From Halobacteroides halobius DSM 5150 (GTDB taxonomy: Bacteria > Bacillota > Halanaerobiia > Halobacteroidales > Halobacteroidaceae): 64,000 nucleotides of DNA. A program made the position numbers and the translations under genes. Each line of letters opens with the position of its first letter. Positions within the stretch are counted from its first letter, which is position 1. The notes beneath the pieces are model-generated. The model did not search any database. It was not told the DNA's origin and was given only the letters and a program-made list of their open reading frames with translations. Location: the NCBI RefSeq assembly GCF_000328625.1, contig NC_019978.1, positions 434,001 through 498,000 of the forward strand, given 5' to 3'. Below, piece by piece: positions 1 through 64,000 of the stretch.

Positions 1-638
1 GATAATGCAACTTATAGCTCGGTCGCCCATAAAGTATCTAAGATAAGAATATACCATATAGGTATTGACGAATTCCTGAATCGTACGGGTCTAGAATTCA
101 AATAACTAGAAATGGTTATACCAACAAAGTTTGGGGTATGTGGGGTAAGTAAGATTCTATATTATGAAAATCCTTATACACTTATAGGGTGTATATAAAA
201 CATACAGGCTCATAGGGAATATCTACGGATATATGTTAAGGGTAAGGTCTTTTGGAACAAGGGAAGTCAGCGACAGGGAGGTCTTAATACCTTTGAACTG
301 GTGGTATAGAAAGAATAATATAATATACCTTAATGCTGATGAAAGTAGTGGCACAGTACCATTGAAGCCTTAATAACAAGAGGTGGAGGGATAGCCACAA
401 GTGAAATAAAATGATAATAAAAGTTATTAATATAGTACATTGGTTTCTTGTAAGACTAATAAAAGTGAAGGGTTTAGACCTTTTAGCTGCCCAATGGGAT
501 TCTGAGAAGAGTTTTCAGCTATATATGATAAATAGTAATAATCATTTTATTTCATGGCACGCCTTGTGAGTTTGAAAATCTCACGCAGGGTGTAGAATGG
601 GGGAAAGCTGGAGATGTTTTCAAAAGCTTACCTATCAT
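1..638 (+). mobile_element. ORF-less group II intron, 3' part (5' end not identified)
   Basis: This stretch has no sustained reading frame but folds like the 3' half of a group II intron. A domain V hairpin lies at 559-593: ACGCCTT pairs with AGGGTGT, a two-base GC bulge sits on the 3' side, GTGAG pairs with CTCAC, and the loop contains GAAA. A domain VI-like hairpin with AAGCT/AGCTT arms follows, with a candidate bulged A at 630 and an intron end near 638 (CTATCAT). A 13-bp inverted repeat (403-415 with 541-553) forms a domain IV-like stem whose loop of about 125 bases holds no maturase gene. GTGGC near 350 can pair with GCCAC near 395. I see no GUGYG-type 5' end, so the intron may begin before the window. 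It may be spliced in trans by a maturase encoded elsewhere, or be dead. Confidence 0.72.
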
Positions 639-667
639 TATAAAGAAGACGCTTTGAAAGAGAAGAG

Positions 668-745
668 ATGATTAGACAAGCAATTGAAGAGGATGATCAA
701 GAAACTTTAATTGAATTAGGATTTATTAAGAAGGAGCTGAGCTAA
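668..745 (+). CDS. Small ORF or exon fragment directly after the intron (25 aa)
   Basis: A 25-residue frame starting MIRQAIEEDD and ending KKELS stops one base before the Gam start codon, so the two would be translationally coupled. There is no recognisable domain. It begins about 30 bases past the predicted intron end and is in frame with upstream exon bases back to a stop at 641-643. It could be the 3' remnant of a phage gene interrupted by the intron, or a genuine small phage gene. It is acidic, and its codon use resembles the downstream phage genes. Function unknown. Confidence 0.35.
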   Translation: MIRQAIEEDDQETLIELGFIKKELS

Positions 746-1255
746 ATGAGTAAAGATGAGAAGTTTGTAGTGAATGACGATCATAAGGCAAACTGGACAT
801 TAAAGAAGATTCGTAAATTAGAAGAAGAGAAAGCTAAGAATAAGGACTTTGCAGAACAAGAGATAGCTGAAATAGAAGAATGGTTAGCAGCAGAGAATAA
901 AACTTTAGATAATAAGATAGATTTCTTTCAATCATTACTAACAGAGTATGCTTTAAATCTAAAAGAAAAAGATGAAGAGTTCAAAACTAAGTCCTTGCCG
1001 GCTGGAGAATTACAATTTAGGAAGCAGAGAGCTAAATGGAAGTATGACCAAGAACAGTTATTAGCATCAGTAAAAGCAATGGGTTTAGATGAGTTAGTGA
1101 AAATCAAAGAAACAGTTAATAAAAGAGAGCTAAAGAAGAAGATTGAGGTTAAAGAGGGTAAAGCAATAAACGCTGTTACTGGAGAAATCATTGAAGGGAT
1201 TCAAGTGATTAATCGAGGTGAAAAGTTTAAGATCAATATTAATGAAAGGAACTGA
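746..1255 (+). CDS. Phage host-nuclease inhibitor Gam-like protein
   Basis: This 169-residue, highly charged helical protein resembles the Gam family of phage Mu and Lambda-like recombination modules, which bind DNA ends and block host exonucleases. What is visible is the conserved opening (NWTLKKIRKLEEE around residues 16-28), long coiled-coil helices, a WLAAENKTL segment and an FFQSLLTEYAL segment around residues 60-70, followed by a basic C-terminal half. Its length fits the family. It lies between a small phage-like ORF and a Rad52/22-type gene, the usual order of a single-strand-annealing recombination module. The frame is intact although its neighbour is broken. Assignment is by family resemblance. 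Confidence 0.7.
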   Translation: MSKDEKFVVNDDHKANWTLKKIRKLEEEKAKNKDFAEQEIAEIEEWLAAENKTLDNKIDFFQSLLTEYALNLKEKDEEFKTKSLPAGELQFRKQRAKWKYDQEQLLASVKAMGLDELVKIKETVNKRELKKKIEVKEGKAINAVTGEIIEGIQVINRGEKFKININERN

Positions 1256-1259
1256 TATT

Positions 1260-1889
1260 ATGGAATTAAGAGAGTTAAGAAAGCCATTTGCTTGAGAGAA
1301 GATTAAGTGGAGAGTAGGAGCTACTACTAATGATAAGAAAAGAGGATTAGCACTTTCTTATGTAGATAGCAGGGTAGTAATGGAAAGATTAGATAATGTG
1401 TGTGGAGTAGAGAATTGGTAGAAGAAATATAGCTTTGGTAATAATGGTGAGATTATCTGTGCAATTGGAATTAAGATAGAGGATAATTGGATTTGGAAAT
1501 CAGGGGGAGCAGGGCAGACTGATTTTGAAGCTATCAAAGGTGGTTTAAGTGATGCTTTTAAAAGAGCTGCTGTTAGTTGGGGGATCGGGCGTTACTTATA
1601 TGAACTACCGACAATTTGGGCTGATATCAAGAAACAAGGTAAAAATTATGTGATTAAAGATGAACCTCAGCTACCAGCAGAATTTCTACCCCAAAAAGAG
1701 AATTATGTTGATCAGATCAGAAAGTTATATCAGAAGAACCCAAGTGCTTCAGGAGAAATTATCACTACTTTTCTAACTGAAATTGGAATAAAAGATGCTA
1801 AAGATCTATCTAATGTAAATAGATTGAATTTGAATCAAGCTAAGAAACTAATAGAAAAATTAAAAGATGTGCAAAAACCTGCTTCCTAA
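1260..1889 (+). pseudogene. Phage Rad52/22-type single-strand annealing protein, two in-frame stops
   Basis: Read as one 209-codon frame from the ATG at 1260, this resembles phage Rad52/22 (DdrA-like) annealing proteins: a start MELRELRKPF, then LALSYVDSRVVMERLD, GAGQTDFEAIKGGLSD and FKRAAVSWGIGRYLYELP, the family's conserved core. The frame is broken by TGA at 1293-1295 and TAG at 1419-1421, with no frameshift; the TAG follows a Trp where the family usually has Gln. The last 79 codons (from 1650) remain open. It starts four bases after the Gam stop, so it was the second gene of the recombination operon. Two independent nonsense mutations make decay the simplest explanation. Confidence 0.75.
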
Positions 1890-1906
1890 TTTGGAGCAGG
1901 TTTTCT
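1874..1906 (+). terminator. Rho-independent terminator of the phage recombination genes
   Basis: AAAACCTGCT and AGCAGGTTTT form a hairpin followed by a T-rich tail. The 5' arm overlaps the last codons and stop of the Rad52-like pseudogene. Confidence 0.8.
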
Positions 1907-2070
1907 CTTTAAAGGGAGAGAGATAATGAACTATTTAGAAATAGAAAAATAAAAATTTAACAATAAATAAAGGATTTTGTATAAAAAGAGTATAAATAAT
2001 AATTTAAAGGGATAATAGTGCTTTGTTTACAATATTTAATATAAATCAGTTTATAAGGAGAATAGAAAAG

Positions 2071-3306
2071 ATGATTATAAATAGTAATTTGCCTGCACTT
2101 AATGCATTAAATAATTTAAAAAAGAATAATAAGAAAAGCAGAGAAAATATAGAACAATTATCTTCTGGAAAAAGAATTAATAGTGCAGCTGATGATGCAG
2201 CAGGATTAGCTGTATCTGAAAAAATGAAGTCTCAAATGAAAGGGTTAGGTCAAGCCCAAAAGAATATACAAGATGGTATATCATTGCTTCAAAACTGCTG
2301 AGGCTGGAGGTAAAGAAGTTCATAAGTTATTACAAAGAGCTAGAGGGTTAGCAGTACAGGCAGCAAATGATACTTTAACAAAAGACGATAGGAATAATAT
2401 AAACAAGGAAATTACTGAGATAAAAAAAGAAATAAACAATATTGCTAATAATACGCAATTTAATAATATTAATCTTATAGACGGTTCACAGTCTAAGTCA
2501 AAAGAAGAAACTTTTACTGCTCCTTATATTGGAGAGTTTGAAATAACTTTTAATCCTACCTCAGAAGGAAATTTAGGAGTTAGTAATAATAATACAGTAA
2601 CTGGTATTAGGTTTCAGTTTGTAACACCTGCTGATAAAGATGGGGTGTGGTCAGAAGTTGATATTGCTAGTACCCGAGAAAAATCCTTAGATAATCTAAA
2701 AAATAAATTTTATGCAATTAAGTCTGGTTCTGAGGGAGCTCCTAGTGAACAGTTAACAATTGCTAATATGGACATGCATATAGTAGGAAATAAAGTAATT
2801 TTTACTTCGGAGGATCCATTTACTAGAACACATGACCCAGCAAATGGTATACAGGGGCAAAGATATGTCACAGGAAGTCTAGCAGAATTATCTGTTGAAT
2901 ATGAAGATCCTGATGCAGGAATTGAGTTGCAAACAGGTGCTAATAGTAATGATAGTCTGAAAATTAATATTTCTAGTATGACTACAAGTGCTTTAGATAT
3001 AACTGATATTGATGTAAATGATCATTCAAGTGCTTCAACTGCAATAAATAAGTTAGATAAGGCAATAAAAAAAGTTTCTAGTGTAAAAAGTAATTTAGGT
3101 TCTTATCAGAATAGATTAGAACATTCCTTAAATAATGTAAATAATTATGATGAAAATTTAACTAAATCAAAGTCTAGGATTTCAGATCTTAATATGGCAA
3201 AAGGAATATGCAAAAGACTAAAAGAGATATTTTAATGAGTGCTGCTCAATCTGTATTAATGCAAGCTAATGCAAAACCATCACAGATACTTTCATTATTA
3301 AAGTAA
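2071..3306 (+). pseudogene. Flagellin with at least two frameshifts
   Basis: The start is the ATG at 2071 behind AAGGAG (2055-2060), giving MIINSNLPALNALNNL. The conserved flagellin N-terminal helix follows (QLSSGKRINSAADDAAGLAV, NIQDGISLLQ). At about 2291-2294 a run of four A's replaces the three needed for LLQTAEAGGKEV, shifting the frame. The middle (variable domain) and most of the C-terminal helix are in the second frame. Near 3200-3215 another indel leaves the final conserved segment (TKRDILMSAAQSVLMQANAK) in a third frame, ending LSLLK at 3306. Full length would be about 411 residues, normal for a flagellin. The flagellum filament gene is therefore broken here unless these are sequencing errors in homopolymers; other flagellin copies may exist elsewhere. 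Confidence 0.85.
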
Positions 3307-3326
3307 ACAAAAGGAGGAGTTTAGTA

Positions 3327-4073
3327 ATGTATTGGATAGGAGTTTTTATAGCGATTTATATTATATCTTTACTAATAAATAAAAAGGAAGATAAGAAACC
3401 AGATTCAAGAAAAAACTTAAAGGAAAAGTGGAAAAAAGATAACCTAGATGATGCTATTGAAGTTATTAATACAGAAGATATTGATCAAATAATTGCTTTT
3501 TTGGAGGTTGAAGCAGAAATAGCTGTTTCTGAAGGGAAAGATACAAGATCATTAGCAGGTATGGGAACAGTTATTTTTGGGCCAATAGCTTTATTAGCTG
3601 AAGGAGTAAAAGAGCTTATTAATGGATCAAAATGGCGTGGACAGGGTGGAAAAGCACGAATAGATAGTTATATAAAAGATTTAAAAGAATATAAGAAGAT
3701 TAAATTAAAAGGAATAAAAAAAGCTTCAGATGAAAAAGGAAAACTTAAATTTTCCCGAGGGAGATTAGAAAACAAAATACCAAAATTAATAAATTATAGA
3801 AAAGAAGAATTAGATGCTTTGAATGAAGAAGGGATAGTTTCAGATGAAAAACGCATTGAAGAACTGAATAGACTTAAAGAAATAGAAGGATATTTAAGTA
3901 GTGAAATCAATTATATTAACTCTGTGATCATGGAAAGAGAAGAGATGGATCAAAAGGTAAAACAATATCATGATAAAAAGGATAAGATAAATAAAGCTTA
4001 TGAAAGAGGTTATATGTCTGAAGAAGACTATCAAAGTAAGCTTCAAGAGATAAAAAAAGATTTTAATAATTAA
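3327..4073 (+). CDS. Membrane-anchored coiled-coil protein of unknown function
   Basis: This 248-residue protein starts behind a good AGGAGG site, 21 bases after the flagellin stop. Residues 1-17 (MYWIGVFIAIYIISLLI) form a single membrane anchor, then the protein is strongly charged. A short hydrophobic, glycine-containing stretch lies around residues 75-90 (AGMGTVIFGPIALLAEG). A long coiled coil follows, and the C-terminal segment (DKINKAYERGYMSEEDY) resembles a short SHOCT-type oligomerisation motif. I do not recognise the family. Its position after flagellin might suggest an envelope role, but nothing in the sequence shows this. Confidence 0.65.
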   Translation: MYWIGVFIAIYIISLLINKKEDKKPDSRKNLKEKWKKDNLDDAIEVINTEDIDQIIAFLEVEAEIAVSEGKDTRSLAGMGTVIFGPIALLAEGVKELINGSKWRGQGGKARIDSYIKDLKEYKKIKLKGIKKASDEKGKLKFSRGRLENKIPKLINYRKEELDALNEEGIVSDEKRIEELNRLKEIEGYLSSEINYINSVIMEREEMDQKVKQYHDKKDKINKAYERGYMSEEDYQSKLQEIKKDFNN

Positions 4074-4102
4074 AAATCTAAGGCAGGATTTAAGCAAACA
4101 TG

Positions 4103-4144
4103 CAGCATTGGATTAGCAAAAAAAGTGCTAAAAATCCAGTGCTG
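4103..4144. other. Strong hairpin downstream of the coiled-coil gene
   Basis: CAGCATTGGATT (4103-4114) pairs with AATCCAGTGCTG (4133-4144) with one mismatch, and an inner AGC/GCT pairing extends the stem. No T-run follows, so it is not a typical terminator. It may stabilise the 3' end of the upstream mRNA or be a small repeat. Confidence 0.45.
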
Positions 4145-4167
4145 TCTCTTTCCAGTGTTTTCCTCAC

Positions 4168-4200
4168 AAAAAAATAAAAAATCCAGCCTTAACGGCAGGT
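4168..4200 (-). terminator. Terminator of the tRNA-Leu(CAA) gene
   Basis: Read on the minus strand, CCTGCC pairs with GGCTGG across one T-T mismatch, and a long T-run follows just downstream of the tRNA. Confidence 0.6.
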
Positions 4201-4222
4201 GCTTTCATTCCTATGATATAAA

Positions 4223-4310
4223 TGGTACCGAAGGTGGGGCTCGAACCCACAAGGCCACAAGGACCATTGGATTTTGAATCCAACGCGTCTGCCAATTCCG
4301 CCACTTCGGC
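4223..4310 (-). tRNA. tRNA-Leu (anticodon CAA)
   Basis: The minus strand starts GCCGAAG and ends CTTCGGTACCA. The 88 bases include an encoded CCA, a long variable arm typical of class II tRNAs, the T-loop TTCGAGC and an anticodon loop TTCAAAA with anticodon CAA. It stands alone between two protein-coding regions. Confidence 0.95.
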
Positions 4311-4518
4311 TCTCTTATTCAGCAATTACTATCATAACATACTATCTTTTTTTATGCAAGTTTAAATTTAAGTTTTTTAATTGCTACTCACATTTTTAAA
4401 TTATAGTCATATTATAAAAGCAAAGAAAAGCTTATATTCTATACTATCTTGCCTTAATACTCCTCTAAACAACATCTATTAATATATACTTAAATTTTAA
4501 TTAGAAAGGAGATTGCAA

Positions 4519-5346
4519 ATGAATTTAATAACATTGCTTAACTTTATTATCGAGTTGTGTAATATGGAACAGGAAAAACTAAAGATGCTAACAGAATGTT
4601 TAGAGGAGTTAAGAAGTAGTAAAAGGAGAAACGAATTGTGGGTAACAGAAAATTTAACTTCTGGAACTGAAGAAGTTGCGGTTACCCAGGATTCTAACCA
4701 TGAAGTCTTAACTCCATCATTGAAAGGAGGTGAAAAGATGGTTGATAATGAGCAAGAAATAATAAAAGAAGCAATTAGAAAACAGGCTCAAGCACAATGT
4801 GATGATAAATGTGGTAATGGGAATGCTCAAACAGATACTGAAGTGGAATTTACTTGTGTAACTTGTGTGCCAGAAAGTTTTGCTGTTGATATAGAATCTT
4901 TGGAAGAGATTAGATTTATTTTTAATACAGATAAATTATACTGTTGTTTAGATAAAACAACAGAAGAATGCAATATTCCAGGAATTGGGGATATTGAAGT
5001 TGATGTCTGTGTAGTTAAGATAGTAGGTGCTATAGAGTATATTTTAAATGCTTACCCTGCTGTAAGAGGAGATAAATATGGTAGAGGAGAAGGTGATATT
5101 GAAGTAATACCTGATAGGGAAGCTAATGTATGTTGTGAAGGAACTACATTTGTTGATAATGTTGTTGGTGCATTTGCAGTAGATGACCCAGAGCTTATAG
5201 AAGATCCTTGTGAAGAGTTAGATTTTTGTGATATAGAAGGTGTGCTTACAGATATATCTATAATAACAGATGAGGAATCAGATAAACAGTGTATAAAGTT
5301 TGAAGGAAGATTTGAGCTTCCAACTATTGATAGGGCAAACTATTAA
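4519..5346 (+). CDS. Cys-rich acidic protein of unknown function with a possible internal start
   Basis: I place the start at the ATG at 4519, six bases from AAGGAG (4507-4512), giving 275 residues; a TTG at 4513 has no room for a ribosome site. The first roughly 70 residues are a helical, Lys/Glu-rich section. The rest has 13 cysteines, several paired (CVTC, YCC, VCC), in an acidic, probably beta-rich context. A perfect Shine-Dalgarno sequence (4723-4733) precedes an in-frame ATG at 4738, so a 202-residue form is likely made as well or instead. The Cys pattern could suit a disulfide-linked spore coat or exosporium protein; that is only a guess. I do not recognise the family. Confidence 0.7.
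   Translation: MNLITLLNFIIELCNMEQEKLKMLTECLEELRSSKRRNELWVTENLTSGTEEVAVTQDSNHEVLTPSLKGGEKMVDNEQEIIKEAIRKQAQAQCDDKCGNGNAQTDTEVEFTCVTCVPESFAVDIESLEEIRFIFNTDKLYCCLDKTTEECNIPGIGDIEVDVCVVKIVGAIEYILNAYPAVRGDKYGRGEGDIEVIPDREANVCCEGTTFVDNVVGAFAVDDPELIEDPCEELDFCDIEGVLTDISIITDEESDKQCIKFEGRFELPTIDRANY
4723..4740 (+). promoter_or_regulatory. Strong internal ribosome binding site and in-frame ATG
   Basis: AAAGGAGGTGA lies seven bases (counted from GGAGG) before an ATG that is in frame with the long upstream reading frame. This is stronger than the site at the 5' start, so two protein forms or a mis-assigned N terminus are likely. Confidence 0.7.
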
Positions 5347-5356
5347 ATAATTATGT

Positions 5357-5394
5357 AAGAAGCCCGTGTTTTAGATCTAAAACACGGGCTTCTT
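5357..5394. terminator. Bidirectional terminator between convergent genes
   Basis: A near-perfect palindrome (GAAGCCCGTGTTTTA and its complement around AGATCT) has A-rich and T-rich flanks. It lies between the Cys-rich gene and the convergent SLH gene. Confidence 0.9.
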
Positions 5395-5398
5395 TTAT

Positions 5399-6595
5399 TT
5401 AGGAAAATAGATTACTATTAGTCATAAACTGATTAAGCAGGCCATTAATAGCAGTAACTTCAGCTAACTTTTTAGCTTTATCCCAGTTTTTATTAGCTGC
5501 TGCTTTAATAAGTTTAGGAGAAATATTAGTATTTAAAGCAATTGCTTCTATCAATCTTGCTTTACCTAATTTCTCTAATTTATCCCAGTCTTTATTTAAG
5601 ATTGTATGCACTTCTTGAGCAGTTAAACCTTGATTTAATAAGCTCATTGTTAATTTCTGTCGCAGACTAGGAACTACCGCATCCCAATTTTGATTAGAAA
5701 TAGCTATGATTTGGTCTGTGTTAAGGAGACCATCAGTCATATTACTAACTTTTTTAGCTACATCCTCTTTTTTAATTAATCCGTAAGCTTTAAGATAAAT
5801 TATTTCATTTTGTGGATTAATGATAACAAAAATATTATCAGAAACTAGCATTTCTTTTAGACCTATTTTTCGATTGTTTCTACCAATTAAACTACTATCA
5901 GCAACTTTAATTGTTTTTACTTTATTATTAACCTTAATTTTAATAAAATTAGAGATTGGATAAGTGGCCACTACTTTTCCTGTAACAGTTTTTAAACTTG
6001 CTAATTTGGCTAGTAGTTTAGCACTTTCTGCTCTTGTAACATAGTTATCAGGTCTAAATTCATTATTTGGGTAACCATTAATGATCCCTAATTTAGTACT
6101 TACAGCAATTAGATTATAAGCCCAGTGATCTTTGGATAAATCTGAATAGTAGATACTGTTAACTGTAATTTTCTTTTGTTCATCATCTAATTGTAATGTT
6201 CTACCTAACATTGTAATAATTTCTGCTCTAGTGATTTTTCGGTGTGGCCTAAAAGTATTATCAGGATAACCAGTAATAATTTCTTTTTTTACTAAAGCAG
6301 AGATATATCCTTTAGCAGGATGATTAGATATATCAGTCATTTTAGAAGTTGCAGCTGGTTGTAACTGCAATATTTTAGCTAAAGAGTAAGCAAATTCTCC
6401 TCGAGTAATCGGTTGGTCTGGTTTAAAGGCTCCATTTTGATAAACATACATAATTCCTTTATCTAATAAGGGACTAATGTATTTTAATGCCCAGTGATTA
6501 GATTTAACATCTTGTGGTCGGTAAGCCAAAACAGGAACGGTTGAACTAAATACTATTAATAGTGTTAAAAGAGTTATTAAAGTTTTTTTCTTCAT
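5399..6595 (-). CDS. Secreted protein with three S-layer homology (SLH) domains
   Basis: The 398-residue product begins with a signal peptide (MKKKTLITLLTLLIVFSSTV, cleavage near the Ala at 24). Three SLH repeats follow at about residues 28-85, 88-150 and 152-205. Each has the usual pattern of a W-A-x-x-x-I start, a G-I/G-Y-P core, an F-x-P-D/H stretch and an ITRAE-type helix (GYPDNTFRPHRKITRAEII is clear). SLH domains bind secondary cell-wall polymers and hold proteins at the surface. The C-terminal half is a small beta region (KVVATYPISNFIKIKVNNK) and then repeated helices each containing NKDWDK or NKNWDK. Its function beyond anchoring is unknown. It starts behind GGAG and shares a divergent promoter region with polA. 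Confidence 0.88.
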   Translation of the reverse strand: MKKKTLITLLTLLIVFSSTVPVLAYRPQDVKSNHWALKYISPLLDKGIMYVYQNGAFKPDQPITRGEFAYSLAKILQLQPAATSKMTDISNHPAKGYISALVKKEIITGYPDNTFRPHRKITRAEIITMLGRTLQLDDEQKKITVNSIYYSDLSKDHWAYNLIAVSTKLGIINGYPNNEFRPDNYVTRAESAKLLAKLASLKTVTGKVVATYPISNFIKIKVNNKVKTIKVADSSLIGRNNRKIGLKEMLVSDNIFVIINPQNEIIYLKAYGLIKKEDVAKKVSNMTDGLLNTDQIIAISNQNWDAVVPSLRQKLTMSLLNQGLTAQEVHTILNKDWDKLEKLGKARLIEAIALNTNISPKLIKAAANKNWDKAKKLAEVTAINGLLNQFMTNSNLFS

Positions 6596-6868
6596 AATAA
6601 CTACTCCTTTCTATATTGAATATTAGCTTGTCTACTAAGTGATACATATAAAAGTTTAACATATAATAGATGTTTTTTCTATAAAATTACTTTTACAGTT
6701 TATGGGAACTGTTTTAAGCTGTTAGTTTTTAGATAAATTTAATTAGGACTAATAGTTAAGTTAATAATTTGGAAACTTAAGAACTAGGTAGAGAAGGAAT
6801 TTTATCTTTTCTAGTGAAGTAAAAAAGTTAGGGCCAAAGAATTTAAGAGAGGTTAAGGAGGCAGCAAG

Positions 6869-9439
6869 ATGTCGAAACAGAGATTATATTTATTAGATGG
6901 GAATAGTTTAGTTTATAGAGCTTTTTATGCTTTACCAGATACACTAACTACATCAGATGGGACAGTTACTAATGCAGTATTTGGTTTTACTAAAATGTTA
7001 CTTAGTTTAATCGATAATCAAGCGCCTGATTTAATTGGCATTGCTTTTGATGCCCAAGGGGCTACATTTAGACACGAGGAGTATGAAGAATATAAGGCTA
7101 ATCGAAAAGAAACTCCTGATAAGTTAAAGCATCAGTTTGACTTAGTAAAAGAGGTGGTAGATGCTTTAGAGATTCCTAGATTTGAGGTAGAAAGTTTAGA
7201 GGCAGATGATTTAATTGGAACTCTAGCAATAGAAGCAGAGAAAGAAGATTATAAAGTTACGATTGTAACTGGAGACCGTGATGCTTTACAGTTAATTAGT
7301 GATAATATCGAGATAATGTATACCAAGCGAGGTATCAGTAATATAATTAGATATGATGTGGACAAGTTTAGAGAAGATTATGAATTGGACCCAGAACAAT
7401 TAGTAGATAAAAAAGCATTGATGGGGGATAAGTCAGATAATATTCCTGGTGTTGATGGGATTGGAGATAAGACTTCTACTAAATTATTAAAAGAATTTGG
7501 TGGGTTAGAAGAAGTATTAGATAATATTGACCAAGTTGGTGGCAAAAAAAGAAAACAAATGCTAAGAGAGCAAGGAGCTAGGGCCAAGCTTAGCAAAAGG
7601 CTAGCTACTATTAAGGTTGATTGTCCACTAGAGATCAATTTTGATAAGTTAGTTTTAGCTGATTTAGAGGATATTGACCAAGCTTATGATTTATTTAATA
7701 GGTTAGAATTTACTAGTTTGATTTCTTATTTAGGAGGGCATAAAGGTTTAGAAAAAGTAGACTACCAAGAAGTTAATGAGTTAGAAGAATTACAAAGCCT
7801 TAAGCTTCCTTCCACAATAGCTATTAAACTTAATTTAAACGGGCCAAGGTTAAAACAAACGCTAGAGGGAATAATAATAGCTACTCTTGAGCAAGTATAT
7901 TATATTAATTTAGCTGAAAAAGAGTTAATCACCTACTTAGAAGATACTTTAGTAGATAAGAAATTATTAATGTATCAGGCTAAAGGGCAATTGAGGTATT
8001 TATTGCAGCAGGGAATCGAGGAGTTTAATTTATCTTTTGATCCACTATTGGCTGCTTATTTATTACAACCTAGTGAAGATGCAATTGATTTAGCAGGAAT
8101 AATAGAAAAGTATCTACAACAGGCTGAACCAGAAGTAACAGGGATAAAGCTATTAGCAGTTAGAACAAATATTTTGTTTAAGTTACAAATTAAATTAGAG
8201 GAAGAACTAAAAGAAAATGATTTATTAGAGTTGTTTCAAGATATGGAACTACCTTTGGTTAGAATCTTAGCTCAATTAGAATTAAATGGTATTAAGGTTA
8301 GCCAAGAGCAATTAGAAAATTTATTTACTGAGTTATCTACAAAAATATCTAAACTAAAGAAAGAAATTTGTAATTTAGCAGGAGAAGAATTCAATATTAA
8401 TTCTCCTCAGCAGTTAGGAACCATTTTATTTGATAAATTAGACTTACCTGTAATTAAAAAAACTAGCACCGGTAACTATTCTACTAGTGCTAAAGTATTA
8501 GAAAAGTTAGAAGGAAATCATGAGATTATTCCATTAATTTCTGAATATCGTTCTTTAACTAAATTAAAGTCTACTTATGTTGATCCTTTAGAGAGTTATA
8601 TTAATGAGAAAACAGGCCGGATACATACTAACTTTAAGCAACAAGTTACAGCGACAGGTAGATTAAGTAGTAGAGAACCTAATCTGCAAAATATTCCGAT
8701 TAGAACAGAAGAAGGACGTAAAATCAGACAGGTATTTGTGGCCCAAGAAGGATATAAGTTAGTAGCAGCAGATTACTCTCAGGTTGAATTGAGGGTCTTG
8801 GCCCATATTTCTCAGGACGAAAGATTAAAGAAGGCTTATCAACAAGGGCTTGATATTCATACTCAAACTGCTAAAGAGCTGTTTGGTATCTCCACAAAAC
8901 AGACACGCCGGAAAGCTAAAGCAGTTAACTTTGGGATAGCTTATGGAATTAGTGATTGGGGATTAGCTGATCGGCTTAAAATTAACAAACGAGAAGCAAA
9001 AGAATATATTGATCTTTATTTTAGTCGTTATCCAAAAGTTAAAGAGTATATTGATGATAAGATTAGACAAGCTAAAAAACAAGGCTATGTAACAACTATT
9101 TTTGATCGCAAGAGATATTTGCCAGAAATAAATAGTAGAAATTATCATAAACGTCAATTTGCTGAAAGAACAGCTATTAATACTCCTATTCAAGGGAGTG
9201 CTGCAGATATTATGAAGTTAGCTATGCTTGATGTAGCTAAAGCTTTAGAAAAAGAAGAGTTAGCTAGTGATATTTTATTACAGGTTCACGATGAATTAGT
9301 GTTAGAGGTTCCAAAGGATGAAGTTAAGAAGGTTGCTAAATTAGTAAAGAAAAGAATGGAAGATACAGTTAATTTAGATGTACCTTTAGAGGTTGATGTT
9401 AAGGTAGGAGATAATTGGAATGAAATGGAAGAGTATTAA
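6869..9439 (+). CDS. polA: DNA polymerase I
   Basis: The 856-residue enzyme fills gaps during Okazaki-fragment processing and excision repair. Residues 1 to about 290 are the 5'-3' nuclease (LLDGNSLVYRAFYAL near the start, VTGDRDALQL, and LMGDKSDNIPGVDGIGDKT for the helix-hairpin-helix region). The central proofreading-type domain (about 310-460) lacks the DxE of Exo motif I, so 3'-5' exonuclease activity is probably absent, as in many Firmicutes. The polymerase motifs are intact: motif A AADYSQVELR (Asp about 635), motif B KAVNFGIAYG (about 683) and motif C QVHDELV (about 805). It starts 10 bases after AAGGAGG and seems to lead a transcript with tldD downstream. Confidence 0.97.
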   Translation: MSKQRLYLLDGNSLVYRAFYALPDTLTTSDGTVTNAVFGFTKMLLSLIDNQAPDLIGIAFDAQGATFRHEEYEEYKANRKETPDKLKHQFDLVKEVVDALEIPRFEVESLEADDLIGTLAIEAEKEDYKVTIVTGDRDALQLISDNIEIMYTKRGISNIIRYDVDKFREDYELDPEQLVDKKALMGDKSDNIPGVDGIGDKTSTKLLKEFGGLEEVLDNIDQVGGKKRKQMLREQGARAKLSKRLATIKVDCPLEINFDKLVLADLEDIDQAYDLFNRLEFTSLISYLGGHKGLEKVDYQEVNELEELQSLKLPSTIAIKLNLNGPRLKQTLEGIIIATLEQVYYINLAEKELITYLEDTLVDKKLLMYQAKGQLRYLLQQGIEEFNLSFDPLLAAYLLQPSEDAIDLAGIIEKYLQQAEPEVTGIKLLAVRTNILFKLQIKLEEELKENDLLELFQDMELPLVRILAQLELNGIKVSQEQLENLFTELSTKISKLKKEICNLAGEEFNINSPQQLGTILFDKLDLPVIKKTSTGNYSTSAKVLEKLEGNHEIIPLISEYRSLTKLKSTYVDPLESYINEKTGRIHTNFKQQVTATGRLSSREPNLQNIPIRTEEGRKIRQVFVAQEGYKLVAADYSQVELRVLAHISQDERLKKAYQQGLDIHTQTAKELFGISTKQTRRKAKAVNFGIAYGISDWGLADRLKINKREAKEYIDLYFSRYPKVKEYIDDKIRQAKKQGYVTTIFDRKRYLPEINSRNYHKRQFAERTAINTPIQGSAADIMKLAMLDVAKALEKEELASDILLQVHDELVLEVPKDEVKKVAKLVKKRMEDTVNLDVPLEVDVKVGDNWNEMEEY

Positions 9440-9478
9440 TCTTCAACTTATAATTAGATTGAGAAAGGAGCAAAGTTA

Positions 9479-10873
9479 ATGCTATCTAAAAAATTAATTA
9501 AAAAAATATTAGCCACTGCTTTAGATAAAGGTGGAGATTTTGCTGAGGTATTTTTTGAAGATAAAAAGAGTAATACATTTAGTTTAGAGAATTCTAAGTT
9601 AGAGCAAGTTAAGACAGGTTATGACTTGGGAGTTGGAATTAGGGTTTTAAATGGAGAACAAGTTTCTTATGCTTATACTGATGATTTAAGTAAGGATTCA
9701 TTATTAAGTACTGCTCAAGTAGCAGGGGCTGCTAGCCAAAATGATAAGCAAGTTAGTATTACCGATTTAACTACAAAAGAAGTTAAGCAAGCGCATCCAA
9801 TTAAGATTAGACCAAATGAAGTTTCTAAGCAGAAGAAAGTTGATTTTATTAAACAGGCTAATCAAGCTGCTTTAGAGTTTGATGAAAGTATCCAACAAGT
9901 AAAGATTAGTTATGGTGATTATATCCAACAGGTAATGATTGCTAATTCCGAAGGATTATTTAGAGAAGATGAGCGAATTCGAACTAGACTAAGGGTTAAT
10001 GCTATAGCTAGTGATGGAGAGAAGATTCAAACGGGAAGTGAAGGCCCTGGTTTACATGTTGGTTTTGAGTTATTTGACCAGTATAGTCCACAAGAGATAG
10101 GAGAAGAGGCTGCTAGACAAGCAGTTACAATGTTGCAGGCTGACCCTGCACCATCAGGACAAATGCCAGTAGTAATTAACAATGGATTTGGTGGTGTTTT
10201 ATTTCATGAAGCCTGTGGCCATGGTTTAGAAGCTGATGCTATTCAAAAGGAATCGTCTGTATTTGCTGACAAGGTTGGAGAACAAGTAGCTTCATCAGTT
10301 GTAACGGCTATAGATGATGCAACTGTTAAGAATGCTTGGGGATCATTTAATATTGATGATGAAGGAGTTATAGCACAAGAGACAGTACTAATTAAGGATG
10401 GCATCTTACAGGATTACATGTATGATCGTAAAGCAGCTAAAAAAGGTGCTAGAGAATCAACTGGGAACGGAAGAAGACAGTCTTTTCGTAGTCTGCCGAT
10501 TCCAAGAATGACTAATACTTTTATTGCTCCAGGAGAAGATAAGCCAGAGGATATTATTGCAGCTGTTGATGATGGTTTGTATGCTAAGAAATTAAGTGGG
10601 GGCCAAGTTGAACCGGCTACTGGGGAATTTGTCTTTACTGTAGCAGAAGGCTATTTGATTAAAGATGGTCAGATTGATAAACCAGTTCGAGGAGCTACCT
10701 TAGTTGGTAGAGGAATAGATGTTCTTAATAAGATATCAATGGTTGGAGATGATTTAAAATTGGCTGCGGGAGCATGTGGTAAAAGTGATCAAAGTATTCC
10801 AGCAGCAGTTGGTCAACCGACACTGTTAGTAGATCAAATTACTGTTGGTGGTACAGAAAGGAGAGGAGAATAA
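9479..10873 (+). CDS. tldD: TldD-type zinc metallopeptidase subunit
   Basis: This 464-residue TldD family protein carries the signature FHEACGHGLEAD (His at about 243, an HExxxH zinc site). With TldE it forms a heterodimeric protease that digests unfolded or short peptides and, in E. coli, acts on microcin B17 and CcdA. Glycine-rich segments (FGGVLFHEACGH, ESTGNGRRQSFRS) and the C-terminal GQPTLLVDQITVGGTERRGE end are typical. Its stop overlaps the start of tldE by one base (TAATG), so the partners are translationally coupled. No peptide substrate gene is visible nearby, which fits a general peptide-degrading role. Confidence 0.93.
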   Translation: MLSKKLIKKILATALDKGGDFAEVFFEDKKSNTFSLENSKLEQVKTGYDLGVGIRVLNGEQVSYAYTDDLSKDSLLSTAQVAGAASQNDKQVSITDLTTKEVKQAHPIKIRPNEVSKQKKVDFIKQANQAALEFDESIQQVKISYGDYIQQVMIANSEGLFREDERIRTRLRVNAIASDGEKIQTGSEGPGLHVGFELFDQYSPQEIGEEAARQAVTMLQADPAPSGQMPVVINNGFGGVLFHEACGHGLEADAIQKESSVFADKVGEQVASSVVTAIDDATVKNAWGSFNIDDEGVIAQETVLIKDGILQDYMYDRKAAKKGARESTGNGRRQSFRSLPIPRMTNTFIAPGEDKPEDIIAAVDDGLYAKKLSGGQVEPATGEFVFTVAEGYLIKDGQIDKPVRGATLVGRGIDVLNKISMVGDDLKLAAGACGKSDQSIPAAVGQPTLLVDQITVGGTERRGE

Positions 10874-12222
10874 TGGAAGATATAAATTTAACTAGTTTAT
10901 TGGCCCAAGCTAAAGATAAAGGTGCAGATGAAGTTGAGTTATATTACCAAAGATCAAAGAATAATGATTTAGAGATATATCAAGGAGAAGTTGACTCTTT
11001 AGAATCAGCCAATGCAAAGGGATTAGGAGTTCGAACCTTTGTAGGAGATAAAATGGGCTTTGCTTATACTGCTAACTTTACTGCAGATGCTTTAGAAGAA
11101 ACAATTACTGAAGCAATAGCTAATGCTAAATTAGCTACTGCTGATCAATATAGAAAATTACCAGAAGGTTCTTTTGATTATCCAGAACTTAACATTTATA
11201 ATGTTAAATTAGAGGAGAGTAGTATTGAAGATAAAATTGATTTAGCTTTACAGATGGAGGAAGCAGCTTTAGAATATGATGATAGAATTAAAACGGTAAT
11301 GAGTGTAAATTATGGTGATTATAATTCAGAAGTTAGAATTGTTAATTCTAAAGGATTAGATGAAAGTTATCGGAGTAATGGCTGTTATGCTTATTTATAT
11401 GTATTAGCTAAAGAAGGAGCAAGACAACAGACTGGTCGTGCTTTATCATATGGTAAATCTTTAGATGAATTAAAGCCAATTAAGAAGGCTAAACAAGCAG
11501 TCGAGAATGCAATTAAGTTATTAGGTGGTCAACCTGTAAAATCCCAAGAAGCTCCAGTTGTTTTTACTCCTCAAGTGGGTAGTATGTTTATGTATGTCTT
11601 GGCCCAGGCATTAACTGCTGAAGCAGTCCAAAAGGGAAGGTCTTTATTTGCAGGGAGATTAGAAGAATCTGTAGCTGCTAAAAGAGTTAATATCATTGAT
11701 GATGGTACTTTAGAAGAAGGTTTAGCTACAGCTCCTTTTGATGATGAGGGGGTTCCTTGCTCTGCAACTGAATTAATTAAAGATGGAGTTTTAACTAACT
11801 ATCTATATGATACCTATACAGCTAATAAAGATAAAGTTAATTCAACAGGGAATGGAACTAGAGGAGGTTATCGTGGCGTGCCAGGAGTTGCAGCTAGTAA
11901 TTTTTATTTGGCCCCTGGAAATAAAAAACCAGAAGAAATTATTAGTAATGTAGATAATGGATTTTATGTTCACAAAGTATCTGGTTTAGTAACAGGAGGG
12001 GCTAATCCTATTTCAGGTGAATTCTCAGTTGGAGCTACAGGGCAGTGGATTAAAGATGGAGAAATTGAAAAGGCAGTTAGTGAAATAACAATTGCTGGTA
12101 ATTTGATTGGCTTTTTAGAGGATATAGAAGAGTTAGGTACAGATTTAACCTTCAATCCAATGATTGGTTCCTTTGCTAGTCCCACTTTTAAGGTTAAGAA
12201 ATTGGCGATTAGCGGGAATTAA
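10873..12222 (+). CDS. tldE: TldE/PmbA-type metallopeptidase partner subunit
   Basis: The 449-residue product is a TldD/PmbA family member without the HExxxH site of its neighbour, as expected for the non-catalytic partner TldE (PmbA). Recognisable parts are GLGVRTFVGDKMGFAYTAN near residue 50, TGNGTRGGYRGVPGVAASNF around residue 325 and ANPISGEFSVGATGQWI near the C terminus. It overlaps tldD by one base and is almost certainly co-translated with it to give a 1:1 complex. No separate promoter is visible between the two. Confidence 0.93.
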   Translation: MEDINLTSLLAQAKDKGADEVELYYQRSKNNDLEIYQGEVDSLESANAKGLGVRTFVGDKMGFAYTANFTADALEETITEAIANAKLATADQYRKLPEGSFDYPELNIYNVKLEESSIEDKIDLALQMEEAALEYDDRIKTVMSVNYGDYNSEVRIVNSKGLDESYRSNGCYAYLYVLAKEGARQQTGRALSYGKSLDELKPIKKAKQAVENAIKLLGGQPVKSQEAPVVFTPQVGSMFMYVLAQALTAEAVQKGRSLFAGRLEESVAAKRVNIIDDGTLEEGLATAPFDDEGVPCSATELIKDGVLTNYLYDTYTANKDKVNSTGNGTRGGYRGVPGVAASNFYLAPGNKKPEEIISNVDNGFYVHKVSGLVTGGANPISGEFSVGATGQWIKDGEIEKAVSEITIAGNLIGFLEDIEELGTDLTFNPMIGSFASPTFKVKKLAISGN

Positions 12223-12283
12223 TGTTATGATTAAACTTGTTAAAGTATAATTATTTAACAAATTAGAAGGGGTTGTAGTTACA

Positions 12284-13378
12284 ATGGAAAAAGAGTTATT
12301 AATTAATGAAACAGAAGCCTTTTCTGAGATATTACAGCAAATTAGAGAGGCTAAAGAGTCGATTTATATCTGTATGTATATTTGGAGAGATGATAATATT
12401 GGGAATTTAGTGGCTGAAGAATTAATTAAAGCTGCTGATAGAGGGGTTAAGGTTGAGATTTTAAAGGATAAAGCAGGTTCTGTATTTGAACGTGTTGAAC
12501 AACAAAAGCAAAGCTTTTTTCACAAACAAAGGGAGGTTAAGTGTTGTATTAAGGAGTGGTTTATCTCCTTTTTGTATTATCGGGATAATAAAGTTTCTAA
12601 AAAGCAACTTAGAAATAAGAGATTAAATAGAATGTTAGAGCATGAAAATATTACGATTAAATTTAATAAAGAACGACATGACCATTCTAAATTTTATATT
12701 TTTGATAAGCAAGTATTGATTTTAGGTGGCATGAATATTGGTGATAAAACGGTTGCTGCCTTAGGAGCACAATACGGGGATTATATGATTAAATTGGCTG
12801 ACCAAGGTTTGGTAACTTGCTTTTTAGAGAGCTTAGCTAAGGGCCAACCTCTTGCTTACCAAGGGGTTAGTTTCTATTTTAATATGAGAGATAAAAAAAT
12901 ATATCAAATTAAACCGAAAGTATTAGAATTATTAGACCAAGCAAGATACAGAGTAGATATAGAGATGGCTTATTTTGGGGATCGAGATATAACAAATAAA
13001 ATTATTGAAATCTCTCGAAAAGGTGTTAATGTCACAATATTAACCTCTAAAGATGCTAATGTACAGCAGGCTTTAAATCAGCAAGTTTTAGAAAAAATTA
13101 TTAAAGAATCAAATGTTAAGGTTTATTTATCAGATAGGATGGTACATTCCAAATTTATGTGTATAGATAGAAGGAAATTTTTCTTAGGTTCAGCAAACTT
13201 TCATAAGTTAGGGATGAGCAAGCTATCAGAGATAAATGTTTTAGTAGAGGGCGATTGTGTATGTAAAAAGTGGGAAGCATGGCGCAAAGAACATCTAAAG
13301 GAGTGTAAGTTAGTTTCACAAGATTGTAATCTAGATTATAATAGACTGATTGCTTTGACTGAGAGAGTATTTTGTTAA
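12284..13378 (+). CDS. Phospholipase D-like / cardiolipin synthase-like protein
   Basis: The 364-residue protein has two HKD motifs: HDHSKFYIFD (His about 132) followed by GGMNIGD, and MVHSKFMCID (about 286) followed by GSANFHK. This is the double-HKD layout of the phospholipase D superfamily, in which the two halves make one active site for phosphatidyl transfer or hydrolysis. It lacks the two N-terminal membrane helices of standard bacterial cardiolipin synthases and has a basic, Cys-containing insert (about residues 80-120), so it may act peripherally on phospholipids. It has its own GG-rich ribosome site after tldE and lies 190 bases before mutM. The substrate cannot be read from sequence. 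Confidence 0.85.
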   Translation: MEKELLINETEAFSEILQQIREAKESIYICMYIWRDDNIGNLVAEELIKAADRGVKVEILKDKAGSVFERVEQQKQSFFHKQREVKCCIKEWFISFLYYRDNKVSKKQLRNKRLNRMLEHENITIKFNKERHDHSKFYIFDKQVLILGGMNIGDKTVAALGAQYGDYMIKLADQGLVTCFLESLAKGQPLAYQGVSFYFNMRDKKIYQIKPKVLELLDQARYRVDIEMAYFGDRDITNKIIEISRKGVNVTILTSKDANVQQALNQQVLEKIIKESNVKVYLSDRMVHSKFMCIDRRKFFLGSANFHKLGMSKLSEINVLVEGDCVCKKWEAWRKEHLKECKLVSQDCNLDYNRLIALTERVFC

Positions 13379-13402
13379 AGATTGGTCTAAAGGAGAAAAT
13401 TT

Positions 13403-13546
13403 AATGTTAAAAGAGCCCAAATATCAATAATTACCAAAATCAAAGATTTAAAATGGGTTAAAATAAGTTTTGAGTACCAATCTATTCTTTTAAAGAAAAA
13501 AAGACCTCAATTATGGGAAGAAATCTTCAGTAGCGAGTATAATTAA
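13403..13546 (+). other. Possible degenerate small reading frame before mutM
   Basis: AGGAG at 13391-13395 precedes an ATG at 13404 that yields only MLKEPKYQ before a stop. In another frame, bases 13412-13546 are open and read protein-like (DLKWVKISFEYQSILL, then RPQLWEEIFSSEYN). A small gene with one frameshift would explain both. I see no family match and the case is weak. Confidence 0.25.
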
Positions 13547-13569
13547 AAACAGGAAACGGAGGAGCTAAT

Positions 13570-14394
13570 ATGCCTGAGTTACCCGAAGTACAGACAGTAG
13601 TAGATACATTACAGGGGTTTATTTTAAATAAAGAAATTACAGATGTTAAGATTAAGCAAGAAAGGTTAATAGCTCAATCTAAACCAGAAGATTTTAAGGA
13701 AATTTTAATTGGCAGTAAGATAGAAGAAGTAAGAAGAAGAGGCAAATATATTATTATTGAATTGGATAATCGATATTATTTAGTGACCCATTTAAGAATG
13801 ACAGGAAGATTTGTTTATACTAAACAAGACGAAGAGCATGATAAGTATGATTATATTTTCTTTAAATTTAGAGGTGCTGATGAATTAAGGTTAGGTAGTA
13901 AAAGACAGTTTACTAGAGTTTATTTAGTTAAAGATTTAGAGGATGCAGGTAGTTTAACTAAGCTAGGGCCTGAACCCTTATCGGATGAATTTACTTTAGA
14001 ACTCTTTAAAGAGATGCTATCTACTCGACGAGGTAGAATTAAGCCTTTATTATTAAACCAGAAGTTTTTAGCTGGTTTAGGTAATATTTATGTAGATGAA
14101 GCTATTTATATTTCTCAAATTCATCCTTTAAGAACTGCGGATACACTTAGCTTAGAAGAGATAGAAAGATTATATAAAGCAATTAAGCAGGTGTTGAGGG
14201 AAGGGATTAAACATCGGGGCACAACTAAGTGGGATTATGTTGATGCTAGTGGCCAAGCTGGTGAATATCAAAATTATTTACGAGCTTATGGTCGAGAAGG
14301 AGAAGAATGTAATAGATGTGGAAGTGAATTAGACAGAATTAAAGTAGGAGGACGAAGTTCTTACTTTTGTCCATCTTGTCAACAGGAGGAATAA
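13570..14394 (+). CDS. mutM: Formamidopyrimidine-DNA glycosylase (Fpg)
   Basis: The 274-residue enzyme removes 8-oxoguanine and formamidopyrimidines from DNA and cleaves the abasic site. It begins MPELPEVQTVV, where Pro2 is the nucleophile and Glu3 the general acid once the Met is removed. The conserved Lys is in RRRGKYIII (about 58). The helix-two-turn-helix region contains LAGLGNIYVDEA. The C-terminal zinc finger is CNRCG with YFCPSCQQ (Cys pairs at about 246/249 and 267/270). Length and motifs are standard. It ends four bases before the ABC-F gene, so the two are probably co-transcribed. Confidence 0.97.
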   Translation: MPELPEVQTVVDTLQGFILNKEITDVKIKQERLIAQSKPEDFKEILIGSKIEEVRRRGKYIIIELDNRYYLVTHLRMTGRFVYTKQDEEHDKYDYIFFKFRGADELRLGSKRQFTRVYLVKDLEDAGSLTKLGPEPLSDEFTLELFKEMLSTRRGRIKPLLLNQKFLAGLGNIYVDEAIYISQIHPLRTADTLSLEEIERLYKAIKQVLREGIKHRGTTKWDYVDASGQAGEYQNYLRAYGREGEECNRCGSELDRIKVGGRSSYFCPSCQQEE

Positions 14395-14397
14395 GGT

Positions 14398-16254
14398 ATG
14401 TCTTTGTTACAATTACGAAAAGGAAGTAAGAGGTATCCAGAACAAATTATTTTTCAAGATATTTCATTACAGATACAAAAGCAGGATCGGGTAGGATTGA
14501 TTGGGGCCAATGGTACTGGAAAATCAACTCTAGTTAAGATATTAAGGGGCCAAGAGTATCTAGATAAAGGTGAGATTTTAACTAGTAATGATTTAGAGAT
14601 GGGATATTTGGCCCAAGATTTTGGTTTAAAATTAGATAAAACACTGTATGAAGAAATGTTGAGTGTTTTTTCTGATTTATTTGCTTTAGAAGAGAAAATA
14701 AAAGGTTTAGAGACTAAAATGGGCCAACTGACTGGTGATCAGTTAGAGAAAGTAATGAATCGTTACAGTCGGTTACGTCAAAATTATGAAGATCAGAATG
14801 GATATCAAGTAGAAAGTCAGATCAAAGGTATTCTACGGGGATTAGGATTTAGTAAAGCTGATTTTAATGAGCAACTGATTAATTTTAGTGGAGGTCAAAA
14901 GACTAGAGCAGCTTTAGCTAAATTATTATTACAACAACCTGATTTATTATTACTAGATGAGCCCACTAATCATCTTGATTTAGCTGCTAAAGAATGGTTA
15001 GAGGATTATTTAAATGATTATCCTGGTGCTATAGTTATTATCTCACATGATCGTTATTTTTTAGATAAGGTAGTAAATAGAATTTGGGAGTTAGAAAAAG
15101 GAAGATTTGAAAAGTATAAAGGAGATTATTCCTTCTACCTTGAGGAAAAAAAGCATAGATTATTAACATGGCAGCGAGAATATGAACAGCAACAGGAGAA
15201 AATAAAAGAACTTAAGGCCTATATTAGAAAGAATAAAGCAGGAGTAGATGCGAAGCAGGCTCGAGGCAGACAGAAAAAATTAGATAGGATGAAAGAGATT
15301 GCTCCTCCTCCTAGTTTAGAAAAGCCTAAGATTGAATTTGAAATGGAGACTACTAGTGGAGCAGAGGTATTAGATATTAAAGGTTTAACTAAGTCATACC
15401 AGCAAGAAAAAGTATTAGAAGGGATTGATTTTAAGTTATATCGAGGGGAAAAGGTAGCTTTGGTTGGCCCTAATGGTAGTGGGAAGTCTACTTTATTTAA
15501 GTTACTATTAGGTCAAGAAAATGCAGAAGCTGGAACTGTTAATCTAGGAGCTAGAGTTAAGATAGGTTATTATGACCAAGAACACGAAAGTTTAAATCCT
15601 GAGTACAACTTAATTGAGGAATTAAAAAAAGTAAAAAAGATTAATGATAGCCAAGCTAGGGATATCTTAGCTCGCTTTTTATTTAAAGGAGATGAAGTTT
15701 TTAAGAAGGTTGCTACCTTAAGTGGTGGTGAACAGGCTCGGTTATCTTTGGCCAAATTATCAATTCAGGATTTTAATTTATTATTATTAGATGAGCCAAC
15801 TAATCATTTAGATATTAAGTCTAAAGAAATATTAGAAACTGCTTTAGATAATTATCCAGGAACAATCTTAGTTATTTCACATGACCGTTATTTTTTAGAT
15901 AAGTTAATTAGTAAAGTATTTGCTTTAGAAAATAATGACCTAGTTGAATATGCAGGTGATTATTCGGATTATTATCAGCAGTATCAAGAAAGCTTGGCCC
16001 AGCAAAAGGAAGAAAAAAAAGGAAAACCAAAACAAGAAGTAGAACAAAACAAGCCTAAAGACCAACAGATTAACTTAGAAGAGTTAGAGTCAGAAATCAT
16101 GAAGTTAGAAGCTAAAGTAGAAGAATTAGAAGAAGAATTTAATCAACAGGATTTATATGATGACCAGGAAGAAGTGGCTGAATTAACTAAAAAGTACGAA
16201 AGATTAAAAGAAGAATTAAATGACTATTATAGTTTATGGGAAGAAGCAATTTAG
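14398..16254 (+). CDS. ABC-F family ATPase (Uup/YdiF type)
   Basis: The 618-residue soluble protein has two ABC domains and no membrane part. Domain 1 has Walker A GANGTGKST (about 34), signature FSGGQKTRAALA and Walker B LLLLDEPTNHLD. Domain 2 has Walker A GPNGSGKST (about 356), signature LSGGEQARLSLA and the same Walker B. The linker between the domains (about 245-300, basic) is the ribosome-contacting P-site tRNA-interaction motif of this family, and the acidic-basic C-terminal coiled coil (about 545-618) is Uup-like. ABC-F proteins act on the ribosome, in translation rescue or antibiotic protection. Which role applies here is not visible. Confidence 0.93.
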   Translation: MSLLQLRKGSKRYPEQIIFQDISLQIQKQDRVGLIGANGTGKSTLVKILRGQEYLDKGEILTSNDLEMGYLAQDFGLKLDKTLYEEMLSVFSDLFALEEKIKGLETKMGQLTGDQLEKVMNRYSRLRQNYEDQNGYQVESQIKGILRGLGFSKADFNEQLINFSGGQKTRAALAKLLLQQPDLLLLDEPTNHLDLAAKEWLEDYLNDYPGAIVIISHDRYFLDKVVNRIWELEKGRFEKYKGDYSFYLEEKKHRLLTWQREYEQQQEKIKELKAYIRKNKAGVDAKQARGRQKKLDRMKEIAPPPSLEKPKIEFEMETTSGAEVLDIKGLTKSYQQEKVLEGIDFKLYRGEKVALVGPNGSGKSTLFKLLLGQENAEAGTVNLGARVKIGYYDQEHESLNPEYNLIEELKKVKKINDSQARDILARFLFKGDEVFKKVATLSGGEQARLSLAKLSIQDFNLLLLDEPTNHLDIKSKEILETALDNYPGTILVISHDRYFLDKLISKVFALENNDLVEYAGDYSDYYQQYQESLAQQKEEKKGKPKQEVEQNKPKDQQINLEELESEIMKLEAKVEELEEEFNQQDLYDDQEEVAELTKKYERLKEELNDYYSLWEEAI

Positions 16255-16314
16255 TAACATCTACATCCCTATTCTCATATGTTAGTTGTAGATAAGATGA
16301 GAGGGGATGGTCTT

Positions 16315-16962
16315 ATGAATCTAATAGCTATTTTTGTTTTAGCTTTAGCGATTAGTCTGGATGGTTTTGTAGTAGGAATAACTTATGGCTTAAAAAAGAT
16401 AGAATTAAGTTATCTTTCGACTTTAATTATTAGTATTGCTTCCGGGATTGCTATTTTATTATCTATGAGTTTAGGATCTTTTTTAAGTAAGTTTATAGCT
16501 TCAGTCTGGACTAGCAAAATAGGAGGAGTTATATTAATTGGACTGGGAATTTGGTCATTTTATGATGCACTCCATCAATTATTGGTCAAGAATCAAGATA
16601 TAGAAAAAGATGATACTCCTAAAGAACTCTTTACTTTTAAGATTAATTCTTTAGGATTAATCGTTAATATATTACATGAACCAGTTAAGGCTGATTTTGA
16701 TTATTCTGGAGCTATTAATAATCAGGAAGCTTTATTTTTAGGAATTGCTTTATCATTAGATGCTTTTGGAGCTGGAATTGGAGCTGTAATGGTAGGCTAT
16801 CCACCCTTAACTACTGTTTTTTTAGTAATTGGTTGTAATTTCATTTTGTTAAATGGTGGATTGCAAATAGGAAAACAAGTTACTTGTAACAAACTTAGTT
16901 CTATGTTGAGATTACTTCCCGGATTAATTTTAATTTTACTTGGGCTAACAAAATTATTCTAA
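16315..16962 (+). CDS. ytaF: YtaF-type sporulation membrane protein
   Basis: I choose the ATG at 16315 (MNLIAIFVLALAISLDGF) because GAGGGG lies just upstream and family members begin there; an ATG at 16279 would add 12 unlikely residues. The 215-residue product has about six membrane helices and two related halves, each with an ALSLDAF/ISLDGF motif (ISLDGFVVGITYG and LSLDAFGAGIGAV) like the MntP/YebN manganese exporters. YtaF is a sporulation-associated member; whether it moves manganese is not established. It sits before coaE, an arrangement also seen in other clostridia. Confidence 0.85.
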   Translation: MNLIAIFVLALAISLDGFVVGITYGLKKIELSYLSTLIISIASGIAILLSMSLGSFLSKFIASVWTSKIGGVILIGLGIWSFYDALHQLLVKNQDIEKDDTPKELFTFKINSLGLIVNILHEPVKADFDYSGAINNQEALFLGIALSLDAFGAGIGAVMVGYPPLTTVFLVIGCNFILLNGGLQIGKQVTCNKLSSMLRLLPGLILILLGLTKLF

Positions 16963-16976
16963 AAGGAGCGATGGGA

Positions 16977-17573
16977 GTGAAGATTGGATTAACAGGTGGG
17001 ATAGCTAGTGGAAAAAGTACTGTAACAAAATTATTAGAGGAATTAGGGGTTGAAGTTATAGATACAGACCAGATTGCTCATCAATTAATGGAACCTAAGA
17101 AGGAAGTATGGAATAAAATTGTAGATAATTTTGGTAAAGAAATTTTATTATCCAGTAATGAGATTGATAGAAAGAAGTTAGGAGAGATAATATTTAATGA
17201 TATCCAAGCTAAAAAGAAGCTTGATCAGATTACTCATCCTGCTATTATTGCTGAGCTTAGAGAAAGAATGAGAGAGGTTGGCCCGGATAATCTAATAGTA
17301 GCAGAAGTTCCTTTGTTAATTGAAGCAGATATGTTAGATTTATTTGATAGAATTTGGTTAGTTTATGTATCTAGAGAAGTTCAAATTGAACGGTTAATGG
17401 CTAGAGGTAATTTTGATCATCAAGAAGCATTAACAAGAATTGAATCTCAAATGCCATTAGATGAGAAAAAACAATATGCAGATAGAATTATAAATAATAA
17501 TGGAACCCCAACGGAACTTGAGAATGAAGTCAAAAGAGTGTGGAAAGAGATCAAAGAAGTAGTTAACAATTAA
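16977..17573 (+). CDS. coaE: Dephospho-CoA kinase
   Basis: CoaE catalyses the last step of coenzyme A synthesis, phosphorylating the ribose 3'-hydroxyl of dephospho-CoA. AGGAG ends only two bases before an ATG at 16971 but eight before the GTG at 16977, so I start at the GTG; the protein then begins (M)KIGLTGGIASGKST, exactly like the family. The P-loop GGIASGKST is at about residues 6-14, the DTDQIAH motif follows, and RIW and RLMARGNFD in the C-terminal half belong to the lid. The 198-residue length is normal. It lies 14 bases after ytaF. Confidence 0.95.
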   Translation: MKIGLTGGIASGKSTVTKLLEELGVEVIDTDQIAHQLMEPKKEVWNKIVDNFGKEILLSSNEIDRKKLGEIIFNDIQAKKKLDQITHPAIIAELRERMREVGPDNLIVAEVPLLIEADMLDLFDRIWLVYVSREVQIERLMARGNFDHQEALTRIESQMPLDEKKQYADRIINNNGTPTELENEVKRVWKEIKEVVNN

Positions 17574-17602
17574 AAATTATTATATTTTTAGGAGTGTTAT
17601 TA

Positions 17603-18184
17603 GTGAACTTTGATTTAAAAAAGGTTCTTTTTATCCTGTTAGTCCTAATAGTATTAGGTTTATTAATTAGCAATTATAAAATATTTTTAAAAGTTATTTA
17701 TCCACTTGTTTATAAAGATTTAATTTTTAGGGAGGCGGCTAATAAGGGGTTAGATCCCTATTTAGTAGCTGCTGTTATTTATGCAGAGAGTAAATTTGAT
17801 CCTCATGCTACCTCCAATACAGGGGCCAAGGGCTTAATGCAGATTATGCCTAAAACAGGAAAATGGATTGCTAAGATGAAGAGTGATAATGATTTTTCAG
17901 TTAGTGATTTATATACTGTAAAAAAGAATATTGAATATGGATGTTGGTATTTAGCTTGGTTATACAAAAGATTTGATAGAAAATTAGCTGTTACACTAGC
18001 AGCTTATAATGGTGGATTAGGTAATGTTGATAAGTGGTTAGAGAATGATAGATGGGATGGTAAGCATAAGAATGCAGACCAGATTCCTTTTACCCAGACT
18101 AAAAATTATGTTAATAGAGTTATGAAATTTTATGATAGATATAAATTTATTTATAAAGAAGAAGGAGAAGATAGCTTCTTCTAG
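17603..18184 (+). CDS. Membrane-anchored lytic transglycosylase (SLT domain)
   Basis: I start at the GTG at 17603, eight bases after TAGGAG. Residues 9-25 form a membrane anchor (VLFILLVLIVLGLLIS). The rest is an SLT/goose-lysozyme-like domain: AAVIYAESKFDP with the catalytic Glu at about 61, then GAKGLMQIMPKTG, and AAYNGGLGNVDKW near residue 138. These are the three conserved SLT motifs. The enzyme cleaves the glycan of peptidoglycan with anhydro-muramic acid formation. It follows coaE closely and may be the last gene of the mutM-coaE transcript. Confidence 0.93.
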   Translation: MNFDLKKVLFILLVLIVLGLLISNYKIFLKVIYPLVYKDLIFREAANKGLDPYLVAAVIYAESKFDPHATSNTGAKGLMQIMPKTGKWIAKMKSDNDFSVSDLYTVKKNIEYGCWYLAWLYKRFDRKLAVTLAAYNGGLGNVDKWLENDRWDGKHKNADQIPFTQTKNYVNRVMKFYDRYKFIYKEEGEDSFF

Positions 18185-18214
18185 AACTAAAAAAGGATAC
18201 ATTTAGAGAATCGT

Positions 18215-18243
18215 TTGACAAAATATAAAAACTAGGATAAAAT
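18215..18243 (+). promoter_or_regulatory. Sigma-A-type promoter of the peptide transporter operon
   Basis: TTGACA and TAAAAT are separated by 17 bases. The leader to the first permease gene is about 160 bases and contains two GTGACAAG repeats (near 18311 and 18377), whose role is unknown. Confidence 0.7.
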
Positions 18244-18409
18244 TATTGTGTTGCGCTTTAATATCTATAAATGTTGATTTTTGTAGATGTTTGTTTATTA
18301 TTTAGGGGGGTGACAAGTAAGTTTTAAAATTAAAGATGACTTAAATAAGTAATCTAAATATAATTTATAGTTAGGCTGTGACAAGCAAAAAATAAAGAGA
18401 GGTGATAAT

Positions 18410-19333
18410 ATGCTGACGTATATAGCAAGAAAAAGTTTAATGGCGATACCAATTTTATTAGGAATTGCTACGATAACTTTTTTGCTTAATTTTGTTTTTG
18501 TTCCTGGGGATCCAGTTAGAATTGCTATGGGCCAAAGTGCTGACCCAGAGACCCTTAAGATGATTAGAGAAGAGATGGGATTAAATGATCCTTTATATGT
18601 TCAATATTTTAGGTTTATTGGTAGATTAGTACAAGGAGATTTAGGTGAATCCTTTACTTCTCAACGTCCCGTAATTAATATTATTTTAGAAAGGTTACCA
18701 GCTACAGCTCAATTAGCTGGTTCAGCTATGTTAGTAGCTATTATAATAGGAGTAACAGCTGGAGTTATTTCAGCAGTAATGCCTAACTCAATTTGGGATT
18801 ATTTATTTATGACCTTAGCTATGATAGGTGTTTCAATGCCTGTTTATTGGCTAGGATTGGTTTTAATTTTAATATTCTCTTTAAATTTAGATTTATTACC
18901 AGTTTCAGGATATGGTAGTTGGCAACATTTAATTCTACCAGCTATTGCTTTAGGAAGTAGACAAGCTGCTAAGATTGCTAGGATGACAAGATCTAGTATG
19001 TTAGAGGTAATTGGTAAAGATTATATTAAGACTGCTAGAGCTAAAGGTGTAGCTGAAAGAATAGTAGTTATTAAACATGGTCTGCGTAATGCATTAATTC
19101 CTGTTGTAACAGTAATTGGAACTCAAATGGGTTATTTATTAGGTGGAACTGTATTAACTGAAACTACTTTTTCTTGGCCAGGACTTGGTCGTTTAGCAGT
19201 AGATGCTGTAATGAAACGTGATTTCCCATTAATTCAGGGAACAGTAGTATTTTTAGCATCGGTATTTATTATAGTTAATTTATTAGTTGATATTAGTTAT
19301 GGCTTCTTAGACCCACGAATTAATTATGATTGA
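18410..19333 (+). CDS. Oligopeptide/dipeptide ABC transporter permease 1 (DppB/OppB type)
   Basis: The 307-residue inner-membrane permease has about six helices. An N-terminal cap (MLTYIARKSLMAIPILLGIA) and the family motif NLNDPLYVQYFRFIGRLVQGDLGES lead into the core. The EAA loop that docks the ATPases is KDYIKTARAKGVAERIVVIK near residue 205, and the end LDPRINYD is typical. It is the first gene of a transporter operon containing both permeases, both ATPases, a regulator and the receptor. Peptides are the likely cargo, but the family also includes nickel and sugar transporters. Confidence 0.93.
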   Translation: MLTYIARKSLMAIPILLGIATITFLLNFVFVPGDPVRIAMGQSADPETLKMIREEMGLNDPLYVQYFRFIGRLVQGDLGESFTSQRPVINIILERLPATAQLAGSAMLVAIIIGVTAGVISAVMPNSIWDYLFMTLAMIGVSMPVYWLGLVLILIFSLNLDLLPVSGYGSWQHLILPAIALGSRQAAKIARMTRSSMLEVIGKDYIKTARAKGVAERIVVIKHGLRNALIPVVTVIGTQMGYLLGGTVLTETTFSWPGLGRLAVDAVMKRDFPLIQGTVVFLASVFIIVNLLVDISYGFLDPRINYD

Positions 19334-19393
19334 TTAAAAATTGTCTAAATAAGACATATTTTATAATTATTGATGTATAGAGGAGGGATTAAT

Positions 19394-20317
19394 ATGGCTC
19401 AACCAAAAGTAGAGCAGAATGCTAAAGAGACTACTGAAACGAAAGAAGTAGAAGTTCATAGTCCTTGGCGAGCTGCTTGGAGAAGATTAAAAAGAAATAA
19501 GCTGGCGATGTTTGGTTTAGGAATTACTGCTATTTTAATGATAGTAGCTATTTTTGCGCCTGTAATAGCTCCTTATGATCCTTTTTATTCTCCTGTTATG
19601 CAGGAAGGGAAAGTGGAGTTATCTATGCAAGGGCCAAGTTTAGCTCATCCATTTGGAACTGATACGTTAGGTCGTGATATATTTAGTAGAATTGTTTATG
19701 GAGCTCGAATTTCGTTAATGGTTGGATTTGTTACACAGATTATATCCTTAGTGATTGGGATTACGTTAGGAGCTTTAGCAGGTTATTATGGTGGGATAGT
19801 TGATGATATTATTTCCTATTTAATTAATGTCTTTTTAGCCTTTCCATTCTTATTATTTGCAATTGCAATTATGGCTGTCTTCCAAGATCCAGGTGTAGAT
19901 AAAGTATTTATTGCTTTAGGATTGGTTAGTTGGCCAGGACTTGCTAGAATAGTAAGAGGACAAGTTATGTCACTAAAAGAGGAAGAATATGTTGAAGCAG
20001 TAGAATCTTTAGGTGCTAATGATTTTCGAATTATCTTTAAGCATATAATTCCAAATTGCTTGGCCCCGATTATTGTAACAGTTACTTTGGGGATAGCAGG
20101 AGCTATTCTTGCTGAAGCTGGATTGAGTTATTTAGGTTTAGGAGCTCAACCACCACAACCAAGTTGGGGATTAATGCTAAATAGTGGTAAACAATATATG
20201 AGAACTGCTCCACGAATGATGTTAGTTCCAGGAATAGCAATTGTATTGACTGTATTAGGATTTAATTTATTTGGAGATGGATTAAGAGATGCTCTAGATC
20301 CAAAGATGAAAGAGTAG
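19394..20317 (+). CDS. Oligopeptide/dipeptide ABC transporter permease 2 (DppC/OppC type)
   Basis: GAGGAGGG just upstream fits the ATG at 19394 (MAQPKVEQN), not the ATG 24 bases earlier. The 307-residue permease has the N-terminal OppC_N segment (RLKRNKLAMFGLGITAILM), the sequence HPFGTDTLGRDIFSRIVYG, and the ATPase-docking EEYVEAVESLGANDFRIIFK loop near residue 205. It pairs with the upstream permease to form the channel. The long hydrophilic N terminus stays in the cytoplasm. Confidence 0.93.
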   Translation: MAQPKVEQNAKETTETKEVEVHSPWRAAWRRLKRNKLAMFGLGITAILMIVAIFAPVIAPYDPFYSPVMQEGKVELSMQGPSLAHPFGTDTLGRDIFSRIVYGARISLMVGFVTQIISLVIGITLGALAGYYGGIVDDIISYLINVFLAFPFLLFAIAIMAVFQDPGVDKVFIALGLVSWPGLARIVRGQVMSLKEEEYVEAVESLGANDFRIIFKHIIPNCLAPIIVTVTLGIAGAILAEAGLSYLGLGAQPPQPSWGLMLNSGKQYMRTAPRMMLVPGIAIVLTVLGFNLFGDGLRDALDPKMKE

Positions 20318-20333
20318 CATTGGAGGTGAGAAG

Positions 20334-21320
20334 ATGAAAAATGCAATTTTAAAATTAAAGGATTTAAAGACTTATTTTAATACAGATAGGGGAACAGTTA
20401 AAGCAGTAGATGGGGTTAGTTTTGAGATAAAAGAAGGAGAAACATTAGGAGTAGTAGGAGAATCAGGCTCAGGAAAGAGTGTAACTGCTGCTTCAGTAAT
20501 GCAGTTAGTACCAACTCCTCCTGGAGAGATAGCTGATGGAGAGATTTTATTTAAAGGAGAGAATCTTTTAGAAAAATCTAAAAAAGAAATCCGAAAGATT
20601 AGAGGAAACCAAATTTCAATGATCTTTCAAGAACCAATGACCGCCTTAAATCCAGTATATACGATTGGTAGTCAAATTGGCGAAGCACTCCAGCTACACC
20701 AAAATTTAAACAAAGAACAAGCACGAGAAAAATCAATTGAAATGTTAGAAAAAGTAGGGATTCCTTCTCCAGAAGAGAGAGTAGACGAACACCCTCATCA
20801 ATTAAGTGGTGGTATGAGACAAAGAGTAATGATTGCCATGGCTTTATCTTGTAATCCAGAGCTTTTAATAGCAGATGAGCCAACCACTGCATTAGATGTA
20901 ACAATTCAGGCTCAAATTTTAGAATTAATGCAAGAATTAAAAGATGACTTTAATACAGCTACAATGTTAATTACTCATAACTTAGGCGTTGTAGCAGAAA
21001 TAGCAGATAAAGTAGCAGTCATGTATGGCGGACGGGTTGTAGAACAGACTGATGTAAAGACCCTATTTAAGGATCCAGAACATCCATATACAGCTGGATT
21101 AATTAATTCTATTCCTAAAGTAGAAGGTAGAAATGGTCAATTGGATCCAATTGAAGGAACAGTACCTGATCCATTTAGTTTTCCTAAAGGTTGTAAGTTT
21201 GCTAATAGATGTGATTATGCAACAGATAAATGTTGGCAGCAGGAGCCTCAGTTAGAAGAGATTAAAGATAACCATCTAGTTAGATGTTGGAGATGGAATG
21301 AATTAGAGCTTAAGAAGTAA
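20334..21320 (+). CDS. Peptide ABC transporter ATPase 1 (DppD/OppD type)
   Basis: The 328-residue ATPase has Walker A GESGSGKSV near residue 43, signature LSGGMRQRVMIAMAL and Walker B LLIADEPTTALDVT. Its C-terminal oligo/HPY extension contains PDPFSFPKGCKFANRC with four cysteines. The DppD branch is recognised by QLVPTPPGEI and the long C terminus. It lies 16 bases after the permease gene and 15 before its partner ATPase; the two form a heterodimer. Confidence 0.94.
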   Translation: MKNAILKLKDLKTYFNTDRGTVKAVDGVSFEIKEGETLGVVGESGSGKSVTAASVMQLVPTPPGEIADGEILFKGENLLEKSKKEIRKIRGNQISMIFQEPMTALNPVYTIGSQIGEALQLHQNLNKEQAREKSIEMLEKVGIPSPEERVDEHPHQLSGGMRQRVMIAMALSCNPELLIADEPTTALDVTIQAQILELMQELKDDFNTATMLITHNLGVVAEIADKVAVMYGGRVVEQTDVKTLFKDPEHPYTAGLINSIPKVEGRNGQLDPIEGTVPDPFSFPKGCKFANRCDYATDKCWQQEPQLEEIKDNHLVRCWRWNELELKK

Positions 21321-21335
21321 GTAGGAGGTGAGAAA

Positions 21336-22304
21336 ATGAAAGATGCTATTTTAGAAGTAAAGAATCTAAAGAAACACTTTCCAATAAAAGGTGGAATTTT
21401 CAAGCGTCAAATAAATTCTGTTAAAGCAGTAGATGGATTAAACTTTGAAGTAAAAAGAGGAGAAACATTAGGTTTAGTAGGAGAATCAGGTTGTGGGAAA
21501 TCAACAACCGGAAAAGTATTATTACGTTTATTAGAGGCAACAGAAGGTGAAGTAGTCTTTGAAGGCCAAAATATATATGATTTAGATAAAAAAGAGATGC
21601 GTAGTCTACGTCGAGAGATGCAGATGATTTTCCAAGACCCATATGCTTCTTTAAATCCCCGGATGACAGTAGGAGAGATAATCGGGGAGCCATTAGAAAT
21701 TCATGGTTTAGCTAGCGGTCAGGAAAAGGAAAAAAGAGTTAGAGAATTACTAGATAAAGTAGGATTACAACCTAATTATGCTAATCGTTATCCTCATGAA
21801 TTTAGTGGAGGACAAAGACAAAGAATAGGGATTGCTAGAGCATTAGCGGTAAATCCTAAGATTATTGTCTGTGATGAACCTGTATCGGCTTTAGATGTTT
21901 CTATTCAGGCCCAGGTAATAAATTTATTAGAGGAACTACAAGAAGAATTAGGTTTAACTTATATCTTTATTGCTCATGATCTAAGTGTAGTCCGCCATAT
22001 TAGTGATCGAGTAGCAGTAATGTATCTAGGTGAGATGGCAGAATTAGCAGATAAAGATGAATTATATGAAAATCCCAAACATCCGTATACAAAGGCTTTA
22101 TTATCTGCAATTCCAGTTCCAAATCCAGAAGCAAATAAAGATAGGATTCTTCTAGAAGGTGATGTACCTAGCCCTATTAATCCGCCAAGTGGATGTAGTT
22201 TCCATACCAGATGTCCATTTGCTAAAGAAATTTGTAAAAAGAAAACCCCACAATTTAAAGATACCGGTGACGGACATTTCTATGCTTGTCATTTAGTAGA
22301 GTAA
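21336..22304 (+). CDS. Peptide ABC transporter ATPase 2 (DppF/OppF type)
   Basis: The 322-residue partner ATPase has the OppF-type opening ([16 protein letters not shown]), Walker [10 protein letters not shown], signature [15 protein letters not shown], Walker [14 protein letters not shown] and the Cys-containing C-terminal extension [15 protein letters not shown]. It ends the first transcript of the transporter locus and is followed by a terminator, so the regulator and receptor downstream have their own promoter. Confidence 0.94.
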
Positions 22305-22338
22305 AAAGAGTAGCTGCACTTATGCAGCTACTCTTTTG
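22304..22338 (+). terminator. Terminator after the second transporter ATPase gene
   Basis: AAAAGAGTAGCTGCA pairs with TGCAGCTACTCTTTT. The stem is long and perfect, and its 3' arm supplies the T-run. Confidence 0.8.
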
Positions 22339-22432
22339 ATAATTAGGATATTTCTTGATATTAAATGTAACTTGTATTATAATATGTGTAATATGTATAA
22401 GGAGAATATTTAGCAGAATAAAGAATAGACTC

Positions 22433-22461
22433 TTGACAATAAGTTTTATTTATAATACAAT
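22433..22461 (+). promoter_or_regulatory. Promoter upstream of the first HTH regulator
   Basis: TTGACA and TACAAT are separated by exactly 17 bases. The transcript would start near 22468, giving a leader of about 200 bases before the regulator ATG at 22668. Confidence 0.75.
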
Positions 22462-22618
22462 TTTTATGAGGAGAGGACTATTAGAATTAAGAAAATATAG
22501 TAGGTAATTGAGAAGCCAGAGTAAATTAGAAGATTAGCGAGTAGTAGAGTAGAATATATAACAAGAAATTATTATAAAGTGAGTTACATATACTTTATTA
22601 TTTTTTGTTGAATTTAGC

Positions 22619-22655
22619 TACTCTAAACTAATTAGTTTAGAGTATTAATTTTTTT
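22619..22655 (+). terminator. Hairpin with T-run directly in front of the regulator gene
   Basis: TACTCTAAACTAATTAGTTTAGAGTA is a near-perfect palindrome followed by TTAATTTTTTT. It ends 12 bases before the ATG at 22668 and just upstream of its GGAGG. It could be an attenuator for the regulator gene, or the terminator of a small RNA of about 185 bases starting near 22468. No known riboswitch motif is evident in the leader. Confidence 0.6.
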
Positions 22656-22667
22656 GGAGGGTATAAG

Positions 22668-23372
22668 ATGAGTAGAGATATAAGTAGGAGAGTAGATAAG
22701 TTTAACCCTTATGATTGGACTAAAAAGGAGAAAGTTGTTTATTTGGCTAAACGTGATCCTTTTTTAAAGGTTGAAAAGATAGCTCAATTAGCAGAAACAA
22801 GTTCTCATTATGTACGAACAGTTCTTTCAGAAGCTAATTTATCTTTAACTCGATTAAGGAAAGAATATGCTCAAGGTAGTGATACAGAGGTAGATGAAAG
22901 AAATGGACTGTTATTAGATATATTAGATATAAAGCAATTAAATAATTTAACAGTAGAATTAGAGACTGATGAGGCTATATTAAATAACATTGATAAGTAT
23001 AATAAACTTAAAGAGAATAATAATTACCAATTAGCTAAGACAAGACTATTTCAGCTTAAGGATGATGTTAGTTTAATTAATAGTAATTTAATAGTTACTA
23101 AGGAAGCATATGATAGTTTATCAAAGCTAAAAGAGAAATCAAATGCTCATTTTTCAAAGATTAGATGTAGTTCTGTTTTATCTCAGAAAAAAATAACTAG
23201 ATTATTAAATATAAAAGAGAATTCCCCTATAATAGTTATCTGGAAAGAGATTTTTATTAATCAGAAATTGTGTGGGGTTGATATGATTTATTGTGATTTT
23301 AGTAAATTCCAATTGGTACTAGATCCAATTTCTTATCAAGGGATTAAATTAGAAGTAAAGAGTGATTATTAA
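22668..23372 (+). CDS. HTH regulator with UTRA-like C terminus, paralogue 1
   Basis: The 234-residue protein has an N-terminal helix-turn-helix (about 20-65; KKEKVVYLAKRDPFLKVEKI, then HYVRTVLSEANLSLTRL). A variable, helical middle follows. The C-terminal region (about 155-230) resembles the effector-binding UTRA/chorismate-lyase fold of GntR-type regulators (ENSPIIVIWKEIFINQKLCG, then FQLVLDP). A paralogue with the same HTH core lies at 25257. They flank the peptide-binding lipoprotein, so they probably sense peptides or amino acids and control this locus. The HTH is not a standard GntR wing. The family assignment of the C terminus is an inference. Confidence 0.65.
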   Translation: MSRDISRRVDKFNPYDWTKKEKVVYLAKRDPFLKVEKIAQLAETSSHYVRTVLSEANLSLTRLRKEYAQGSDTEVDERNGLLLDILDIKQLNNLTVELETDEAILNNIDKYNKLKENNNYQLAKTRLFQLKDDVSLINSNLIVTKEAYDSLSKLKEKSNAHFSKIRCSSVLSQKKITRLLNIKENSPIIVIWKEIFINQKLCGVDMIYCDFSKFQLVLDPISYQGIKLEVKSDY

Positions 23373-23464
23373 CCAATATATTTGTGATTTTTTAAGGTTA
23401 CTTATGTTTGTAGTGATAGGTTTTAATTTTATATTCATATAAACTAGAGGAGGTAGAAGGAAAT

Positions 23465-25132
23465 ATGTTTAAGAAAAGTATAAGTTTATTATTAATTTTA
23501 TTTGTAGTTTTATTTGCTGCCGTTGGTTGTGGTGGTAATGATGTAAATAAGAAAGAAGCTAAGAATGGAGAACAAGTAAAAGAGAAAGATCAGAAAATAA
23601 CTAAGAAAGAAAAGTACGGTGGAACATTTAAGGGTAGATTAGCATCTGATCCACCAACATTAGACCCGGCTCATGCAACTGATACTACTTCTAGTCGAGT
23701 AATTAGAAATATCTTTGATGGTTTAGTACAATATAATAAAGATTTAGAAATAGTACCAGCCATTGCTAAAAGTTGGGATGTGAGTAAGGATGGTTTAACT
23801 TGGACTTTCAATTTAAGAAAGGATGTTACATTCCATAATGGAAATAAAGTAACTGCTGAAGATGTGATTTATTCCTTTACTCGAATTGTAGATCCAGATA
23901 CTATGTCTGAAAGAGCTGGATTATTTGAAGATGTAAAAGGGGTAGAAGCTTATCAAAATGGAAAAGCTGATAAAGTTAGTGGTTTTAAGAAGATTGATAA
24001 GTATACTGTAAGGATTCAGCTAAAAAGACCATTTACTCCATTTTTACAGGTGTTAGCAATGGAGAATGCTTCTATTGTTTCTAAAGAAGCTGTTAAAAAG
24101 TATGGGGACCAATTTAGTCAACATCCAGTAGGAACTGGACCATTTAAGTTTACTAGTTGGAAACATGATAGTAAGGTTGTATTAGAGAAATTTGAAGATT
24201 ACTATGTTGATGGACGTCCATATTTAGATAAAGTAGAGTATAAAGTAATTGCAGACAATACTACTGCTTTTGCTAGTTATGAGCAAGGTAGTATTTACCA
24301 AATGGATTCAGATATTCCATCTGGTCAGGTAGAAAGAATTATGGATCCAAATGGAGAATTTGCTGATGATTATAGTTTAGTAAATCGATTAGGAACTTAT
24401 TACCTTGGTTTTAATACTCAAAAAGCGCCATTTGATAATCCCAAGGTAAGAAAAGCTCTTAATTATGCTGTAAATAGACAAGTGATTGCTCAGGTTCTTA
24501 GACATGGTACTGTAAAGCCTGCACAAGGTATCTTGCCACCTGGAATGCCTGGATATAATCCTGATTTAGAAGGATATACATTTAATATGAAAAAGGCTAA
24601 GAAGTTACTAGCTGAAGCAGGATATCCAAATGGTTTACCGGGAACTTACGAATTAGCTTATAATACAAGCAAGAGTCACCAAAAAATTGCAGTAGCAGTA
24701 CAACGTAACCTCAAAGAACTTGGGGTAGATGTTAAGTTAGTTAATACTGATTGGGGTACGTATATTAACAAGGTAGATAAAGGAGATACACAAATATTCA
24801 GATTAGGTTGGATCGCGGATTATCCAGATCCAGACAATTTCTTATATGTATTATTCCATTCTGATAATGCTGGATCAGGTGGAAATTACTCTTTCTATAA
24901 GAATCCAGCGGTTGATAAGTTATTAGAAAAAGCACGACGAATGAAGCCTGGAAAAGAGAGACTTGAGTTATACCAAAAGATTGAAAAGAAAATTATGGAT
25001 GATGCACCTTGGATTCCAGTGTACTATTATAGTACTCATGTACTAGTTAAACCATTTGTTCATGGTTATACATTTACGCCACAAACTCCATTAGAGTTAA
25101 CAGATGTTTGGTTAGATCCAAGTCATCAGTAA
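23465..25132 (+). CDS. Peptide-binding lipoprotein of the ABC transporter (OppA/DppA family, SBP family 5)
   Basis: The 555-residue protein has a lipoprotein signal ending in the lipobox AVGC (Cys22), then a charged linker. The family-5 solute-binding domain opens with GGTFKGRLASDPPTLDPAHA and has the signature region around residue 95 (LAKSWDVSKDGLTWTFNL type), with HNGNKVTAEDVIYSFTRI following. It captures peptides outside the membrane and delivers them to the two permeases. It has its own strong AGGAGG site after a gap of about 90 bases. Specificity is not visible. Confidence 0.93.
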   Translation: MFKKSISLLLILFVVLFAAVGCGGNDVNKKEAKNGEQVKEKDQKITKKEKYGGTFKGRLASDPPTLDPAHATDTTSSRVIRNIFDGLVQYNKDLEIVPAIAKSWDVSKDGLTWTFNLRKDVTFHNGNKVTAEDVIYSFTRIVDPDTMSERAGLFEDVKGVEAYQNGKADKVSGFKKIDKYTVRIQLKRPFTPFLQVLAMENASIVSKEAVKKYGDQFSQHPVGTGPFKFTSWKHDSKVVLEKFEDYYVDGRPYLDKVEYKVIADNTTAFASYEQGSIYQMDSDIPSGQVERIMDPNGEFADDYSLVNRLGTYYLGFNTQKAPFDNPKVRKALNYAVNRQVIAQVLRHGTVKPAQGILPPGMPGYNPDLEGYTFNMKKAKKLLAEAGYPNGLPGTYELAYNTSKSHQKIAVAVQRNLKELGVDVKLVNTDWGTYINKVDKGDTQIFRLGWIADYPDPDNFLYVLFHSDNAGSGGNYSFYKNPAVDKLLEKARRMKPGKERLELYQKIEKKIMDDAPWIPVYYYSTHVLVKPFVHGYTFTPQTPLELTDVWLDPSHQ

Positions 25133-25147
25133 TAGATTAATATTTAA

Positions 25148-25177
25148 AGCAGTCAATTTAAGTTGGCTGCTTTTTTA
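25148..25177 (+). terminator. Terminator after the peptide-binding protein
   Basis: AGCAGTCAA pairs with TTGGCTGCT (one G-T pair) and a run of six T's follows. Confidence 0.85.
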
Positions 25178-25256
25178 TTTTTTGTATCTAAAATGTATAA
25201 AATGGCATAAGTTAGGGATACTACTTAGCAAATAAGAGATATAAGGAGTGAGTGGA

Positions 25257-25937
25257 ATGCAAGTAGAAGAACTAACTAAAAAAGAACAAATTATTAATTT
25301 TGCTAGACATGATCCATTTTTAAAGATTAGTGATATTTCTGAGCGAGTAGAGACAACTCCTAGATATGTAAGAACTATTTTATCAGAAGCTAACATTTCT
25401 TTGATGGACTTAAGGGAAAAATATGCTAGGAATATGGAGCAGCGTTTAGAAGGTAAACACGATGATTTGCAAAAAGCTACTATTCAATTATTAAAACAAG
25501 ATGGAGAAATAGCTGCAGGTGATGTTCAATTACAGCAAGTTGATGATTTTGAGTTTGGTGAATTAGCTCCAACTAATCCAGAAGAAGAATTATATAAAAT
25601 AGTGCAAGTTCGAATGGTAGATCAGAAAGCTTATGGCTTGCAAGAAATCATTACTTATTTAAGTTCTGATATCAATCAAGATAGAATTTGTGATTTGAAT
25701 TCATTATATGAGTTATTTGGTAGTAAAGGGGTTAATAACTTAAAGTTTAGAAATAATGTTATCCAAGTAGAAAGAGCTAATAGTTTTTTATCTTGTCAAC
25801 TTGATATAGAGGCGAACGGGCCAATTGTTAAAAGTCAAAGAGTAATTTTTATTGATAAAATACCAGTAGGAGTCGAAAATTATTATTTTGATGCTAATAG
25901 TGTTCAACTGGTATTACCAGGTGAGTTAGTAGTTTAG
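25257..25937 (+). CDS. HTH regulator with UTRA-like C terminus, paralogue 2
   Basis: AAGGAG lies eight bases before the ATG at 25257 (MQVEELTKKEQII), which I prefer over the GTG at 25248 that overlaps it. The 226-residue product shares with the protein at 22668 the HTH core DPFLKISDISERVET and YVRTILSEANISLMDLR. Its C-terminal region also looks UTRA-like (ANGPIVKSQRVIFIDKIPVG, then VQLVLPGELVV), with a clearer 'fidkiPvgve.yyfd' pattern than the first copy. It is expressed separately, after the receptor terminator. It probably regulates the transporter, with a peptide-derived effector as an inference. Confidence 0.65.
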   Translation: MQVEELTKKEQIINFARHDPFLKISDISERVETTPRYVRTILSEANISLMDLREKYARNMEQRLEGKHDDLQKATIQLLKQDGEIAAGDVQLQQVDDFEFGELAPTNPEEELYKIVQVRMVDQKAYGLQEIITYLSSDINQDRICDLNSLYELFGSKGVNNLKFRNNVIQVERANSFLSCQLDIEANGPIVKSQRVIFIDKIPVGVENYYFDANSVQLVLPGELVV

Positions 25938-25939
25938 TC

Positions 25940-25967
25940 TTGACTTTTATAAGTGATTTGATATAAT
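25940..25967 (+). promoter_or_regulatory. Promoter of tRNA-Leu(GAG)
   Basis: TTGACT and TATAAT are separated by 16 bases, 11 bases before the tRNA. The -35 lies immediately after the regulator stop codon. Confidence 0.75.
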
Positions 25968-25978
25968 ATTAAGGAAAT

Positions 25979-26066
25979 GCCGAGGTGGCGGAACTGGCAG
26001 ACGCGTAGCGTTGAGGGCGCTATAGACATTTTGTCTGTGTGGGTTCAATTCCCACTCTCGGCACCA
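25979..26066 (+). tRNA. tRNA-Leu (anticodon GAG)
   Basis: The 88 bases start GCCGAGG and end CTCGGCACCA with encoded CCA. There is a long variable arm, and the anticodon loop TTGAGGG between TAGCG and CGCTA gives anticodon GAG. Confidence 0.95.
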
Positions 26067-26122
26067 TAAAATTCTGTAATACTACTTAGGATATATTTGA
26101 AATTAAAATTATATAGAAGGTA

Positions 26123-26152
26123 AAAAGTATACTCAATTGAGTATACTTTTTT
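26123..26152. terminator. Bidirectional terminator
   Basis: A perfect palindrome (AAAAGTATACTCAA and its complement) ends in T's on both strands. It serves the tRNA side and the convergent prenyltransferase gene. Confidence 0.85.
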
Positions 26153-26153
26153 A

Positions 26154-27095
26154 TTAGATTATTACTAAGCTTAGGGCTAATAATTGAACTACATTTATTA
26201 TAATGAAATTTTTCACAGATAATATAAAAGTATCTGCTTTGCTCTGTTTTTTCATAAATAAATCAATATTCTTTTTTACAGGAATGAATGTTAATAAAGT
26301 AATTAGGCAAATTAAAGGTGTAACTTTAAAAATTAATAAAAGAATTAGATCAAGATAAACAAGGTAATAAAGTGTTTTAAAGAGTTTTAATGAATTACTT
26401 TTACCAATATAAGTTGGTAATGTATAGCGATTGTTTTCTAGATCATCTTTAATATCACAAATATTGTTTGCTAACATAATATTTGCGATTCCAATTATTA
26501 ATGGTATAGAGAATAAAAAGATATAAGTTATCTCAATAATATTTAAATGAAGACTAAGTAACCCTTGGTTATAAAGTAAAAAAGCAATATTTTGATTAAA
26601 AACGTGAATATAGATTGATATAAAAGTTATCAAAAAACCCATAAATACTCCCGAAAATGCTTCTCCTAGTGGTGTTTGCGAAATAGGAATTGGGCCAAAA
26701 GAGTAAAGAATGCCTACTGAAAATGAAAGAACACCTAAAATAAGAACTACAAAGTTTGTATTTAAGACGAGGATAATCCCAAATAAGACTGCAATTATCA
26801 ATAAAGCTAATATAATAAATCTAACTGTACTTTCTTTTAAATTGTTTTTAACAATTGCATTATGACTTTCATAATTGTACCCATGAGTTTTATTAGCTCT
26901 TTTATAATCATAATAATTATTTATAGCTGTTGTAGCCATATCAATTGTTAATAATGATATTAACATAAAAATAAAGTTTTTGAAATTAAAGTTGTTAAAA
27001 TGATATAAGGTGTATAATGATCCTAATAGAAAGGGAATCATACTGGCGACTTTGGTTTTAATCTCCACTAATTTAAGAAAAATTTTAGCTGACAT
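26154..27095 (-). CDS. UbiA-family prenyltransferase (MenA-like)
   Basis: The 313-residue integral membrane protein has about eight or nine helices and the two Asp-rich prenyl-diphosphate/Mg sites of the UbiA superfamily: NNYYDYKRANKTHG (about residue 59) and NICDIKDDLENNRYTLP (about 215). The YESHNAIV segment after the first motif, and this spacing, are closest to 1,4-dihydroxy-2-naphthoate polyprenyltransferase (MenA) and relatives. No other menaquinone gene is nearby, and fermentative anaerobes of this type often lack quinones. The true acceptor could instead be another aromatic ring or a lipid precursor. It is transcribed alone, away from its neighbours. Confidence 0.8.
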   Translation of the reverse strand: MSAKIFLKLVEIKTKVASMIPFLLGSLYTLYHFNNFNFKNFIFMLISLLTIDMATTAINNYYDYKRANKTHGYNYESHNAIVKNNLKESTVRFIILALLIIAVLFGIILVLNTNFVVLILGVLSFSVGILYSFGPIPISQTPLGEAFSGVFMGFLITFISIYIHVFNQNIAFLLYNQGLLSLHLNIIEITYIFLFSIPLIIGIANIMLANNICDIKDDLENNRYTLPTYIGKSNSLKLFKTLYYLVYLDLILLLIFKVTPLICLITLLTFIPVKKNIDLFMKKQSKADTFILSVKNFIIINVVQLLALSLVII

Positions 27096-27254
27096 TGTAT
27101 TCCTCCTAAAAAATTATATTAATCTCTTTTATTTATTTTGATATTTTGACTTTAATTCCTTTATTTTAAGTAAGATAAGTTTAAATAATAAAAAATTACT
27201 AACATTTATTTTGGAGATTAATGACAAACTAGATTTTAGGAGGTGGAGTTTAAA

Positions 27255-27656
27255 ATGAAAAAAGATCGAATTGATAGAGAAAATTATATCCCTGAACAAG
27301 ATGAGTTAGAAGAAGAGACTAATGGATTATTAAATATTAGAGATGAAACAAATAATGGAGCAAACAATCAAGGATTAATGAGAGATGTAAACGAGAAGGT
27401 AGAGCATAGAGAAAATTTTATAAGTTTACAGGAGAAAGGAGAAGGATTTAACTTTCCTGAAACTGAAATTGAGACCGGTCAGTGGACAAGTTTTAAGGCA
27501 GATGCTGCTCAGCAGGTAGGTAGATTTAGAGACCAAGTCCTTTCTGGCTCTCCTGCTAGTGAAACTGACCATATGACAGTAGGACGTTCTGGCTTAAAGG
27601 ACATTATTGAGGCTTCTGAAGATAAGTTAGCTAAAAAGTTAAATAATGATGAATAA
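27255..27656 (+). CDS. Hydrophilic acidic protein of unknown function (133 aa)
   Basis: I start at the ATG at 27255 (MKKDRIDRENYIPEQ), about ten bases after AGGAGGTGG; a GTG at 27243 overlaps that site. The protein is very polar, rich in Glu, Asn and Asp, with no signal peptide, membrane helix or Cys. Segments such as FNFPETEIETGQWTSFKADA and DHMTVGRSGLKDIIEASEDK look conserved but I do not recognise a family. The low complexity and acidity fit a small stress or spore protein; this is a guess. Confidence 0.55.
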   Translation: MKKDRIDRENYIPEQDELEEETNGLLNIRDETNNGANNQGLMRDVNEKVEHRENFISLQEKGEGFNFPETEIETGQWTSFKADAAQQVGRFRDQVLSGSPASETDHMTVGRSGLKDIIEASEDKLAKKLNNDE

Positions 27657-27664
27657 TTTAATTT

Positions 27665-27697
27665 CCCTACAGTTAGTCATATAGCTGTAGGGTTTTT
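27665..27697 (+). terminator. Terminator after the acidic protein gene
   Basis: CCCTACAG pairs with CTGTAGGG across a 12-base loop and is followed by TTTTT. Confidence 0.8.
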
Positions 27698-27764
27698 AAT
27701 AATTTGTTTCCATGGTATAATTTTGATATACTTCATATATATTTTGGATATAAGGAGGAGATTT

Positions 27765-28517
27765 ATGTCTTTATTTGAAATAAGTATAGTTTTATTTGCT
27801 GGCCTAGCAGCAGGATTTATTAATACATTAGCTGGTGGAGGTTCATTAATTGCTATGTCAGCTTTGATTTTTATGGGCTTGCCTTCTGCTATAGCTAATG
27901 GAACTAATCGAATTGCTGTTTTAGTACAGAATATTGTAGCAGTTACTAATTTTAAGCGTAAAGGTTTTTTTGATTTGAAACTGAATTTAAAGTTGGCTAT
28001 ACCAGCAGTAATTGGTGCCGTTTTTGGCTCAAGTGTAGCTATAACACTTCCTGAAGAGTTATTTAATAAAATATTAGCCGGGATAATGTTTTTAGTATTA
28101 GGGGTGATTATTCTCAACCCTACTAAAGATACAGAAAATAAAGTAGAAGCGTTGAATCTTAAGCAACAGATTATAGCAATGATAGCTTTTTTCTTTGTAG
28201 GTATTTATGGTGGGTTTATTCAAGCAGGTGTTGGGTTTATGTTTATTGTTACTTTATCATTAATTACAGATTCTTCATTAGTTAAAATTAATAGTATTAA
28301 AGTATTTGTAATTGCTGCTTATACTATATCTTCTCTTGTAGTATTTATTACAAATGGTAAAATTAATTGGTTATTAGGAATTATTTTAGCTGTGGGCAAT
28401 AGTTTAGGTGCTTATTTAGGTAGTAATTTTGCTATAGCTAAGGGTGATAGATGGATTAAGGTTATACTAATAGTTTTAATTTTAGCAATGGCATTAAGAT
28501 TATTAATAAATTTTTAA
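27765..28517 (+). CDS. TauE/SafE family membrane permease (TSUP)
   Basis: The ATG at 27765 (MSLFEISIVLFAGLAAGF) lies behind AAGGAGGAG; an upstream ATG at 27723 is less likely. The 250-residue protein has about eight helices and the two TSUP repeats, each with a Gly-rich N-x-x-A-G-G-G-S/G-G-F-I-Q-A-G-V-G motif (NTLAGGGSLIAMSAL and YGGFIQAGVGFMFIV). These proteins export sulfite, sulfonates or other organic anions. The substrate here cannot be told from sequence. It is flanked by terminators, so it is a single-gene unit. Confidence 0.88.
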   Translation: MSLFEISIVLFAGLAAGFINTLAGGGSLIAMSALIFMGLPSAIANGTNRIAVLVQNIVAVTNFKRKGFFDLKLNLKLAIPAVIGAVFGSSVAITLPEELFNKILAGIMFLVLGVIILNPTKDTENKVEALNLKQQIIAMIAFFFVGIYGGFIQAGVGFMFIVTLSLITDSSLVKINSIKVFVIAAYTISSLVVFITNGKINWLLGIILAVGNSLGAYLGSNFAIAKGDRWIKVILIVLILAMALRLLINF

Positions 28518-28543
28518 AATAGAATTTAAACATACATTATTTT

Positions 28544-28577
28544 TGATCTAACTTTTAAAGTTAGGTCATTTTTTATT
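28544..28577 (+). terminator. Terminator after the TauE/SafE gene
   Basis: GATCTAACTTT pairs with AAAGTTAGGTC and is followed by ATTTTTTA. Confidence 0.8.
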
Positions 28578-28631
28578 TTAATGCACCTCTAGAAGGTAGA
28601 GTGAATAGATTATATTAAGGAGGTGGGATAA

Positions 28632-28985
28632 TTGGTATTTTCCTTGATTAGTAAATTAAAAGATAAATTAGAAAAACTATTTAAAAAGGAGTGTCATTGT
28701 AGAAATGAAGATGAAATACATCTTGATCTAGATGGTTTAGAAATAGATATGGAACGTTGTTTTGCTTATGATAGACCACATGAGGTTACTGTTGTAGTTC
28801 CTAGAGCTGAAATTAGAAAAAGATTAGAAACAGAAGATAAGACAAAAGAGCTAGAGATATTACTTAATAGTATCACTATTGTACATTCGCCTTATCGCTC
28901 TTCTGATGAAGGCGAAGGCCCACCACCTCAACCACCTGAAATACCACGAGATGATGAAGAAGAAGGAGATCAAGAGAAAAGATAG
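28632..28985 (+). CDS. Small acidic protein of unknown function, Pro/Glu-rich tail
   Basis: The TTG at 28632 sits nine bases after AAGGAGGTGG, so it is a credible start. The 117-residue product opens with a basic amphipathic helix (SLISKLKDKLEKLFKKECH, with Cys-His-Cys). A compact acidic region follows (DEIHLDLDGLEIDMERCF, then HEVTVVVPRAEIRKRL), and the tail is proline-rich and acidic. There is no signal peptide. The family is not recognised. It precedes the sleB-ypeB operon by 70 bases and may belong to the sporulation-phase genes, but this is only positional. Confidence 0.5.
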   Translation: MVFSLISKLKDKLEKLFKKECHCRNEDEIHLDLDGLEIDMERCFAYDRPHEVTVVVPRAEIRKRLETEDKTKELEILLNSITIVHSPYRSSDEGEGPPPQPPEIPRDDEEEGDQEKR

Positions 28986-29056
28986 ATTCGTGAATATAAA
29001 GTTGGTTAAAAGTAAATGATAATATTGAAATCAAATTAATTGTAGGGGAGGATAAA

Positions 29057-29536
29057 ATGAAAAAGCTAGGAATATTGGTAGCAATATTAGCGGTAATTGG
29101 GACTGGGGTATTAATTTATGAAACACAGTCAACTGGGAAGCTTGAAAAACTTGAAGCTGCTGCTCCAAGTTTTTGGAGTTTATCCCCTAAAATGAGATTG
29201 ATGACGCGAACTGTTTCTGCGGAAGCTAAAGGAGAGTCATTAGTTGGACAAGTTGCAGTTGCGGCAGTAATCTTAAATCGAGTTGATAGTTCTAAATTTC
29301 CTGACTCTATATCGGGGGTTATTTATCAACCATGGGCTTTTACAGCAGTAGCACGAGGTCACATTTGGAATAATACCCCGGATGAGAGAACTATTCGTGC
29401 TACTTTAGCTGCTAAACGTGGTTGGGATCCAACATATGGTTCCATTTATTATTACAATCCAGCTAAAGTAGAGACTAATTGGATATATACTAGAAATGTA
29501 GTACGCAGAATAGGCAAACATATTTTTGCTAAATAG
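29057..29536 (+). CDS. sleB: SleB-type spore cortex-lytic enzyme / cell wall hydrolase
   Basis: The 159-residue protein has an N-terminal signal/anchor (MKKLGILVAILAVIGTGVLI) and a Hydrolase_2 (SleB/CwlJ) domain: RTVSAEAKGESLVGQVAVAA with the catalytic Glu in SAEAKGES, ILNRV, then QPWAFTAVARG and SIYYYNPAKVETNW. SleB cleaves muramic-delta-lactam-containing cortex peptidoglycan during spore germination. It lacks the N-terminal peptidoglycan-binding domain of Bacillus SleB, as in several clostridia. It ends 11 bases before ypeB, whose product is needed for SleB localisation and stability in Bacillus. Confidence 0.9.
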   Translation: MKKLGILVAILAVIGTGVLIYETQSTGKLEKLEAAAPSFWSLSPKMRLMTRTVSAEAKGESLVGQVAVAAVILNRVDSSKFPDSISGVIYQPWAFTAVARGHIWNNTPDERTIRATLAAKRGWDPTYGSIYYYNPAKVETNWIYTRNVVRRIGKHIFAK

Positions 29537-29547
29537 GAGGGATTAAT

Positions 29548-31008
29548 TTGAATAACGAAGGATTAGGAGATTGGTTAGATGAGAAGTGGATATTAATACT
29601 TGTTTTAGCTGTTGGGATAGCTGCTACAGGATACTGGGGTTATGGTAAATATACTACTTTAAATCAAATAGAAAATGAATTAGATAATAGATACCAGCAA
29701 GCTTTTCAAGGTTTAAATCATCAAGTTGACTCTTTAGAGGAAGAGTTAGGTGCTTTAGTTGTTTCTAATACTGTTGATAATGTATCAGTTAATTTATCAA
29801 ATGTTTGGAGATCTGCTTATTCAGCTCGAGAGAATTTAGGTGAGTTACCACTAAATAGCGATGCTCTAGATAATCTAAAGGGGTTATTATCTAATATATC
29901 TCGCTACAGTAAACACTTAGACCGTCGGGTAGTAAACAGAGAATTAAAAGAAAATGAAAGACAAATGTTAAGCAAATTTAGGCAAAAAATCCAAGTAGCT
30001 AATCGTGGTTTAGAAGCAGTACACAATAAAATGGAGCAAGAGAATTTCACATGGTATGATAAAAGAAGAATAAGTATAAGAGAGGATAAGAAAGAATATT
30101 CTGCTAGTCCTCTAGCTGGATTAAATAAATTAGATGGGAAATTAAAATTAACTAAGATTAAAGATAAGTTAAAGTCAGTTGTACCAGGTAATATAATGAG
30201 TTCTAACCAACAAAGTATAATAGCTGCTTTATCAGCTTTAGAAGGAGAAAAAGTAGCTGGAAAAAAAGCAATTGCAATTGCTAAAAAGTTTATAAAAAAT
30301 CCCGAACAATATAATTATACATTAGCTGAGGATGATAAAATAAAGTTGGATAACGGAAAGATGGTTGAAGCTAAGCTACCAGCCTATGCTATTAAAGCTG
30401 TACACCAAGAAGATGAAGATAAAGTAATTAGATTAGATATTAGCAAACATGGTGGACAAGTAGTATGGTTGCTTAATCAAAGAGGAATTGGTGAACACAA
30501 TGTTAATATAGACCAAGCCCGTCAGAGTGCTAAACAATTTTTAAAGGATAATGGTTATGAGAATGTAGTGATTGAATCAGCTGAAAAGTTTCCTAATAAA
30601 AATCCAAGACAATTAATAGTTGAATTTCTTCCAGCTCGTACTTTAGATAATGGTAAGGTGGTATTGATTAAAGCAGACAGAATAAAAGTGGAAGTTGCAT
30701 TAGATAATGGTGAGATAACAGGATTTAATGGTATTGATTACGTTCTATATCATCACACCAGAGAAGTTAATGAACTTACCCCAAAGTTAAGTAAAGCAGA
30801 AGTTAAGAAAAAATTGAATAATAACTTAAAAATAGAAGACAGTAAACTTGTTTTAATTAATGATGAAACTCAAGAAAGGTTATGTTATGAATTTATTGGA
30901 AGGGTAAAGGGTGGAGAGAAAAAGTATAGTATTAAAATTGATGCTAGAACTGGTAGAGAAGTAAGTATTAAAAGCCTTGATAGCGATATTTATACGATTG
31001 CAAGATGA
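29548..31008 (+). CDS. ypeB: Germination protein YpeB
   Basis: The start is a TTG at 29548 after GGAGGG. The 486-residue product has a membrane helix at about 13-31 (WILILVLAVGIAATGYWG), a helical N-terminal domain with conserved N-x-V-S-V-N-L-S-N-V-W-R (about 75-88), and three PepSY-like repeats in the C-terminal half (for example EKVAGKKAIAIAKKFI near 235 and VEVALDNGEITGFNG near 390). This layout is YpeB. Its SleB partner is next door, which makes a sporulating lifestyle likely. A predicted protease site within the linker is not visible. Confidence 0.9.
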   Translation: MNNEGLGDWLDEKWILILVLAVGIAATGYWGYGKYTTLNQIENELDNRYQQAFQGLNHQVDSLEEELGALVVSNTVDNVSVNLSNVWRSAYSARENLGELPLNSDALDNLKGLLSNISRYSKHLDRRVVNRELKENERQMLSKFRQKIQVANRGLEAVHNKMEQENFTWYDKRRISIREDKKEYSASPLAGLNKLDGKLKLTKIKDKLKSVVPGNIMSSNQQSIIAALSALEGEKVAGKKAIAIAKKFIKNPEQYNYTLAEDDKIKLDNGKMVEAKLPAYAIKAVHQEDEDKVIRLDISKHGGQVVWLLNQRGIGEHNVNIDQARQSAKQFLKDNGYENVVIESAEKFPNKNPRQLIVEFLPARTLDNGKVVLIKADRIKVEVALDNGEITGFNGIDYVLYHHTREVNELTPKLSKAEVKKKLNNNLKIEDSKLVLINDETQERLCYEFIGRVKGGEKKYSIKIDARTGREVSIKSLDSDIYTIAR

Positions 31009-31096
31009 TTTAATTAGTATTTAGTAGTATATGTGAGAAAAGTATAGTATCAATTATCTATTTTGAATTAAATCTTTAAGAACAACTAAATAATAC

Positions 31097-31125
31097 TTGA
31101 CCTTTTCCCCCTGTTTGTATATACT
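31097..31125 (+). promoter_or_regulatory. Promoter of the tRNA cluster
   Basis: TTGACC and TATACT are separated by 17 bases, 22 bases before tRNA-Val(TAC). Confidence 0.75.
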
Positions 31126-31147
31126 ATTAAACGGTGCTGATGAGTAA

Positions 31148-31223
31148 GGGCGAATAGCTCAGTTGGGAGAGCACCTGCCTTACAAGCAGGGGGTCATAGG
31201 TTCAAGTCCTATTTCGCCCACCA
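31148..31223 (+). tRNA. tRNA-Val (anticodon TAC)
   Basis: The 76-base cloverleaf starts GGGCGAA and ends TTCGCCCACCA. The anticodon loop CTTACAA lies between complementary CTGC/GCAG arms. CCA is encoded. Confidence 0.95.
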
Positions 31224-31230
31224 TTCAAAT

Positions 31231-31264
31231 AATTGACAATGTACAATTGAGAATTGTCAATTAA
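31231..31264. repeat. Inter-tRNA repeat, copy 1 (inverted orientation)
   Basis: This self-complementary unit starts AATTGACAAT and ends ATTGTCAATT. Its reverse complement resembles copies 2 (31307-31340) and 3 (33337-33370). All three lie in spacers of the same tRNA cluster. Confidence 0.55.
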
Positions 31265-31306
31265 AGACGATAATCATGGGTAATGATTTGATTTTGAAGT
31301 TAGAAA

Positions 31307-31340
31307 TTAATTGTAAATTGTTCATTATCAATTGTCAATT
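31307..31340. repeat. Inter-tRNA repeat, copy 2
   Basis: TTAATTGTAAATTGTTCATT then ATCAATTGTCAATT. It differs from copy 3 by only a few bases and lies just before tRNA-Asp. Confidence 0.6.
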
Positions 31341-31351
31341 TGTTTTATTGT

Positions 31352-31428
31352 GGGGATGTGGTGTAGTTGGTTAACACGCCGGCCTGTCACGCCGGAGATC
31401 GCGAGTTCGAATCTCGTCGTCCCCGCCA
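31352..31428 (+). tRNA. tRNA-Asp (anticodon GTC)
   Basis: A 77-base gene, GGGGATG through CGTCCCCGCCA, with anticodon loop CTGTCAC and encoded CCA. Confidence 0.95.
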
Positions 31429-31433
31429 TAAGT

Positions 31434-31506
31434 GGCGAGATAGCTCAGTTGGTAGAGCAGTGGATTGAAAATCCTCGTGTCCCCGGTTCAAATCCGGGTC
31501 TTGCCA
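31434..31506 (+). tRNA. tRNA-Phe (anticodon GAA)
   Basis: A 73-base gene from GGCGAGA to TCTTGCCA with anticodon loop TTGAAAA. The next bases are CCC, so CCA is not fully encoded and must be completed by nucleotidyltransferase, unlike the neighbouring tRNAs. Confidence 0.93.
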
Positions 31507-31513
31507 CCCTTAT

Positions 31514-31589
31514 GCGAAAGTAGCTCAGTTGGTAGAGCATCTCGTTGCCAACGAGAAGGTCGCGAGTTCGAATCTCGTCTTTCGCTCCA
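31514..31589 (+). tRNA. tRNA-Gly (anticodon GCC)
   Basis: A 76-base gene, GCGAAAG to CTTTCGCTCCA, anticodon loop TTGCCAA between CTCGT and ACGAG, CCA encoded. Confidence 0.95.
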
Positions 31590-31594
31590 GTAAT

Positions 31595-31670
31595 GGTGAC
31601 ATAGCCAAGTTGGTAAGGCAGAGGATTGCAAATCCTCCATTCCCCGGTTCGAGTCCGGGTGTCACCTCCA
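31595..31670 (+). tRNA. tRNA-Cys (anticodon GCA)
   Basis: A 76-base gene, GGTGACA to TGTCACCTCCA, anticodon loop TTGCAAA, CCA encoded. The IS4-type element begins 11 bases downstream. Confidence 0.95.
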
Positions 31671-31680
31671 TTTTAATTAA
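31671..31680. repeat. Target-site duplication, left copy (10 bp)
   Basis: TTTTAATTAA is repeated exactly at 33169-33178 on the other side of the IS4-type element. Confidence 0.9.
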
Positions 31681-33168
31681 GTAGAGTTTCCCCATTTTTT
31701 CAAAAATAATAAATTAGAACTTATTGATAATAAAATTGTGGATAACTTTTGGTAAAACAGATAGTAACTGCTCTAAAATAAAAAAAGGTGAAATGAACTC
31801 CTAAATTTGGTATAATTAGTTTGGCAACCAAAACCAAATAGGAGGTCATTTCACCATGATTAATTATACCAAACTTATCTATCAATTGAAACGAAAATTA
31901 TCAACTTTTTCAGATAAAATCACTAAAAATTTATCAAAACCAAAATCTAAATTCATTTTTCAAATATTATATGGTCTATTAGAAAGTCAATCTATATTAT
32001 TAAGTGAAATTTCTAGAGCTTTAAAAGAAGATATAACATTAAAAAAAGTAATTGATCGTTTATCTCGCAATTGTAAAAATTTTGATCAAAGATCAACAGT
32101 TATGAATAATTATATTAATTCAGTTAAAACATGCATTAACGAAAACACAATTTTTTGTTGTGATAAATCTGATATAGTTAAACCTGCAAGCAAAAAATTA
32201 GAAGCATTAGACCAAGTTCGTGATGGAAGCACTGGGAAAATTAACGATGGTTATGATACTTTTGAAATTGCAGCATTAACAGAAGAACATGAGATGCCGC
32301 TTTCTGTATATTCTCGGGTTTATTCTACTAAAGAAAAAGGATTCAAAAGTCAGAATATAGAGACTATCAAAGGTCTTGATTTTGTTAAATCACACTTTGG
32401 GAATCAAGGTATTTATGCCTTAGATCGTTGGTACGATAATAATCGTTTTTATAAATATTTTACAAAAAACAATGATGAATGTAATTTTGTTATTAGAGCT
32501 AAAAAAACTAGAAATGTTATTTATAAAGGGCAAACAATGAATATATTAGATGTAGCAAAGTTTTACAAAGGTAAATATGTTGCTAATTTTAAAGATAAAA
32601 ACAATAATCCCCAAAAAGCAAAGTATAGTTATGCTGAAATAAAACTTCCTGCTATGCCAGATAAAGATTTAACTATGGTTATAGTAAAAGGGCTTGGGCT
32701 AACCCCTATGATATTAATTAGTAATTTAGCTCCTGAATCAAAAAAACTTACTAAAACTATATTTGAAGCATACTTAAAAAGATGGAAAGTAGAAGAATAC
32801 TTTCGATTTAAAAAACAACAATTCAATTTAGAAAATATTAGAGTCAGATCTTTAAATAGTATTAGAACTATGGATTTGCTACTTAGTATTTTAATTGGTT
32901 TTATTGCTATGCTGTCAGAAAAGCGAAATAAAACTAAATTAAATATGTGGATAACTAAATTATCTGAAAGAATTTATGATATCCCCGAATTTGATTATTA
33001 TGCAATAGCTACTGGAATTTATAATATTTTCAAGAAAACCCGAACAGGTATCCAAAGTTTTATTAATAAAAATATCAAATACCAACAATCACAACAATTA
33101 ATGTTGTCTAAACTATTGCTATAATAGCAATGTTGGCTTGCTGGTATTATAATTTTGGGGAAACTCTA
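31681..33168 (+). mobile_element. Intact IS4-family insertion sequence
   Basis: The 1.49-kb element is bounded by inverted repeats TAGAGTTTCCCCA (31682-31694) and TGGGGAAACTCTA (33156-33168). A 10-bp direct repeat TTTTAATTAA flanks it. It has one uninterrupted transposase gene. Perfect ends and duplication indicate a recent insertion, in the middle of a tRNA cluster. Confidence 0.93.
31856..33124 (+). CDS. IS4-family DDE transposase
   Basis: The 422-residue transposase has the DDE residues in recognisable places: CCDKSDI (first Asp, about residue 102), ALDRWYD (second Asp, about 190) and the Y-R-E-K-like YLKRWKVEEYFRFKKQQF segment (Glu about 311). The frame is intact and starts behind AGGAGG. 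Upstream bases 31800-31850 repeat the start region in inverted form (TTTGGTATAATTAG and CTAAATTTGG-type sequence), perhaps limiting read-in transcription. It fills most of the element, as usual for IS4 types with one gene. Confidence 0.92.
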   Translation: MINYTKLIYQLKRKLSTFSDKITKNLSKPKSKFIFQILYGLLESQSILLSEISRALKEDITLKKVIDRLSRNCKNFDQRSTVMNNYINSVKTCINENTIFCCDKSDIVKPASKKLEALDQVRDGSTGKINDGYDTFEIAALTEEHEMPLSVYSRVYSTKEKGFKSQNIETIKGLDFVKSHFGNQGIYALDRWYDNNRFYKYFTKNNDECNFVIRAKKTRNVIYKGQTMNILDVAKFYKGKYVANFKDKNNNPQKAKYSYAEIKLPAMPDKDLTMVIVKGLGLTPMILISNLAPESKKLTKTIFEAYLKRWKVEEYFRFKKQQFNLENIRVRSLNSIRTMDLLLSILIGFIAMLSEKRNKTKLNMWITKLSERIYDIPEFDYYAIATGIYNIFKKTRTGIQSFINKNIKYQQSQQLMLSKLLL

Positions 33169-33178
33169 TTTTAATTAA
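33169..33178. repeat. Target-site duplication, right copy (10 bp)
   Basis: TTTTAATTAA matches 31671-31680 exactly. Confidence 0.9.
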
Positions 33179-33181
33179 CTA

Positions 33182-33210
33182 TTGACAAATTAATTAAAAT
33201 AAGTTACAAT
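33182..33210 (+). promoter_or_regulatory. Promoter for the right half of the tRNA cluster
   Basis: TTGACA and TACAAT are 17 bases apart, immediately past the insertion. The downstream tRNA genes can therefore be transcribed despite the IS. Confidence 0.75.
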
Positions 33211-33224
33211 GATTTAGTGTACAA

Positions 33225-33313
33225 GCCGGAGTGGCGGAATTGGCAGACGCATCGGACTTAAAATCCGGTGGGCCTTTGTGCCCGTGTCAGTTCGAGTCTG
33301 ACCTCCGGCACCA
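33225..33313 (+). tRNA. tRNA-Leu (anticodon TAA), copy 1
   Basis: An 89-base class II tRNA, GCCGGAG to CTCCGGCACCA, anticodon loop CTTAAAA, CCA encoded. It differs from copy 2 only in a few bases of the D- and T-arm regions. Confidence 0.95.
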
Positions 33314-33336
33314 CTTAATTAATTTAATAGTTTTTT

Positions 33337-33370
33337 TAATTGTAAGTTGTCCATTGTCAATTATTAATTA
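33337..33370. repeat. Inter-tRNA repeat, copy 3
   Basis: TTAATTGTAAGTTGTCCATT then GTCAATTATTAATT lies between the two tRNA-Leu genes and closely matches copy 2 at 31307-31340. Confidence 0.6.
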
Positions 33371-33377
33371 AATATAA

Positions 33378-33466
33378 GCCGGAGTGGCGGAACTGGCAGA
33401 CGCATCGGACTTAAAATCCGGTGGGCCTTTGTGCCCGTGTCGGTTCGAATCCGACCTCCGGCACCA
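33378..33466 (+). tRNA. tRNA-Leu (anticodon TAA), copy 2
   Basis: An 89-base tandem near-duplicate of the preceding gene, with T-arm CGGTTCGAATCCG in place of CAGTTCGAGTCTG. Confidence 0.95.
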
Positions 33467-33489
33467 TTATTTATATAATTAAATCTTAA

Positions 33490-33565
<76 letters not shown>

Positions 33566-33596
33566 CTTATAAACCATTGAGATATAAGGGATTAAG

Positions 33597-33627
33597 ACCT
33601 GTCACTAAGACAGGTTATTTTATTTTT
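33597..33627 (+). terminator. Terminator of the tRNA cluster
   Basis: ACCTGTC pairs with GACAGGT across ACTAA, then a T-rich tail. Confidence 0.85.
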
Positions 33628-33658
33628 TGGAGATAATGTCGCCATTTTGTTGCCAAAC

Positions 33659-34150
33659 CTATTTATTAAGGTTGTTTTTTAGTTTTTTAACTGCTTCTTT
33701 TTGCATAGAAGAAATTACATGAGAATAGGTATCAAGGGTCTGTGTGATTGAAGAATGGCCTAATCTTTCCTGAACTATCTAGGATGCACACCAGCTTTAA
33801 GCATCAGTGTTGCGTGAGTGTGTCTTAGATCATGTAATCGAAATTGTGATAAATCAGCTTTATCAGCTACTTTATTAAATTGTCTAGTTGTATATAAAGG
33901 CAGATAAGGATCTCCATTTTCTTTAAGAAAGATTAAATCATATTGATCATTATATTTACTACCTAGTCTAAGTTTATTCTTCTTTTATTGTTGCTTACGT
34001 TGCTTTAATATATTTACTATATCATCATCAATATTGATTGGTCTGATACTAGAATTTGTTTTTGGTTCTCGAAAATCTAATCTTCCTCCAGATAATTTTG
34101 TTACACTTTGTTTGACTTGCATTATTTTTTCTTGGAAGTCAACCTCCTTA
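33659..34150 (-). pseudogene. Tyrosine integrase remnant of a prophage
   Basis: Read on the minus strand, fragments match the catalytic half of a phage tyrosine recombinase. The N-side piece has LDFREPKTNSSIRPINIDDD. After a TAA at about 33985 come segments such as LIFLKENGDPYLPLYTTRQF, then LHDLRHTHATLMLKAGVHP (Arg and His of the active site). A one-base deletion near 33775 shifts the frame. Then VQERLGHSSITQTLDTYSHV gives the last His and the nucleophilic Tyr, ending KNNLNK. The N-terminal arm- and core-binding part is missing. It lies convergent to, and just past, tRNA-Val(GAC), the usual attachment position. It is non-functional as read. Confidence 0.85.
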
Positions 34151-34168
34151 ACTCTCCTTTGAAAAGTA

Positions 34169-34510
34169 TTATTCAGGTGGAACATCCTCTTCTTCTGCAA
34201 AAGTTCTAATAATTTTAATAATTTTAGACAGATCTTGATCAGATAATTTTTTACTTTCTTTTAGTAACATTTGTCGCTGATCATCTTTAGCTAAATTAAC
34301 GAAAAATTCTATATCTGCCTTTTCAAGTGACTTAAGAGTATCTGTAGATAGCTTCCTAATTAATTCTTCTCTTTCATCGTTGGTATCATTATCTAAAAAG
34401 TCGGCTATTTTTAATAATCTGTCCTTAGCGATATCTGTTCCAGCAGCTATTTTGTTGATTGTCCTAATAGAAGGTTTTTTTCCTTTAGATAGCCTATTTA
34501 TTTCAGTATG
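34169..34510 (-). pseudogene. Truncated phage repressor (XRE-type HTH)
   Basis: On the minus strand, about 113 residues from the C-terminal part of an XRE-family regulator are open: VSHTEINRLSKGKKPSIRTI gives the recognition and stabilising helices, then KIAAGTDIAKDRLLKIADFL. A helical C terminus with LSTDTLKSLEKADIEFFVNL follows. The first helices are lost, because upstream of about 34510 the frame runs into sequence that belongs on the other strand to a DnaD-like gene. Its position next to the integrase fits a lysogeny repressor, with a deletion joining it to the replication genes. Confidence 0.7.
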
Positions 34511-34514
34511 GCTT

Positions 34515-34985
34515 ACATCACAATTGATTATCAGTATCTTAATCAAGTCTTGAATGATGAGGAAAAAGAAGAAAAAGCCACTGGTCAAAATGGCCAGAGG
34601 GAGAGTGGACAGATTGCCCAGACCAATACCAAAGAAGTCACAAAGAATAATAAACATACAGACATAGATAAGGTGACTTCAGAAAATAAGCCCCAGACAA
34701 TTCGCAAAGCCTTTGAGGATTATTGGAAAGTTCTATCTCCTAATCCCTCGCAGATATTAAAGTTAACTGAAGTAGCTAAAAGTTTAACTACAGAAGTAGT
34801 AATTGAGGGAATGAGAAGGGCTAGATACCGAGATGATCCCTTCTAGTACTGTTTTGGACTTAATCCTGAGAAAGGAAGGGACTAATTAATCACTGGATAA
34901 AGGTTGGTGTTAGCTCACTAGCTGATGTAGAAGAATTAGATCGCCAGCATCAGAAGAAGCAAAAAGGGGGGGCAAAAGTGGAACT
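34515..34985 (+). pseudogene. Phage DnaD-like replication protein, N-truncated and frameshifted
   Basis: An open plus-strand frame to 34845 ends with a DnaD-type domain (RKAFEDYWKVLSPNPSQILK, then MRRARYRDDPF). After a TAG the protein continues in other frames (SLADVEELDRQHQKKQKG) up to the DnaC-like start. The N-terminal DNA-binding part is replaced by the deletion junction at about 34510. Intact DnaD-type proteins of phages load the helicase together with a DnaC/DnaI partner, which is the next gene. Confidence 0.7.
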
Positions 34986-35781
34986 AGTAAAAAACGAGGT
35001 AGAACTAGGAGCAGAGAAAGTACGAAAGAACTGGAGAAAAAATATACAGACTACTGATCAAGAACTAGAAGAAGATTATGATTGCTCCCTTTGTCAGGAT
35101 AGAGGTTTTTATCAACCTGAAGGAAAAGAAGAAATGGTAAGATGTAAGTGTAATCAACTGAAAACATTTCGAAAGAAGATTAGATCAGCCAGAATTCCAA
35201 CTAGATTTAAGAATAGTCGATTAGATAATTTTGAGTTTAAAGCTGTCTCCCACAAGAAAGCCCATCAACATGCTGTAGTTCTAGCGAAAGAAGTAGATAA
35301 GTTTATAGCTAATAACTGGGGATTATATTTACAAGGACCACCAAGTCAGGGAAAGACTAAATTACAAGCTAGTATAGTTAATGAGTTATGTGTGGAGGAA
35401 GATTATTTAGGAGTAATGGTTAATGTCCGGGAGTTTTTAAGCGATCTAAAAGATGCTATAGGAGAAGGTAGATTAAATGAAATGTTACGAGCTATTGGAG
35501 AGAATCAGATAGTAGCTTTAAATGATCTAACTGGTGGAAAGAGACCTACTGATAGTTTTACTGAGTTTGAGCGTGGTGTACTTTATCGGTTAATTGATGC
35601 AATTTATGAAAAAAGTAAGACAATTATCATCACAGCCAAGTATAATTATGACTGGTTGCAGGATAAACTTGGTCAAGATGTTAGGGATAGGATTCAGGAG
35701 ATGTGTGGCCAATCAATTATTATGAGGGGATATAATTGGAGAAGACAAGCAGGAGAAGAACGGGATGAGCTAGCTATATAG
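34978..35781 (+). CDS. Phage DnaC/DnaI-like helicase loader ATPase
   Basis: Starting at the GTG at 34978 behind a run of G's, the 267-residue protein has a zinc-binding-like N-terminal part (CSLCQDRGFY then RCKCNQ). The AAA+ core has Walker A LQGPPSQGKTKL (the usual second Gly is Ser and the third position Gln, which is unusual), a Walker B-like IVALNDLTGG with Asn-Asp, and a sensor region IIITAKYNY in place of the usual TSN. It loads the replicative helicase in related phages. The altered P-loop may reflect decay. It is the only complete gene of this remnant. Confidence 0.75.
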   Translation: MELVKNEVELGAEKVRKNWRKNIQTTDQELEEDYDCSLCQDRGFYQPEGKEEMVRCKCNQLKTFRKKIRSARIPTRFKNSRLDNFEFKAVSHKKAHQHAVVLAKEVDKFIANNWGLYLQGPPSQGKTKLQASIVNELCVEEDYLGVMVNVREFLSDLKDAIGEGRLNEMLRAIGENQIVALNDLTGGKRPTDSFTEFERGVLYRLIDAIYEKSKTIIITAKYNYDWLQDKLGQDVRDRIQEMCGQSIIMRGYNWRRQAGEERDELAI

Positions 35782-35853
35782 CCCCCTGACTGACTTGTAG
35801 AAATCGTGCATTAGTAGTATAATTAGAATAATTTAAAATTAGGGGGACTAAAA

Positions 35854-37100
35854 ATGCCTAGAACAAAGTATTCTGACGAACTTAAAAAGCAAGTGGTAGA
35901 AGAATGTAGACAAGTAGATAATATTTCTTTAGTAGCTCGACGTCATGAAATTTATAAAAGCACTGTTTATTCTTGGGTTAAAAAAGCTCGTAAGACTGGT
36001 TCTGTTAACTCATTACCAAAAAATCAAAAGAAAAAGCTCAAAGAGACTTCTAAAAGATTAGAGAAAGTAAGTTCTGAAAATGTGATCAACTAAAAAAATT
36101 ACTTGCTGAAAAGGAACTAGAATTAGCTATTTTAAGAGACCTAAGAGACCAATCAAACCCGCAGTAACCGACAAAGTAAAAATTGCAGTAAAGTGGATAA
36201 ATAAAGGTTATAAAATAGCTACAGTTTTAAACTTTGTCGGTTTATCAGAATCCACTTATTATTATAATATTAATCATAATAGCGAAGATGATAATAGCTC
36301 AAATAATCCTAATGGAGACCTATCCCCTGGCTATTCTTATAGCTATGCTGGTGAAAAAGTCTCAGATGAACAGATAAAAGAATGGTTATTAGAATTAGTT
36401 GCAGGTGATGGTTTTCCTTATGGTTATAAGAAATTAACTACTTGTCTAAAGGAAGATTATATGCTTAAAATCAACCATAAAAAGGTATATAGATTGTGCA
36501 AAGAGCTTGATATATTAAGACCTCAAAGAAAGATAAAGAATCGTCACCCTAGAAGGTTAGCTAAGAGAGACGAGATTAGTAATTCTAATCAACTTTGGGA
36601 GATGGGTCTTAAATATGGTTATATCACTGGAACAGATCAATTCTTCTTTCAGTTATCAGTAATAGATGTCTTTGATAGGTCAATAATTGACTACCACTTA
36701 GGTTTAAGTTGTAAAGCTGAAGATGCCTGCAGAGTATAAAAAAAGGCTCTTGCTAAAAGAGAATTAACTAAAGGTATGGATTTACCTGTTATAAGAACAG
36801 ATAATGGTCCACAGTTTACATCTAAACTCTTTGGTAGTACTTGTCAATCTCTAGGCATGAAGCATAAAAGAATACCAGTAAAAACTCCGAATATGAATGC
36901 TCATATTGAATCATTCCACTCTATATTATTATAGTCGTAATGAATTTCAAAGTTATATAGAGGTCTATGAGATTGTTAGTGAGTATATGAGATATTATAA
37001 TAACAGGCGTAGACATGGTAGTTTAAATAACCAAGCTCCAACTCAATATTATCGAGCTGTTAAAGATAAAAAGATTAAGCCTGAAGTCTTTATTGCATAA
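35854..37100 (+). mobile_element. Decayed IS3-family insertion sequence
   Basis: Fragments of both IS3 genes are in order. OrfA (35854-36093) has a helix-turn-helix (SLVARRHEIYKSTVYSWVKK) and breaks at VSSEN, where two extra bases (GT) precede the continuation DQLKKLLAEKELELAI. OrfB follows with YGYKKLTTCLKEDY, the DDE segment GTDQFFFQLSVIDVFDRSII, then TDNGPQF and NNRRRHGSLNNQAPTQYY. It is interrupted by stops at about 36165, 36737 and 36930. Catalytic Asp, Asp and Glu (MNAHIESFHS) are all still visible. No clear terminal repeats were found. It lies between the prophage remnant and the HepT remnant and is inactive. Confidence 0.85.
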
Positions 37101-37151
37101 AATAAGAAGTTACGAATGATTGAGTATGATATAGATTTTCTCCAATATTAG

Positions 37152-37574
37152 TGGGTTAAGCCGGTTAATGGGAAATTAGTTAGAGGTAGATTATTAAAAT
37201 TAGAAGAATATATTAATGATTTGAAAGAATATGAAGAGATTAGATTTATTAAATATAAAAATAGTAAATTGGTAAAGCGATTTGTGGAGAGAACATTACA
37301 ATTAGCTATTAAATCTTGTCTTGATATAGGAAGCCATATTATTAGTGATGAAAGATTAGGCATAGCTGATACTAATGCTGATATTATAAAGATCTTAGCA
37401 GAAAATGATATAATTAAAGATAATGTTGACCAATATATAAAAATGGCTAAATTTAGAAATGTGATTGTACATGATTATTCTACTTTTGATGATTAAATTA
37501 TTTATAATATTTTAACTAAGAATTTAGAGGAAATAAAAGTTTTATTTAATTGGTATCGAGAATATATAGAATAG
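37152..37574 (+). pseudogene. HepT (HEPN) toxin remnant lacking its antitoxin
   Basis: The frame reads GKLVRGRLLKLEEYINDLKE, then KLVKRFVERTLQLAIKSCLD and NDIIKDNVDQYIKMAKFRNV, with the HEPN active motif RNVIVHDY (R-x4-H-x-Y, the tyrosine that MntA adenylylates). It resembles HepT (DUF86). There is no start codon before the conserved N terminus, only a stop at 37149. At 37494 a TAA replaces the Glu codon in the usual D-D-E-I-V-Y position, after which the frame continues to 37574 (IIYNILTKNLEEIKVLF). The partner nucleotidyltransferase (MntA) is absent; the IS3 remnant occupies its expected place. Confidence 0.75.
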
Positions 37575-37605
37575 AACTTAGTGGTTTATATAAAGAAGAA
37601 ATAAA

Positions 37606-37637
37606 GAAAAAGCCAGTTAAATAACTGGCTTTTTTAA
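37606..37637 (+). terminator. Terminator after the HepT remnant
   Basis: AAAAAGCCAGTTA pairs with TAACTGGCTTTTT; a perfect stem with T-run. Confidence 0.85.
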
Positions 37638-37741
37638 TGTGCAGAACACTAAAATTTTTTAATTTTTTTGACTACTTCTTTTTGTGATATATAATTAAAG
37701 TTGAAGGTGAAAAATAAAGAACTGAAACAGGAGGGAATATA

Positions 37742-38077
37742 ATGTCAATTAAAGTAGGTCTAATTAGATGTCAAAAAACTGAAGAATATTGTCCAGCAAC
37801 AACATGTTTATCTTTTGCAAAAGAAGGCAAAGGAGGTTTTGAAGAAACAGGCCCAGTAGAGGTTATAGGAGTGATTACCTGTGGTGGCTGCCCAGGTAAA
37901 AAAGCTATTAAAAGAGCAGCAATGTTAAAAGAAAGAGGAGCAGAAAAAATTGTTTTGGCTTCCTGTATTCTACGTGGAACACCAAGTGATATTAACTATC
38001 CTTGTCCTTTTGGTAAAAAAATGCATAAATTAATAGAAGAGCAAACAGGACTTGAAGTTATTGAATGGACACATTAA
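37742..38077 (+). CDS. CGGC-domain metal/redox protein
   Basis: The 111-residue protein has the CGGC-domain layout: an N-terminal CQKTEEYCPATTC, then VITCGGCPGKKA (about residue 44), ASCILRG and YPCPFGKK. Eight cysteines with this pattern suggest a metal- or iron-sulfur-binding or redox role; the molecular function of the family is unknown. It is followed 36 bases later by a cysteine desulfurase behind AGGAGG, so the two may form a small operon for sulfur or metal handling. It starts after AGGAGGG. Confidence 0.85.
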   Translation: MSIKVGLIRCQKTEEYCPATTCLSFAKEGKGGFEETGPVEVIGVITCGGCPGKKAIKRAAMLKERGAEKIVLASCILRGTPSDINYPCPFGKKMHKLIEEQTGLEVIEWTH

Positions 38078-38113
38078 AAGTTTTTAAAATGAATTTATAA
38101 AGGAGGAGCCTTA

Positions 38114-39220
38114 ATGATTTACTTAGATTATAATGCAACTACTCCAATAGATAAGAGAGTAACTAAAGCAATGGAACCATATATTTATGATATATATGGT
38201 AATCCTTCTAGTAGTCATGAACTTGGTAAGAAAGCAGCAAAGGCTGTTAAAAAGGCAAGATCTCAAGTTGCAAAGCTTTTAGGAGCTAACTCTGAAGAAA
38301 TAATATTTACTAGTGGAGGCAGTGAATCAAATAATACAGTTATTAAAGGTGTAGCAGAAACTTATCAAGACCAAGGAAATCATATTATCACTTCCCAAAT
38401 TGAACATCCAGCAGTAATTAATGCCTGTAAGTATTTGGAGAAGAAAGGATTCCAGATAACTTATTTACCTGTAGATAAGTATGGTATGGTAGATGTTGAA
38501 GATGTTCGTAAAGCAATAACTGATAAAACAATATTGATTACAATTATGCATGCTAATAATGAAGTTGGTACAATTCAACCACTAAAAGAGATTAGTGAAA
38601 TTGCTCATAAGAATGAGGTTTTAGTACATACTGATGCAGCACAATCAGTTGGCAAAATTCCTACGAAAGTTAATGAATTAGGAGTTGATTTTTTATCAGT
38701 TGCTGGTCATAAATTATATGCTCCTAAAGGGATTGGAGCTTTATATATTAGAGAAGGGATAGAGATAGAACCTTTGATTCACGGTGGAGGTCAAGAGTTT
38801 GGGAAGCGTGCTGGAACTGAGAATGTTATTTTTGCAGTTGGGCTAGGAGAAGCCTGTGAAGTGGTTAATAATAATAAATTGAGAAAGCTAACAGATTATT
38901 TTTATGATTCATTAGTTAATGAATTTAAAGATAGTATAATTCTTAATGGTCATCCTGAAAAAAGGCTTCCTAATACATTGAATGTAAGCTTTAAAGGAAT
39001 GGATGGATTAGAAGTATTAAATCAGTTAGATGATATTGCTGCTTCAACTGGTTCTGCATGTCATTCTGGCAAAAAAGAACCTTCTAGGATATTAAAAGCT
39101 ATGGATATTGATAATCAAATAGCTATGGGAGCAGTAAGATTTAGTTTAGGTCGTTATACTACAAAAGAAGATATTGATAAGGTAATGGAACAACTAACTA
39201 ACTGCATTAAATTTGATTAG
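38114..39220 (+). CDS. Cysteine desulfurase (NifS/IscS family)
   Basis: The 368-residue pyridoxal-phosphate enzyme takes sulfur from cysteine to form a persulfide. Visible parts: start MIYLDYNATTPID, NEVGTIQPLKEI with HTDAAQSVGK before the PLP lysine in SVAGHKLYAPKG (about 199), and the catalytic loop STGSACHSG (Cys about 315), which is the short-loop type. The C-terminal SLGRYTTKEDIDKV is typical. No IscU, IscA or thiamine gene follows. Its neighbour is the CGGC protein, so it may serve a special sulfur-transfer role; this is inference. A terminator follows directly. Confidence 0.95.
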   Translation: MIYLDYNATTPIDKRVTKAMEPYIYDIYGNPSSSHELGKKAAKAVKKARSQVAKLLGANSEEIIFTSGGSESNNTVIKGVAETYQDQGNHIITSQIEHPAVINACKYLEKKGFQITYLPVDKYGMVDVEDVRKAITDKTILITIMHANNEVGTIQPLKEISEIAHKNEVLVHTDAAQSVGKIPTKVNELGVDFLSVAGHKLYAPKGIGALYIREGIEIEPLIHGGGQEFGKRAGTENVIFAVGLGEACEVVNNNKLRKLTDYFYDSLVNEFKDSIILNGHPEKRLPNTLNVSFKGMDGLEVLNQLDDIAASTGSACHSGKKEPSRILKAMDIDNQIAMGAVRFSLGRYTTKEDIDKVMEQLTNCIKFD

Positions 39221-39232
39221 TTCTTGAATTGG

Positions 39233-39264
39233 CCCTTGGGATTTAGAAACTCTCAAGGGTTTTA
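39233..39264 (+). terminator. Terminator after cysteine desulfurase
   Basis: CCCTTG pairs with CAAGGG around GGATTTAGAAACTCT, followed by TTTTATTA. Confidence 0.75.
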
Positions 39265-39394
39265 TTATATTAAGGCGTAGTTGCATATTCATTAGGGCCA
39301 AGGTTAACCATCACTTTGTATTGAACATCTAATGATGGAAGTCGAATCTGTATTAGATTAGTTTAATATACTCACTAAAGCATTTTATGATTTC

Positions 39395-40351
39395 TTATTT
39401 AGTGGTTACCAAAAAGTTTTCTTTTATTTTATGGTAACCTACTTGATTAAAAGGACATTCTTTGATACAGATTGAGCAACCATAATTCCTTGCAAAGTAT
39501 TCTACACATGTATCATTGTCAATAAAAGCAATATTATCTGCTGTAGTTGTTACTGGTTCTTCGTAGATTGCATCTACAGGACAAGATTCTATACACTTCC
39601 CGCATTGCTGACAAAAGTCATTAATCCATTCATGCTTATTATCTCCAGTTGTAGGTAGATTTTTAATATTTGTATAGATGACGCCAAGTCTGTGGGTTGG
39701 CCCGTTTTCGGGAGTTATTAGAATACCATGCCGGCCAAAGGCACCTAGTCTAGCCCGCTTTGCTAGAACTGGATAGATTGTTTGCCCACCTAATCCTGGG
39801 CCAGATTGGGCTCCAAAGCCCATTTCCCGGAGTGAATTAGTAATTTTATTTGCTACTACACCAGTTTGAGCATATGTATCTTGGACTGTCTTCAATGATT
39901 GGAAACTGGGGGCTGTTTGAATATCTTCCTGATCCATTTCTATAGAGAAGACAATTGCCTGAGAGTAGAGGATGCCTCGATTGAGAAAGATATCATCTTT
40001 ATTTACTGTAGTGTAGCCAATTGAATCTACGCCAAGCTCCTCAGCTTGTTGATTGATTCGTTCTAGTTCTTCTTGGTTAATCTTCTCTCGATCAGGGGTT
40101 TGATCCAAACCTCGATAACTCTTTTTTAATTCTCTCATATTTTTGATTAGAATTGGTATTAAATTCAGCCTTTTCATAATTGATATATGTTGCATAGGGT
40201 TACCTTTAAACTCTCCTTGCTCACGCGAGTTCTGACCAGGTTCAATCACTTGTTCATGTGATAATAACTTATCTAAGTCTCCAATCATAGCATCAATATC
40301 GTGCGGTTCATTGTTATCCTTTTTAAATAATTCAAGCAAAGTTTTAAACAT
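39395..40351 (-). CDS. Double 4Fe-4S cluster protein, reductive-dehalogenase/QueG-like
   Basis: The 318-residue protein has a C-terminal pair of 4Fe-4S clusters: CQQCGKCIESCPVDAIYEEP (about 245-265) and GCSICIKECPFNQVG (about 290-305). It has no signal peptide, and its middle contains GRHGILITPENGPTHRLGVI, the cofactor-side element shared by reductive dehalogenases and epoxyqueuosine reductase (QueG). It is shorter than QueG and lacks its C-terminal HEAT part. A cobalamin enzyme is possible but the ligand cannot be seen. It is encoded just downstream of tetR on the same strand, with a TetR operator between them. Confidence 0.8.
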   Translation of the reverse strand: MFKTLLELFKKDNNEPHDIDAMIGDLDKLLSHEQVIEPGQNSREQGEFKGNPMQHISIMKRLNLIPILIKNMRELKKSYRGLDQTPDREKINQEELERINQQAEELGVDSIGYTTVNKDDIFLNRGILYSQAIVFSIEMDQEDIQTAPSFQSLKTVQDTYAQTGVVANKITNSLREMGFGAQSGPGLGGQTIYPVLAKRARLGAFGRHGILITPENGPTHRLGVIYTNIKNLPTTGDNKHEWINDFCQQCGKCIESCPVDAIYEEPVTTTADNIAFIDNDTCVEYFARNYGCSICIKECPFNQVGYHKIKENFLVTTK

Positions 40352-40373
40352 AAGTTGTACCTCCTTTTAAGGT

Positions 40374-40385
40374 AAGTAGTTACTT
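40374..40385. promoter_or_regulatory. Probable TetR operator 1, upstream of the iron-sulfur gene
   Basis: AAGTAGTTACTT (AAGTA, two-base centre, TACTT) lies 23 bases before the start codon at 40351. The same 12-mer occurs at 40987-40998 upstream of tetR; both are flanked by TGCAA/TTGCATA on one side. Confidence 0.75.
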
Positions 40386-40406
40386 GCATAAAGAATAAAA
40401 AAATTA

Positions 40407-40964
40407 TTATAGTAAGTCATCTACTAGTTTTTCTAAGGAAGTTTCGAAGTCAGGCATTGGTTCAAAAGGTTGAATGATATTAATATTCATAAAAAGTCCC
40501 CAAATAGAGGACAGAAAGTTAACGGCAAAGATATCTGGCTGATCAATCTCCAGTTCTTGTGTTTTATCTATATAAGTAATGACAGTTTCTTTTATTTCTT
40601 CAGAAAATTTATCTAATGGTAACCTTATATCTTGGATAGTAGTTTCATCATTTTTGAGTTCAATTTTTATTAGGGAAGAATTGTATTCAAAAATCTCGTA
40701 TAAAGAACTGGCGATATTTATTAAAAATTCTTTCGGTTCTTTCTGATAGAGTTCATCTCCATTGGTTATATTTGGTTCGAAGATATAATGTTCAAATACT
40801 GCTTCAAAAAGTTTTTGTTTCGATTCAAAGTGTCTAAATAGAGTGACTTCATTTACCTCAGCTTGCTGGGCTATTTCTTTGGTAGTTACGCTATTATATC
40901 CTTTTTGTGAAAAAAGATTGAGTGCTGCCTTAAGTATTGCTTGGGAAGTTTCTTCTTTGGGCAT
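40407..40964 (-). CDS. TetR-family transcriptional repressor
   Basis: AAAGGAGGAAG fits an ATG at 40964 (MPKEETSQAILKAALNLF), not the one at 40988. The 185-residue product has a TetR helix-turn-helix at about residues 5-52 (GYNSVTTKEIAQQAEVNEVT then LFRHFESKQKLFEAVF) and a helical ligand-binding C-terminal domain with no strong sequence identity. Two copies of a palindromic operator lie upstream of this gene and of the next gene, so it likely represses both itself and the iron-sulfur protein. The inducer is unknown. Confidence 0.9.
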   Translation of the reverse strand: MPKEETSQAILKAALNLFSQKGYNSVTTKEIAQQAEVNEVTLFRHFESKQKLFEAVFEHYIFEPNITNGDELYQKEPKEFLINIASSLYEIFEYNSSLIKIELKNDETTIQDIRLPLDKFSEEIKETVITYIDKTQELEIDQPDIFAVNFLSSIWGLFMNINIIQPFEPMPDFETSLEKLVDDLL

Positions 40965-40986
40965 ATAGTCTTCCTCCTTTGTATGC

Positions 40987-40998
40987 AAGTAGTTACTT
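40987..40998. promoter_or_regulatory. Probable TetR operator 2, upstream of tetR
   Basis: AAGTAGTTACTT is identical to the site at 40374-40385. It lies 23 bases before the tetR start, supporting autoregulation. Confidence 0.75.
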
Positions 40999-41231
40999 TC
41001 AATAATATTATATTATGATTTTCTGGGTTTGTCAAAGGTGGTAAAGAGATTGAATTAATAAAAATGGAATAGAAGGATTATTAATAGGTATATTGCGAGC
41101 TTCAAGGTTATATTAAAAAGGGGCTTAGTTATGAAAATATTAAATAGAGATTTTTCCATAGAGAAGATAAAAATAATTTCATATACATCATCCTGATATG
41201 GGTTAATTTTAAAAGTTATTCTCTGAAATAT
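40999..41231. other. Gene-poor gap between tetR and an IS element
   Basis: No credible gene. An AAGGGG-like site before ATG at 41130 gives a 21-residue peptide (MKILNRDFSIEKIKI...), which could be the 5' stub of a gene interrupted by the insertion at 41241; nothing recognisable continues beyond the IS. Confidence 0.4.
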
Positions 41232-41240
41232 ATTGTTTAT
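41232..41240. repeat. Target-site duplication of the second IS4-like element, left copy
   Basis: ATTGTTTAT is repeated at 42677-42685, directly outside the opposite end. Confidence 0.85.
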
Positions 41241-42676
41241 CACTATCGTTGCATTGTTAAAAACTATAAATTTACTAATTCAATGAAATTAAATTAGTAC
41301 TCAAAAATTTAATGATAGTTAAATCTTTAAAAAACAATTTTATTCCAAAATGAAGTTATATTCTATATTTAAAGTAAAATATAGAATATATTTCTAAACA
41401 GAGCTCTACTACCCTAAGTCTTAAACAATAAAATTTTATTAAGTAGTATTTATCCATTTACTCCAATGGAAATTATCTTTTACAACTGACAGAATAGAAT
41501 ATTTTATCTTTCTAGTAAGTTTAAGCAATGTCCTTTAAATTTAGACTCTTTTTTAAGTAATTTTAGGATTAAAAATAAAATAACAGCACTATAAATTTGG
41601 ATTAAGACAGCATTTCTATTTTGCCCAAAAAGCTTTTTATCTTTAAATGTTGCTTAATCCATTTAAAAAATAATTCTATTTGCCATCTCTTTTTATACAA
41701 ATAGGCTATTACATGAGCTTCCAAATCAAAACGATTAGTTAGAATATCTATGATTTTATCTTTTCTATTTCGATCAGTAGTTTTTACTCTAACTAATCTT
41801 GTTTTATGTTTCATTCTAGTCTCTGAAGTATGGTCGCCTAGCATTACATCAGCGTCTAATATAACATCTGCTTCTTTATTCTTAAAAGTTAGATCTAATG
41901 AGTTCAATTTTGGTGTTAGATTTTGCTCTAGTCACAAAGTAAATATCATTTTCTATAAATTCATCAAATTTTTGATACTTTATATAAGCTCTATCAAAAA
42001 GATAAGTATAGCTAGGATTAAAAGTTAAATCATCAAATATTTCTTTATCATGAATTACAGCATCACTTATTATTATATTTTCTGGAGCATTAGTATTTAA
42101 ATCATATAGAGTATGAAGTTTAATTCCACCTTTAGTACTTCTAAACTTAGCCCAAGGAAATAATGATAAACATAAGCTTACTGTTGAAGAATCTAAAATT
42201 TTTACAGAACCAATTTCTTTTAATGCTTTTTTTAGCCCTTTATTAGATGTAAGCTTATCAAAGAGGTGTTGAAAAATCTCAAAGAAAATCTTGTAAGTTT
42301 TATCTTCATTTTTTCGAGATAACTGAGACTTGCTTATCTTAGGTAATACTTTATTTAGTTGCTTATTATTCTTTAGATCCGAAACAAAATCTTCTAGACT
42401 TTCTTTTTTAGTAAGATGAAAGTAAAGTAAATATAACAAATGAACTTCTGTTGTTAGTTTATGAACCTTATAATCTGCATTATATTTATTAATTAAACTT
42501 TTTAGAAAATTTTCATCAATAACATCTAGCAGTTTAGTTAAAAGTATGGTACAATAATTCATGATTTCAGCTCCTTTGGTTTCATGAATTTTGTACTGTG
42601 GTGGGTACTTATCCATTTAATCAAAGGAGTTTTGTTTTTTCAATAATTTTTTATAAAAAACGATGCAACGCTAGTG
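41241..42676 (-). mobile_element. IS4-like insertion sequence, inactivated
   Basis: The ends are imperfect inverted repeats: CACTATCGTTGCATTGTT (41241-41258) against AACGATGCAACGCTAGTG (42659-42676) on the right. A 9-bp direct repeat ATTGTTTAT flanks the 1.44-kb element. A further palindrome (ATATTCTATATTT and its complement, 41357-41388) lies downstream of the transposase and may terminate it. The one gene inside is broken by several frameshifts. Confidence 0.88.
41439..42562 (-). pseudogene. IS4-family transposase with frameshifts
   Basis: The reading frame starts at 42562 (MNYCTILLTKLLDVIDENFL), behind AAAGGAG, and runs to about 41900, where it shifts (RSN to TPKLNSLDLTFKNKEADV). A second shift in the T-run near 41630 separates KSFLGQNRNAVLIQIYSAVI from the rest. 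A third lies near 41515 before KIKYSILSVVKDNFHWSKWI. DDE landmarks remain: KILDSSTVSL (first Asp), YLFDRAYIKYQKF (second) and YKKRWQIELFFKWIKQHLKI with Glu. It belongs to a different IS4 subgroup from the element at 31681. Inactive as read. Confidence 0.85.
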
Positions 42677-42685
42677 ATTGTTTAT
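42677..42685. repeat. Target-site duplication of the second IS4-like element, right copy
   Basis: ATTGTTTAT matches 41232-41240 exactly. Confidence 0.85.
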
Positions 42686-42773
42686 AACAATTGTAAATTA
42701 ATTATTTAACAAGGTGACTAAGAATTAAAAAATAATAAATTATAAAGGAATAATAAATTAATTAAAGAATAAG

Positions 42774-42804
42774 TATAATAGGGTTTATGTGCAATCGTTT
42801 GCGC
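42774..42804 (+). promoter_or_regulatory. Amylase promoter -10 and LacI/CcpA-type operator
   Basis: TATAAT (42774-42779) is followed by GTGCAATCGTTTGCGC (42789-42804), a near-palindrome with a CG centre typical of LacI/CcpA-family operators. Its place on the transcription start would block initiation. A 13-of-16 match lies upstream of pgi (59519-59534, reverse orientation). Confidence 0.65.
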
Positions 42805-42873
42805 TGACTCCCCTATAAATTTTATAACTTAGTAACTGAGGGAGTAATATTTATTATATAGGAGGAAGATTAA

Positions 42874-45800
42874 ATGAAAAAGAAAATTTTAATATTTATC
42901 TTATTATTTTGGGTAGTTAGTTTGCCAGTATATTCTTTTAGCAATGGTCCAATTGTTAAACAAAAGGCATCAGAGGAGAAATATTCTCATTTGCAAGTAT
43001 CATCACCTGATTGGCGAGATCAAGTTATTTATTTTATATTAACAGACAGATTTAATGATGGAAATCCTGATAATAATAACCAAGGAGTTGGAGAATATAA
43101 TCCTAACCATAAGGATTTTTATAGCGGAGGAGATTTACAAGGGATTATAGATAAAATTAATTATATAAAAAACCTAGGAGCAACAGCAATTTGGATTACT
43201 CCTCCTGTAGCTAATCAATGGTGGGATCCTTGGGTACAAGTAACAGGTTATCACGGTTATTGGGGACGGCATTTCAAGAAGGTAGATGAACATTATGGTA
43301 CATTAGATACTTACAAAAAATTATCAAATATTTTGCATAAGAATGGAATGTATTTGATTCAAGATATAGTTCCTAACCATACAGGAAACTTCTTTACTTA
43401 TAAGGATGATAAATATAATCCTTATAAGCCAGGTGAGAATTTCATATTAAATAAGAAGTCAGAACCTGTTAGTAAGCCAGTTCAATATCCATTTAATATG
43501 AATAATTATAATAATCAGAAAGATCGCAAGGCTAATATATACCACTGGACGCCTAAGATTAAGGATTACAAGAACAAAAAGCAGGAAAAAAATTATCAAA
43601 TTAGTGATCTTGATGATTTAAATACAAGTAATCCAGCAGTTAGAGATGCATTAAGAGATTCTTATGGATACTGGATAGAGGAAGTAGGAGTAGATGGATT
43701 TAGGGTAGATACAGTTAAATTTATTGAACATGAGTTTTGGAATGACTTCTTTTATGCTGATGATGCTGAAGCACCAGGTATTATGAAAGTAGCTAAGAAG
43801 AATAAAAAAGATGATTTCTTAGCCTTTGGAGAAGTATTCGAAGCTTCTGATCCTTTAAGTAAAGAAGGAGATAAAAAGGTAACTAGGTATTTAGGTACTA
43901 AAGATAAGCCAGAGTTACCAGCTGTCTTAAACTTTCCTTTACATGTAACATTAAGAAGGGTTTTTGCTCAAGGAAGGCCAACGCATCATTTGAGTTATAG
44001 ACTAAATGTAACAATGAATGAATATAGAAATCCGTATATAACTCCATTGTTTATTGATAATCATGATGTAGCTAGATTTTTAGAAAAAGGTTCTCGTAAA
44101 GCTATGAAACAGTCTTTAATGTTTATGTTTACTATTCCAGGAATTCCGATTGTTTATTACGGGACAGAACAAGGATTTACTGAACAACGTGGTTCAATGT
44201 TTGCTGAAGGATTTGGTTCTGGTGGCAAAAATCACTTTAATCAACAGGCTAATTTATATCAGTATATTAAGAAGTTAGCAGAGACTAGAACTTCTAATAG
44301 GATATTAACTAGAGGTACAATTGATGTATTACAGGATAATCATTCTGGTTCAGGAGTCTTTGCATATAAGAGAGAATATAAAAAGAAGACGGCTTTAGTT
44401 CTCTTTAATACGGCAGACCATCCAGTATTAATGAGTAACCTTGGGACTGGATTGAAAGAAGGAACTAGGTTGAAGACGCTTGTACAGATGAATGAATCTG
44501 ATGAAGTTGTAGTCGGAGAGAATGGTGAAATTACTACGGAACTTGCACCTAGAGCCGGATTAGTATTATTATCCACAGAAAAGAAAAGGGATATTGCTAC
44601 GACTGATTCTAAAATAGATGTTCAAACAACAATTAATAATGAAACGTTTACTGATGATATTAAATTACAAGGTAAGGTAAAAGGTGATATTGAACAATTA
44701 CGAGTAGTAGTAGATGGAAATCTTGCACAAGCAACAGATGTAGTAGTCGGTGCAGATGGAAATTGGAATGTAAATCTACCAATTAAAGAGTTTGGATTAG
44801 GTAAGAATCAACACAGTTTAGCTGTTTATGCTGCAGATAAAGGTATTGTTTCAGAAAGGTTTACTTTTACTACTAAAGTAAGTAGCCAGAGTTCAAGTCT
44901 TATAGTTAAGGATCCAGCTGGTGATATCCACGGGCCAAAAGGAGAATATACTCTTCCACAAGATAAAAGCTTTGGTTCGCAAATGGATATCAGACAAGTA
45001 AAAGCAACTCTAGTAGGCGGTAACCTAAAATTAAACTTAAAGATGGCGGAGATAACTGACACTTGGAATCCAGATAATGGATTTGATCATGTAGTATTCA
45101 ATATATTTATAGATTTACCAAATGAATCAGGAGCTAAAGTACTACCAAGATTGAATGCTACTGCTCCAGAAGGATTCAAGTGGGATTATCAAGCATTTGT
45201 AGATGGTTGGAATAATGCTTATTATTCTGCTGAAAGAGCGACTAAAGATAAGTATGGTAAATCGATAATTCCAGCCCCAAAAGTAAAAGTAAATAAAAGT
45301 AAGAAGACGATAGAATTTAAGTTTAAATCTGACTCTTTTGCTGGTTTAGGTAATTTAGTGGGAGTGAAAGTCTATATAACAACTTGGGACTTTGATGGTT
45401 CGCAAGGTATCTTACGTCCATTAACTTCTAAAGGTGGCCCTTGGTCATTTGGAGGTGGAAATGGAGATACTGATCCACTAATTGCTGATGATACTAAGAT
45501 GATTACTATTGATTCTGTTGATTATAATAAGCAGGCAATTGATAAAGCTGAACAAGAAAAGTTAGAAGTAAATGGAGATATAGCATTAGAAGTTGGCGAC
45601 TCAATAGAGTTGACGGTCAATAAAGAAGGTGTTATTTGGAAGTCTAGTAATGAGGAAATAGCTAAGGTTACTACTAATGGCAAAGTTAAAGGTATTAAAC
45701 CAGGAAAAACCACTATTACAGTTAGTTTAAAAGGGGAAACAGTAATAAAGACAATAAAAGTTAAAGAAAAAGCAGAGATTAATCAAGCTTACTTATTGGG

Positions 45801-46116
45801 AACAGCAACTAGTTGGAAGTTTAATAAGTTCACTGCAATGAAGCAAGTAGCAGATGGAGTCTACGAAGCAAAGATTAAAGCACCAGCTCCAGTAAAGAAA
45901 GATTGGGTCCCAGAAGGGAAGAACCAAGCTTTTAAGATAGGAACTAATGGAGCTTGGCCAAGTGATGGTGGAGGTCCAGCCTTTATAGGAAAAGATGGTA
46001 AGTTGAAAGAAGATACAGGGATGGGTAATATCTACTTGAATCTAGAAGAAGGAACAGAGTATATAGTTAGAGTTAATTTAAAGGAGATGACTTATTCTAT
46101 AGAACAAGTAAAATAA
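42874..46116 (+). CDS. Large secreted multidomain alpha-amylase (GH13)
   Basis: The 1080-residue protein has a signal peptide (MKKKILIFILLFWVVSLPVY) and a GH13 catalytic domain from about residue 45 to 500. The catalytic residues are visible: Asp279 in GFRVDTVKF, Glu320 in AFGEVFEAS and Asp398 in FIDNHDVARF, with QDIVPNHTG for conserved region I. Later domains: an all-beta region (about 575-665), a glucodextranase/DOMON-like module (about 670-875; SSSLIVKDPAGDIHGPKGEY), a bacterial Ig-like Big2 domain (about 890-965; GVIWKSSNEEIAKVTTNGKV) and a C-terminal starch-binding-like domain (about 970-1080; AYLLGTATSWKFNKFTAMKQ). It probably degrades starch or glycogen outside the cell. An operator of LacI/CcpA type controls it. 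Confidence 0.93.
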   Translation: MKKKILIFILLFWVVSLPVYSFSNGPIVKQKASEEKYSHLQVSSPDWRDQVIYFILTDRFNDGNPDNNNQGVGEYNPNHKDFYSGGDLQGIIDKINYIKNLGATAIWITPPVANQWWDPWVQVTGYHGYWGRHFKKVDEHYGTLDTYKKLSNILHKNGMYLIQDIVPNHTGNFFTYKDDKYNPYKPGENFILNKKSEPVSKPVQYPFNMNNYNNQKDRKANIYHWTPKIKDYKNKKQEKNYQISDLDDLNTSNPAVRDALRDSYGYWIEEVGVDGFRVDTVKFIEHEFWNDFFYADDAEAPGIMKVAKKNKKDDFLAFGEVFEASDPLSKEGDKKVTRYLGTKDKPELPAVLNFPLHVTLRRVFAQGRPTHHLSYRLNVTMNEYRNPYITPLFIDNHDVARFLEKGSRKAMKQSLMFMFTIPGIPIVYYGTEQGFTEQRGSMFAEGFGSGGKNHFNQQANLYQYIKKLAETRTSNRILTRGTIDVLQDNHSGSGVFAYKREYKKKTALVLFNTADHPVLMSNLGTGLKEGTRLKTLVQMNESDEVVVGENGEITTELAPRAGLVLLSTEKKRDIATTDSKIDVQTTINNETFTDDIKLQGKVKGDIEQLRVVVDGNLAQATDVVVGADGNWNVNLPIKEFGLGKNQHSLAVYAADKGIVSERFTFTTKVSSQSSSLIVKDPAGDIHGPKGEYTLPQDKSFGSQMDIRQVKATLVGGNLKLNLKMAEITDTWNPDNGFDHVVFNIFIDLPNESGAKVLPRLNATAPEGFKWDYQAFVDGWNNAYYSAERATKDKYGKSIIPAPKVKVNKSKKTIEFKFKSDSFAGLGNLVGVKVYITTWDFDGSQGILRPLTSKGGPWSFGGGNGDTDPLIADDTKMITIDSVDYNKQAIDKAEQEKLEVNGDIALEVGDSIELTVNKEGVIWKSSNEEIAKVTTNGKVKGIKPGKTTITVSLKGETVIKTIKVKEKAEINQAYLLGTATSWKFNKFTAMKQVADGVYEAKIKAPAPVKKDWVPEGKNQAFKIGTNGAWPSDGGGPAFIGKDGKLKEDTGMGNIYLNLEEGTEYIVRVNLKEMTYSIEQVK

Positions 46117-46129
46117 TAATTAGTATCTT

Positions 46130-46161
46130 TCCTGGGGTTATAAGGCCTCAGGAGTTTTTTA
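46130..46161 (+). terminator. Terminator after the amylase gene
   Basis: CCTGGGG pairs with CCTCAGG around TTATAAGG, followed by AGTTTTTTA. Confidence 0.8.
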
Positions 46162-46410
46162 TTAGGTATTAATTGTATGGTGCATTTCGTGAATGAGATT
46201 TTCTATATTAAGTTTCCAATTTTGTAATTAGGGTTTAGGGACTATTTAAAAAATAGTTTTTATTTTGAATGATATTTAGAAAATGAAGGGAAAAGATATG
46301 ATTTGCGGAAAAAGGTATATGGGGATTTTAGATAGGTTATAATTAATCATACAGTTTTTTCTCGGACATGATATAATAAAAGAATATAAATTAAATTGGG
46401 GGAGAATATC

Positions 46411-46683
46411 ATGGCCAAACGTTATAATGATGAATTTAAAAAGAAAATTGTTAACCTTGTTAATAACGGTAAAAAGATAAGTGATATTATTAATGAATAT
46501 GGTATTGCAAGATCTACTGTCCATAAATGGAAAAAAGACTTTAATAATTCTGGTTCTTTTAAAGCTAAAGATAATAGAACTGATGAAGAAAAAGAACTAT
46601 TAAAATTACGTAAAGAAATTAAACAACTTAAGATGGAGAATGATATTTTAAAGCAAGCAGCGCTGATACTAGGACAAAAGTAG
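46411..46683 (+). CDS. IS3-family OrfA (DNA-binding)
   Basis: The ATG at 46411 (MAKRYNDEFKKKIVNLVNNG) begins 90 residues with a helix-turn-helix (KISDIINEYGIARSTVHKWK) and a leucine-zipper-like coiled coil (KLRKEIKQLKMENDILKQAA). This is the N-terminal half of an IS3 transposase. The frame ends at 46683, past the slippery site at 46647-46653, and OrfB lies in the -1 frame, so the functional transposase is made by frameshifting. Confidence 0.92.
   Translation: MAKRYNDEFKKKIVNLVNNGKKISDIINEYGIARSTVHKWKKDFNNSGSFKAKDNRTDEEKELLKLRKEIKQLKMENDILKQAALILGQK
46647..46653 (+). promoter_or_regulatory. Programmed -1 frameshift slippery heptamer of the IS3 element
   Basis: T TTA AAG (TTTAAAG) is aligned with the OrfA frame exactly as X XXY YYZ. 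After slippage the OrfB frame is open through to its end. No stem or pseudoknot was checked downstream. Confidence 0.75.
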
Positions 46684-47522
46684 CTGTTGTTAAGGCAAAT
46701 AAAGAGAAATACAGTATTAGCGCAATGTGCAAGGTGCTTAATATTTCAAGAAGTTCTGTTTATTACGAACCCAAGAAAAAGTCTTGTAATACCGAACTTG
46801 AAAATCTAATAATAACTATCTTTAAAAATAGTAGAAATAATTATGGGACTAGAAAAATCAAAAATAGACTAGATAAAAAAGGTTATAAAGTATCTCGAAG
46901 ACGAATATCTAAAATTATGAAAAAGTATGGTCTAGTCTCCAATTATACTGTTAAGCAGTATAAAGTTCATTCTCCAAAATGTAATGAAGAAAAAATAGAT
47001 AATATTGTTGATAGAGATTTCAATAAAAAGCAGGCCTTAGATGTTGTAGTTAGTGATTTAACCTATGTTAATGTTAATGGCAAATGGAATTATATATGCC
47101 TAATAATAGACCTGTTTAACCGTGAATTTATAGGTTGTGCTGCTGGTAAAAAGAAAGATGCTGAATTAGTAACTAAAGCCTTTTATAGTATTAAGAGACC
47201 AATTGATGAGATAAACATCTTGCATACTGACAGGGGTAATGAGTTTAAAAATAAAGCAATAGATCAGATTTTAAGTACATTCGATATTGAACGATCTTTA
47301 AGTAAAAAAGGTTGTCCTTATGACAATGCAGTAGCAGAAGCCGCCTTTAAAGTAGTTAAAACTGAATTTGTATTTAATAGAAAATTTAACAGTTTTGAAG
47401 AATTAGAATATGAGCTCTTTGATTATGTTAACTGGTATAATAACCACCGAATTCACGGGTCACTTGATTATCTTACACCTGTTGAATATAGGTATTTAAT
47501 GTCCGAGAAAAAAGTGGCCTAA
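46654..47522 (+). CDS. IS3-family OrfB transposase (DDE)
   Basis: The -1 frame is open from just after the slippery site; the first ATG is at 46725. It has an IS3-type HTH_21 part (RNNYGTRKIKNRLDKKGYKV) and an integrase core: VVSDLTYVNVNGKWNYICLI (Asp), LHTDRGNEFKNKA (Asp) and YDNAVAEAAFKVVKTEF (Glu). It is followed by NWYNNHRIHGSLDYLTPVEY, the standard end. It is probably made as an OrfAB fusion by the -1 shift. Confidence 0.92.
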
Positions 47523-47641
47523 AAAGTGTTGACAATCCAGTTATTAAAAAACAAGCTAAGAGTATAGAGAAAAGCTTTAAGGACTTTTTATTAAATATCA
47601 GAGGGATAATGAAGGAATTATTTGAGAGATAAAATTATGCA

Positions 47642-47957
47642 ATGCCTACAATAGATTATTATAATCAAAATGCAAGTAAATTTTATAAAAATACAGTTTT
47701 TGATGAAAATTGAAGAGATTTTTAAAAAGCTTATTAGGGCTTTAGTTAAGGATGGAGTAATCTATATTTACTTTAAATATGGTAATCGAGAAGTTTATAG
47801 AAATGTTAGATTATTTAACTAGTATGATGAAGATTCTTTTATGAAACTAAAGAATAAGTTTGTTGAATTAGAAGTAGTTAAGATGTGGAAGACTGCTGAT
47901 GTTAGGGAAAATCGAGAGGATGAATACTGACTTAATGTATTGATGAAAAAGAGTTAA
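47642..47957 (+). pseudogene. SAM-dependent methyltransferase with internal deletion
   Basis: The start (MPTIDYYNQNASKFYKNTVF) resembles the opening of small class I methyltransferases. After a TGA at 47711-47713 only the C-terminal part remains, and it carries stops: a segment with ALVKDGVIYIYFKYGNREVY, then KLKNKFVELEVVKMWKTADV and LNVLMKKS. The SAM-binding middle (LDAGCGSG in relatives) is missing. Stops at 47821 and 47928 interrupt the C-terminal part. Non-functional. A 34-residue open stretch just upstream (KSIEKSFKDFLLNIRGIMKE) belongs to something I cannot identify. Confidence 0.65.
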
Positions 47958-48446
47958 ATAACGGGCCAACTCCCTAACAACCAACAGATACATTACTATA
48001 AAAAGCAATAGTCATGTATCCCAATAGATGGTAGTTTCTATTATATTTCCAAAAAGGTGGGGAGTTACAACCTGCTAAAAATTGGCAAGAAGCGGTAGCT
48101 CTCCCCCCTTTTTTCTCTAATCGTCGTTGCAGCTAAAAGTTGCCTAGTACTAATGAAACGTTGTGAATATGAGATTATCAAAAATTCGTGAGTACACGTC
48201 AATAATAATCTAGAGTTAACGATATTTAGATTTAAATGAAAAAAATAATATAAAAATTAGAGGAATATAAAATAATTGTGATTTATTTTTATTATTTTCC
48301 GGATTAAACCGGAAACTATTGTCGCGTTTAAAGACTATGATTGCAAGTAGTTTTATGTTATTATATATATGTAGTCAAGAGAGATAGTTAGTTAATTTCC
48401 ACAATTGATTTAAAATTTAATTTAGAAGCATAAGGTGGTATACATA
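47958..48446. other. Gene-free region between the methyltransferase remnant and the PTS locus
   Basis: No gene is visible. Bases near 47979-48030 (ACCAACAGATACATTACTAT, then CAATAG) resemble the trailing end of the IS3 relic at 53280-53320, so this may be an IS scar. GC-rich bases near 48058-48112 include GGGGAG and CTCCCC arms with T's and could terminate transcription. The part after 48240 is the PTS promoter region. Confidence 0.5.
48296..48315. promoter_or_regulatory. Inverted repeat upstream of the PRD regulator gene
   Basis: TTTCCGG, six bases, CCGGAAA: a perfect 7-bp inverted repeat about 130 bases before the regulator start. It could be an operator for the PRD activator. No clear promoter was fixed. 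Confidence 0.45.
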
Positions 48447-50447
48447 ATGAACTTACCTAATAAAAGAAGTGGAAAAATATTAAGGATCCTATTAAACAAT
48501 CAAAAACCTATAATTATTAAAAAGTTAGCTAAAGAATTTGATGTTTCTGCTCGAACAATTAGGAGTGATTTAAAAAAACTTGAAGAGTGGTTAGAGTTAA
48601 GAAATATCACTTTGATAAAGAAACCAAGAGTAGGAGTTTGGATAGAGTGTGATAGTGTTGAAAAAACAGAATTAGAAAGGCAATTATTTAAAGCGCAAAA
48701 AAATAATGATCTACTATCTCCTTCTAGAAGGCAGAAATATATTCTAAAGTGTTTATTAGAAACTGATAAACAATATACTATGAAACTATTAGCTGAAGAA
48801 CTATATGTAAGTCGATCTACTATCTATAAGGATTTAAAAAAAGTTGAAACCTGGTTATCTAAATATGGTTTAATTTTAGAAAGAAAAAGAAATTGTGGGA
48901 TTAAAGTTAGAGGGGATGAAAAAAAATGGCGTAAAGCAGTAGCAGATTTATTAGCTGAGCTTAAAGGAGACCAGGAACTTAAAAAAATATTAGAAAAAGA
49001 GACTAGTTTAGAACCAGATAGTAGGATTGACACCAAAACTTATCAACAGTTAAAATCTTTATTTGGAGATATAGACTTCCGTAATATTGAGAAAATTCTG
49101 AAAGAAGCTGAGAATGAATTAGGATTTTTATTTACTGATGAGGCTTTTGCTGGGTTAGTAATTCATATAGCTATTAGTATTGAAAGACTAGAACAAGGTA
49201 AAGATATAAAAATGGATCAGGAACAATTAAATAATTTAAAGGCTAAAGAAGAATTTAAAGTGGCAGAGTATATTACTACTAAATTAGAGAATATATTAAA
49301 GATAAAAATTCCTAAAGATGAAGTTGGTTATATTTCTCTTCATATTTTAGGTGCTAAATTACAACAAAACATTCAAACTAAAAGTGTAACTGATGTTTTA
49401 GAAAATACTGATTCTAAAATAGTTAAAGTAGCTAAAGAAGTTATTAATTTAGCAGCCGAAGTATTAGAAGTTGAGTTTCAAGATGATAAACAACTATTAG
49501 TGGGATTAGTATTACATCTAAGGCCTGCTATTAATCGCTTAAAGTATGGAATGAGTTTACGAAATCCTTTATTAGATAGAATTAAAGAGGATTATCCTAG
49601 TGTTTTTGGAGCTGCGTGGGCTAGTAGCATAATCTTTGAAAAACATTTAGGAATTAAAGTTAATGAAGAAGAGGTAGGTTATATTGCTTTACATTTAGGT
49701 GCGGCTTTAGAAAGAATAAATAAAAAGATAAAGGCGGTTATTGTGTGTAGTAGTGGAATTGGCACTTCGCAGTTAATAGCCAGTAGATTAGCTAAAAGAT
49801 TATCTGGAATAGAAATTATGGATTTGATGGCAGCTCATAAATTAAAAAATAAAAATTTAGAAGAAATAGATGTCATTATTAGTACAATTCCATTAAATGA
49901 TTTAGAACAACCAGTAATTCAGGTAAGTCCTTTAGTAACAGAAAATGATATTAATTTAGTAAAGCAAAAGACTAATTATATTTTACAAGATAAAGAAGCT
50001 GAGAAGTTAGAATTGGATTTAGAACTGAATAAAATTCACCAATTATTAAACCAAAATTTAATATTTGTAAATTTAGATGTTGAGAGTAAAGAAGAAATTA
50101 TCAAATTTCTAAGTCAGCAATTATTAGATAGAAATAGTATTAAAGAAGATTTTATTGAATCAGCTTTAGATAGAGAGAAGATAACTTCTACTGGAGTAGG
50201 TAATAAGGTTGCTATTCCTCATGGCAAAGAAGATTATGTGTTAGAGTCTAAAATAGCAATAGCAACTTTAGAAAATCCAATCAAGTGGGGAGCTGAATCT
50301 GTAAATATTGTTTTTCTGTTAGCTCTTAAAAATAAAGAATCTAAGGTGTTTTTTAAGCACTTTCATAAGATTCTTGATAATCCAAAAGCAATCAAGAAAT
50401 TAGAAGAATCTACAACTAAGGAAAATATAATAAAGTCTATTTTATAA
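48447..50447 (+). CDS. PTS-controlled PRD transcriptional activator (ManR/MtlR type)
   Basis: The ATG at 48447 is eight bases after AAGGTGG. The 666-residue protein has two HTH domains (about 5-60, VSARTIRSDLKKLEEW; about 85-140, VSRSTIYKDLKKVETW), two PRD domains with conserved His (about 215-300, FAGLVIHIAISIE; about 320-410, LVLHLRP and GYIALHLGAALER), an EIIB-like domain with VCSSGIGTSQ (Cys434) and an EIIA domain with IPHGKED (His592). Such activators are phosphorylated by PTS proteins on PRD His and the EIIA/EIIB sites, so they respond to sugar and carbon status. It lies 14 bases before the PTS genes it presumably controls. Confidence 0.92.
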   Translation: MNLPNKRSGKILRILLNNQKPIIIKKLAKEFDVSARTIRSDLKKLEEWLELRNITLIKKPRVGVWIECDSVEKTELERQLFKAQKNNDLLSPSRRQKYILKCLLETDKQYTMKLLAEELYVSRSTIYKDLKKVETWLSKYGLILERKRNCGIKVRGDEKKWRKAVADLLAELKGDQELKKILEKETSLEPDSRIDTKTYQQLKSLFGDIDFRNIEKILKEAENELGFLFTDEAFAGLVIHIAISIERLEQGKDIKMDQEQLNNLKAKEEFKVAEYITTKLENILKIKIPKDEVGYISLHILGAKLQQNIQTKSVTDVLENTDSKIVKVAKEVINLAAEVLEVEFQDDKQLLVGLVLHLRPAINRLKYGMSLRNPLLDRIKEDYPSVFGAAWASSIIFEKHLGIKVNEEEVGYIALHLGAALERINKKIKAVIVCSSGIGTSQLIASRLAKRLSGIEIMDLMAAHKLKNKNLEEIDVIISTIPLNDLEQPVIQVSPLVTENDINLVKQKTNYILQDKEAEKLELDLELNKIHQLLNQNLIFVNLDVESKEEIIKFLSQQLLDRNSIKEDFIESALDREKITSTGVGNKVAIPHGKEDYVLESKIAIATLENPIKWGAESVNIVFLLALKNKESKVFFKHFHKILDNPKAIKKLEESTTKENIIKSIL

Positions 50448-50461
50448 AAGGAGTGAGTTAG

Positions 50462-50911
50462 ATGAATGATTTAATTAATGAAGAATTAATCAGTTTAGAT
50501 GTAGTTAAGGGGGATAAACAAGAAATAATTAAGTCATTAGCAAGCTTAATTGATAAAAGTGGAAGATTAGAATCATTAGATAAATACTATGATAGTTTAC
50601 TCACTAGGGAGGAAAAATCTAGTACTGGAATTGGAAATCAAATAGCTATTCCTCATGGTAAATCTAGTAGTGTTAAAGAACCAACTGTAGCTTTTGCTAG
50701 ATTAAAAGAAGGAGTTGATTGGGAGGCAATTGATGACCAATCAGTAAAATTAATCTTTTTATTAGCTATTCCTGAAGAAAGTAAGTCAGATGATCATTTG
50801 AAGATTCTAGCTACTTTATCTCGTAATTTATTAAATGATGGTTTTAAAGAAGAATTATTAAATGTTCAAACTAAAGAAGAAGTTAATAAAATTTTAACTC
50901 AAATGTTTTAA
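50462..50911 (+). CDS. PTS EIIA component, fructose/mannitol type
   Basis: The 149-residue protein has the EIIA(Fru) phosphorylation site in STGIGNQIAIPHGKSSSV (His65). It is phosphorylated by HPr and passes the phosphate to EIIB. Length and motif match stand-alone EIIA(Fru/Mtl) proteins. It starts behind GGAGTGA and is followed by EIIB 27 bases later. Confidence 0.93.
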   Translation: MNDLINEELISLDVVKGDKQEIIKSLASLIDKSGRLESLDKYYDSLLTREEKSSTGIGNQIAIPHGKSSSVKEPTVAFARLKEGVDWEAIDDQSVKLIFLLAIPEESKSDDHLKILATLSRNLLNDGFKEELLNVQTKEEVNKILTQMF

Positions 50912-50938
50912 TAATAAAATTAATAAGGAGTGATGATA

Positions 50939-51250
50939 ATGAAAATAGTTGCAGTAACAGCTTGTCCTACTGGAGTAGCTCATACTTATTTAGCAGCAGA
51001 ATCTTTAGAAAAGAGTGCAGAAGAAAGGGGAGTAGAGATTAAGGTGGAAACCCAAGGATCAGTTGGAATAGAAAATAAAATCACTAAAGAAGAAGTAGCA
51101 GAAGCTACAGCAGTTATTATAGCTGCAGATATTAATATTTCTAAGCCAGAAAGATTTAAAGGAAAGCCTAAGTTAAAGCTTGAAGTTCAAAAAGCAATTA
51201 AACATTCAAATCAAATCATAGATAAGATAATTAAAAACTTTAGAGAATAA
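50939..51250 (+). CDS. PTS EIIB component, fructose type
   Basis: AAGGAG fits the ATG at 50939, eight bases away (MKIVAVTACPTGVAHTYLAA); the closer GTG and ATG are too near. The 103-residue protein has the conserved Cys9 in TACPTGVAHT, which takes phosphate from EIIA and gives it to the sugar. The ETQGSVGIENKI segment is also diagnostic for the fructose family. It lies between EIIA and EIIC. Confidence 0.94.
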   Translation: MKIVAVTACPTGVAHTYLAAESLEKSAEERGVEIKVETQGSVGIENKITKEEVAEATAVIIAADINISKPERFKGKPKLKLEVQKAIKHSNQIIDKIIKNFRE

Positions 51251-51281
51251 TCAAAAACTTATAAATTAGGAGGGATAGTTT

Positions 51282-52355
51282 ATGAAGGAAAAGTTAAAAG
51301 AAATTAGAGGTCATTTGATGACTGGTGTAAGTCACATGATTCCTTTTGTAGTTGCTGGTGGTGTATTAATTGCTTTTGCAATTATGTTAAGTGGTGTTGA
51401 GGCTGGTAAGGGAGCGAATGTAACTAATCCGGCTCTTAAAAATTTATTGGATTTAGGGGTAGCAGGATTTACAATGATGGTTCCAGTTTTAGCAGGTTAT
51501 ATTGCTTATTCAATTGCTGATCGTCCAGGATTAGCTCCAGGTATGATTGGAGGTTATTTAGCAGGACAGATTGGAGCAGGATTTTTAGGTGGTATTGTTG
51601 CTGGTATCATTGCTGGTTATGTTGCTAATTGGATTAAAAATTGGTCTGTGCCAGAAGTTTTAAAACCTGTAATGCCTATTTTTGTGATTCCGTTATTATC
51701 TACAATTATTGTTGGTAGTTTGATGCAGTATGTAATAGGAGCTCCTATTAGTAACTTTATGACTGGTCTTAAAGGTTGGTTACAAGCTATGAGTAATGGA
51801 AGCCAAGTAATATTTGGGATTATCTTAGGAGCTATGATTGCCTTTGATATGGGTGGGCCAATAAATAAAACAGCTTTCTTATTTGGTACAGGATTAATTG
51901 AACAAGGTGTATATACGGTAATGGGGCCTATTGCTGCAGCAATTTGTATTCCACCATTAGGTATGGCTTTAGCAACTACACTAGCACCTAATAAATATAC
52001 GGAACAAGAAAGACAAGCAGGTAAAGGAGCTTTCTTTATGGGATTGATAGGAATTACTGAAGGAGCAATTCCTTTTGCAGCAGCTGATCCAATTAAAGTT
52101 ATTCCTTCTATCGTCACAGGTTCTGCTGTAGGTTCAGTAATAGCTATGTTAAGTGGAGTAGGAGACCATGCTCCTCATGGAGGTTTAATTGTATTGCCAG
52201 TAGTAGATAATAGATTAATGTTTGTTGTGGCAATTGCTGTTGGAGTAGCAATTACTGCTGTAATGGTAAATGCTTTAAAATCAGAGGTAGAAGAAGAAAT
52301 AGTTGAAGAAGAGTCAGCAGAGGAAGAGCTTGATTTAGAATTTGATATGAGTTAA
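51282..52355 (+). CDS. PTS EIIC sugar permease, fructose/mannose (ManP-like) type
   Basis: The 357-residue membrane protein has about nine or ten helices and fructose-EIIC signatures: HLMTGVSHMIPFVVAGGVLI near the start, DRPGLAPGMIGGYLA, AFDMGGPINKTAFLFG, and GITEGAIPFAAADP around residue 250. GDHAPHGGLIV is near the end, and the acidic C-terminal tail is unusual (many Glu). The gene order with a PRD regulator and a downstream isomerase remnant resembles manR-manP-manA. Substrate: fructose or mannose, with mannose favoured by context only. Confidence 0.9.
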   Translation: MKEKLKEIRGHLMTGVSHMIPFVVAGGVLIAFAIMLSGVEAGKGANVTNPALKNLLDLGVAGFTMMVPVLAGYIAYSIADRPGLAPGMIGGYLAGQIGAGFLGGIVAGIIAGYVANWIKNWSVPEVLKPVMPIFVIPLLSTIIVGSLMQYVIGAPISNFMTGLKGWLQAMSNGSQVIFGIILGAMIAFDMGGPINKTAFLFGTGLIEQGVYTVMGPIAAAICIPPLGMALATTLAPNKYTEQERQAGKGAFFMGLIGITEGAIPFAAADPIKVIPSIVTGSAVGSVIAMLSGVGDHAPHGGLIVLPVVDNRLMFVVAIAVGVAITAVMVNALKSEVEEEIVEEESAEEELDLEFDMS

Positions 52356-52377
52356 TTTGATAAGAAGATAATATCTT

Positions 52378-52411
52378 AACCTCTTGGGGTGGCCCTAAGA
52401 GGTTATTTTAT
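52378..52411 (+). terminator. Terminator after the PTS operon
   Basis: AACCTCTT pairs with AAGAGGTT, with an inner GGG/CCC pairing, then ATTTTAT. Confidence 0.75.
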
Positions 52412-52439
52412 ATAAAATCAAATAATGTTGTAGAGAGGA

Positions 52440-52835
52440 GATTAAAGAAGAAAAGATTTGGGGAGAAAGAGCTTTAGAGAATAAACTACATAGAGATTTA
52501 CCAGAGGGCTTAATAGGTAGTTAGGAGCTAGCAGCTCATGACAATGGTAGTGGTAAGGTAAATAACGGAAAGTTAGCTAGGAAGACACTAATGGAAGTTA
52601 TTAAAGAAGAAGGAGAAAAAATTTAGGAACCAAGGCTAAGGATGAGTATGCTTTGCAACATGAGAATGGAGAGTTAGATAAGACAGGGATGTGGTATGTG
52701 ATTGATGCTAAAGACTAAATTAGTCTATGGAGTTAAACCTGATGTAAGTAAAGAGGAATTTGTAGCATCCATTAGAGAAGGGGGGATAAGAAAACTTAAA
52801 TGAACTTAATGTTAAAGCCGGTGCCCTATATGTTA
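52440..52835 (+). pseudogene. Mannose-6-phosphate isomerase remnant
   Basis: Scattered fragments match class I mannose-6-phosphate isomerase (ManA): IKEEKIWGERALENKLHRDL near the start, then GSGKVNNGKLARKTLMEVIK, then KLVYGVKPDVSKEEFVASIR with an upstream YALQHENGEL piece in another frame, and finally NVKAGALYV. Several stops and frameshifts separate them and the catalytic middle with the zinc ligands is deleted. It immediately follows the PTS operon terminator. ManA converts mannose-6-phosphate to fructose-6-phosphate, so its presence supports mannose as the original PTS sugar. Confidence 0.7.
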
Positions 52836-52899
52836 GGATAGTTATCGTAAGGAATAAAATCTGTGTTATAATAAAGTAACGACAATAAATCCTATTCTC

Positions 52900-53262
52900 A
52901 AGCCATAGCTAAAAAGAAGAAACCTTTAGTATTACACTCTAATAATGGTAGTCCTATGCAAGCAGCAACATTTATAGCAACTTTAGATAAACTAGGAATA
53001 CAGAGTTCATTTTCAAGGCTAAGAGTAAGTTTTGCATAGTGGGATTAATTTTATAACGCCCTATCAAAGACATCATGGGCTTGATATAGATATAATGCAG
53101 AAACGTATTGAAACATATAAAAAAGCAAAAGCAGCTTATCCAAAAAGATGGTCAGGAGAAATTAGAGATTGGTCTCTTCCTAAATATGTTACATTGAATC
53201 CAATGAAAAAAGACGAAGTGGAAAAATATCTCCACCAACAGAAATCCTAATTGAAGTTCTGG
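52900..53262 (+). pseudogene. IS3-family transposase remnant
   Basis: A DDE core piece remains (KKKPLVLHSNNGSPMQAATF with the Asp replaced by Asn, then FSRLRVSFA), followed after a deletion by the transposase tail: HSGINFITPYQRHHGLDIDI, then KAKAAYPKRWSGEIRDWSL and KYVTLNPMKKDE. The last 72 codons (53032-53250) stay open but are only the end of an IS3 transposase. It is not the same IS3 type as the element at 46355. Confidence 0.75.
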
Positions 53263-53336
53263 ATGGAGATTATTCAAAACAACCAACAGATCCATCACTA
53301 TAAACCCCAATAGTAATAGATAGTACAGCAGGAGAT

Positions 53337-54674
53337 TTAGCAACCTAACTTATTCCCTAGATAAATACCACTAGCTGCTGCCTGAGCTAAAGACCAAGAA
53401 ACTCCGGAAGCATCACCGATTAAGTATAAATTTTCTATTTGTGTTTGAAAGTTTTTATCTAGCTTGATCTCTGGTTGATAAAATTTAGCATCTAGACCAT
53501 ATAATAAAGTATTAGCAGCAATTGGCTGATTAATCAACTTCTCTAGAGCCTGAAAAAATTTTCTTATTGCAGTTAAATACAGCTTAGGAATCTCTTTATA
53601 TAAATTAGTAGGCTCTGCTTGTAAGCTAGGAGTAATACTATTAGCAACTAGCCTTTTTTCTGTTGTAGCTAACTTTTGTTTTAAATCTCCCCAACGCTGA
53701 ACAATTATTCGTTCCCGGTTTTGATTAATTCTACCGATTATATTAGCAGCATAATCTCTTGCTTGCTTTGAAGTAGGAAAGTAGCGAGGAACAAACAGAG
53801 TAAAATTTAGTTTATTAGTAGCTGCTGTACCTTCAGCATAATTTTGCCCATCCGCCATTACTAGTCCCTGGTGATATTTTCGTACCACCTGTCCGCCGGG
53901 ATTCATACAGTAAGTTGTAGCTGTAAAATCAGTTCCTTGATAACGCAGTTTAGTCTCAAAATTATCCTGGAGAATACTCGCAAGCTGTTTTTGCTTCATC
54001 TCAACTCTAATTCCTAAATCAACCCTAGTATTAAAGGTAGTAACCTCGGGAAAAGATCCTAACAAATTATTACTAGTAAGCCCAGTAGCTAAAACAAGCT
54101 GATCAGTCTTATAAATCCCTTGATTAGTTTGTAAATAAAATCTATTTTGCTTATCAATGGAAGTAACTTCTGTATTAAATCTAAAATCAATTCTATCCTT
54201 CAGACGATGATATAGATTAGTTGTAATTTTATAAGTTAGATCTGTTCCTAAATGTCTAACGGTAGTAGTTAGTACCTCTAAACCATGTTCTTTTGCTTCC
54301 TGGATCAACTTAGGATTTTTAGTACTGTAATGAGTTGTCTTATCCGTTCCTAACGAATAGAGAATCTGGTCGACTTTGTTTTGTAGTTTAAAAGCTGTAT
54401 CAGTATTTAATTTAGTAGCTAGTTTACCACCAAAGTCAGTTGTATAATTAAACTTTCCTTCCGACTTGGCCATAACTCCGCCTAGTCCTGATAATTGATC
54501 ACATTTATTACAACTAACACACTGTTTAGTCTCTTCTTGTAAGGGACAACTTCTTTTTTTAAGTGGACGACCTTGATCTATAATTTGAATCTGTAACTTT
54601 CTATCTTTCTGCAATAAAGTATAAGCTAAAAATAAACCACTTACTCCAGCACCTACTATTGTAATTCTCTTCAT
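53337..54674 (-). CDS. FAD-dependent dehydrogenase (COG2509 type)
   Basis: The 445-residue flavoprotein has the FAD-binding ITIVGAGVSGLFLAYTLLQ at residues 3-21. A Cys-rich segment (QCVSCNKCDQLSGLGG, about 50-66) looks like a redox or metal site. The C-terminal flavin-contact motif is LYLIGDASGVSWSLAQAAAS (about 418-437). The family (FAD-dependent dehydrogenases related to geranylgeranyl reductases) has no settled function. It is transcribed away from the RseC-like gene. Its start context is GGAGG before ATG. Confidence 0.85.
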   Translation of the reverse strand: MKRITIVGAGVSGLFLAYTLLQKDRKLQIQIIDQGRPLKKRSCPLQEETKQCVSCNKCDQLSGLGGVMAKSEGKFNYTTDFGGKLATKLNTDTAFKLQNKVDQILYSLGTDKTTHYSTKNPKLIQEAKEHGLEVLTTTVRHLGTDLTYKITTNLYHRLKDRIDFRFNTEVTSIDKQNRFYLQTNQGIYKTDQLVLATGLTSNNLLGSFPEVTTFNTRVDLGIRVEMKQKQLASILQDNFETKLRYQGTDFTATTYCMNPGGQVVRKYHQGLVMADGQNYAEGTAATNKLNFTLFVPRYFPTSKQARDYAANIIGRINQNRERIIVQRWGDLKQKLATTEKRLVANSITPSLQAEPTNLYKEIPKLYLTAIRKFFQALEKLINQPIAANTLLYGLDAKFYQPEIKLDKNFQTQIENLYLIGDASGVSWSLAQAAASGIYLGNKLGC

Positions 54675-55198
54675 TTAGTTTCTCCCTCCGGTATAGTTGA
54701 TTATACTATTAAATTATATTATAAATGAAGGATAATCTAAAGTAATGTCATCTGAGCTTTCTAATGCTAGGAAGTTTTTTCATATTCAAATTACTTCTTA
54801 ATTGGAATAAAAAGATGTTTGATTTTGAAACTTCATCAAATAAAATATTTTATTATTGCTCTTGACAGAATAGTTATATTATAGTATTCTTTCCATAAGA
54901 TAATACTAATAGGGGGTATGGGTATAAGGATAATGATACAATTATAGAGCAAGATAAAGTATATGATAAGATTGAAGAATTGATGGAGGTTATTTTTAAG
55001 TTTACTAATAAATAATTTTTATTGATTTATTTTTTATTATTAATATACCCTACAGTGGTATTTTATCAGTCACAATAACTGGATTCAATTAATGAATAAA
55101 TGAACATAAGAGACTAGTAATTTTAAATTAGATAGTACAAATAAGAGAGGAAAATTAGTAGATAATATTGCATTAATATTTAGGAGGAGGTAAGAGTA
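54675..55198. other. Long intergenic region with a promoter and a possible broken small gene
   Basis: TTGACA (54862-54867) and TATTCT (54885-54890), 17 bases apart, make a good plus-strand promoter. GGGGGT precedes an ATG at 54917 that gives only a 10-residue peptide. Another frame reads YGYKDNDTIIEQDKVYDKIE, then ELMEVIFKFTNK, ending at 55014, so a small acidic gene with one frameshift is possible. Nothing else is recognisable. Confidence 0.4.
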
Positions 55199-55606
55199 AT
55201 GCAAGAGTTAGGTAAAGTAATGGTTAATAAAGGGAAAGTAGCCATAGTGAAAATTGAGCGTCATTCAGCTTGTAGTAAATGTAAGAAGAATTGTGAATTA
55301 GCTGAAGATCATGAACAAGATGAATTATTAGTAGAAGTTAATAATGAAGTAGGAGCTTATGAAGGACAAAGAGTAAAATTAGAATTAGAAGGAAGCAATT
55401 TAGTCTCAGCTGCATTATTGGTATATTTGTTTCCCCTTTTGGCTTTGGTAGGTGGTTATTTTATAGGGGACAAATTTATTATTCAACAAGGTGAAGTAGG
55501 AGGAATTATAGGAGCAATTGTATTTTTAGTTTTGTCTGTTGTAGTAATAAAAATATTGGGAAAGAAAATGAATCCTCAATCCAAGATAACAGAAATTATT
55601 GATTAA
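55199..55606 (+). CDS. RseC/MucC-like (SoxR-reducing) membrane protein
   Basis: The 135-residue protein has an N-terminal beta domain with a Cys cluster (RHSACSKCKKNCELAEDH), the segment NEVGAYEGQRVKLELEGSNL, two membrane helices (about 70-90 and 103-122) and a short tail. This is the RseC/MucC layout, linked in other bacteria to anti-sigma factor control and SoxR reduction through electron-transport complexes. The Cys cluster may bind a metal or iron-sulfur centre. It starts behind AGGAGG and is followed by a small membrane protein gene 23 bases later. Confidence 0.88.
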   Translation: MQELGKVMVNKGKVAIVKIERHSACSKCKKNCELAEDHEQDELLVEVNNEVGAYEGQRVKLELEGSNLVSAALLVYLFPLLALVGGYFIGDKFIIQQGEVGGIIGAIVFLVLSVVVIKILGKKMNPQSKITEIID

Positions 55607-55629
55607 ATATTAATGTTAGGGGGAATAAA

Positions 55630-55752
55630 ATGGGTCAATTAGTAGCAGGTATTATTTTAATTGGGGTTATAGCAGGAGCTTTTTATCTAATTGGAAGTAA
55701 GTTGGGAATTATGGATAATGACAATAGTGATGATGATTATAGTTGCCATTAA
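55630..55752 (+). CDS. Small single-helix membrane protein (40 aa)
   Basis: A 40-residue protein, MGQLVAGIILIGVIAGAFYL then an acidic tail ending DDDYSCH. It has one membrane helix and a C-terminal Cys-His. The ATG lies behind GGGGGAA, 23 bases after the RseC-like gene, so it is probably co-transcribed. It resembles FeoB-associated Cys-rich small proteins only in architecture. Function unknown. Confidence 0.6.
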   Translation: MGQLVAGIILIGVIAGAFYLIGSKLGIMDNDNSDDDYSCH

Positions 55753-55794
55753 GATTAGTTGAAAAGATAAAATTAGTTGAAAAGGGGAATTATT

Positions 55795-56061
55795 ATGCCA
55801 GATAAAAGAAATAATTATGGTCATGAGGATATTACTAACGATTTAGGGTTATCGAAGTTGATCACATCAACTTTAGGTAATAATCTATCAGGAAGCCTAG
55901 TACCAGTTATTGTTTTCGTAATAACTTCTTTTGTAACTTATTTTATTGGTTCATCTTGGGGAAGTTTTGCTTTGTTAATGCCAATTGCTATTCCTTTAGC
56001 TTCAATCACAGGTGTTTCAATCCCAATGGTTATTGAAGCTGATTTAAGAAATAATCTTTAA
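55795..56061 (+). pseudogene. NhaC-type Na+/H+ antiporter fragment
   Basis: The ATG at 55795 behind AAAGGGGAA starts an 88-residue frame. After a polar start, it reads LSGSLVPVIVFVITSFVTYF, then GSSWGSFALLMPIAIPLASI and a shortened end. GSSWG...LMPIAIPLA is the hallmark of the NhaC/ArsB-like antiporter family, whose members are about 450 residues. This is a fragment of one such gene, with a normal-looking small-gene start, so it could still be translated. It has two or three hydrophobic helices and cannot be a full transporter. Confidence 0.6.
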
Positions 56062-56169
56062 AGAAACTTATTATTCTTTTAATATTTTTTTAATATTTAC
56101 CTCCTATACTATAAGTGTAAGATAAAAAGTTTATAAATTATCACTTAAATAAAATAGGAGGAGATAGCT

Positions 56170-56730
56170 ATGAAGAAATTTTTAAGATTTGCTGTAGTAA
56201 TGACATTGGTGTTAGGAGTTTCAGTTTATGCTTTTGCTCATGGAGGAGGAAGTAATTTTAACCAAATAAATAAAAATAATGACTACCCTCAAGATTTGAA
56301 TTTATCAGATGAACAATTAGATTCTATCAATCATTTACGAGATGAATATCAAGATAAAATGCATGATTTAATGGATGATATAGTGGATAAAAATGATAAT
56401 TCAAGAGATTTATACTTTAATAAGAATGTTAAGCGGAATGAGATTATTGAAGCAGAAAAAGAAGTTAACCAACTGAGAAATAAGATGTATAAATTAATGA
56501 CTGAGATGCAATTGAAGATCAGAGATATGATGAGCTCTGAACAATTAGAAATTATGGAAGATTACGGAATGATGAATTTTGGTGGTATAATGGGCCAAGG
56601 TAGAGGAGGAAGAGTTAGAGGTCATATGGGTGGCTACGGAATGATGGGCGGTTATATGATGAATGGTAATAATGGTATGATGGGGATGGTAATTATTAAG
56701 ATTAAAAGATTATTAAAAAGTAGATTTTAG
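56170..56730 (+). CDS. Secreted Spy/CpxP-like protein with Met/Gly-rich C terminus
   Basis: A signal peptide (MKKFLRFAVVMTLVLGVSVY) precedes a helical region of Spy/CpxP type (DLNLSDEQLDSINHLRDEYQ, about 40-60, with the LSDEQ motif; then NEIIEAEKEVNQLRNKMYKL). The tail is rich in Met and Gly (for example GYGMMGGYMMNGNNGMM), like metal-tolerance proteins. Spy-like proteins act as extracytoplasmic chaperones or metal-binding factors. Copper, silver or zinc tolerance is possible from the Met runs, but no sensor kinase is nearby. It starts behind AGGAGG. Confidence 0.75.
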   Translation: MKKFLRFAVVMTLVLGVSVYAFAHGGGSNFNQINKNNDYPQDLNLSDEQLDSINHLRDEYQDKMHDLMDDIVDKNDNSRDLYFNKNVKRNEIIEAEKEVNQLRNKMYKLMTEMQLKIRDMMSSEQLEIMEDYGMMNFGGIMGQGRGGRVRGHMGGYGMMGGYMMNGNNGMMGMVIIKIKRLLKSRF

Positions 56731-56758
56731 GGACTATTAAAAGGATAGTCCCTTTTTT
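56729..56758 (+). terminator. Terminator after the Spy-like gene
   Basis: AGGGACTAT pairs with ATAGTCCCT, followed by TTTTTTC. Confidence 0.85.
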
Positions 56759-56831
56759 CTATTTTTTGAATAGGATATTAAATTATAAAGTTGGTTAAAA
56801 TATATTTGAGAATTAATAAGGTGGTGTAATT

Positions 56832-57350
56832 ATGACTAAATTTACAGTAGGAGGAGATAAAGATATGTCAACTGTCTTAGGAGTATTTAATAATGAATCT
56901 GAAGCTAATAATGCAGTTAATAAGATGAAGGATAAAGGGATCTCTGAAGATAAAATTTCATTAGTAGCTAAGCAAAATAAAGATGCTGATATTGAAGCAG
57001 GAGCAGAAATGACAGGAACTGACCAAAATTTAGCTGATGGTAGTGTTACTGGTGGGGCTTTGGGAGGAGCAGCAGGAATACTAGCTGGTGCAGGTTTATT
57101 AACAATTCCAGGAGCAGGTCCATTTTTAGCTGCTGGCCCGTTAGCTGCTGGTTTAACTGGAGCAGCTTCTGGAGGAGTTGCAGGTGGTTTAGTTGATTAC
57201 GGGTTAGACCAACAAGCAGGTCAAAGATATGCCAAAAGAGTAGAGGAAGGAAAAATTTTAGTAGCTGCTGAAGGTACAGACGAGACCAGAATTAATGATG
57301 TGGCGGATATTTTACGAAAAGAAGGGGCCAAGGATGTAGCAACACATTAA
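56832..57350 (+). CDS. General stress protein 17M-like protein (YflT-type)
   Basis: The 172-residue product starts MTKFTVGGDKDMSTVLGVFN; an internal ATG at 56865 with AGGAGG ten bases upstream is also credible and matches where family members begin. The N-terminal part (STVLGVFNNESEANNAVNKM) is the YflT/heat-induced stress domain. A Gly/Ala-rich, hydrophobic middle (GALGGAAGILAGAGLLTIPG) is flanked by VTGGALGG-type sequence. The C terminus is KILVAAEGTDETRINDVADI. It may associate with membranes. The stress role is known only by family. Confidence 0.75.
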   Translation: MTKFTVGGDKDMSTVLGVFNNESEANNAVNKMKDKGISEDKISLVAKQNKDADIEAGAEMTGTDQNLADGSVTGGALGGAAGILAGAGLLTIPGAGPFLAAGPLAAGLTGAASGGVAGGLVDYGLDQQAGQRYAKRVEEGKILVAAEGTDETRINDVADILRKEGAKDVATH

Positions 57351-57462
57351 AATAAAAATAATTCATTTTTTATGGAGGAAAATTGAGTATTATGTAGTAA
57401 TATTATAATAAGCAGGATATTATAGTAATAATTGCAAGTAAACAACTAAAGTAACCCTCGAA

Positions 57463-57560
57463 AAAGGCACACTTATTGAAAGATAAGGTCGCAAAGCTAT
57501 GAGTCTACGGCATAGTATTTATGATGCTATGATGGTCAGGTTACCGAAAGGATATAGGTG
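57463..57560 (+). ncRNA. Cyclic-di-GMP-I (GEMM-I) riboswitch aptamer
   Basis: Conserved pieces appear in order: GCACACTTATTGAAAGATAA with a GAAA tetraloop hairpin, GGTCGCAAAGCTATGAGTCT, and GATGGTCAGGTTACCGAA. The GCAAAGCYAYGRGUCU and GGUUACCG blocks are diagnostic of the GEMM-I class. A terminator follows immediately, so c-di-GMP probably controls transcription of the small gene at 57666. Its ligand is known from the family, not from this sequence. Confidence 0.85.
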
Positions 57561-57561
57561 T

Positions 57562-57605
57562 ACCCTATTCCTTAAATTTATTTTGCGAGGAATGGGGTTT
57601 TTTAT
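57562..57605 (+). terminator. Expression-platform terminator of the c-di-GMP riboswitch
   Basis: ACCCTATTCCT pairs with AGGAATGGGGT (11 bp with one G-T pair) around a 15-base loop, then TTTTTTATTT. It lies between the aptamer and the 54-residue gene. Confidence 0.85.
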
Positions 57606-57665
57606 TTAAGAGGGATAATTATAATAGATTTTATGTTGTTTAATAAAAATTAGGGAGTGATAATT

Positions 57666-57830
57666 ATGCCTCTTTCAGTGATTATTGGTTTTGTTATTTT
57701 AGGATGGATCATCAATATTTGTTTAAAGGATAAGTCAAATTGTATGGATGCTTTAAATGATAAGTATCAAAATAAGGAGTTTTCAAAGTTTATTAATGTT
57801 TTAGGAAAAGTTAGTAACAATCGTAAGTAA
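57666..57830 (+). CDS. 54-residue membrane protein under c-di-GMP riboswitch control
   Basis: The ATG at 57666 (MPLSVIIGFVILGWIINICL) lies behind AGGGAGTGA. The product has one hydrophobic N-terminal helix (residues 3-20) then a charged tail (KDKSNCMDALNDKYQNKEFS, with NVLGKVSNNRK) and two cysteines (residues 19 and 26). I do not recognise the family. The riboswitch makes it a likely effector of the motile-sessile or sporulation switch. Its frame, start site and position support a real gene although it is small. Confidence 0.6.
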   Translation: MPLSVIIGFVILGWIINICLKDKSNCMDALNDKYQNKEFSKFINVLGKVSNNRK

Positions 57831-57964
57831 GTTTAAAGTTAGTAGTAACCAAGAGTAAAAGTTGTAATAAATTAAATGGATATATTTACATTTAATTTAT
57901 AATATGTTAAAATAATCATAGAATGCTATATATTTAAATCGATAAATAAAATAAGAGATTATTT

Positions 57965-58070
57965 AGGAGACAGAGAAGTATAATCCATATCTGGTCACCA
58001 GGATTATATGGAGTCAATGGTGAATCCGACCTAAATCTTTTAGTATAATACTAAAAGATTTAGGTCTTTT
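57965..58070 (+). ncRNA. Unassigned structured leader RNA with terminator
   Basis: Upstream of the gene at 58128, TATAATCC pairs with GGATTATA (57979-57986 with 58001-58008), with an inner TGG/CCA pairing. The hairpin is flanked by GGAGACAGAGAAG and TGGAGTCAATGGTG. A strong terminator CCTAAATCTTTTAGT with its complement (58030-58064) and T-run follows. The arrangement of conserved-looking bases, hairpin and terminator resembles a riboswitch, but I match it to no class I can recall. Confidence 0.45.
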
Positions 58071-58127
58071 TGTTATAATGTATAATCTTATAACTTAGTA
58101 GGATGTTAAAAAAAGGGGGGGCTTATA

Positions 58128-58652
58128 TTGTATAGTGGAATATTAAAGAAAATTTTAGGAAAAAGTAGCAGAGTATCTAGCTATGATTTAGCTGAAGAAT
58201 TAGTTGAATTGGTAACAGAAGAGGAAGATAAGTTAGAACTTAGAGAAATAGGAATCAAAATATCAAAAGATAATCTAAATTTGATTTTGGTTGCTATTCA
58301 CTCCTTTAGTTTTACCTTTGTAATTAAGAATAATGATTTAGCTCTTAGTTCAAATGTTCTACGTAGTATTTCTAATGATTTTTCTTCTTTATTAGTAACA
58401 GATATAAGTAGTTATTCTAATTTATTAGAAGAAATAAGAGAACAATTAATGATATCTTATAATAAGCTTTCTAATAATAGTAAAAGAGAAAAGATTAAAG
58501 AAGTAGCTAAATCATTATGTAGTTATTTAGATCTGAATAATAAAGTAGAAAAAGATTTAGTAGATGAGTTAGCCAATTACACATTTAAGGATATAACTTT
58601 GATTCAGGATTATTTAATCAGTAAAAGTAGAAATTATCGGATAGTGAAATAA
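58128..58652 (+). CDS. Protein of unknown function (174 aa), structured leader upstream
   Basis: The start is a TTG at 58128 preceded by AAAAAAGGGGGGGC. The protein is mixed alpha and beta, without signal peptide, membrane helix or Cys clusters (one Cys, in AKSLCSYLDL). Segments include KLELREIGIKISKDNLNLIL, then HSFSFTFVIKNNDLAL and KDLVDELANYTFKDITLIQD. It does not resemble a family I know. The leader RNA and the adjacent terminator suggest it is regulated separately. The C-terminal helix might be a dimerisation part. Confidence 0.55.
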   Translation: MYSGILKKILGKSSRVSSYDLAEELVELVTEEEDKLELREIGIKISKDNLNLILVAIHSFSFTFVIKNNDLALSSNVLRSISNDFSSLLVTDISSYSNLLEEIREQLMISYNKLSNNSKREKIKEVAKSLCSYLDLNNKVEKDLVDELANYTFKDITLIQDYLISKSRNYRIVK

Positions 58653-58664
58653 ATAATTGTTTAA

Positions 58665-58699
58665 AACATCTTTCAATTAAGAAAGATGTTTTTTATTTT
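58665..58699 (+). terminator. Terminator after the 174-residue protein
   Basis: AACATCTTTC pairs with GAAAGATGTT around AATTAA, then a run of T's. Confidence 0.88.
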
Positions 58700-58700
58700 T

Positions 58701-58729
58701 TTGACAAGTGAGTTTATGAATGCTATACT
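58701..58729 (+). promoter_or_regulatory. Promoter of the DUF3793 gene
   Basis: TTGACA (58701-58706) and TATACT (58724-58729) with 17 bases between. The start would fall at about 58736, at the edge of the Fur-like box. Confidence 0.8.
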
Positions 58730-58736
58730 ATAAGCA

Positions 58737-58755
58737 GATATTGAAAATCAATTTC
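58737..58755. promoter_or_regulatory. Fur-box-like iron operator
   Basis: GATATTGAAAATCAATTTC matches 15 of 19 positions of the classic Fur box GATAATGATAATCATTATC. It overlaps the predicted transcription start, so iron-loaded Fur would repress the downstream gene. Confidence 0.7.
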
Positions 58756-58787
58756 AATTAGTCAAAATTGGATGAGGAGGAGAAAAG

Positions 58788-59372
58788 ATGAAAAGGGCCA
58801 AGCAATGCCAGACAGATATAAGTTATTTTAGAGAGAATTGCGATTGTCTATTAAGAAGGATCGGTGCTACTATTATGGGGGTTAAGCCTGCTGAATTAAG
58901 GAGTATAAACCAAGAACAAAGTTCTTGGCAGAGATGTAAAGAGACTCTTCTAAAGTATAATCAGCTAGAAATTATAGAAATAGATATAGTTAATGGTAGG
59001 CAAAAAGTCCTTTTCTATCATACTCATGCTTTAGAAGAACAATTACAAAATAAAAATATACTTAAATTTCTTAAAAATATAGGATATCCTAAGCAGTATA
59101 GTTTAAATAAATATTTAGAAAGATTAAAGAAGAGGTTACAAGGGGCTGAATTTCCTCATGAAATAGGTGTTTTCTTTGGTTATCCTCTAAAAGATGTTCT
59201 AGGGTTTATGGGCTATGCTGATTTAGAGGTTACTCATAGAGGTGAATGGAAGTATTATGGTAATAAAAAAGTTTCTTTATTAAAACAGAAGGAATTTGAT
59301 AGGGCAAGAGAAAAATTTAATGCTAGGTTAAATAAAATAGAACTGGTTGAAGAATTCCATAAAGTGATATAA
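58788..59372 (+). CDS. DUF3793 family protein, probably iron-regulated
   Basis: The 194-residue protein has the DUF3793 signatures RENCDCLLRRIGATIMGVKP near the start, LFYHTHALEEQL, and EIGVFFGYPLKDVLGFMGYA around residue 130, with GEWKYYGN near residue 157. These genes often sit beside flavodoxins or iron transporters in clostridia; no flavodoxin is adjacent here. A Fur-like box on its promoter supports a role in iron limitation. The biochemical role is unknown. It starts behind GAGGAGGAG. Confidence 0.85.
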   Translation: MKRAKQCQTDISYFRENCDCLLRRIGATIMGVKPAELRSINQEQSSWQRCKETLLKYNQLEIIEIDIVNGRQKVLFYHTHALEEQLQNKNILKFLKNIGYPKQYSLNKYLERLKKRLQGAEFPHEIGVFFGYPLKDVLGFMGYADLEVTHRGEWKYYGNKKVSLLKQKEFDRAREKFNARLNKIELVEEFHKVI

Positions 59373-59416
59373 AAGGTTTGAGCAATGTGCCCTCACATAT
59401 TGCTTAAACCTTTTAT
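59371..59416 (+). terminator. Terminator after the DUF3793 gene
   Basis: AAAAGGTTTGAGCAATGTG pairs with CACATATTGCTTAAACCTTTT, a long stem with small mismatches, followed by ATATTTT. Confidence 0.85.
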
Positions 59417-59437
59417 ATTTTGAGAAAAAATATTTTT

Positions 59438-59466
59438 TTGCAGGATATTTGAAATGTAAATAGAAT
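59438..59466 (+). promoter_or_regulatory. Possible pgi promoter
   Basis: TTGCAG (59438-59443) and TAGAAT (59461-59466), 17 bases apart, about 120 bases before the pgi start. Weak but the best candidate. Confidence 0.4.
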
Positions 59467-59518
59467 AATATGAGGTGATGTAGTAGGAATTACATACTTG
59501 ATTTTATTGTAGAAAAGC

Positions 59519-59534
59519 GTGAAAACGATTGAAC
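59519..59534 (-). promoter_or_regulatory. LacI/CcpA-type operator upstream of pgi
   Basis: On the minus strand it reads GTTCAATCGTTTTCAC, differing at three positions from the amylase site GTGCAATCGTTTGCGC. It lies 50 bases before the pgi start. The same sugar-responsive regulator may bind both. Confidence 0.5.
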
Positions 59535-59583
59535 AGTATATTATCTTTTAAAAAAAGTGATAATAAAATAGGGAGGAATAAAA

Positions 59584-61023
59584 ATGAGTAATCAATATCA
59601 AGATGCAGAATGGAAAGAATCTATGCGTATTAGATTAGATGTTAACAATATGTTTGAAGATAAGATTGGAGCAGAGCATGGTTATACTAAAGAAGATGTT
59701 GATGCCTTACAAGAAAAAGTTACTAAGGGACATCAAGCAATTAAAGAGGCTAAGGAAGCAGGAGAATTAGGTTTTATGGAGCTTCCGGAAACTCATAAAG
59801 AAATTGCTAAAGAGATTAAAGAATTTGCTGAAGCTAATCGTGAGAAGTATGATAACTTTGTAGTGTTAGGAATTGGTGGTTCTGCTTTAGGTAATATTGC
59901 TGTGCAGACTGCTTTAAATGATCCTTATTATAACCTAAAGAAAGAAGCTAGAAATGGTTGTCCTAGATTATTTGTACCGGATAATGTTGATCCTACTAGA
60001 TTAAAATCTTTATTAGATGAACTTGATTTAGAAAAAACAATGTTTAATGTTATCTCTAAATCTGGTACAACTGCTGAAACAATGAGTCAATTTTTAACTG
60101 CTCAAGCTGCAGTGGTAGAAGATCTTGGAGAAGATGCTGTTAGTGATCATTTTATTGCTACAACTAGTAAAGATTCTGGAAAATTAATTAAAATTGCTAA
60201 AGAAGAAGCTATTAAGACTTTCTATATTCCAGATAATGTAGGGGGGCGTTTCTCAGTTTTAACTCCTGTTGGGTTAGTTTCTTCTGCATTTGTAGGAGTT
60301 GACATTGAAGAGTTATTAGCTGGTGCTGAGTATATGGCTCAAGTTTGTGATACAGATGATTTATGGGCCAACCCAGCTTATTTAAATGCTGTACTACAGT
60401 ATTTAGCTGATCAAGATGGAAAGCCAATGTCTGTAATGATGCCTTATAATCATGCTTTAAAAGATGTAGCAGATTGGTATCGACAGTTATGGGCTGAATC
60501 TTTAGGTAAGGAAGTTGATAGAGAAGGCAATGTAGTTAATGTAGGGCCAACTCCAATTAAAGCTTTAGGTGCTACAGATCAACACTCTCAAGCTCAATTA
60601 TACATGGAAGGGCCATATGATAAAGTAGTTACTTTCTTAGAAGTAGAGAATTTCAAGGAAGAATTAGAAATTGGATCTGGTTATGAAGATATTGAGGGAG
60701 TTTCTTATTTAGGCAACCATACATTTAATAAATTGATCACTACTGAGAAAAAAGCTACTGAATTAGCTTTAACTAAACAAAATCGTTTAAATTGTACAGT
60801 TATATTCCCAGAAGTAAATGCCTTTACTTTAGGACAGTTTTTCTATTTATTTGAATTACAAACTGCTATGAGTGGTGAATTATACAATATTAATGCGTTT
60901 AATCAACCAGGTGTAGAATTAGGTAAAAAGTATGCTTATGGTGTTTTAGGTAGAGAAGGATTTGCTGAAATGAAAGAGGAATTTGACTCTCGACCAGCTA
61001 AAGATGATAGCTTAATCTTATAG
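59584..61023 (+). CDS. pgi: Glucose-6-phosphate isomerase
   Basis: The 479-residue glycolytic enzyme interconverts glucose-6-phosphate and fructose-6-phosphate. It has the SIS-type VVLGIGGSALGNIAVQ (about residue 96), the sugar-phosphate site SKSGTTAETMSQFL (about 158), GGRFSVLTPVGLVSSAF (about 220) and TDQHSQAQLYMEGP (about 335). The end (QPGVELGKKYAYGVLG) is normal. It starts after GGGAGGAAT and is transcribed alone, with an upstream LacI/CcpA-type operator shared with the amylase. Confidence 0.96.
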   Translation: MSNQYQDAEWKESMRIRLDVNNMFEDKIGAEHGYTKEDVDALQEKVTKGHQAIKEAKEAGELGFMELPETHKEIAKEIKEFAEANREKYDNFVVLGIGGSALGNIAVQTALNDPYYNLKKEARNGCPRLFVPDNVDPTRLKSLLDELDLEKTMFNVISKSGTTAETMSQFLTAQAAVVEDLGEDAVSDHFIATTSKDSGKLIKIAKEEAIKTFYIPDNVGGRFSVLTPVGLVSSAFVGVDIEELLAGAEYMAQVCDTDDLWANPAYLNAVLQYLADQDGKPMSVMMPYNHALKDVADWYRQLWAESLGKEVDREGNVVNVGPTPIKALGATDQHSQAQLYMEGPYDKVVTFLEVENFKEELEIGSGYEDIEGVSYLGNHTFNKLITTEKKATELALTKQNRLNCTVIFPEVNAFTLGQFFYLFELQTAMSGELYNINAFNQPGVELGKKYAYGVLGREGFAEMKEEFDSRPAKDDSLIL

Positions 61024-61034
61024 CTTATATTTTT

Positions 61035-61066
61035 AATGGGCCCTATAACGGGCCTATTTTTTATTT
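61035..61066 (+). terminator. Terminator after pgi
   Basis: TGGGCCC pairs with GGGCCTA around TATAAC, then TTTTTTATTTTTT. Confidence 0.85.
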
Positions 61067-61162
61067 TTTGGTTTTTTAATTAAAATGGAATTAGTGTCAT
61101 ATATTTATAACAGGATTTTTAACTTAAATCTTGAATTCTGTATATAGAAAGGTAGGTTTAAA

Positions 61163-61651
61163 TTGAGTAAAAGCAAAAAAGGTTTAATTAATTCATTATG
61201 GGAAAAGTTAGGGTTAGGCAATTCTCAAGTAGTTTCTTTTACATCTTTAAATCCAAAAGCATTTAAGCAAAATAAAGTAGAGTTTAGCACTGATATAAAA
61301 TTAAACGTTAACCTAATAACCAGTTCAGATGATATATTAAATCTACCAAAGTGCCATCAAAACCTAATCACATCAGATATTAATTATAATAATTTCTTTT
61401 TGATTTATGTTTCTTTAAATGAGGCTAAAAGAATAGGATCAGAGATAAAAATAGAAGAAATCATAATTGAAGATGAAGAAGTTATAGTTGAAGTACTTGT
61501 TTATTCAGCAACTAACCAATTATCTTTAGGGATGATTAATTCTCCTTATGATCTAGTCAAAATAAATAGATCCCAACTAATGCTTACAGATGATTTAGAA
61601 TTTAAGTTTATTGATTATCAAGGCCAACTAATAACACAGTTAACATTATAG
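61163..61651 (+). CDS. PrcB-like domain protein of unknown function
   Basis: The TTG at 61163 opens a 162-residue frame. There is no signal peptide, and the N terminus is basic (KKGLINSLWEKLGLG). The C-terminal part resembles the PrcB_C domain: NNFFLIYVSLNEAKRIGSEI, then IIEDEEVIVEVLVYSATNQL and NSPYDLVKINRSQL. In other bacteria PrcB-type proteins assist a protease complex at the surface. Here it precedes AMIN/amidase genes, so a cell-envelope role is plausible. The domain assignment is a pattern match, not certain. Confidence 0.5.
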   Translation: MSKSKKGLINSLWEKLGLGNSQVVSFTSLNPKAFKQNKVEFSTDIKLNVNLITSSDDILNLPKCHQNLITSDINYNNFFLIYVSLNEAKRIGSEIKIEEIIIEDEEVIVEVLVYSATNQLSLGMINSPYDLVKINRSQLMLTDDLEFKFIDYQGQLITQLTL

Positions 61652-61706
61652 TAATTTTAATACGATAAATTATAGCAATTATTTATAGTAGAGAGGAGCT
61701 AGGGAA

Positions 61707-63050
61707 TTGAATATTAGATTTAGTATGATAATAGTTTTAGCTATGATGATAGTTTTCGTTTCTATCCCTGCTGAAGCTCAGGCAGAAGAGATTAAGTTAG
61801 TAATTGATAGCCAAAATGTAGAGAGTAAATTATTGATTGTTGATGGGAGGTCATTAGTCTCTGCTCAAATTTTAAAGGAGAAATTTGGAGAAAAGTTAGT
61901 TTGGAAAAAGGGTAGAAAAGAATTACAAGTAAATAGTGGGTATTGGCGAGCTTCTTTTCAAGTAGGAAGTAGAATTGCTGAGGTTAATTCTAGTATTCTT
62001 CCTCTAGAGTCTAGGATAAGATTAATAAATGATGATGTAATGATTCCACTAAGATTCTTAACTAAAATGTACGGGGGAGAGCTAGAGTGGGATGGGAGTA
62101 CTAAAACAATTTATTATTATTCAAATCGAGTGTCTGATATAAGTACTAAAAGTTCAGTTAATAGTTCTCAAGTAGTAATTAATACTGATTATCAGGTAAA
62201 ATATGAACTTAATTTATATCATCGACCGCAAAGATTAGTGCTAGATCTATATAATGTTAGTTTAGCAGAAGTAAAATCTAAAGTTGAGGTTAATAATAAC
62301 ATTATTAGGCAGATTAGAGTTAGTCAATTTAAGCTTAATCCAGCTGTGGTTAGAGTAGTAGTAGATATTAATCAAATGAGTAATTATCAAATTAAAAGAA
62401 ATTCTTTAGGACTAGTTTTAAAAATAAACCAGGATACTCAAGTAGTAACTTCGTCTATTATTAGCCGTAAGCCAAAGTTAAAAAAGCCTAAACTAAAGCT
62501 AAGAACTAAAAAGATAGTGATTGATCCGGGCCATGGAGGGTTTGATCCTGGAGCAATTGGCCCATCTGGTGTCCAAGAAAAGACAGTTAATTATCAGATT
62601 GCTAAATCTGTAAATAAATTATTAAAGCAAGCAGGCTTTAGAACTAAAATGACACGGAGAAGTGATAAGTTTTATTCTCTTGCAAAGCGGGCCAATCAAG
62701 CTAATAGGTGGTCAGCTGATTTGTTTGTTAGTATTCATTCTAATTCAAACTCTAAACCATGGATTAATGGAACAGCTACTTATGCTCACTGGTATGCTTC
62801 AAAATCTAATTGGGCTTTAGCTTGGTATGTACAAAGTGAATTAGTTGAAAGGATTAAACTTGAGAGTAATGGACTAAAAGCAGCTAATTTTGCTGTGTTA
62901 AGAGAGACAAATATGCCAGCAATTTTAGTAGAGACTGCCTTTTTATCTAATCCTCGTGAAGAGCGTTTGTTAAATAGTGATGATTTCCAACAAAAAGCAG
63001 CAGCAGGAATTGTAGCAGGAATAAAAAAATATTTTGCTAAAGAAGATTAA
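61707..63050 (+). CDS. N-acetylmuramoyl-L-alanine amidase with Cu-amine-oxidase-like and AMIN domains
   Basis: The TTG at 61707 starts 447 residues with a signal peptide (MNIRFSMIIVLAMMIVFVSI). The first domain (about 32-145) is the copper-amine-oxidase N-terminal type found in many clostridial envelope proteins (RLINDDVMIPLRFLTKMYGG). Next comes an AMIN domain (about 155-245; RQIRVSQFKLNPAVVRVVVD) that targets the enzyme to the wall. The C-terminal Amidase_3 domain has the zinc-binding VIDPGHGGFDPGAIG (His276), a catalytic-type Glu after QEKTVNY, SIHSNSNSK and ILVETAFLSNP near the end. It cleaves the muramoyl-alanine bond of peptidoglycan. Confidence 0.93.
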   Translation: MNIRFSMIIVLAMMIVFVSIPAEAQAEEIKLVIDSQNVESKLLIVDGRSLVSAQILKEKFGEKLVWKKGRKELQVNSGYWRASFQVGSRIAEVNSSILPLESRIRLINDDVMIPLRFLTKMYGGELEWDGSTKTIYYYSNRVSDISTKSSVNSSQVVINTDYQVKYELNLYHRPQRLVLDLYNVSLAEVKSKVEVNNNIIRQIRVSQFKLNPAVVRVVVDINQMSNYQIKRNSLGLVLKINQDTQVVTSSIISRKPKLKKPKLKLRTKKIVIDPGHGGFDPGAIGPSGVQEKTVNYQIAKSVNKLLKQAGFRTKMTRRSDKFYSLAKRANQANRWSADLFVSIHSNSNSKPWINGTATYAHWYASKSNWALAWYVQSELVERIKLESNGLKAANFAVLRETNMPAILVETAFLSNPREERLLNSDDFQQKAAAGIVAGIKKYFAKED

Positions 63051-63146
63051 AAAGAAGGATATCAACCAATTAAGAAGAAATTAAATAATATAACTAATGT
63101 AATATAGTAAATTGTAAGAGATCTTCCAGTTTAGGAGGCTATTATG

Positions 63147-64000
63147 ATGCCGAAGAGATTATTAATGGGAATATTGGTTTTAGTTTTAATTTGTAGTTTT
63201 TCTAATTCTTTATATGCTGCAGATGATATTAAATTGTTAGTTAATAATAAAAAAATTACTAATAGTTTAGACTATCAGATTGTAGACCAAAATATTTTAA
63301 TCCCTCTAAGGACTTTATCTAATGCATTATCAATAAAGCTTAAATGGTTTAACTTAATTAAAACATTGCGCTTAGAGACAGAGGATAAAGTTATCAAATT
63401 TAGATTAGGAGATAGAAATTTACAAGTTAATAATAAGTTAATTAAGATGCCTGTAGCCCCTAAAGAAAAAGATGGAAGATTAATGGTCCCACTTAAATCC
63501 TTAGGGGAGGTATTAGGATTAGTTATTGAGTCTAACCCTCAACAAAGAATTGTTAATATATTTGAGGTGCAGGGCAGATTAAAAGAAATTAAGTATCAAA
63601 AGACTAATAATTATAAAGCGATAGCAATTAATATTAGTCAAAAGGTAGGTCATAAAGTTAGTGTTTTAAAAGATCCTAGACGAATTGTCCTTGATCTAAA
63701 AACAACTAGACTAATTAAAAAAATAAATAATATTAAGGTTGATAATAAATTAATTAAGCAAGTGCGAGTAGCTCAATTTAACGGTAATACTGTAAGAGTA
63801 GTAGTAGATTTAGCTAGTAAAGTTGATTATAAATTAGTTAGCAAGAAGCTTAATCAATCATATCAATATTTAATTAAATTGAGTCCTTTGATTACAGATA
63901 TAAAGTATGAAGCAACTGGATTGAAAATAAATGCAACAGCTGATATCAGGATGAAAGAACCAGTTTATTTATCTAATCCACGGCGAATTGTGGTTGATTT
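63147..64000 (+). CDS. AMIN-domain envelope protein, related to the preceding amidase (cut by window end)
   Basis: An open frame from ATG 63147 (or 63144), behind TAGGAGG, runs past the window end (284+ codons). It has a signal peptide (MPKRLLMGILVLVLICSFSN), a copper-amine-oxidase-like domain (about 30-145; DQNILIPLRTLSNALSIKLK) and an AMIN domain (about 150-240; KQVRVAQFNGNTVRVVVDLA), with a second AMIN-like repeat starting at the end (ADIRMKEPVYLSNPRRIVVD). It is a tandem paralogue of the amidase upstream in its first half. Whether an amidase or another domain follows cannot be seen. Confidence 0.88.
   Translation, partial: MPKRLLMGILVLVLICSFSNSLYAADDIKLLVNNKKITNSLDYQIVDQNILIPLRTLSNALSIKLKWFNLIKTLRLETEDKVIKFRLGDRNLQVNNKLIKMPVAPKEKDGRLMVPLKSLGEVLGLVIESNPQQRIVNIFEVQGRLKEIKYQKTNNYKAIAINISQKVGHKVSVLKDPRRIVLDLKTTRLIKKINNIKVDNKLIKQVRVAQFNGNTVRVVVDLASKVDYKLVSKKLNQSYQYLIKLSPLITDIKYEATGLKINATADIRMKEPVYLSNPRRIVVD

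Follow-up and report, generated by a model that had tools for sequence, protein, structure and literature searches.

How does a group II intron persist when it carries no maturase gene of its own? The question is raised by the start of a 64,000-nt stretch of DNA from Halobacteroides halobius DSM 5150 (positions 434,001–498,000 of a one-contig 2.65-Mb genome, hereafter the window), where the original prediction placed an ORF-less group II intron. Such introns were described there as uncommon, which is a fair statement given that a survey of 1,790 representative bacterial genomes, in which H. halobius is among the intron-rich genomes drawn, counted 281 introns without an intron-encoded protein (IEP) out of 2,381 (PMC8919778). 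In nearly all cases bacterial ORF-less introns have related introns beside them, which may lend their IEP in trans (PMC4424553), and Thermosynechococcus elongatus provides a tested case of such action (PMC2882425). For the intron of the window, the reading that we favor, with a probability of about 0.65, is that it was inserted into a transposase gene, is spliced and was mobilized by the maturases of sister introns, and had its 3′ flank replaced at a later time.

Extent and Anatomy of the Intron

The element belongs to the Rfam D1-D4-5 subfamily of group II introns; it is ORF-less, complete from domain I to domain VI and 849 nt long (genome 433,793–434,641). When the upstream flank was included, the Rfam model RF02004 (D1-D4-5) matched with 154.9 bits (cut-off 34.5) from -158 to 33, a span most of which precedes the window, and RF00029 (domain V/VI) gave a gathering-level match of 41.0 bits (cut-off 40) at 557–641. 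The covariance-model search thus recovered the domain V that had been recognized by its two-base bulge and GAAA-containing loop, and the neighboring domain VI likewise contains the expected branch point, most likely the A at 634. The intron begins 208 bases upstream of window base 1 with GTGCGACTTG at genome 433,793, which agrees with the group II 5′ consensus GUGYG, and its bulged A at 634, with the intron end at 641, fits the spacing of 7–8 nt from the 3′ end expected of group II introns. The 5′ boundary is fixed independently by intron-free copies of the interrupted gene whereas the 3′ boundary rests on alignment: aligned relatives place it at 641 (CATTAT/AAAG), 3 nt further than the end near 638 that had been proposed.

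The whole intron lacks any ORF of at least 60 aa, and no maturase gene was found in the 208 nt that precede the window, where one could have lain hidden from the first reading. There is consequently no reverse transcriptase (RT)/maturase of its own, domain IV being 159 nt in length without an ORF, compared to 1,950–1,958 nt in the ORF-bearing relatives. This short domain IV folds better than 200 of 200 shuffled versions (z = -4.0; domain V-VI, z = -3.0), and the 13-bp stem noticed earlier, said to enclose about 125 bases, encloses exactly 125 nt. The features are collected in Table 1.

Table 1. Features of the intron and its surroundings (window positions).
Feature	Positions	Strand	Basis or remark
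ORF-less group II intron, part in window	1..641	+	RF02004 and RF00029 matches; 5′ boundary from intron-free transposase copies, 3′ boundary from alignment
EBS2 (AATTCA)	95..100	+	6 bp with IBS2 (TGAATT) in the 5′ exon
EBS1 (CTATA)	157..161	+	5 bp with IBS1 TATAG at the 5′ exon end
Domain IV, 159 nt	398..556	+	Alignment, folding
First block, 50 bp, matching the Halonatronum saccharophilum outer ORF-less intron exactly in domain IV	399..448	+	
Domain IV stem, 5′ arm, 13 bp	403..415	+	GAAATAAAATGAT
Conserved domain IV motif, candidate maturase-binding site	445..461	+	TTCTTGTAAGACTAATA
Second block, 33 bp, identical to the H. saccharophilum outer intron	510-542	+	
Domain IV stem, 3′ arm, 13 bp	541..553	+	ATCATTTTATTTC
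Domain V	557..594	+	CGC triad, 2-nt bulge, GAAA-containing loop
Domain VI	596..639	+	Bulged branch A at 634
3′ exon, formed by the terminal part of a short ORF and not by transposase	642..745	+	RRRFEREEMIRQAIEEDDQETLIELGFIKKELS
Mu Gam-like gene (phage remnant)	746..1255	+	Pfam PF07352 1.1e-33, phrog_2205
Intron-free copy of the interrupted transposase gene	41953..42677	-	Base 41953 directly precedes the empty intron site

Host Gene and Rearranged 3′ Flank

The 5′ exon is a truncated transposase gene with DUF4372 and DDE_Tnp_1 domains. Two intron-free copies of this transposase in the same genome match it through the last, or last-but-one, base before GTGCG and then continue as transposase, which supplies an exact empty site. 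When ten exons were compared, the intron's own 5′ exon gave the best combined EBS score (24, the runner-up reaching 21); since both EBS1 and EBS2 pair with it, the insertion fits normal target recognition.

The 3′ side is different. Compared to the empty site, only the first AAA of the 3′ exon agrees, and what follows is the end of a phage-region ORF and not transposase, indicating that a rearrangement took place no more than 3 nt beyond the intron. A variant transposase as 3′ exon was ruled out, since the intron-free copies continue differently. The short peptide encoded there has no match in PHROGs, nor was an empty site of its gene found, as no short peptide beside gam in four relatives matched it. 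A breakpoint so near the intron end is suggestive of recombination via a further copy of an intron, more than of a random deletion; no rearrangement partner or reciprocal product was found.

The phage recombination genes predicted just downstream were borne out for a single gene, which is Mu Gam-like. The frame that follows it (1260–1889) resembles a recombination gene by eye and has in-frame TGA and TAG where Trp and Gln are expected, being either a pseudogene or a sequence error. Further along, a flagellin-like gene (2063–3235) is frameshifted in a run of A near 2290. Elsewhere in the window, a c-di-GMP-I riboswitch (57456–57548) and a c-di-GMP-II riboswitch (57957–58040) lie on the same strand within 600 bases.

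Apparent Maintenance of the Ribozyme Core

The state of the core was assessed against nine other aligned family members, from which alone the consensus structure was derived, the window intron being left out. In the window intron all 161 pairs of domains I-III (DI-III) and 28 of the 29 in domains V-VI (DV-VI) are canonical. Departures from the family majority were found at 45 of the 190 consensus pairs, with 30 changed on both sides and one broken, although part of this divergence is common to relatives and such statistics do not prove present function. When the 3′ letters were redealt among pairs of the same kind, 37.1 pairs were broken on average and never fewer than 26. Because the consensus pairs are preserved via compensatory changes the core appears to be maintained; the pairing pattern shows that this RNA stayed functional through most of the time since it parted from its relatives. 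The intron also has two 1-base insertions and one deletion within otherwise invariant stretches, and its deviation at invariant DI-III columns (6.0%) comes close to the top of the 0.8–6.4% spanned by the ORF-bearing members. Its DI-III is 80.5% identical to that of the intron at 363 kb and 72–79% identical to the other members.

Sister Introns and Candidate Helper Maturases

The genome contains 26 RF00029 matches and 23 RT matches, one RT gene being split in two. A search for a related maturase, as had been advised, yielded three sister introns of the same subfamily (at 363 kb, 174 kb, and 829 kb) that carry continuous RT/maturase genes of 613–629 aa. The three RTs score above the TIGR04416 cut-off for group II RT/maturases and are related to group II maturases of solved structure; two of them also show a weak C-terminal IscB match, where an HNH-like motif was read by eye. 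Joining the exons of the 174-kb intron (L035) restores a thyX-like frame, and joining those of the 829-kb intron (L036) restores a phoH-like frame (both read by eye). These genes probably need the splicing of their maturase-bearing introns, and, given that they are interrupted in frame, a functional maturase can probably be supplied in trans.

A domain IV motif (TTCTNGTRAGACTAA) is kept in ORF-bearing and ORF-less members alike and, in the former, is located just before or at the maturase gene start. In IIA introns, binding of the IEP depends critically on the DIVa region (PMC2882425), so that a helper might plausibly recognize the window intron in trans by way of this motif.

Two further ORF-less introns of the genome belong to another subfamily, RF02003 (D1-D4-4): L037 5529–6035 (~995.5–996.0 kb) and L038 6308–6826 (~1474.3–1474.8 kb). 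In both, the D1-D4 match and the domain V match are separated by less than 300 nt, and ORF-bearing sisters are nearby.

Likeness of Domain IV to That of Halonatronum saccharophilum

The closest counterpart of the ORF-less domain IV was found in another genus. Two exact blocks (Table 1) are common to the window intron and the outer intron of a twintron in Halonatronum saccharophilum (L106 1389–3262, G002 C8), where the outer and inner introns are both ORF-less members of RF02004 and the inner one sits in domain IV of the outer one. DI-III of the window and outer introns is 72.8% identical, and at the rate of the core a 55-bp domain IV match at 98% would have p ~6e-7, before allowing for the choice of the stretch. 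Sites common to this pair alone number 19 in the first 112 nt of domain IV, 5 of 605 in DI-III and 0 in DV-VI. The core tree rejects the pair (p-AU 0.006) whereas the domain IV tree joins it at 99/97, both trees being limited by long branches and short alignments and the test having been chosen after the match was seen. Near-identity of domain IV in blocks, although the cores are not sisters, suggests that an ORF-less domain IV may have been exchanged between introns. This is the simplest reading, the alternative being an unusual selection on domain IV. A single crossover, by which DIV-VI would stem from a donor resembling the Halonatronum outer intron and DI-III from a different intron, is not supported for DV-VI, which shares no site with the outer intron alone.

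The same domain IV was absent from viral contigs, and among genome contigs it was found in Halonatronum only, at two loci. Phage records gave one weak domain V-VI match, and plasmid records gave partial core matches, most of them 60–80% identical. A second copy of the Halonatronum twintron, interrupted by a gap, ends near 3764 of L153. Two nearly identical RF02004 introns lie 1,100 bases apart in the same genome (L111, at 1611 and 2711), each preceded by the repeat CGTCAGCTAACATTAGTTTAACG; no domain V match was found for this pair, and an assembly gap lies between the two.

The broader idea that ORF-lessness spreads as a module, that is, that an ORF-less domain IV could be swapped among core lineages and across genera by recombination or template switching, with no deletion of its own needed in each lineage, is offered tentatively, at odds somewhat short of even.

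Weighing the Readings

That the element might not be an intron at all, and that chance hairpins or a MITE whose inverted repeats make the 13-bp stem gave the impression of one, could draw on the RF00029 score, which alone is just 1 bit over its cut-off. This reading has a negligible chance of being right when set against the RF02004 score, the nine aligned relatives, the exact empty site, the EBS/IBS pairing and the pair statistics. Chance hairpins are ruled out by the RF02004 match together with those statistics, and an origin of the stem from a MITE or an IS insertion is ruled out because the stem encloses a motif found at the same place in ORF-bearing introns. The original prediction left a choice between a helper in trans and a dead intron, and the former is favored, with three sister maturase genes present and core pairs kept by compensatory changes. 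The dead version, a relic that was formerly mobile in trans, no longer splices and is decaying among broken IS and phage genes, is unlikely but has real points in its favor: the small indels in conserved stretches, exons that come from a truncated transposase and from another gene, and neighboring genes with in-frame stops or a frameshift. It has to contend with the preservation of nearly all consensus pairs through compensatory changes and with a domain V, a branch A and both EBS that are intact. It is also conceivable, with a considerably smaller probability, that the intron splices without any maturase, as thought for C.te.I1 of Clostridium tetani; the core is complete, and Halonatronum has two kinds of ORF-less relatives, yet its draft genome yielded no close maturase. 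Against such self-sufficiency stand the resident maturases of the same subfamily and the retention of the candidate binding motif in domain IV.

According to the favored account of splicing in trans, the intron would have entered the DDE transposase gene through EBS1 and EBS2 pairing with the target, as in retrohoming, and would be a complete ribozyme in which a folded 159-nt domain IV stands where the maturase gene would be. Its splicing, and its past mobilization, would be due to the RT/maturase of one or more of the three related resident introns, recognition probably taking place via the conserved domain IV motif, and a rearrangement at the intron end would later have replaced the 3′ flank. 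Some observations weigh against this account. The host gene is a truncated transposase, so that splicing brings the host no evident benefit; DI-III of the sister introns is just 72–80% identical and maturases can be specific; and the core has the small indels and the 6.0% deviation at invariant columns described above.

Relation to Known ORF-less Introns

The window intron appears to be one more case of the known kind of ORF-less intron served in trans, whereas the exchanged domain IV may be new. One complete genome here combines a well-delimited ORF-less intron, whose core looks intact and whose empty site is exact, with three candidate helper maturases, so that action in trans is directly testable. 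If true, the domain IV exchange would mean that introns can become ORF-less in a second way, next to a single deletion and its subsequent spread, and would bear on the question of how the dependence of splicing on shared factors arose.

The outer intron of the Halonatronum twintron resembles the window intron in being ORF-less, in its RF02004 core and in the 50-bp and 33-bp exact matches of domain IV. It differs in that the cores are not sisters (AU p 0.006), in being interrupted by a second ORF-less intron, and in that no maturase of the RF02004 subfamily was found in the Halonatronum draft genome (best 34% identity) whereas three are present in H. halobius. C.te.I1 is likewise an ORF-less bacterial group II intron (PMC4424553, PMC3919590), in a genome without a related maturase, unlike the window intron with its three resident sister maturases. 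With ORF-less introns in phage settings the window intron shares the possibility of a helper in trans; its 5′ exon, unlike theirs, is a transposase gene, and only its 3′ flank is phage-like, by rearrangement. TeI3 of Thermosynechococcus elongatus (PMC2882425) offers the fullest parallel: ORF-less copies exist beside ORF-bearing sisters, most of the domain IV ORF is gone, EBS/IBS pairing is good, a sister maturase is the likely helper, and the insertion is in a mobile element (for TeI3, in some cases). Nevertheless, TeI3 comprises 17 copies derived from one deletion, with mobility in trans shown by experiment, while the window intron is one copy of its subfamily, more diverged from its sisters and with a domain IV like that of another genus.

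Follow-up and report, generated by a model that had tools for sequence, protein, structure and literature searches.

The window, a stretch of 64,000 nucleotides from the genome of Halobacteroides halobius DSM 5150, contains what is probably a PTS operon of ManR/ManP type under its own control, with mannose as the likeliest substrate, in which a redundant operonic isomerase gene has decayed while an unlinked copy has been kept. Within this reading, we infer the substrate, the direction of regulation and the redundancy of the operonic manA. The decay of manA at this locus is ordinary gene loss rather than a metabolic dead end, and the locus leaves the picture of mannose metabolism unchanged. The useful part of the result is the conserved operator, which provides a predicted operator and promoter geometry, conserved in seven genomes, for a lineage of PRD activators in these anaerobes. 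No report on this H. halobius locus was among the papers listed by literature searches.

Regulator and transporter genes

The first gene of the operon (positions 48447–50447, plus strand, ATG start) encodes a PRD transcription activator of the ManR/MtlR type, identified through its Pfam domains. These are arranged as an N-terminal HTH, a Mga-type HTH, two PRDs, an EIIB-like domain and an EIIA-2 domain, and no sigma-54 domain was found among the Pfam matches at E <= 0.001. An alignment of seven orthologous regulators revealed that four histidines in the PRD region (H240, H299, H357 and H416, in the numbering from the ATG), the EIIB-like cysteine C434 and the EIIA-like histidine H592 are identical in all seven. 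By comparison with the family, these residues would serve as phospho-acceptors, completing, together with the HTH, the paired PRDs and the EIIB-like and EIIA-like domains, the set of features expected of a ManR/MtlR-type protein. Concerning the translation start, the ATG at 48447 was preferred to the GTG at 48435 given in the list of open reading frames, which falls within the likely ribosome-binding site.

Three PTS genes of the fructose family follow on the same strand, encoding EIIA (50462–50911; PF00359, 145.5 bits; TIGR00848, 139.5 bits, cut-off 103.5), EIIB (50930–51250; TIGR00829, 116.9 bits, cut-off 76.85) and EIIC (51282–52355; TIGR01427, 342.6 bits, cut-off 157.55), each scoring above the curated cut-off of its family. 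The start of EIIB is given as the listed GTG; an ATG at 50939 is better positioned after an AAGGAG stretch. The four genes lie head to tail with intergenic gaps of 14, 18 and 31 bases, which makes a single regulator-EIIA-EIIB-EIIC transcript likely, and an intrinsic terminator with a 13-pair stem and a T-rich tail is located after EIIC (52377–52405, plus strand). Rfam yielded no match between 47400 and 53700. The genome contains one EI gene above the cut-off (753.2 bits).

The first-pass annotation had described a PRD activator with EIIA and EIIB domains and fructose-family EIIA, EIIB and EIIC, all of which are borne out by the profile searches, and had likened the locus to the Bacillus manR-manP-manA order. 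The order does resemble that of Bacillus, but the transporter is split here into three genes, whereas a passage of PMC6148471 describes the ManP of B. subtilis as a single EIIBCA chain. Both systems share a PRD activator with EIIB-like and EIIA-like domains, a fructose-family transporter, a predicted activator site before the promoter and, in relatives of the present operon, linkage to a class I ManA. In B. subtilis, according to an excerpt of PMC4495994, manPA-yjdF and manR form two ManR-activated units, whereas here a single unit apparently comprises the regulator and transporter genes, no more than a remnant of the operonic manA is left and the intact manA is unlinked. Neither the one-chain EIIBCA nor the functional manA within the operon that define a B. 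subtilis-type ManP was found.

Using EIIC as the query, 22 of 61 genomes, the present one included, gave a match at E <= 1e-60. Six relatives carry an EIIC that is 79–85% identical, namely three members of the same family (G003, G005 and G007, of which G005 is Orenia metallireducens and G003 its congener) and three Halanaerobium genomes (G037, and G027 and G046, which are H. salsuginis and H. congolense). Regulator, EIIA, EIIB and EIIC occur in the same order in all six, with two EIIC genes in tandem in O. metallireducens. EIIC (pN 0.10–0.13 and pS 0.48–0.63 over six pairs), and EIIC and EIIB taken together (pN 0.09–0.15, pS 0.48–0.64), evolve slowly, EIIA and the regulator being looser (pN 0.22–0.34), at a dS high enough to leave room for a recent relaxation of the transporter genes.

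The predicted operator and promoter

The perfect TTTCCGG inverted repeat previously pointed out as a possible activator site is present at positions 48296–48315 (plus strand), upstream of the regulator, and reads TTTCCGG-ATTAAA-CCGGAAA. The genome contains the exact TTTCCGG-N6-CCGGAAA palindrome at a single place, a rarity that proves nothing, since the reversed control is commoner (3 matches). What raises the repeat above chance is its conservation at the same place in all six orthologous loci, which is the behaviour expected of an operator, and we consider it the predicted operator of the PRD activator. Alignment of the seven upstream regions led to the conserved form TTCCRNANTRAANYGGAA, which is found exactly once in each of the seven genomes, before the regulator, with no match for the reversed control. 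Because the pattern was derived from these seven sites, its presence there is circular; its absence elsewhere is not, and about 0.08 occurrences would be expected by chance in the H. halobius genome from its base composition. The inner arm positions are symmetric in L036 (GC/GC) and L038 (AC/GT), and not fully symmetric in L034, L035, L037 and L039.

A predicted -10 hexamer, TATTAT (48359–48364, plus strand), lies 44 nt past the 18-mer operator core. A TANNNT hexamer is situated at exactly 44 nt after the 18-mer in all seven loci, and this is the only offset common to them; no clear -35 element was detected in the predicted promoter. With its centre at about -65 from the presumed start site, the putative operator would fit a class I activator. 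ManR sites of B. subtilis lie upstream of the -35 element, as stated in PMC4495994.

The wider distribution of the operator was examined in the best 80 EIIC relatives with their flanks, from named genomes, some of whose contigs end near the match. A ManR match of at least 600 aa is present in the flank of 32 of these 80 loci, three of the 32 (L096, L126 and L161) being genomes already among the six relatives. The sequence TTCCGCATTAATGTGGAA, one mismatch away from the pattern, precedes the regulator in Clostridium ganghwense (L128), a locus that had been left out when the pattern was built. No other ManR-linked locus outside the seven genomes showed an operator-like site before the regulator within this set of 80, and in a scan of the set with the relaxed form TTCC-N10-GGAA the matches were scattered, falling before a ManR-like gene only in L128 and in the genomes already known. 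Within the H. halobius genome, a near-match at 585,833 was considered as a second operator candidate and set aside, as it lies inside an RND-type transporter-like ORF and not before one; the RND-type designation of this ORF was made by eye.

The operonic manA remnant and the intact isomerase gene

Downstream of the terminator, at about 52444–52834 (plus strand), alignment and tblastn identified what is left of a class I mannose-6-phosphate isomerase gene, its decayed 5' half. The ruined manA of the first-pass annotation is therefore real: with the genome's own intact ManA as the query, tblastn recovered the remnant at 52441–52794 (E 7.5e-17). Its pieces are spread over all three frames, with an in-frame stop, further frame changes and a gap in which about 27 codons are absent. 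The 3' half is missing, nothing being recognisable beyond approximately residue 170 of 348, and QVHP and GTVH, two motifs of the intact ManA that we take to hold metal ligands, are among the missing parts. This copy has no complete open frame and does not appear among the TIGR00218 matches of the genome. The truncated end is directly followed by what is probably the remnant of a transposase (52908–53247, plus strand), with a weak match to the integrase core PF00665 at 52908–53036 (19 bits against a cut-off of 32.6, E 0.0017) and, in profile searches, no family match for 53032–53247; its position makes an insertion element plausible as the cause of the truncation. The element appears IS3-like by eye, and a plasmid search with 52350–53340 gave no match.

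From the loss of this gene, it had been proposed that the isomerase is dead and that imported mannose-6-phosphate would accumulate unless another ManA exists; on that reading it would be a dead end and perhaps toxic. The operonic copy is indeed destroyed, but the suggested search for another manA, run over the complete genome (a single contig of 2,649,255 bases, completeness 99.99%), revealed an intact class I gene on the same chromosome, leaving a metabolic dead end very improbable; the first-pass annotation had itself named such a find as refuting its proposal. TIGR00218 gave one match genome-wide, without stops, at 1,352,706–1,353,644 on the minus strand (194.9 bits, cut-off 116.2), and a protein search extended the gene to 1,352,619–1,353,662, encoding 348 aa without an internal stop. 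A separate run of the same model gave 204.5 bits. The closest solved structure is the mannose-6-phosphate isomerase 1qwr (E 2.4e-73). This gene is the predicted outlet for mannose-6-phosphate, and the operator pattern is not present at it. The C-terminal Pfam model PF01238 matches nothing in the genome, the intact ManA included, so that the lack of any ManA, as this null result alone might suggest, was rejected on the strength of the TIGR00218 match. The C-terminal domain of bifunctional PGI/PMI enzymes (PF10432) likewise had no match in the genome. The case illustrates how a decayed linked pathway gene can mislead when the rest of the genome goes unchecked.

Over its 130 readable residues, the remnant is 62% identical to the genome's own intact ManA and 67% identical to the closest relative's. 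It shares 87 residues with the operonic ManA of O. metallireducens and 87 with the single ManA of G007, 85 with the second O. metallireducens copy, 83 with the operonic ManA of G003 and 81 with the intact H. halobius protein, and does not therefore appear to be a recent duplicate of the latter. In a ManA tree of 18 rows, a group of 11 rows includes the remnant and the Orenia copies and leaves the intact H. halobius ManA outside (support 93/91); no strongly supported smaller group places the remnant.

Among the six orthologous loci, an open manA directly follows EIIC in the two Orenia genomes (G005 and G003), which suggests that the remnant derives from an isomerase gene native to the operon. 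The Orenia operons have the same regulator-EIIA-EIIB-EIIC arrangement, operator, spacing and hairpin after EIIC as that of H. halobius, but with an intact manA downstream, whose product is 71% (G005) or 68% (G003) identical to the intact H. halobius ManA. The remaining four stretches, including all three of Halanaerobium, have no manA beside the operon. Two manA genes are present in the genome of G005, three in that of G003 and one in that of G007, where it precedes the regulator by some 2.2 kb (G007:C10:497026-498069) and the operon itself has none. A stable hairpin 3' of EIIC is found in all seven loci, including those of G003 and G005, where it precedes the intact manA.

Substrate and proposed mode of action

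The transported sugar is predicted to be mannose, in our judgement with somewhat better than even confidence. Among solved relatives, EIIB is closest to the mannose EIIB of B. subtilis (2r48, 105.6 bits), by a slight margin over the fructose EIIB (2r4q, 98.6 bits). Within the best 80 EIIC relatives, ManA was detected in the flank (tblastn, E <= 1e-6) of 9 of the 32 ManR-linked loci, one of which (L126) is G005, and of none of the 48 others; the other 23 ManR-linked loci have no ManA in the flank, some of these flanks being short. D-mannose is used by the relative Halanaerobium praevalens, as mentioned in a section of PMC3156398.

A less probable interpretation is that fructose, or a sugar resembling it, is the transported substrate, the adjoining manA of some relatives serving another purpose. 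All three subunits belong to the fructose family, and the best curated models for EIIC (NF007787, 443.9 bits, cut-off 426) and EIIB (NF007783, 136.9 bits, cut-off 135) are named fructose and fructose-like, respectively. Several relatives have no manA nearby, and among the best 80 loci a FruK-like gene is found on the operon strand in L095 and L128, both of which also have manA, and on the opposite strand in L119 and L155. However, the genome possesses a full fructose operon elsewhere, comprising a DeoR-type regulator, 1-phosphofructokinase (TIGR03828, 357.4 bits, cut-off 292), EIIA and EIIBC; compared with it, the operon in the window shares the EIIA/B/C family and has no 1-phosphofructokinase gene, and manA directly follows EIIC in two relatives.

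It is improbable that the imported compound is instead a derivative of mannose or fructose, such as 2-O-alpha-mannosyl-D-glycerate, which serves some organisms as a compatible solute, and that ManA would handle the hexose phosphate released from it. EIIC does match the mannosylglycerate transporter model NF007293, but at 247.7 bits, far under the cut-off of 763, other fructose-family models outscore it, and no gene for a sugar-cleaving enzyme was seen from the regulator to the EIIC hairpin, either in the window or in the six relatives.

The system is proposed to work as follows. With the sugar absent, phosphate would pass from EI through HPr, EIIA and EIIB to two residues of the activator, its EIIB-like cysteine and its EIIA-like histidine; by analogy with MtlR and ManR, the activator would be kept off when phosphorylated there. 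During import, the transporter would draw phosphate away from the activator, while HPr, acting at the PRD histidines, would hold it competent. The activator would then bind the TTTCC-N10-GGAAA palindrome, about 65 bp ahead of the predicted start site, to raise transcription of the whole operon, its own gene included. Import would yield a phosphate ester of the sugar, most probably mannose-6-phosphate, for conversion to fructose-6-phosphate by the intact ManA encoded elsewhere. The operonic manA would have been a redundant copy behind a terminator, whose truncation and decay left the pathway running.

A broader and decidedly tentative extension is that, within this group, the isomerase behind the operon's terminator was repeatedly lost or not acquired at all, an unlinked ManA being retained, which would have uncoupled the PTS from its isomerase, that mannose-6-phosphate might then feed an anabolic GDP-mannose or osmolyte pool besides glycolysis, and that TTTCC-N10-GGAAA defines a one-target regulon of this activator lineage. 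In the wider sample, L040:289-2313 had been considered as an HPr-EI fusion and was rejected, as it encodes a sigma-54 activator whose N-terminal domain is HPr-like.

Repeats and mobile elements around the PTS operon

The entire PTS operon is enclosed by the two copies of a 40-nt direct repeat (47976-48015 and 53278-53317), which are 85% identical, lie 5302 nt apart and may delimit an old mobile unit. When the H. halobius genome was queried with the segment 52836-53336, no third copy of this repeat was found, and the stretch 53199-53278 within the same query returned a 94% copy at position 807,634.

Just 5' of the operon lies an IS3-family element (46396-47522), consisting of an HTH_Tnp_1 ORF and a transposase that matches NF033516 with 253.7 bits. 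An imperfect 24-nt inverted repeat (46352-46375 and 47493-47516) accompanies this element. Further upstream, preceding the IS element and the operon in the gene order, is a gene (42874-46116) for an apparently secreted protein of 1080 aa, named alpha-amylase-like by eye from its translation.

Regulator start and EIIC copies in Halobacteroidaceae relatives

In the orthologous operons of the three same-family relatives (loci L034, L035 and L036), TTTCCGGAAA occurs a second time approximately 37 nt 5' of the start of the regulator gene; this additional stretch is absent from the window. Orenia metallireducens (L035) contains a tandem pair of EIIC genes, whose products share 51% and 86% identity with the window EIIC (51282-52355). 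The first EIIC of this pair is reduced in another relative (L034) to a 77-aa remnant with an internal deletion.

A sigma-54 activator near the fructose operon

Elsewhere in the H. halobius genome, close to the fructose operon, a gene near 2.56 Mb (L040:289-2313, minus strand) encodes a sigma-54 activator. This protein has an HPr-like domain at its N-terminus (PF00381, 42.2 bits) and an HTH at its C-terminus, together with two PAS stretches.
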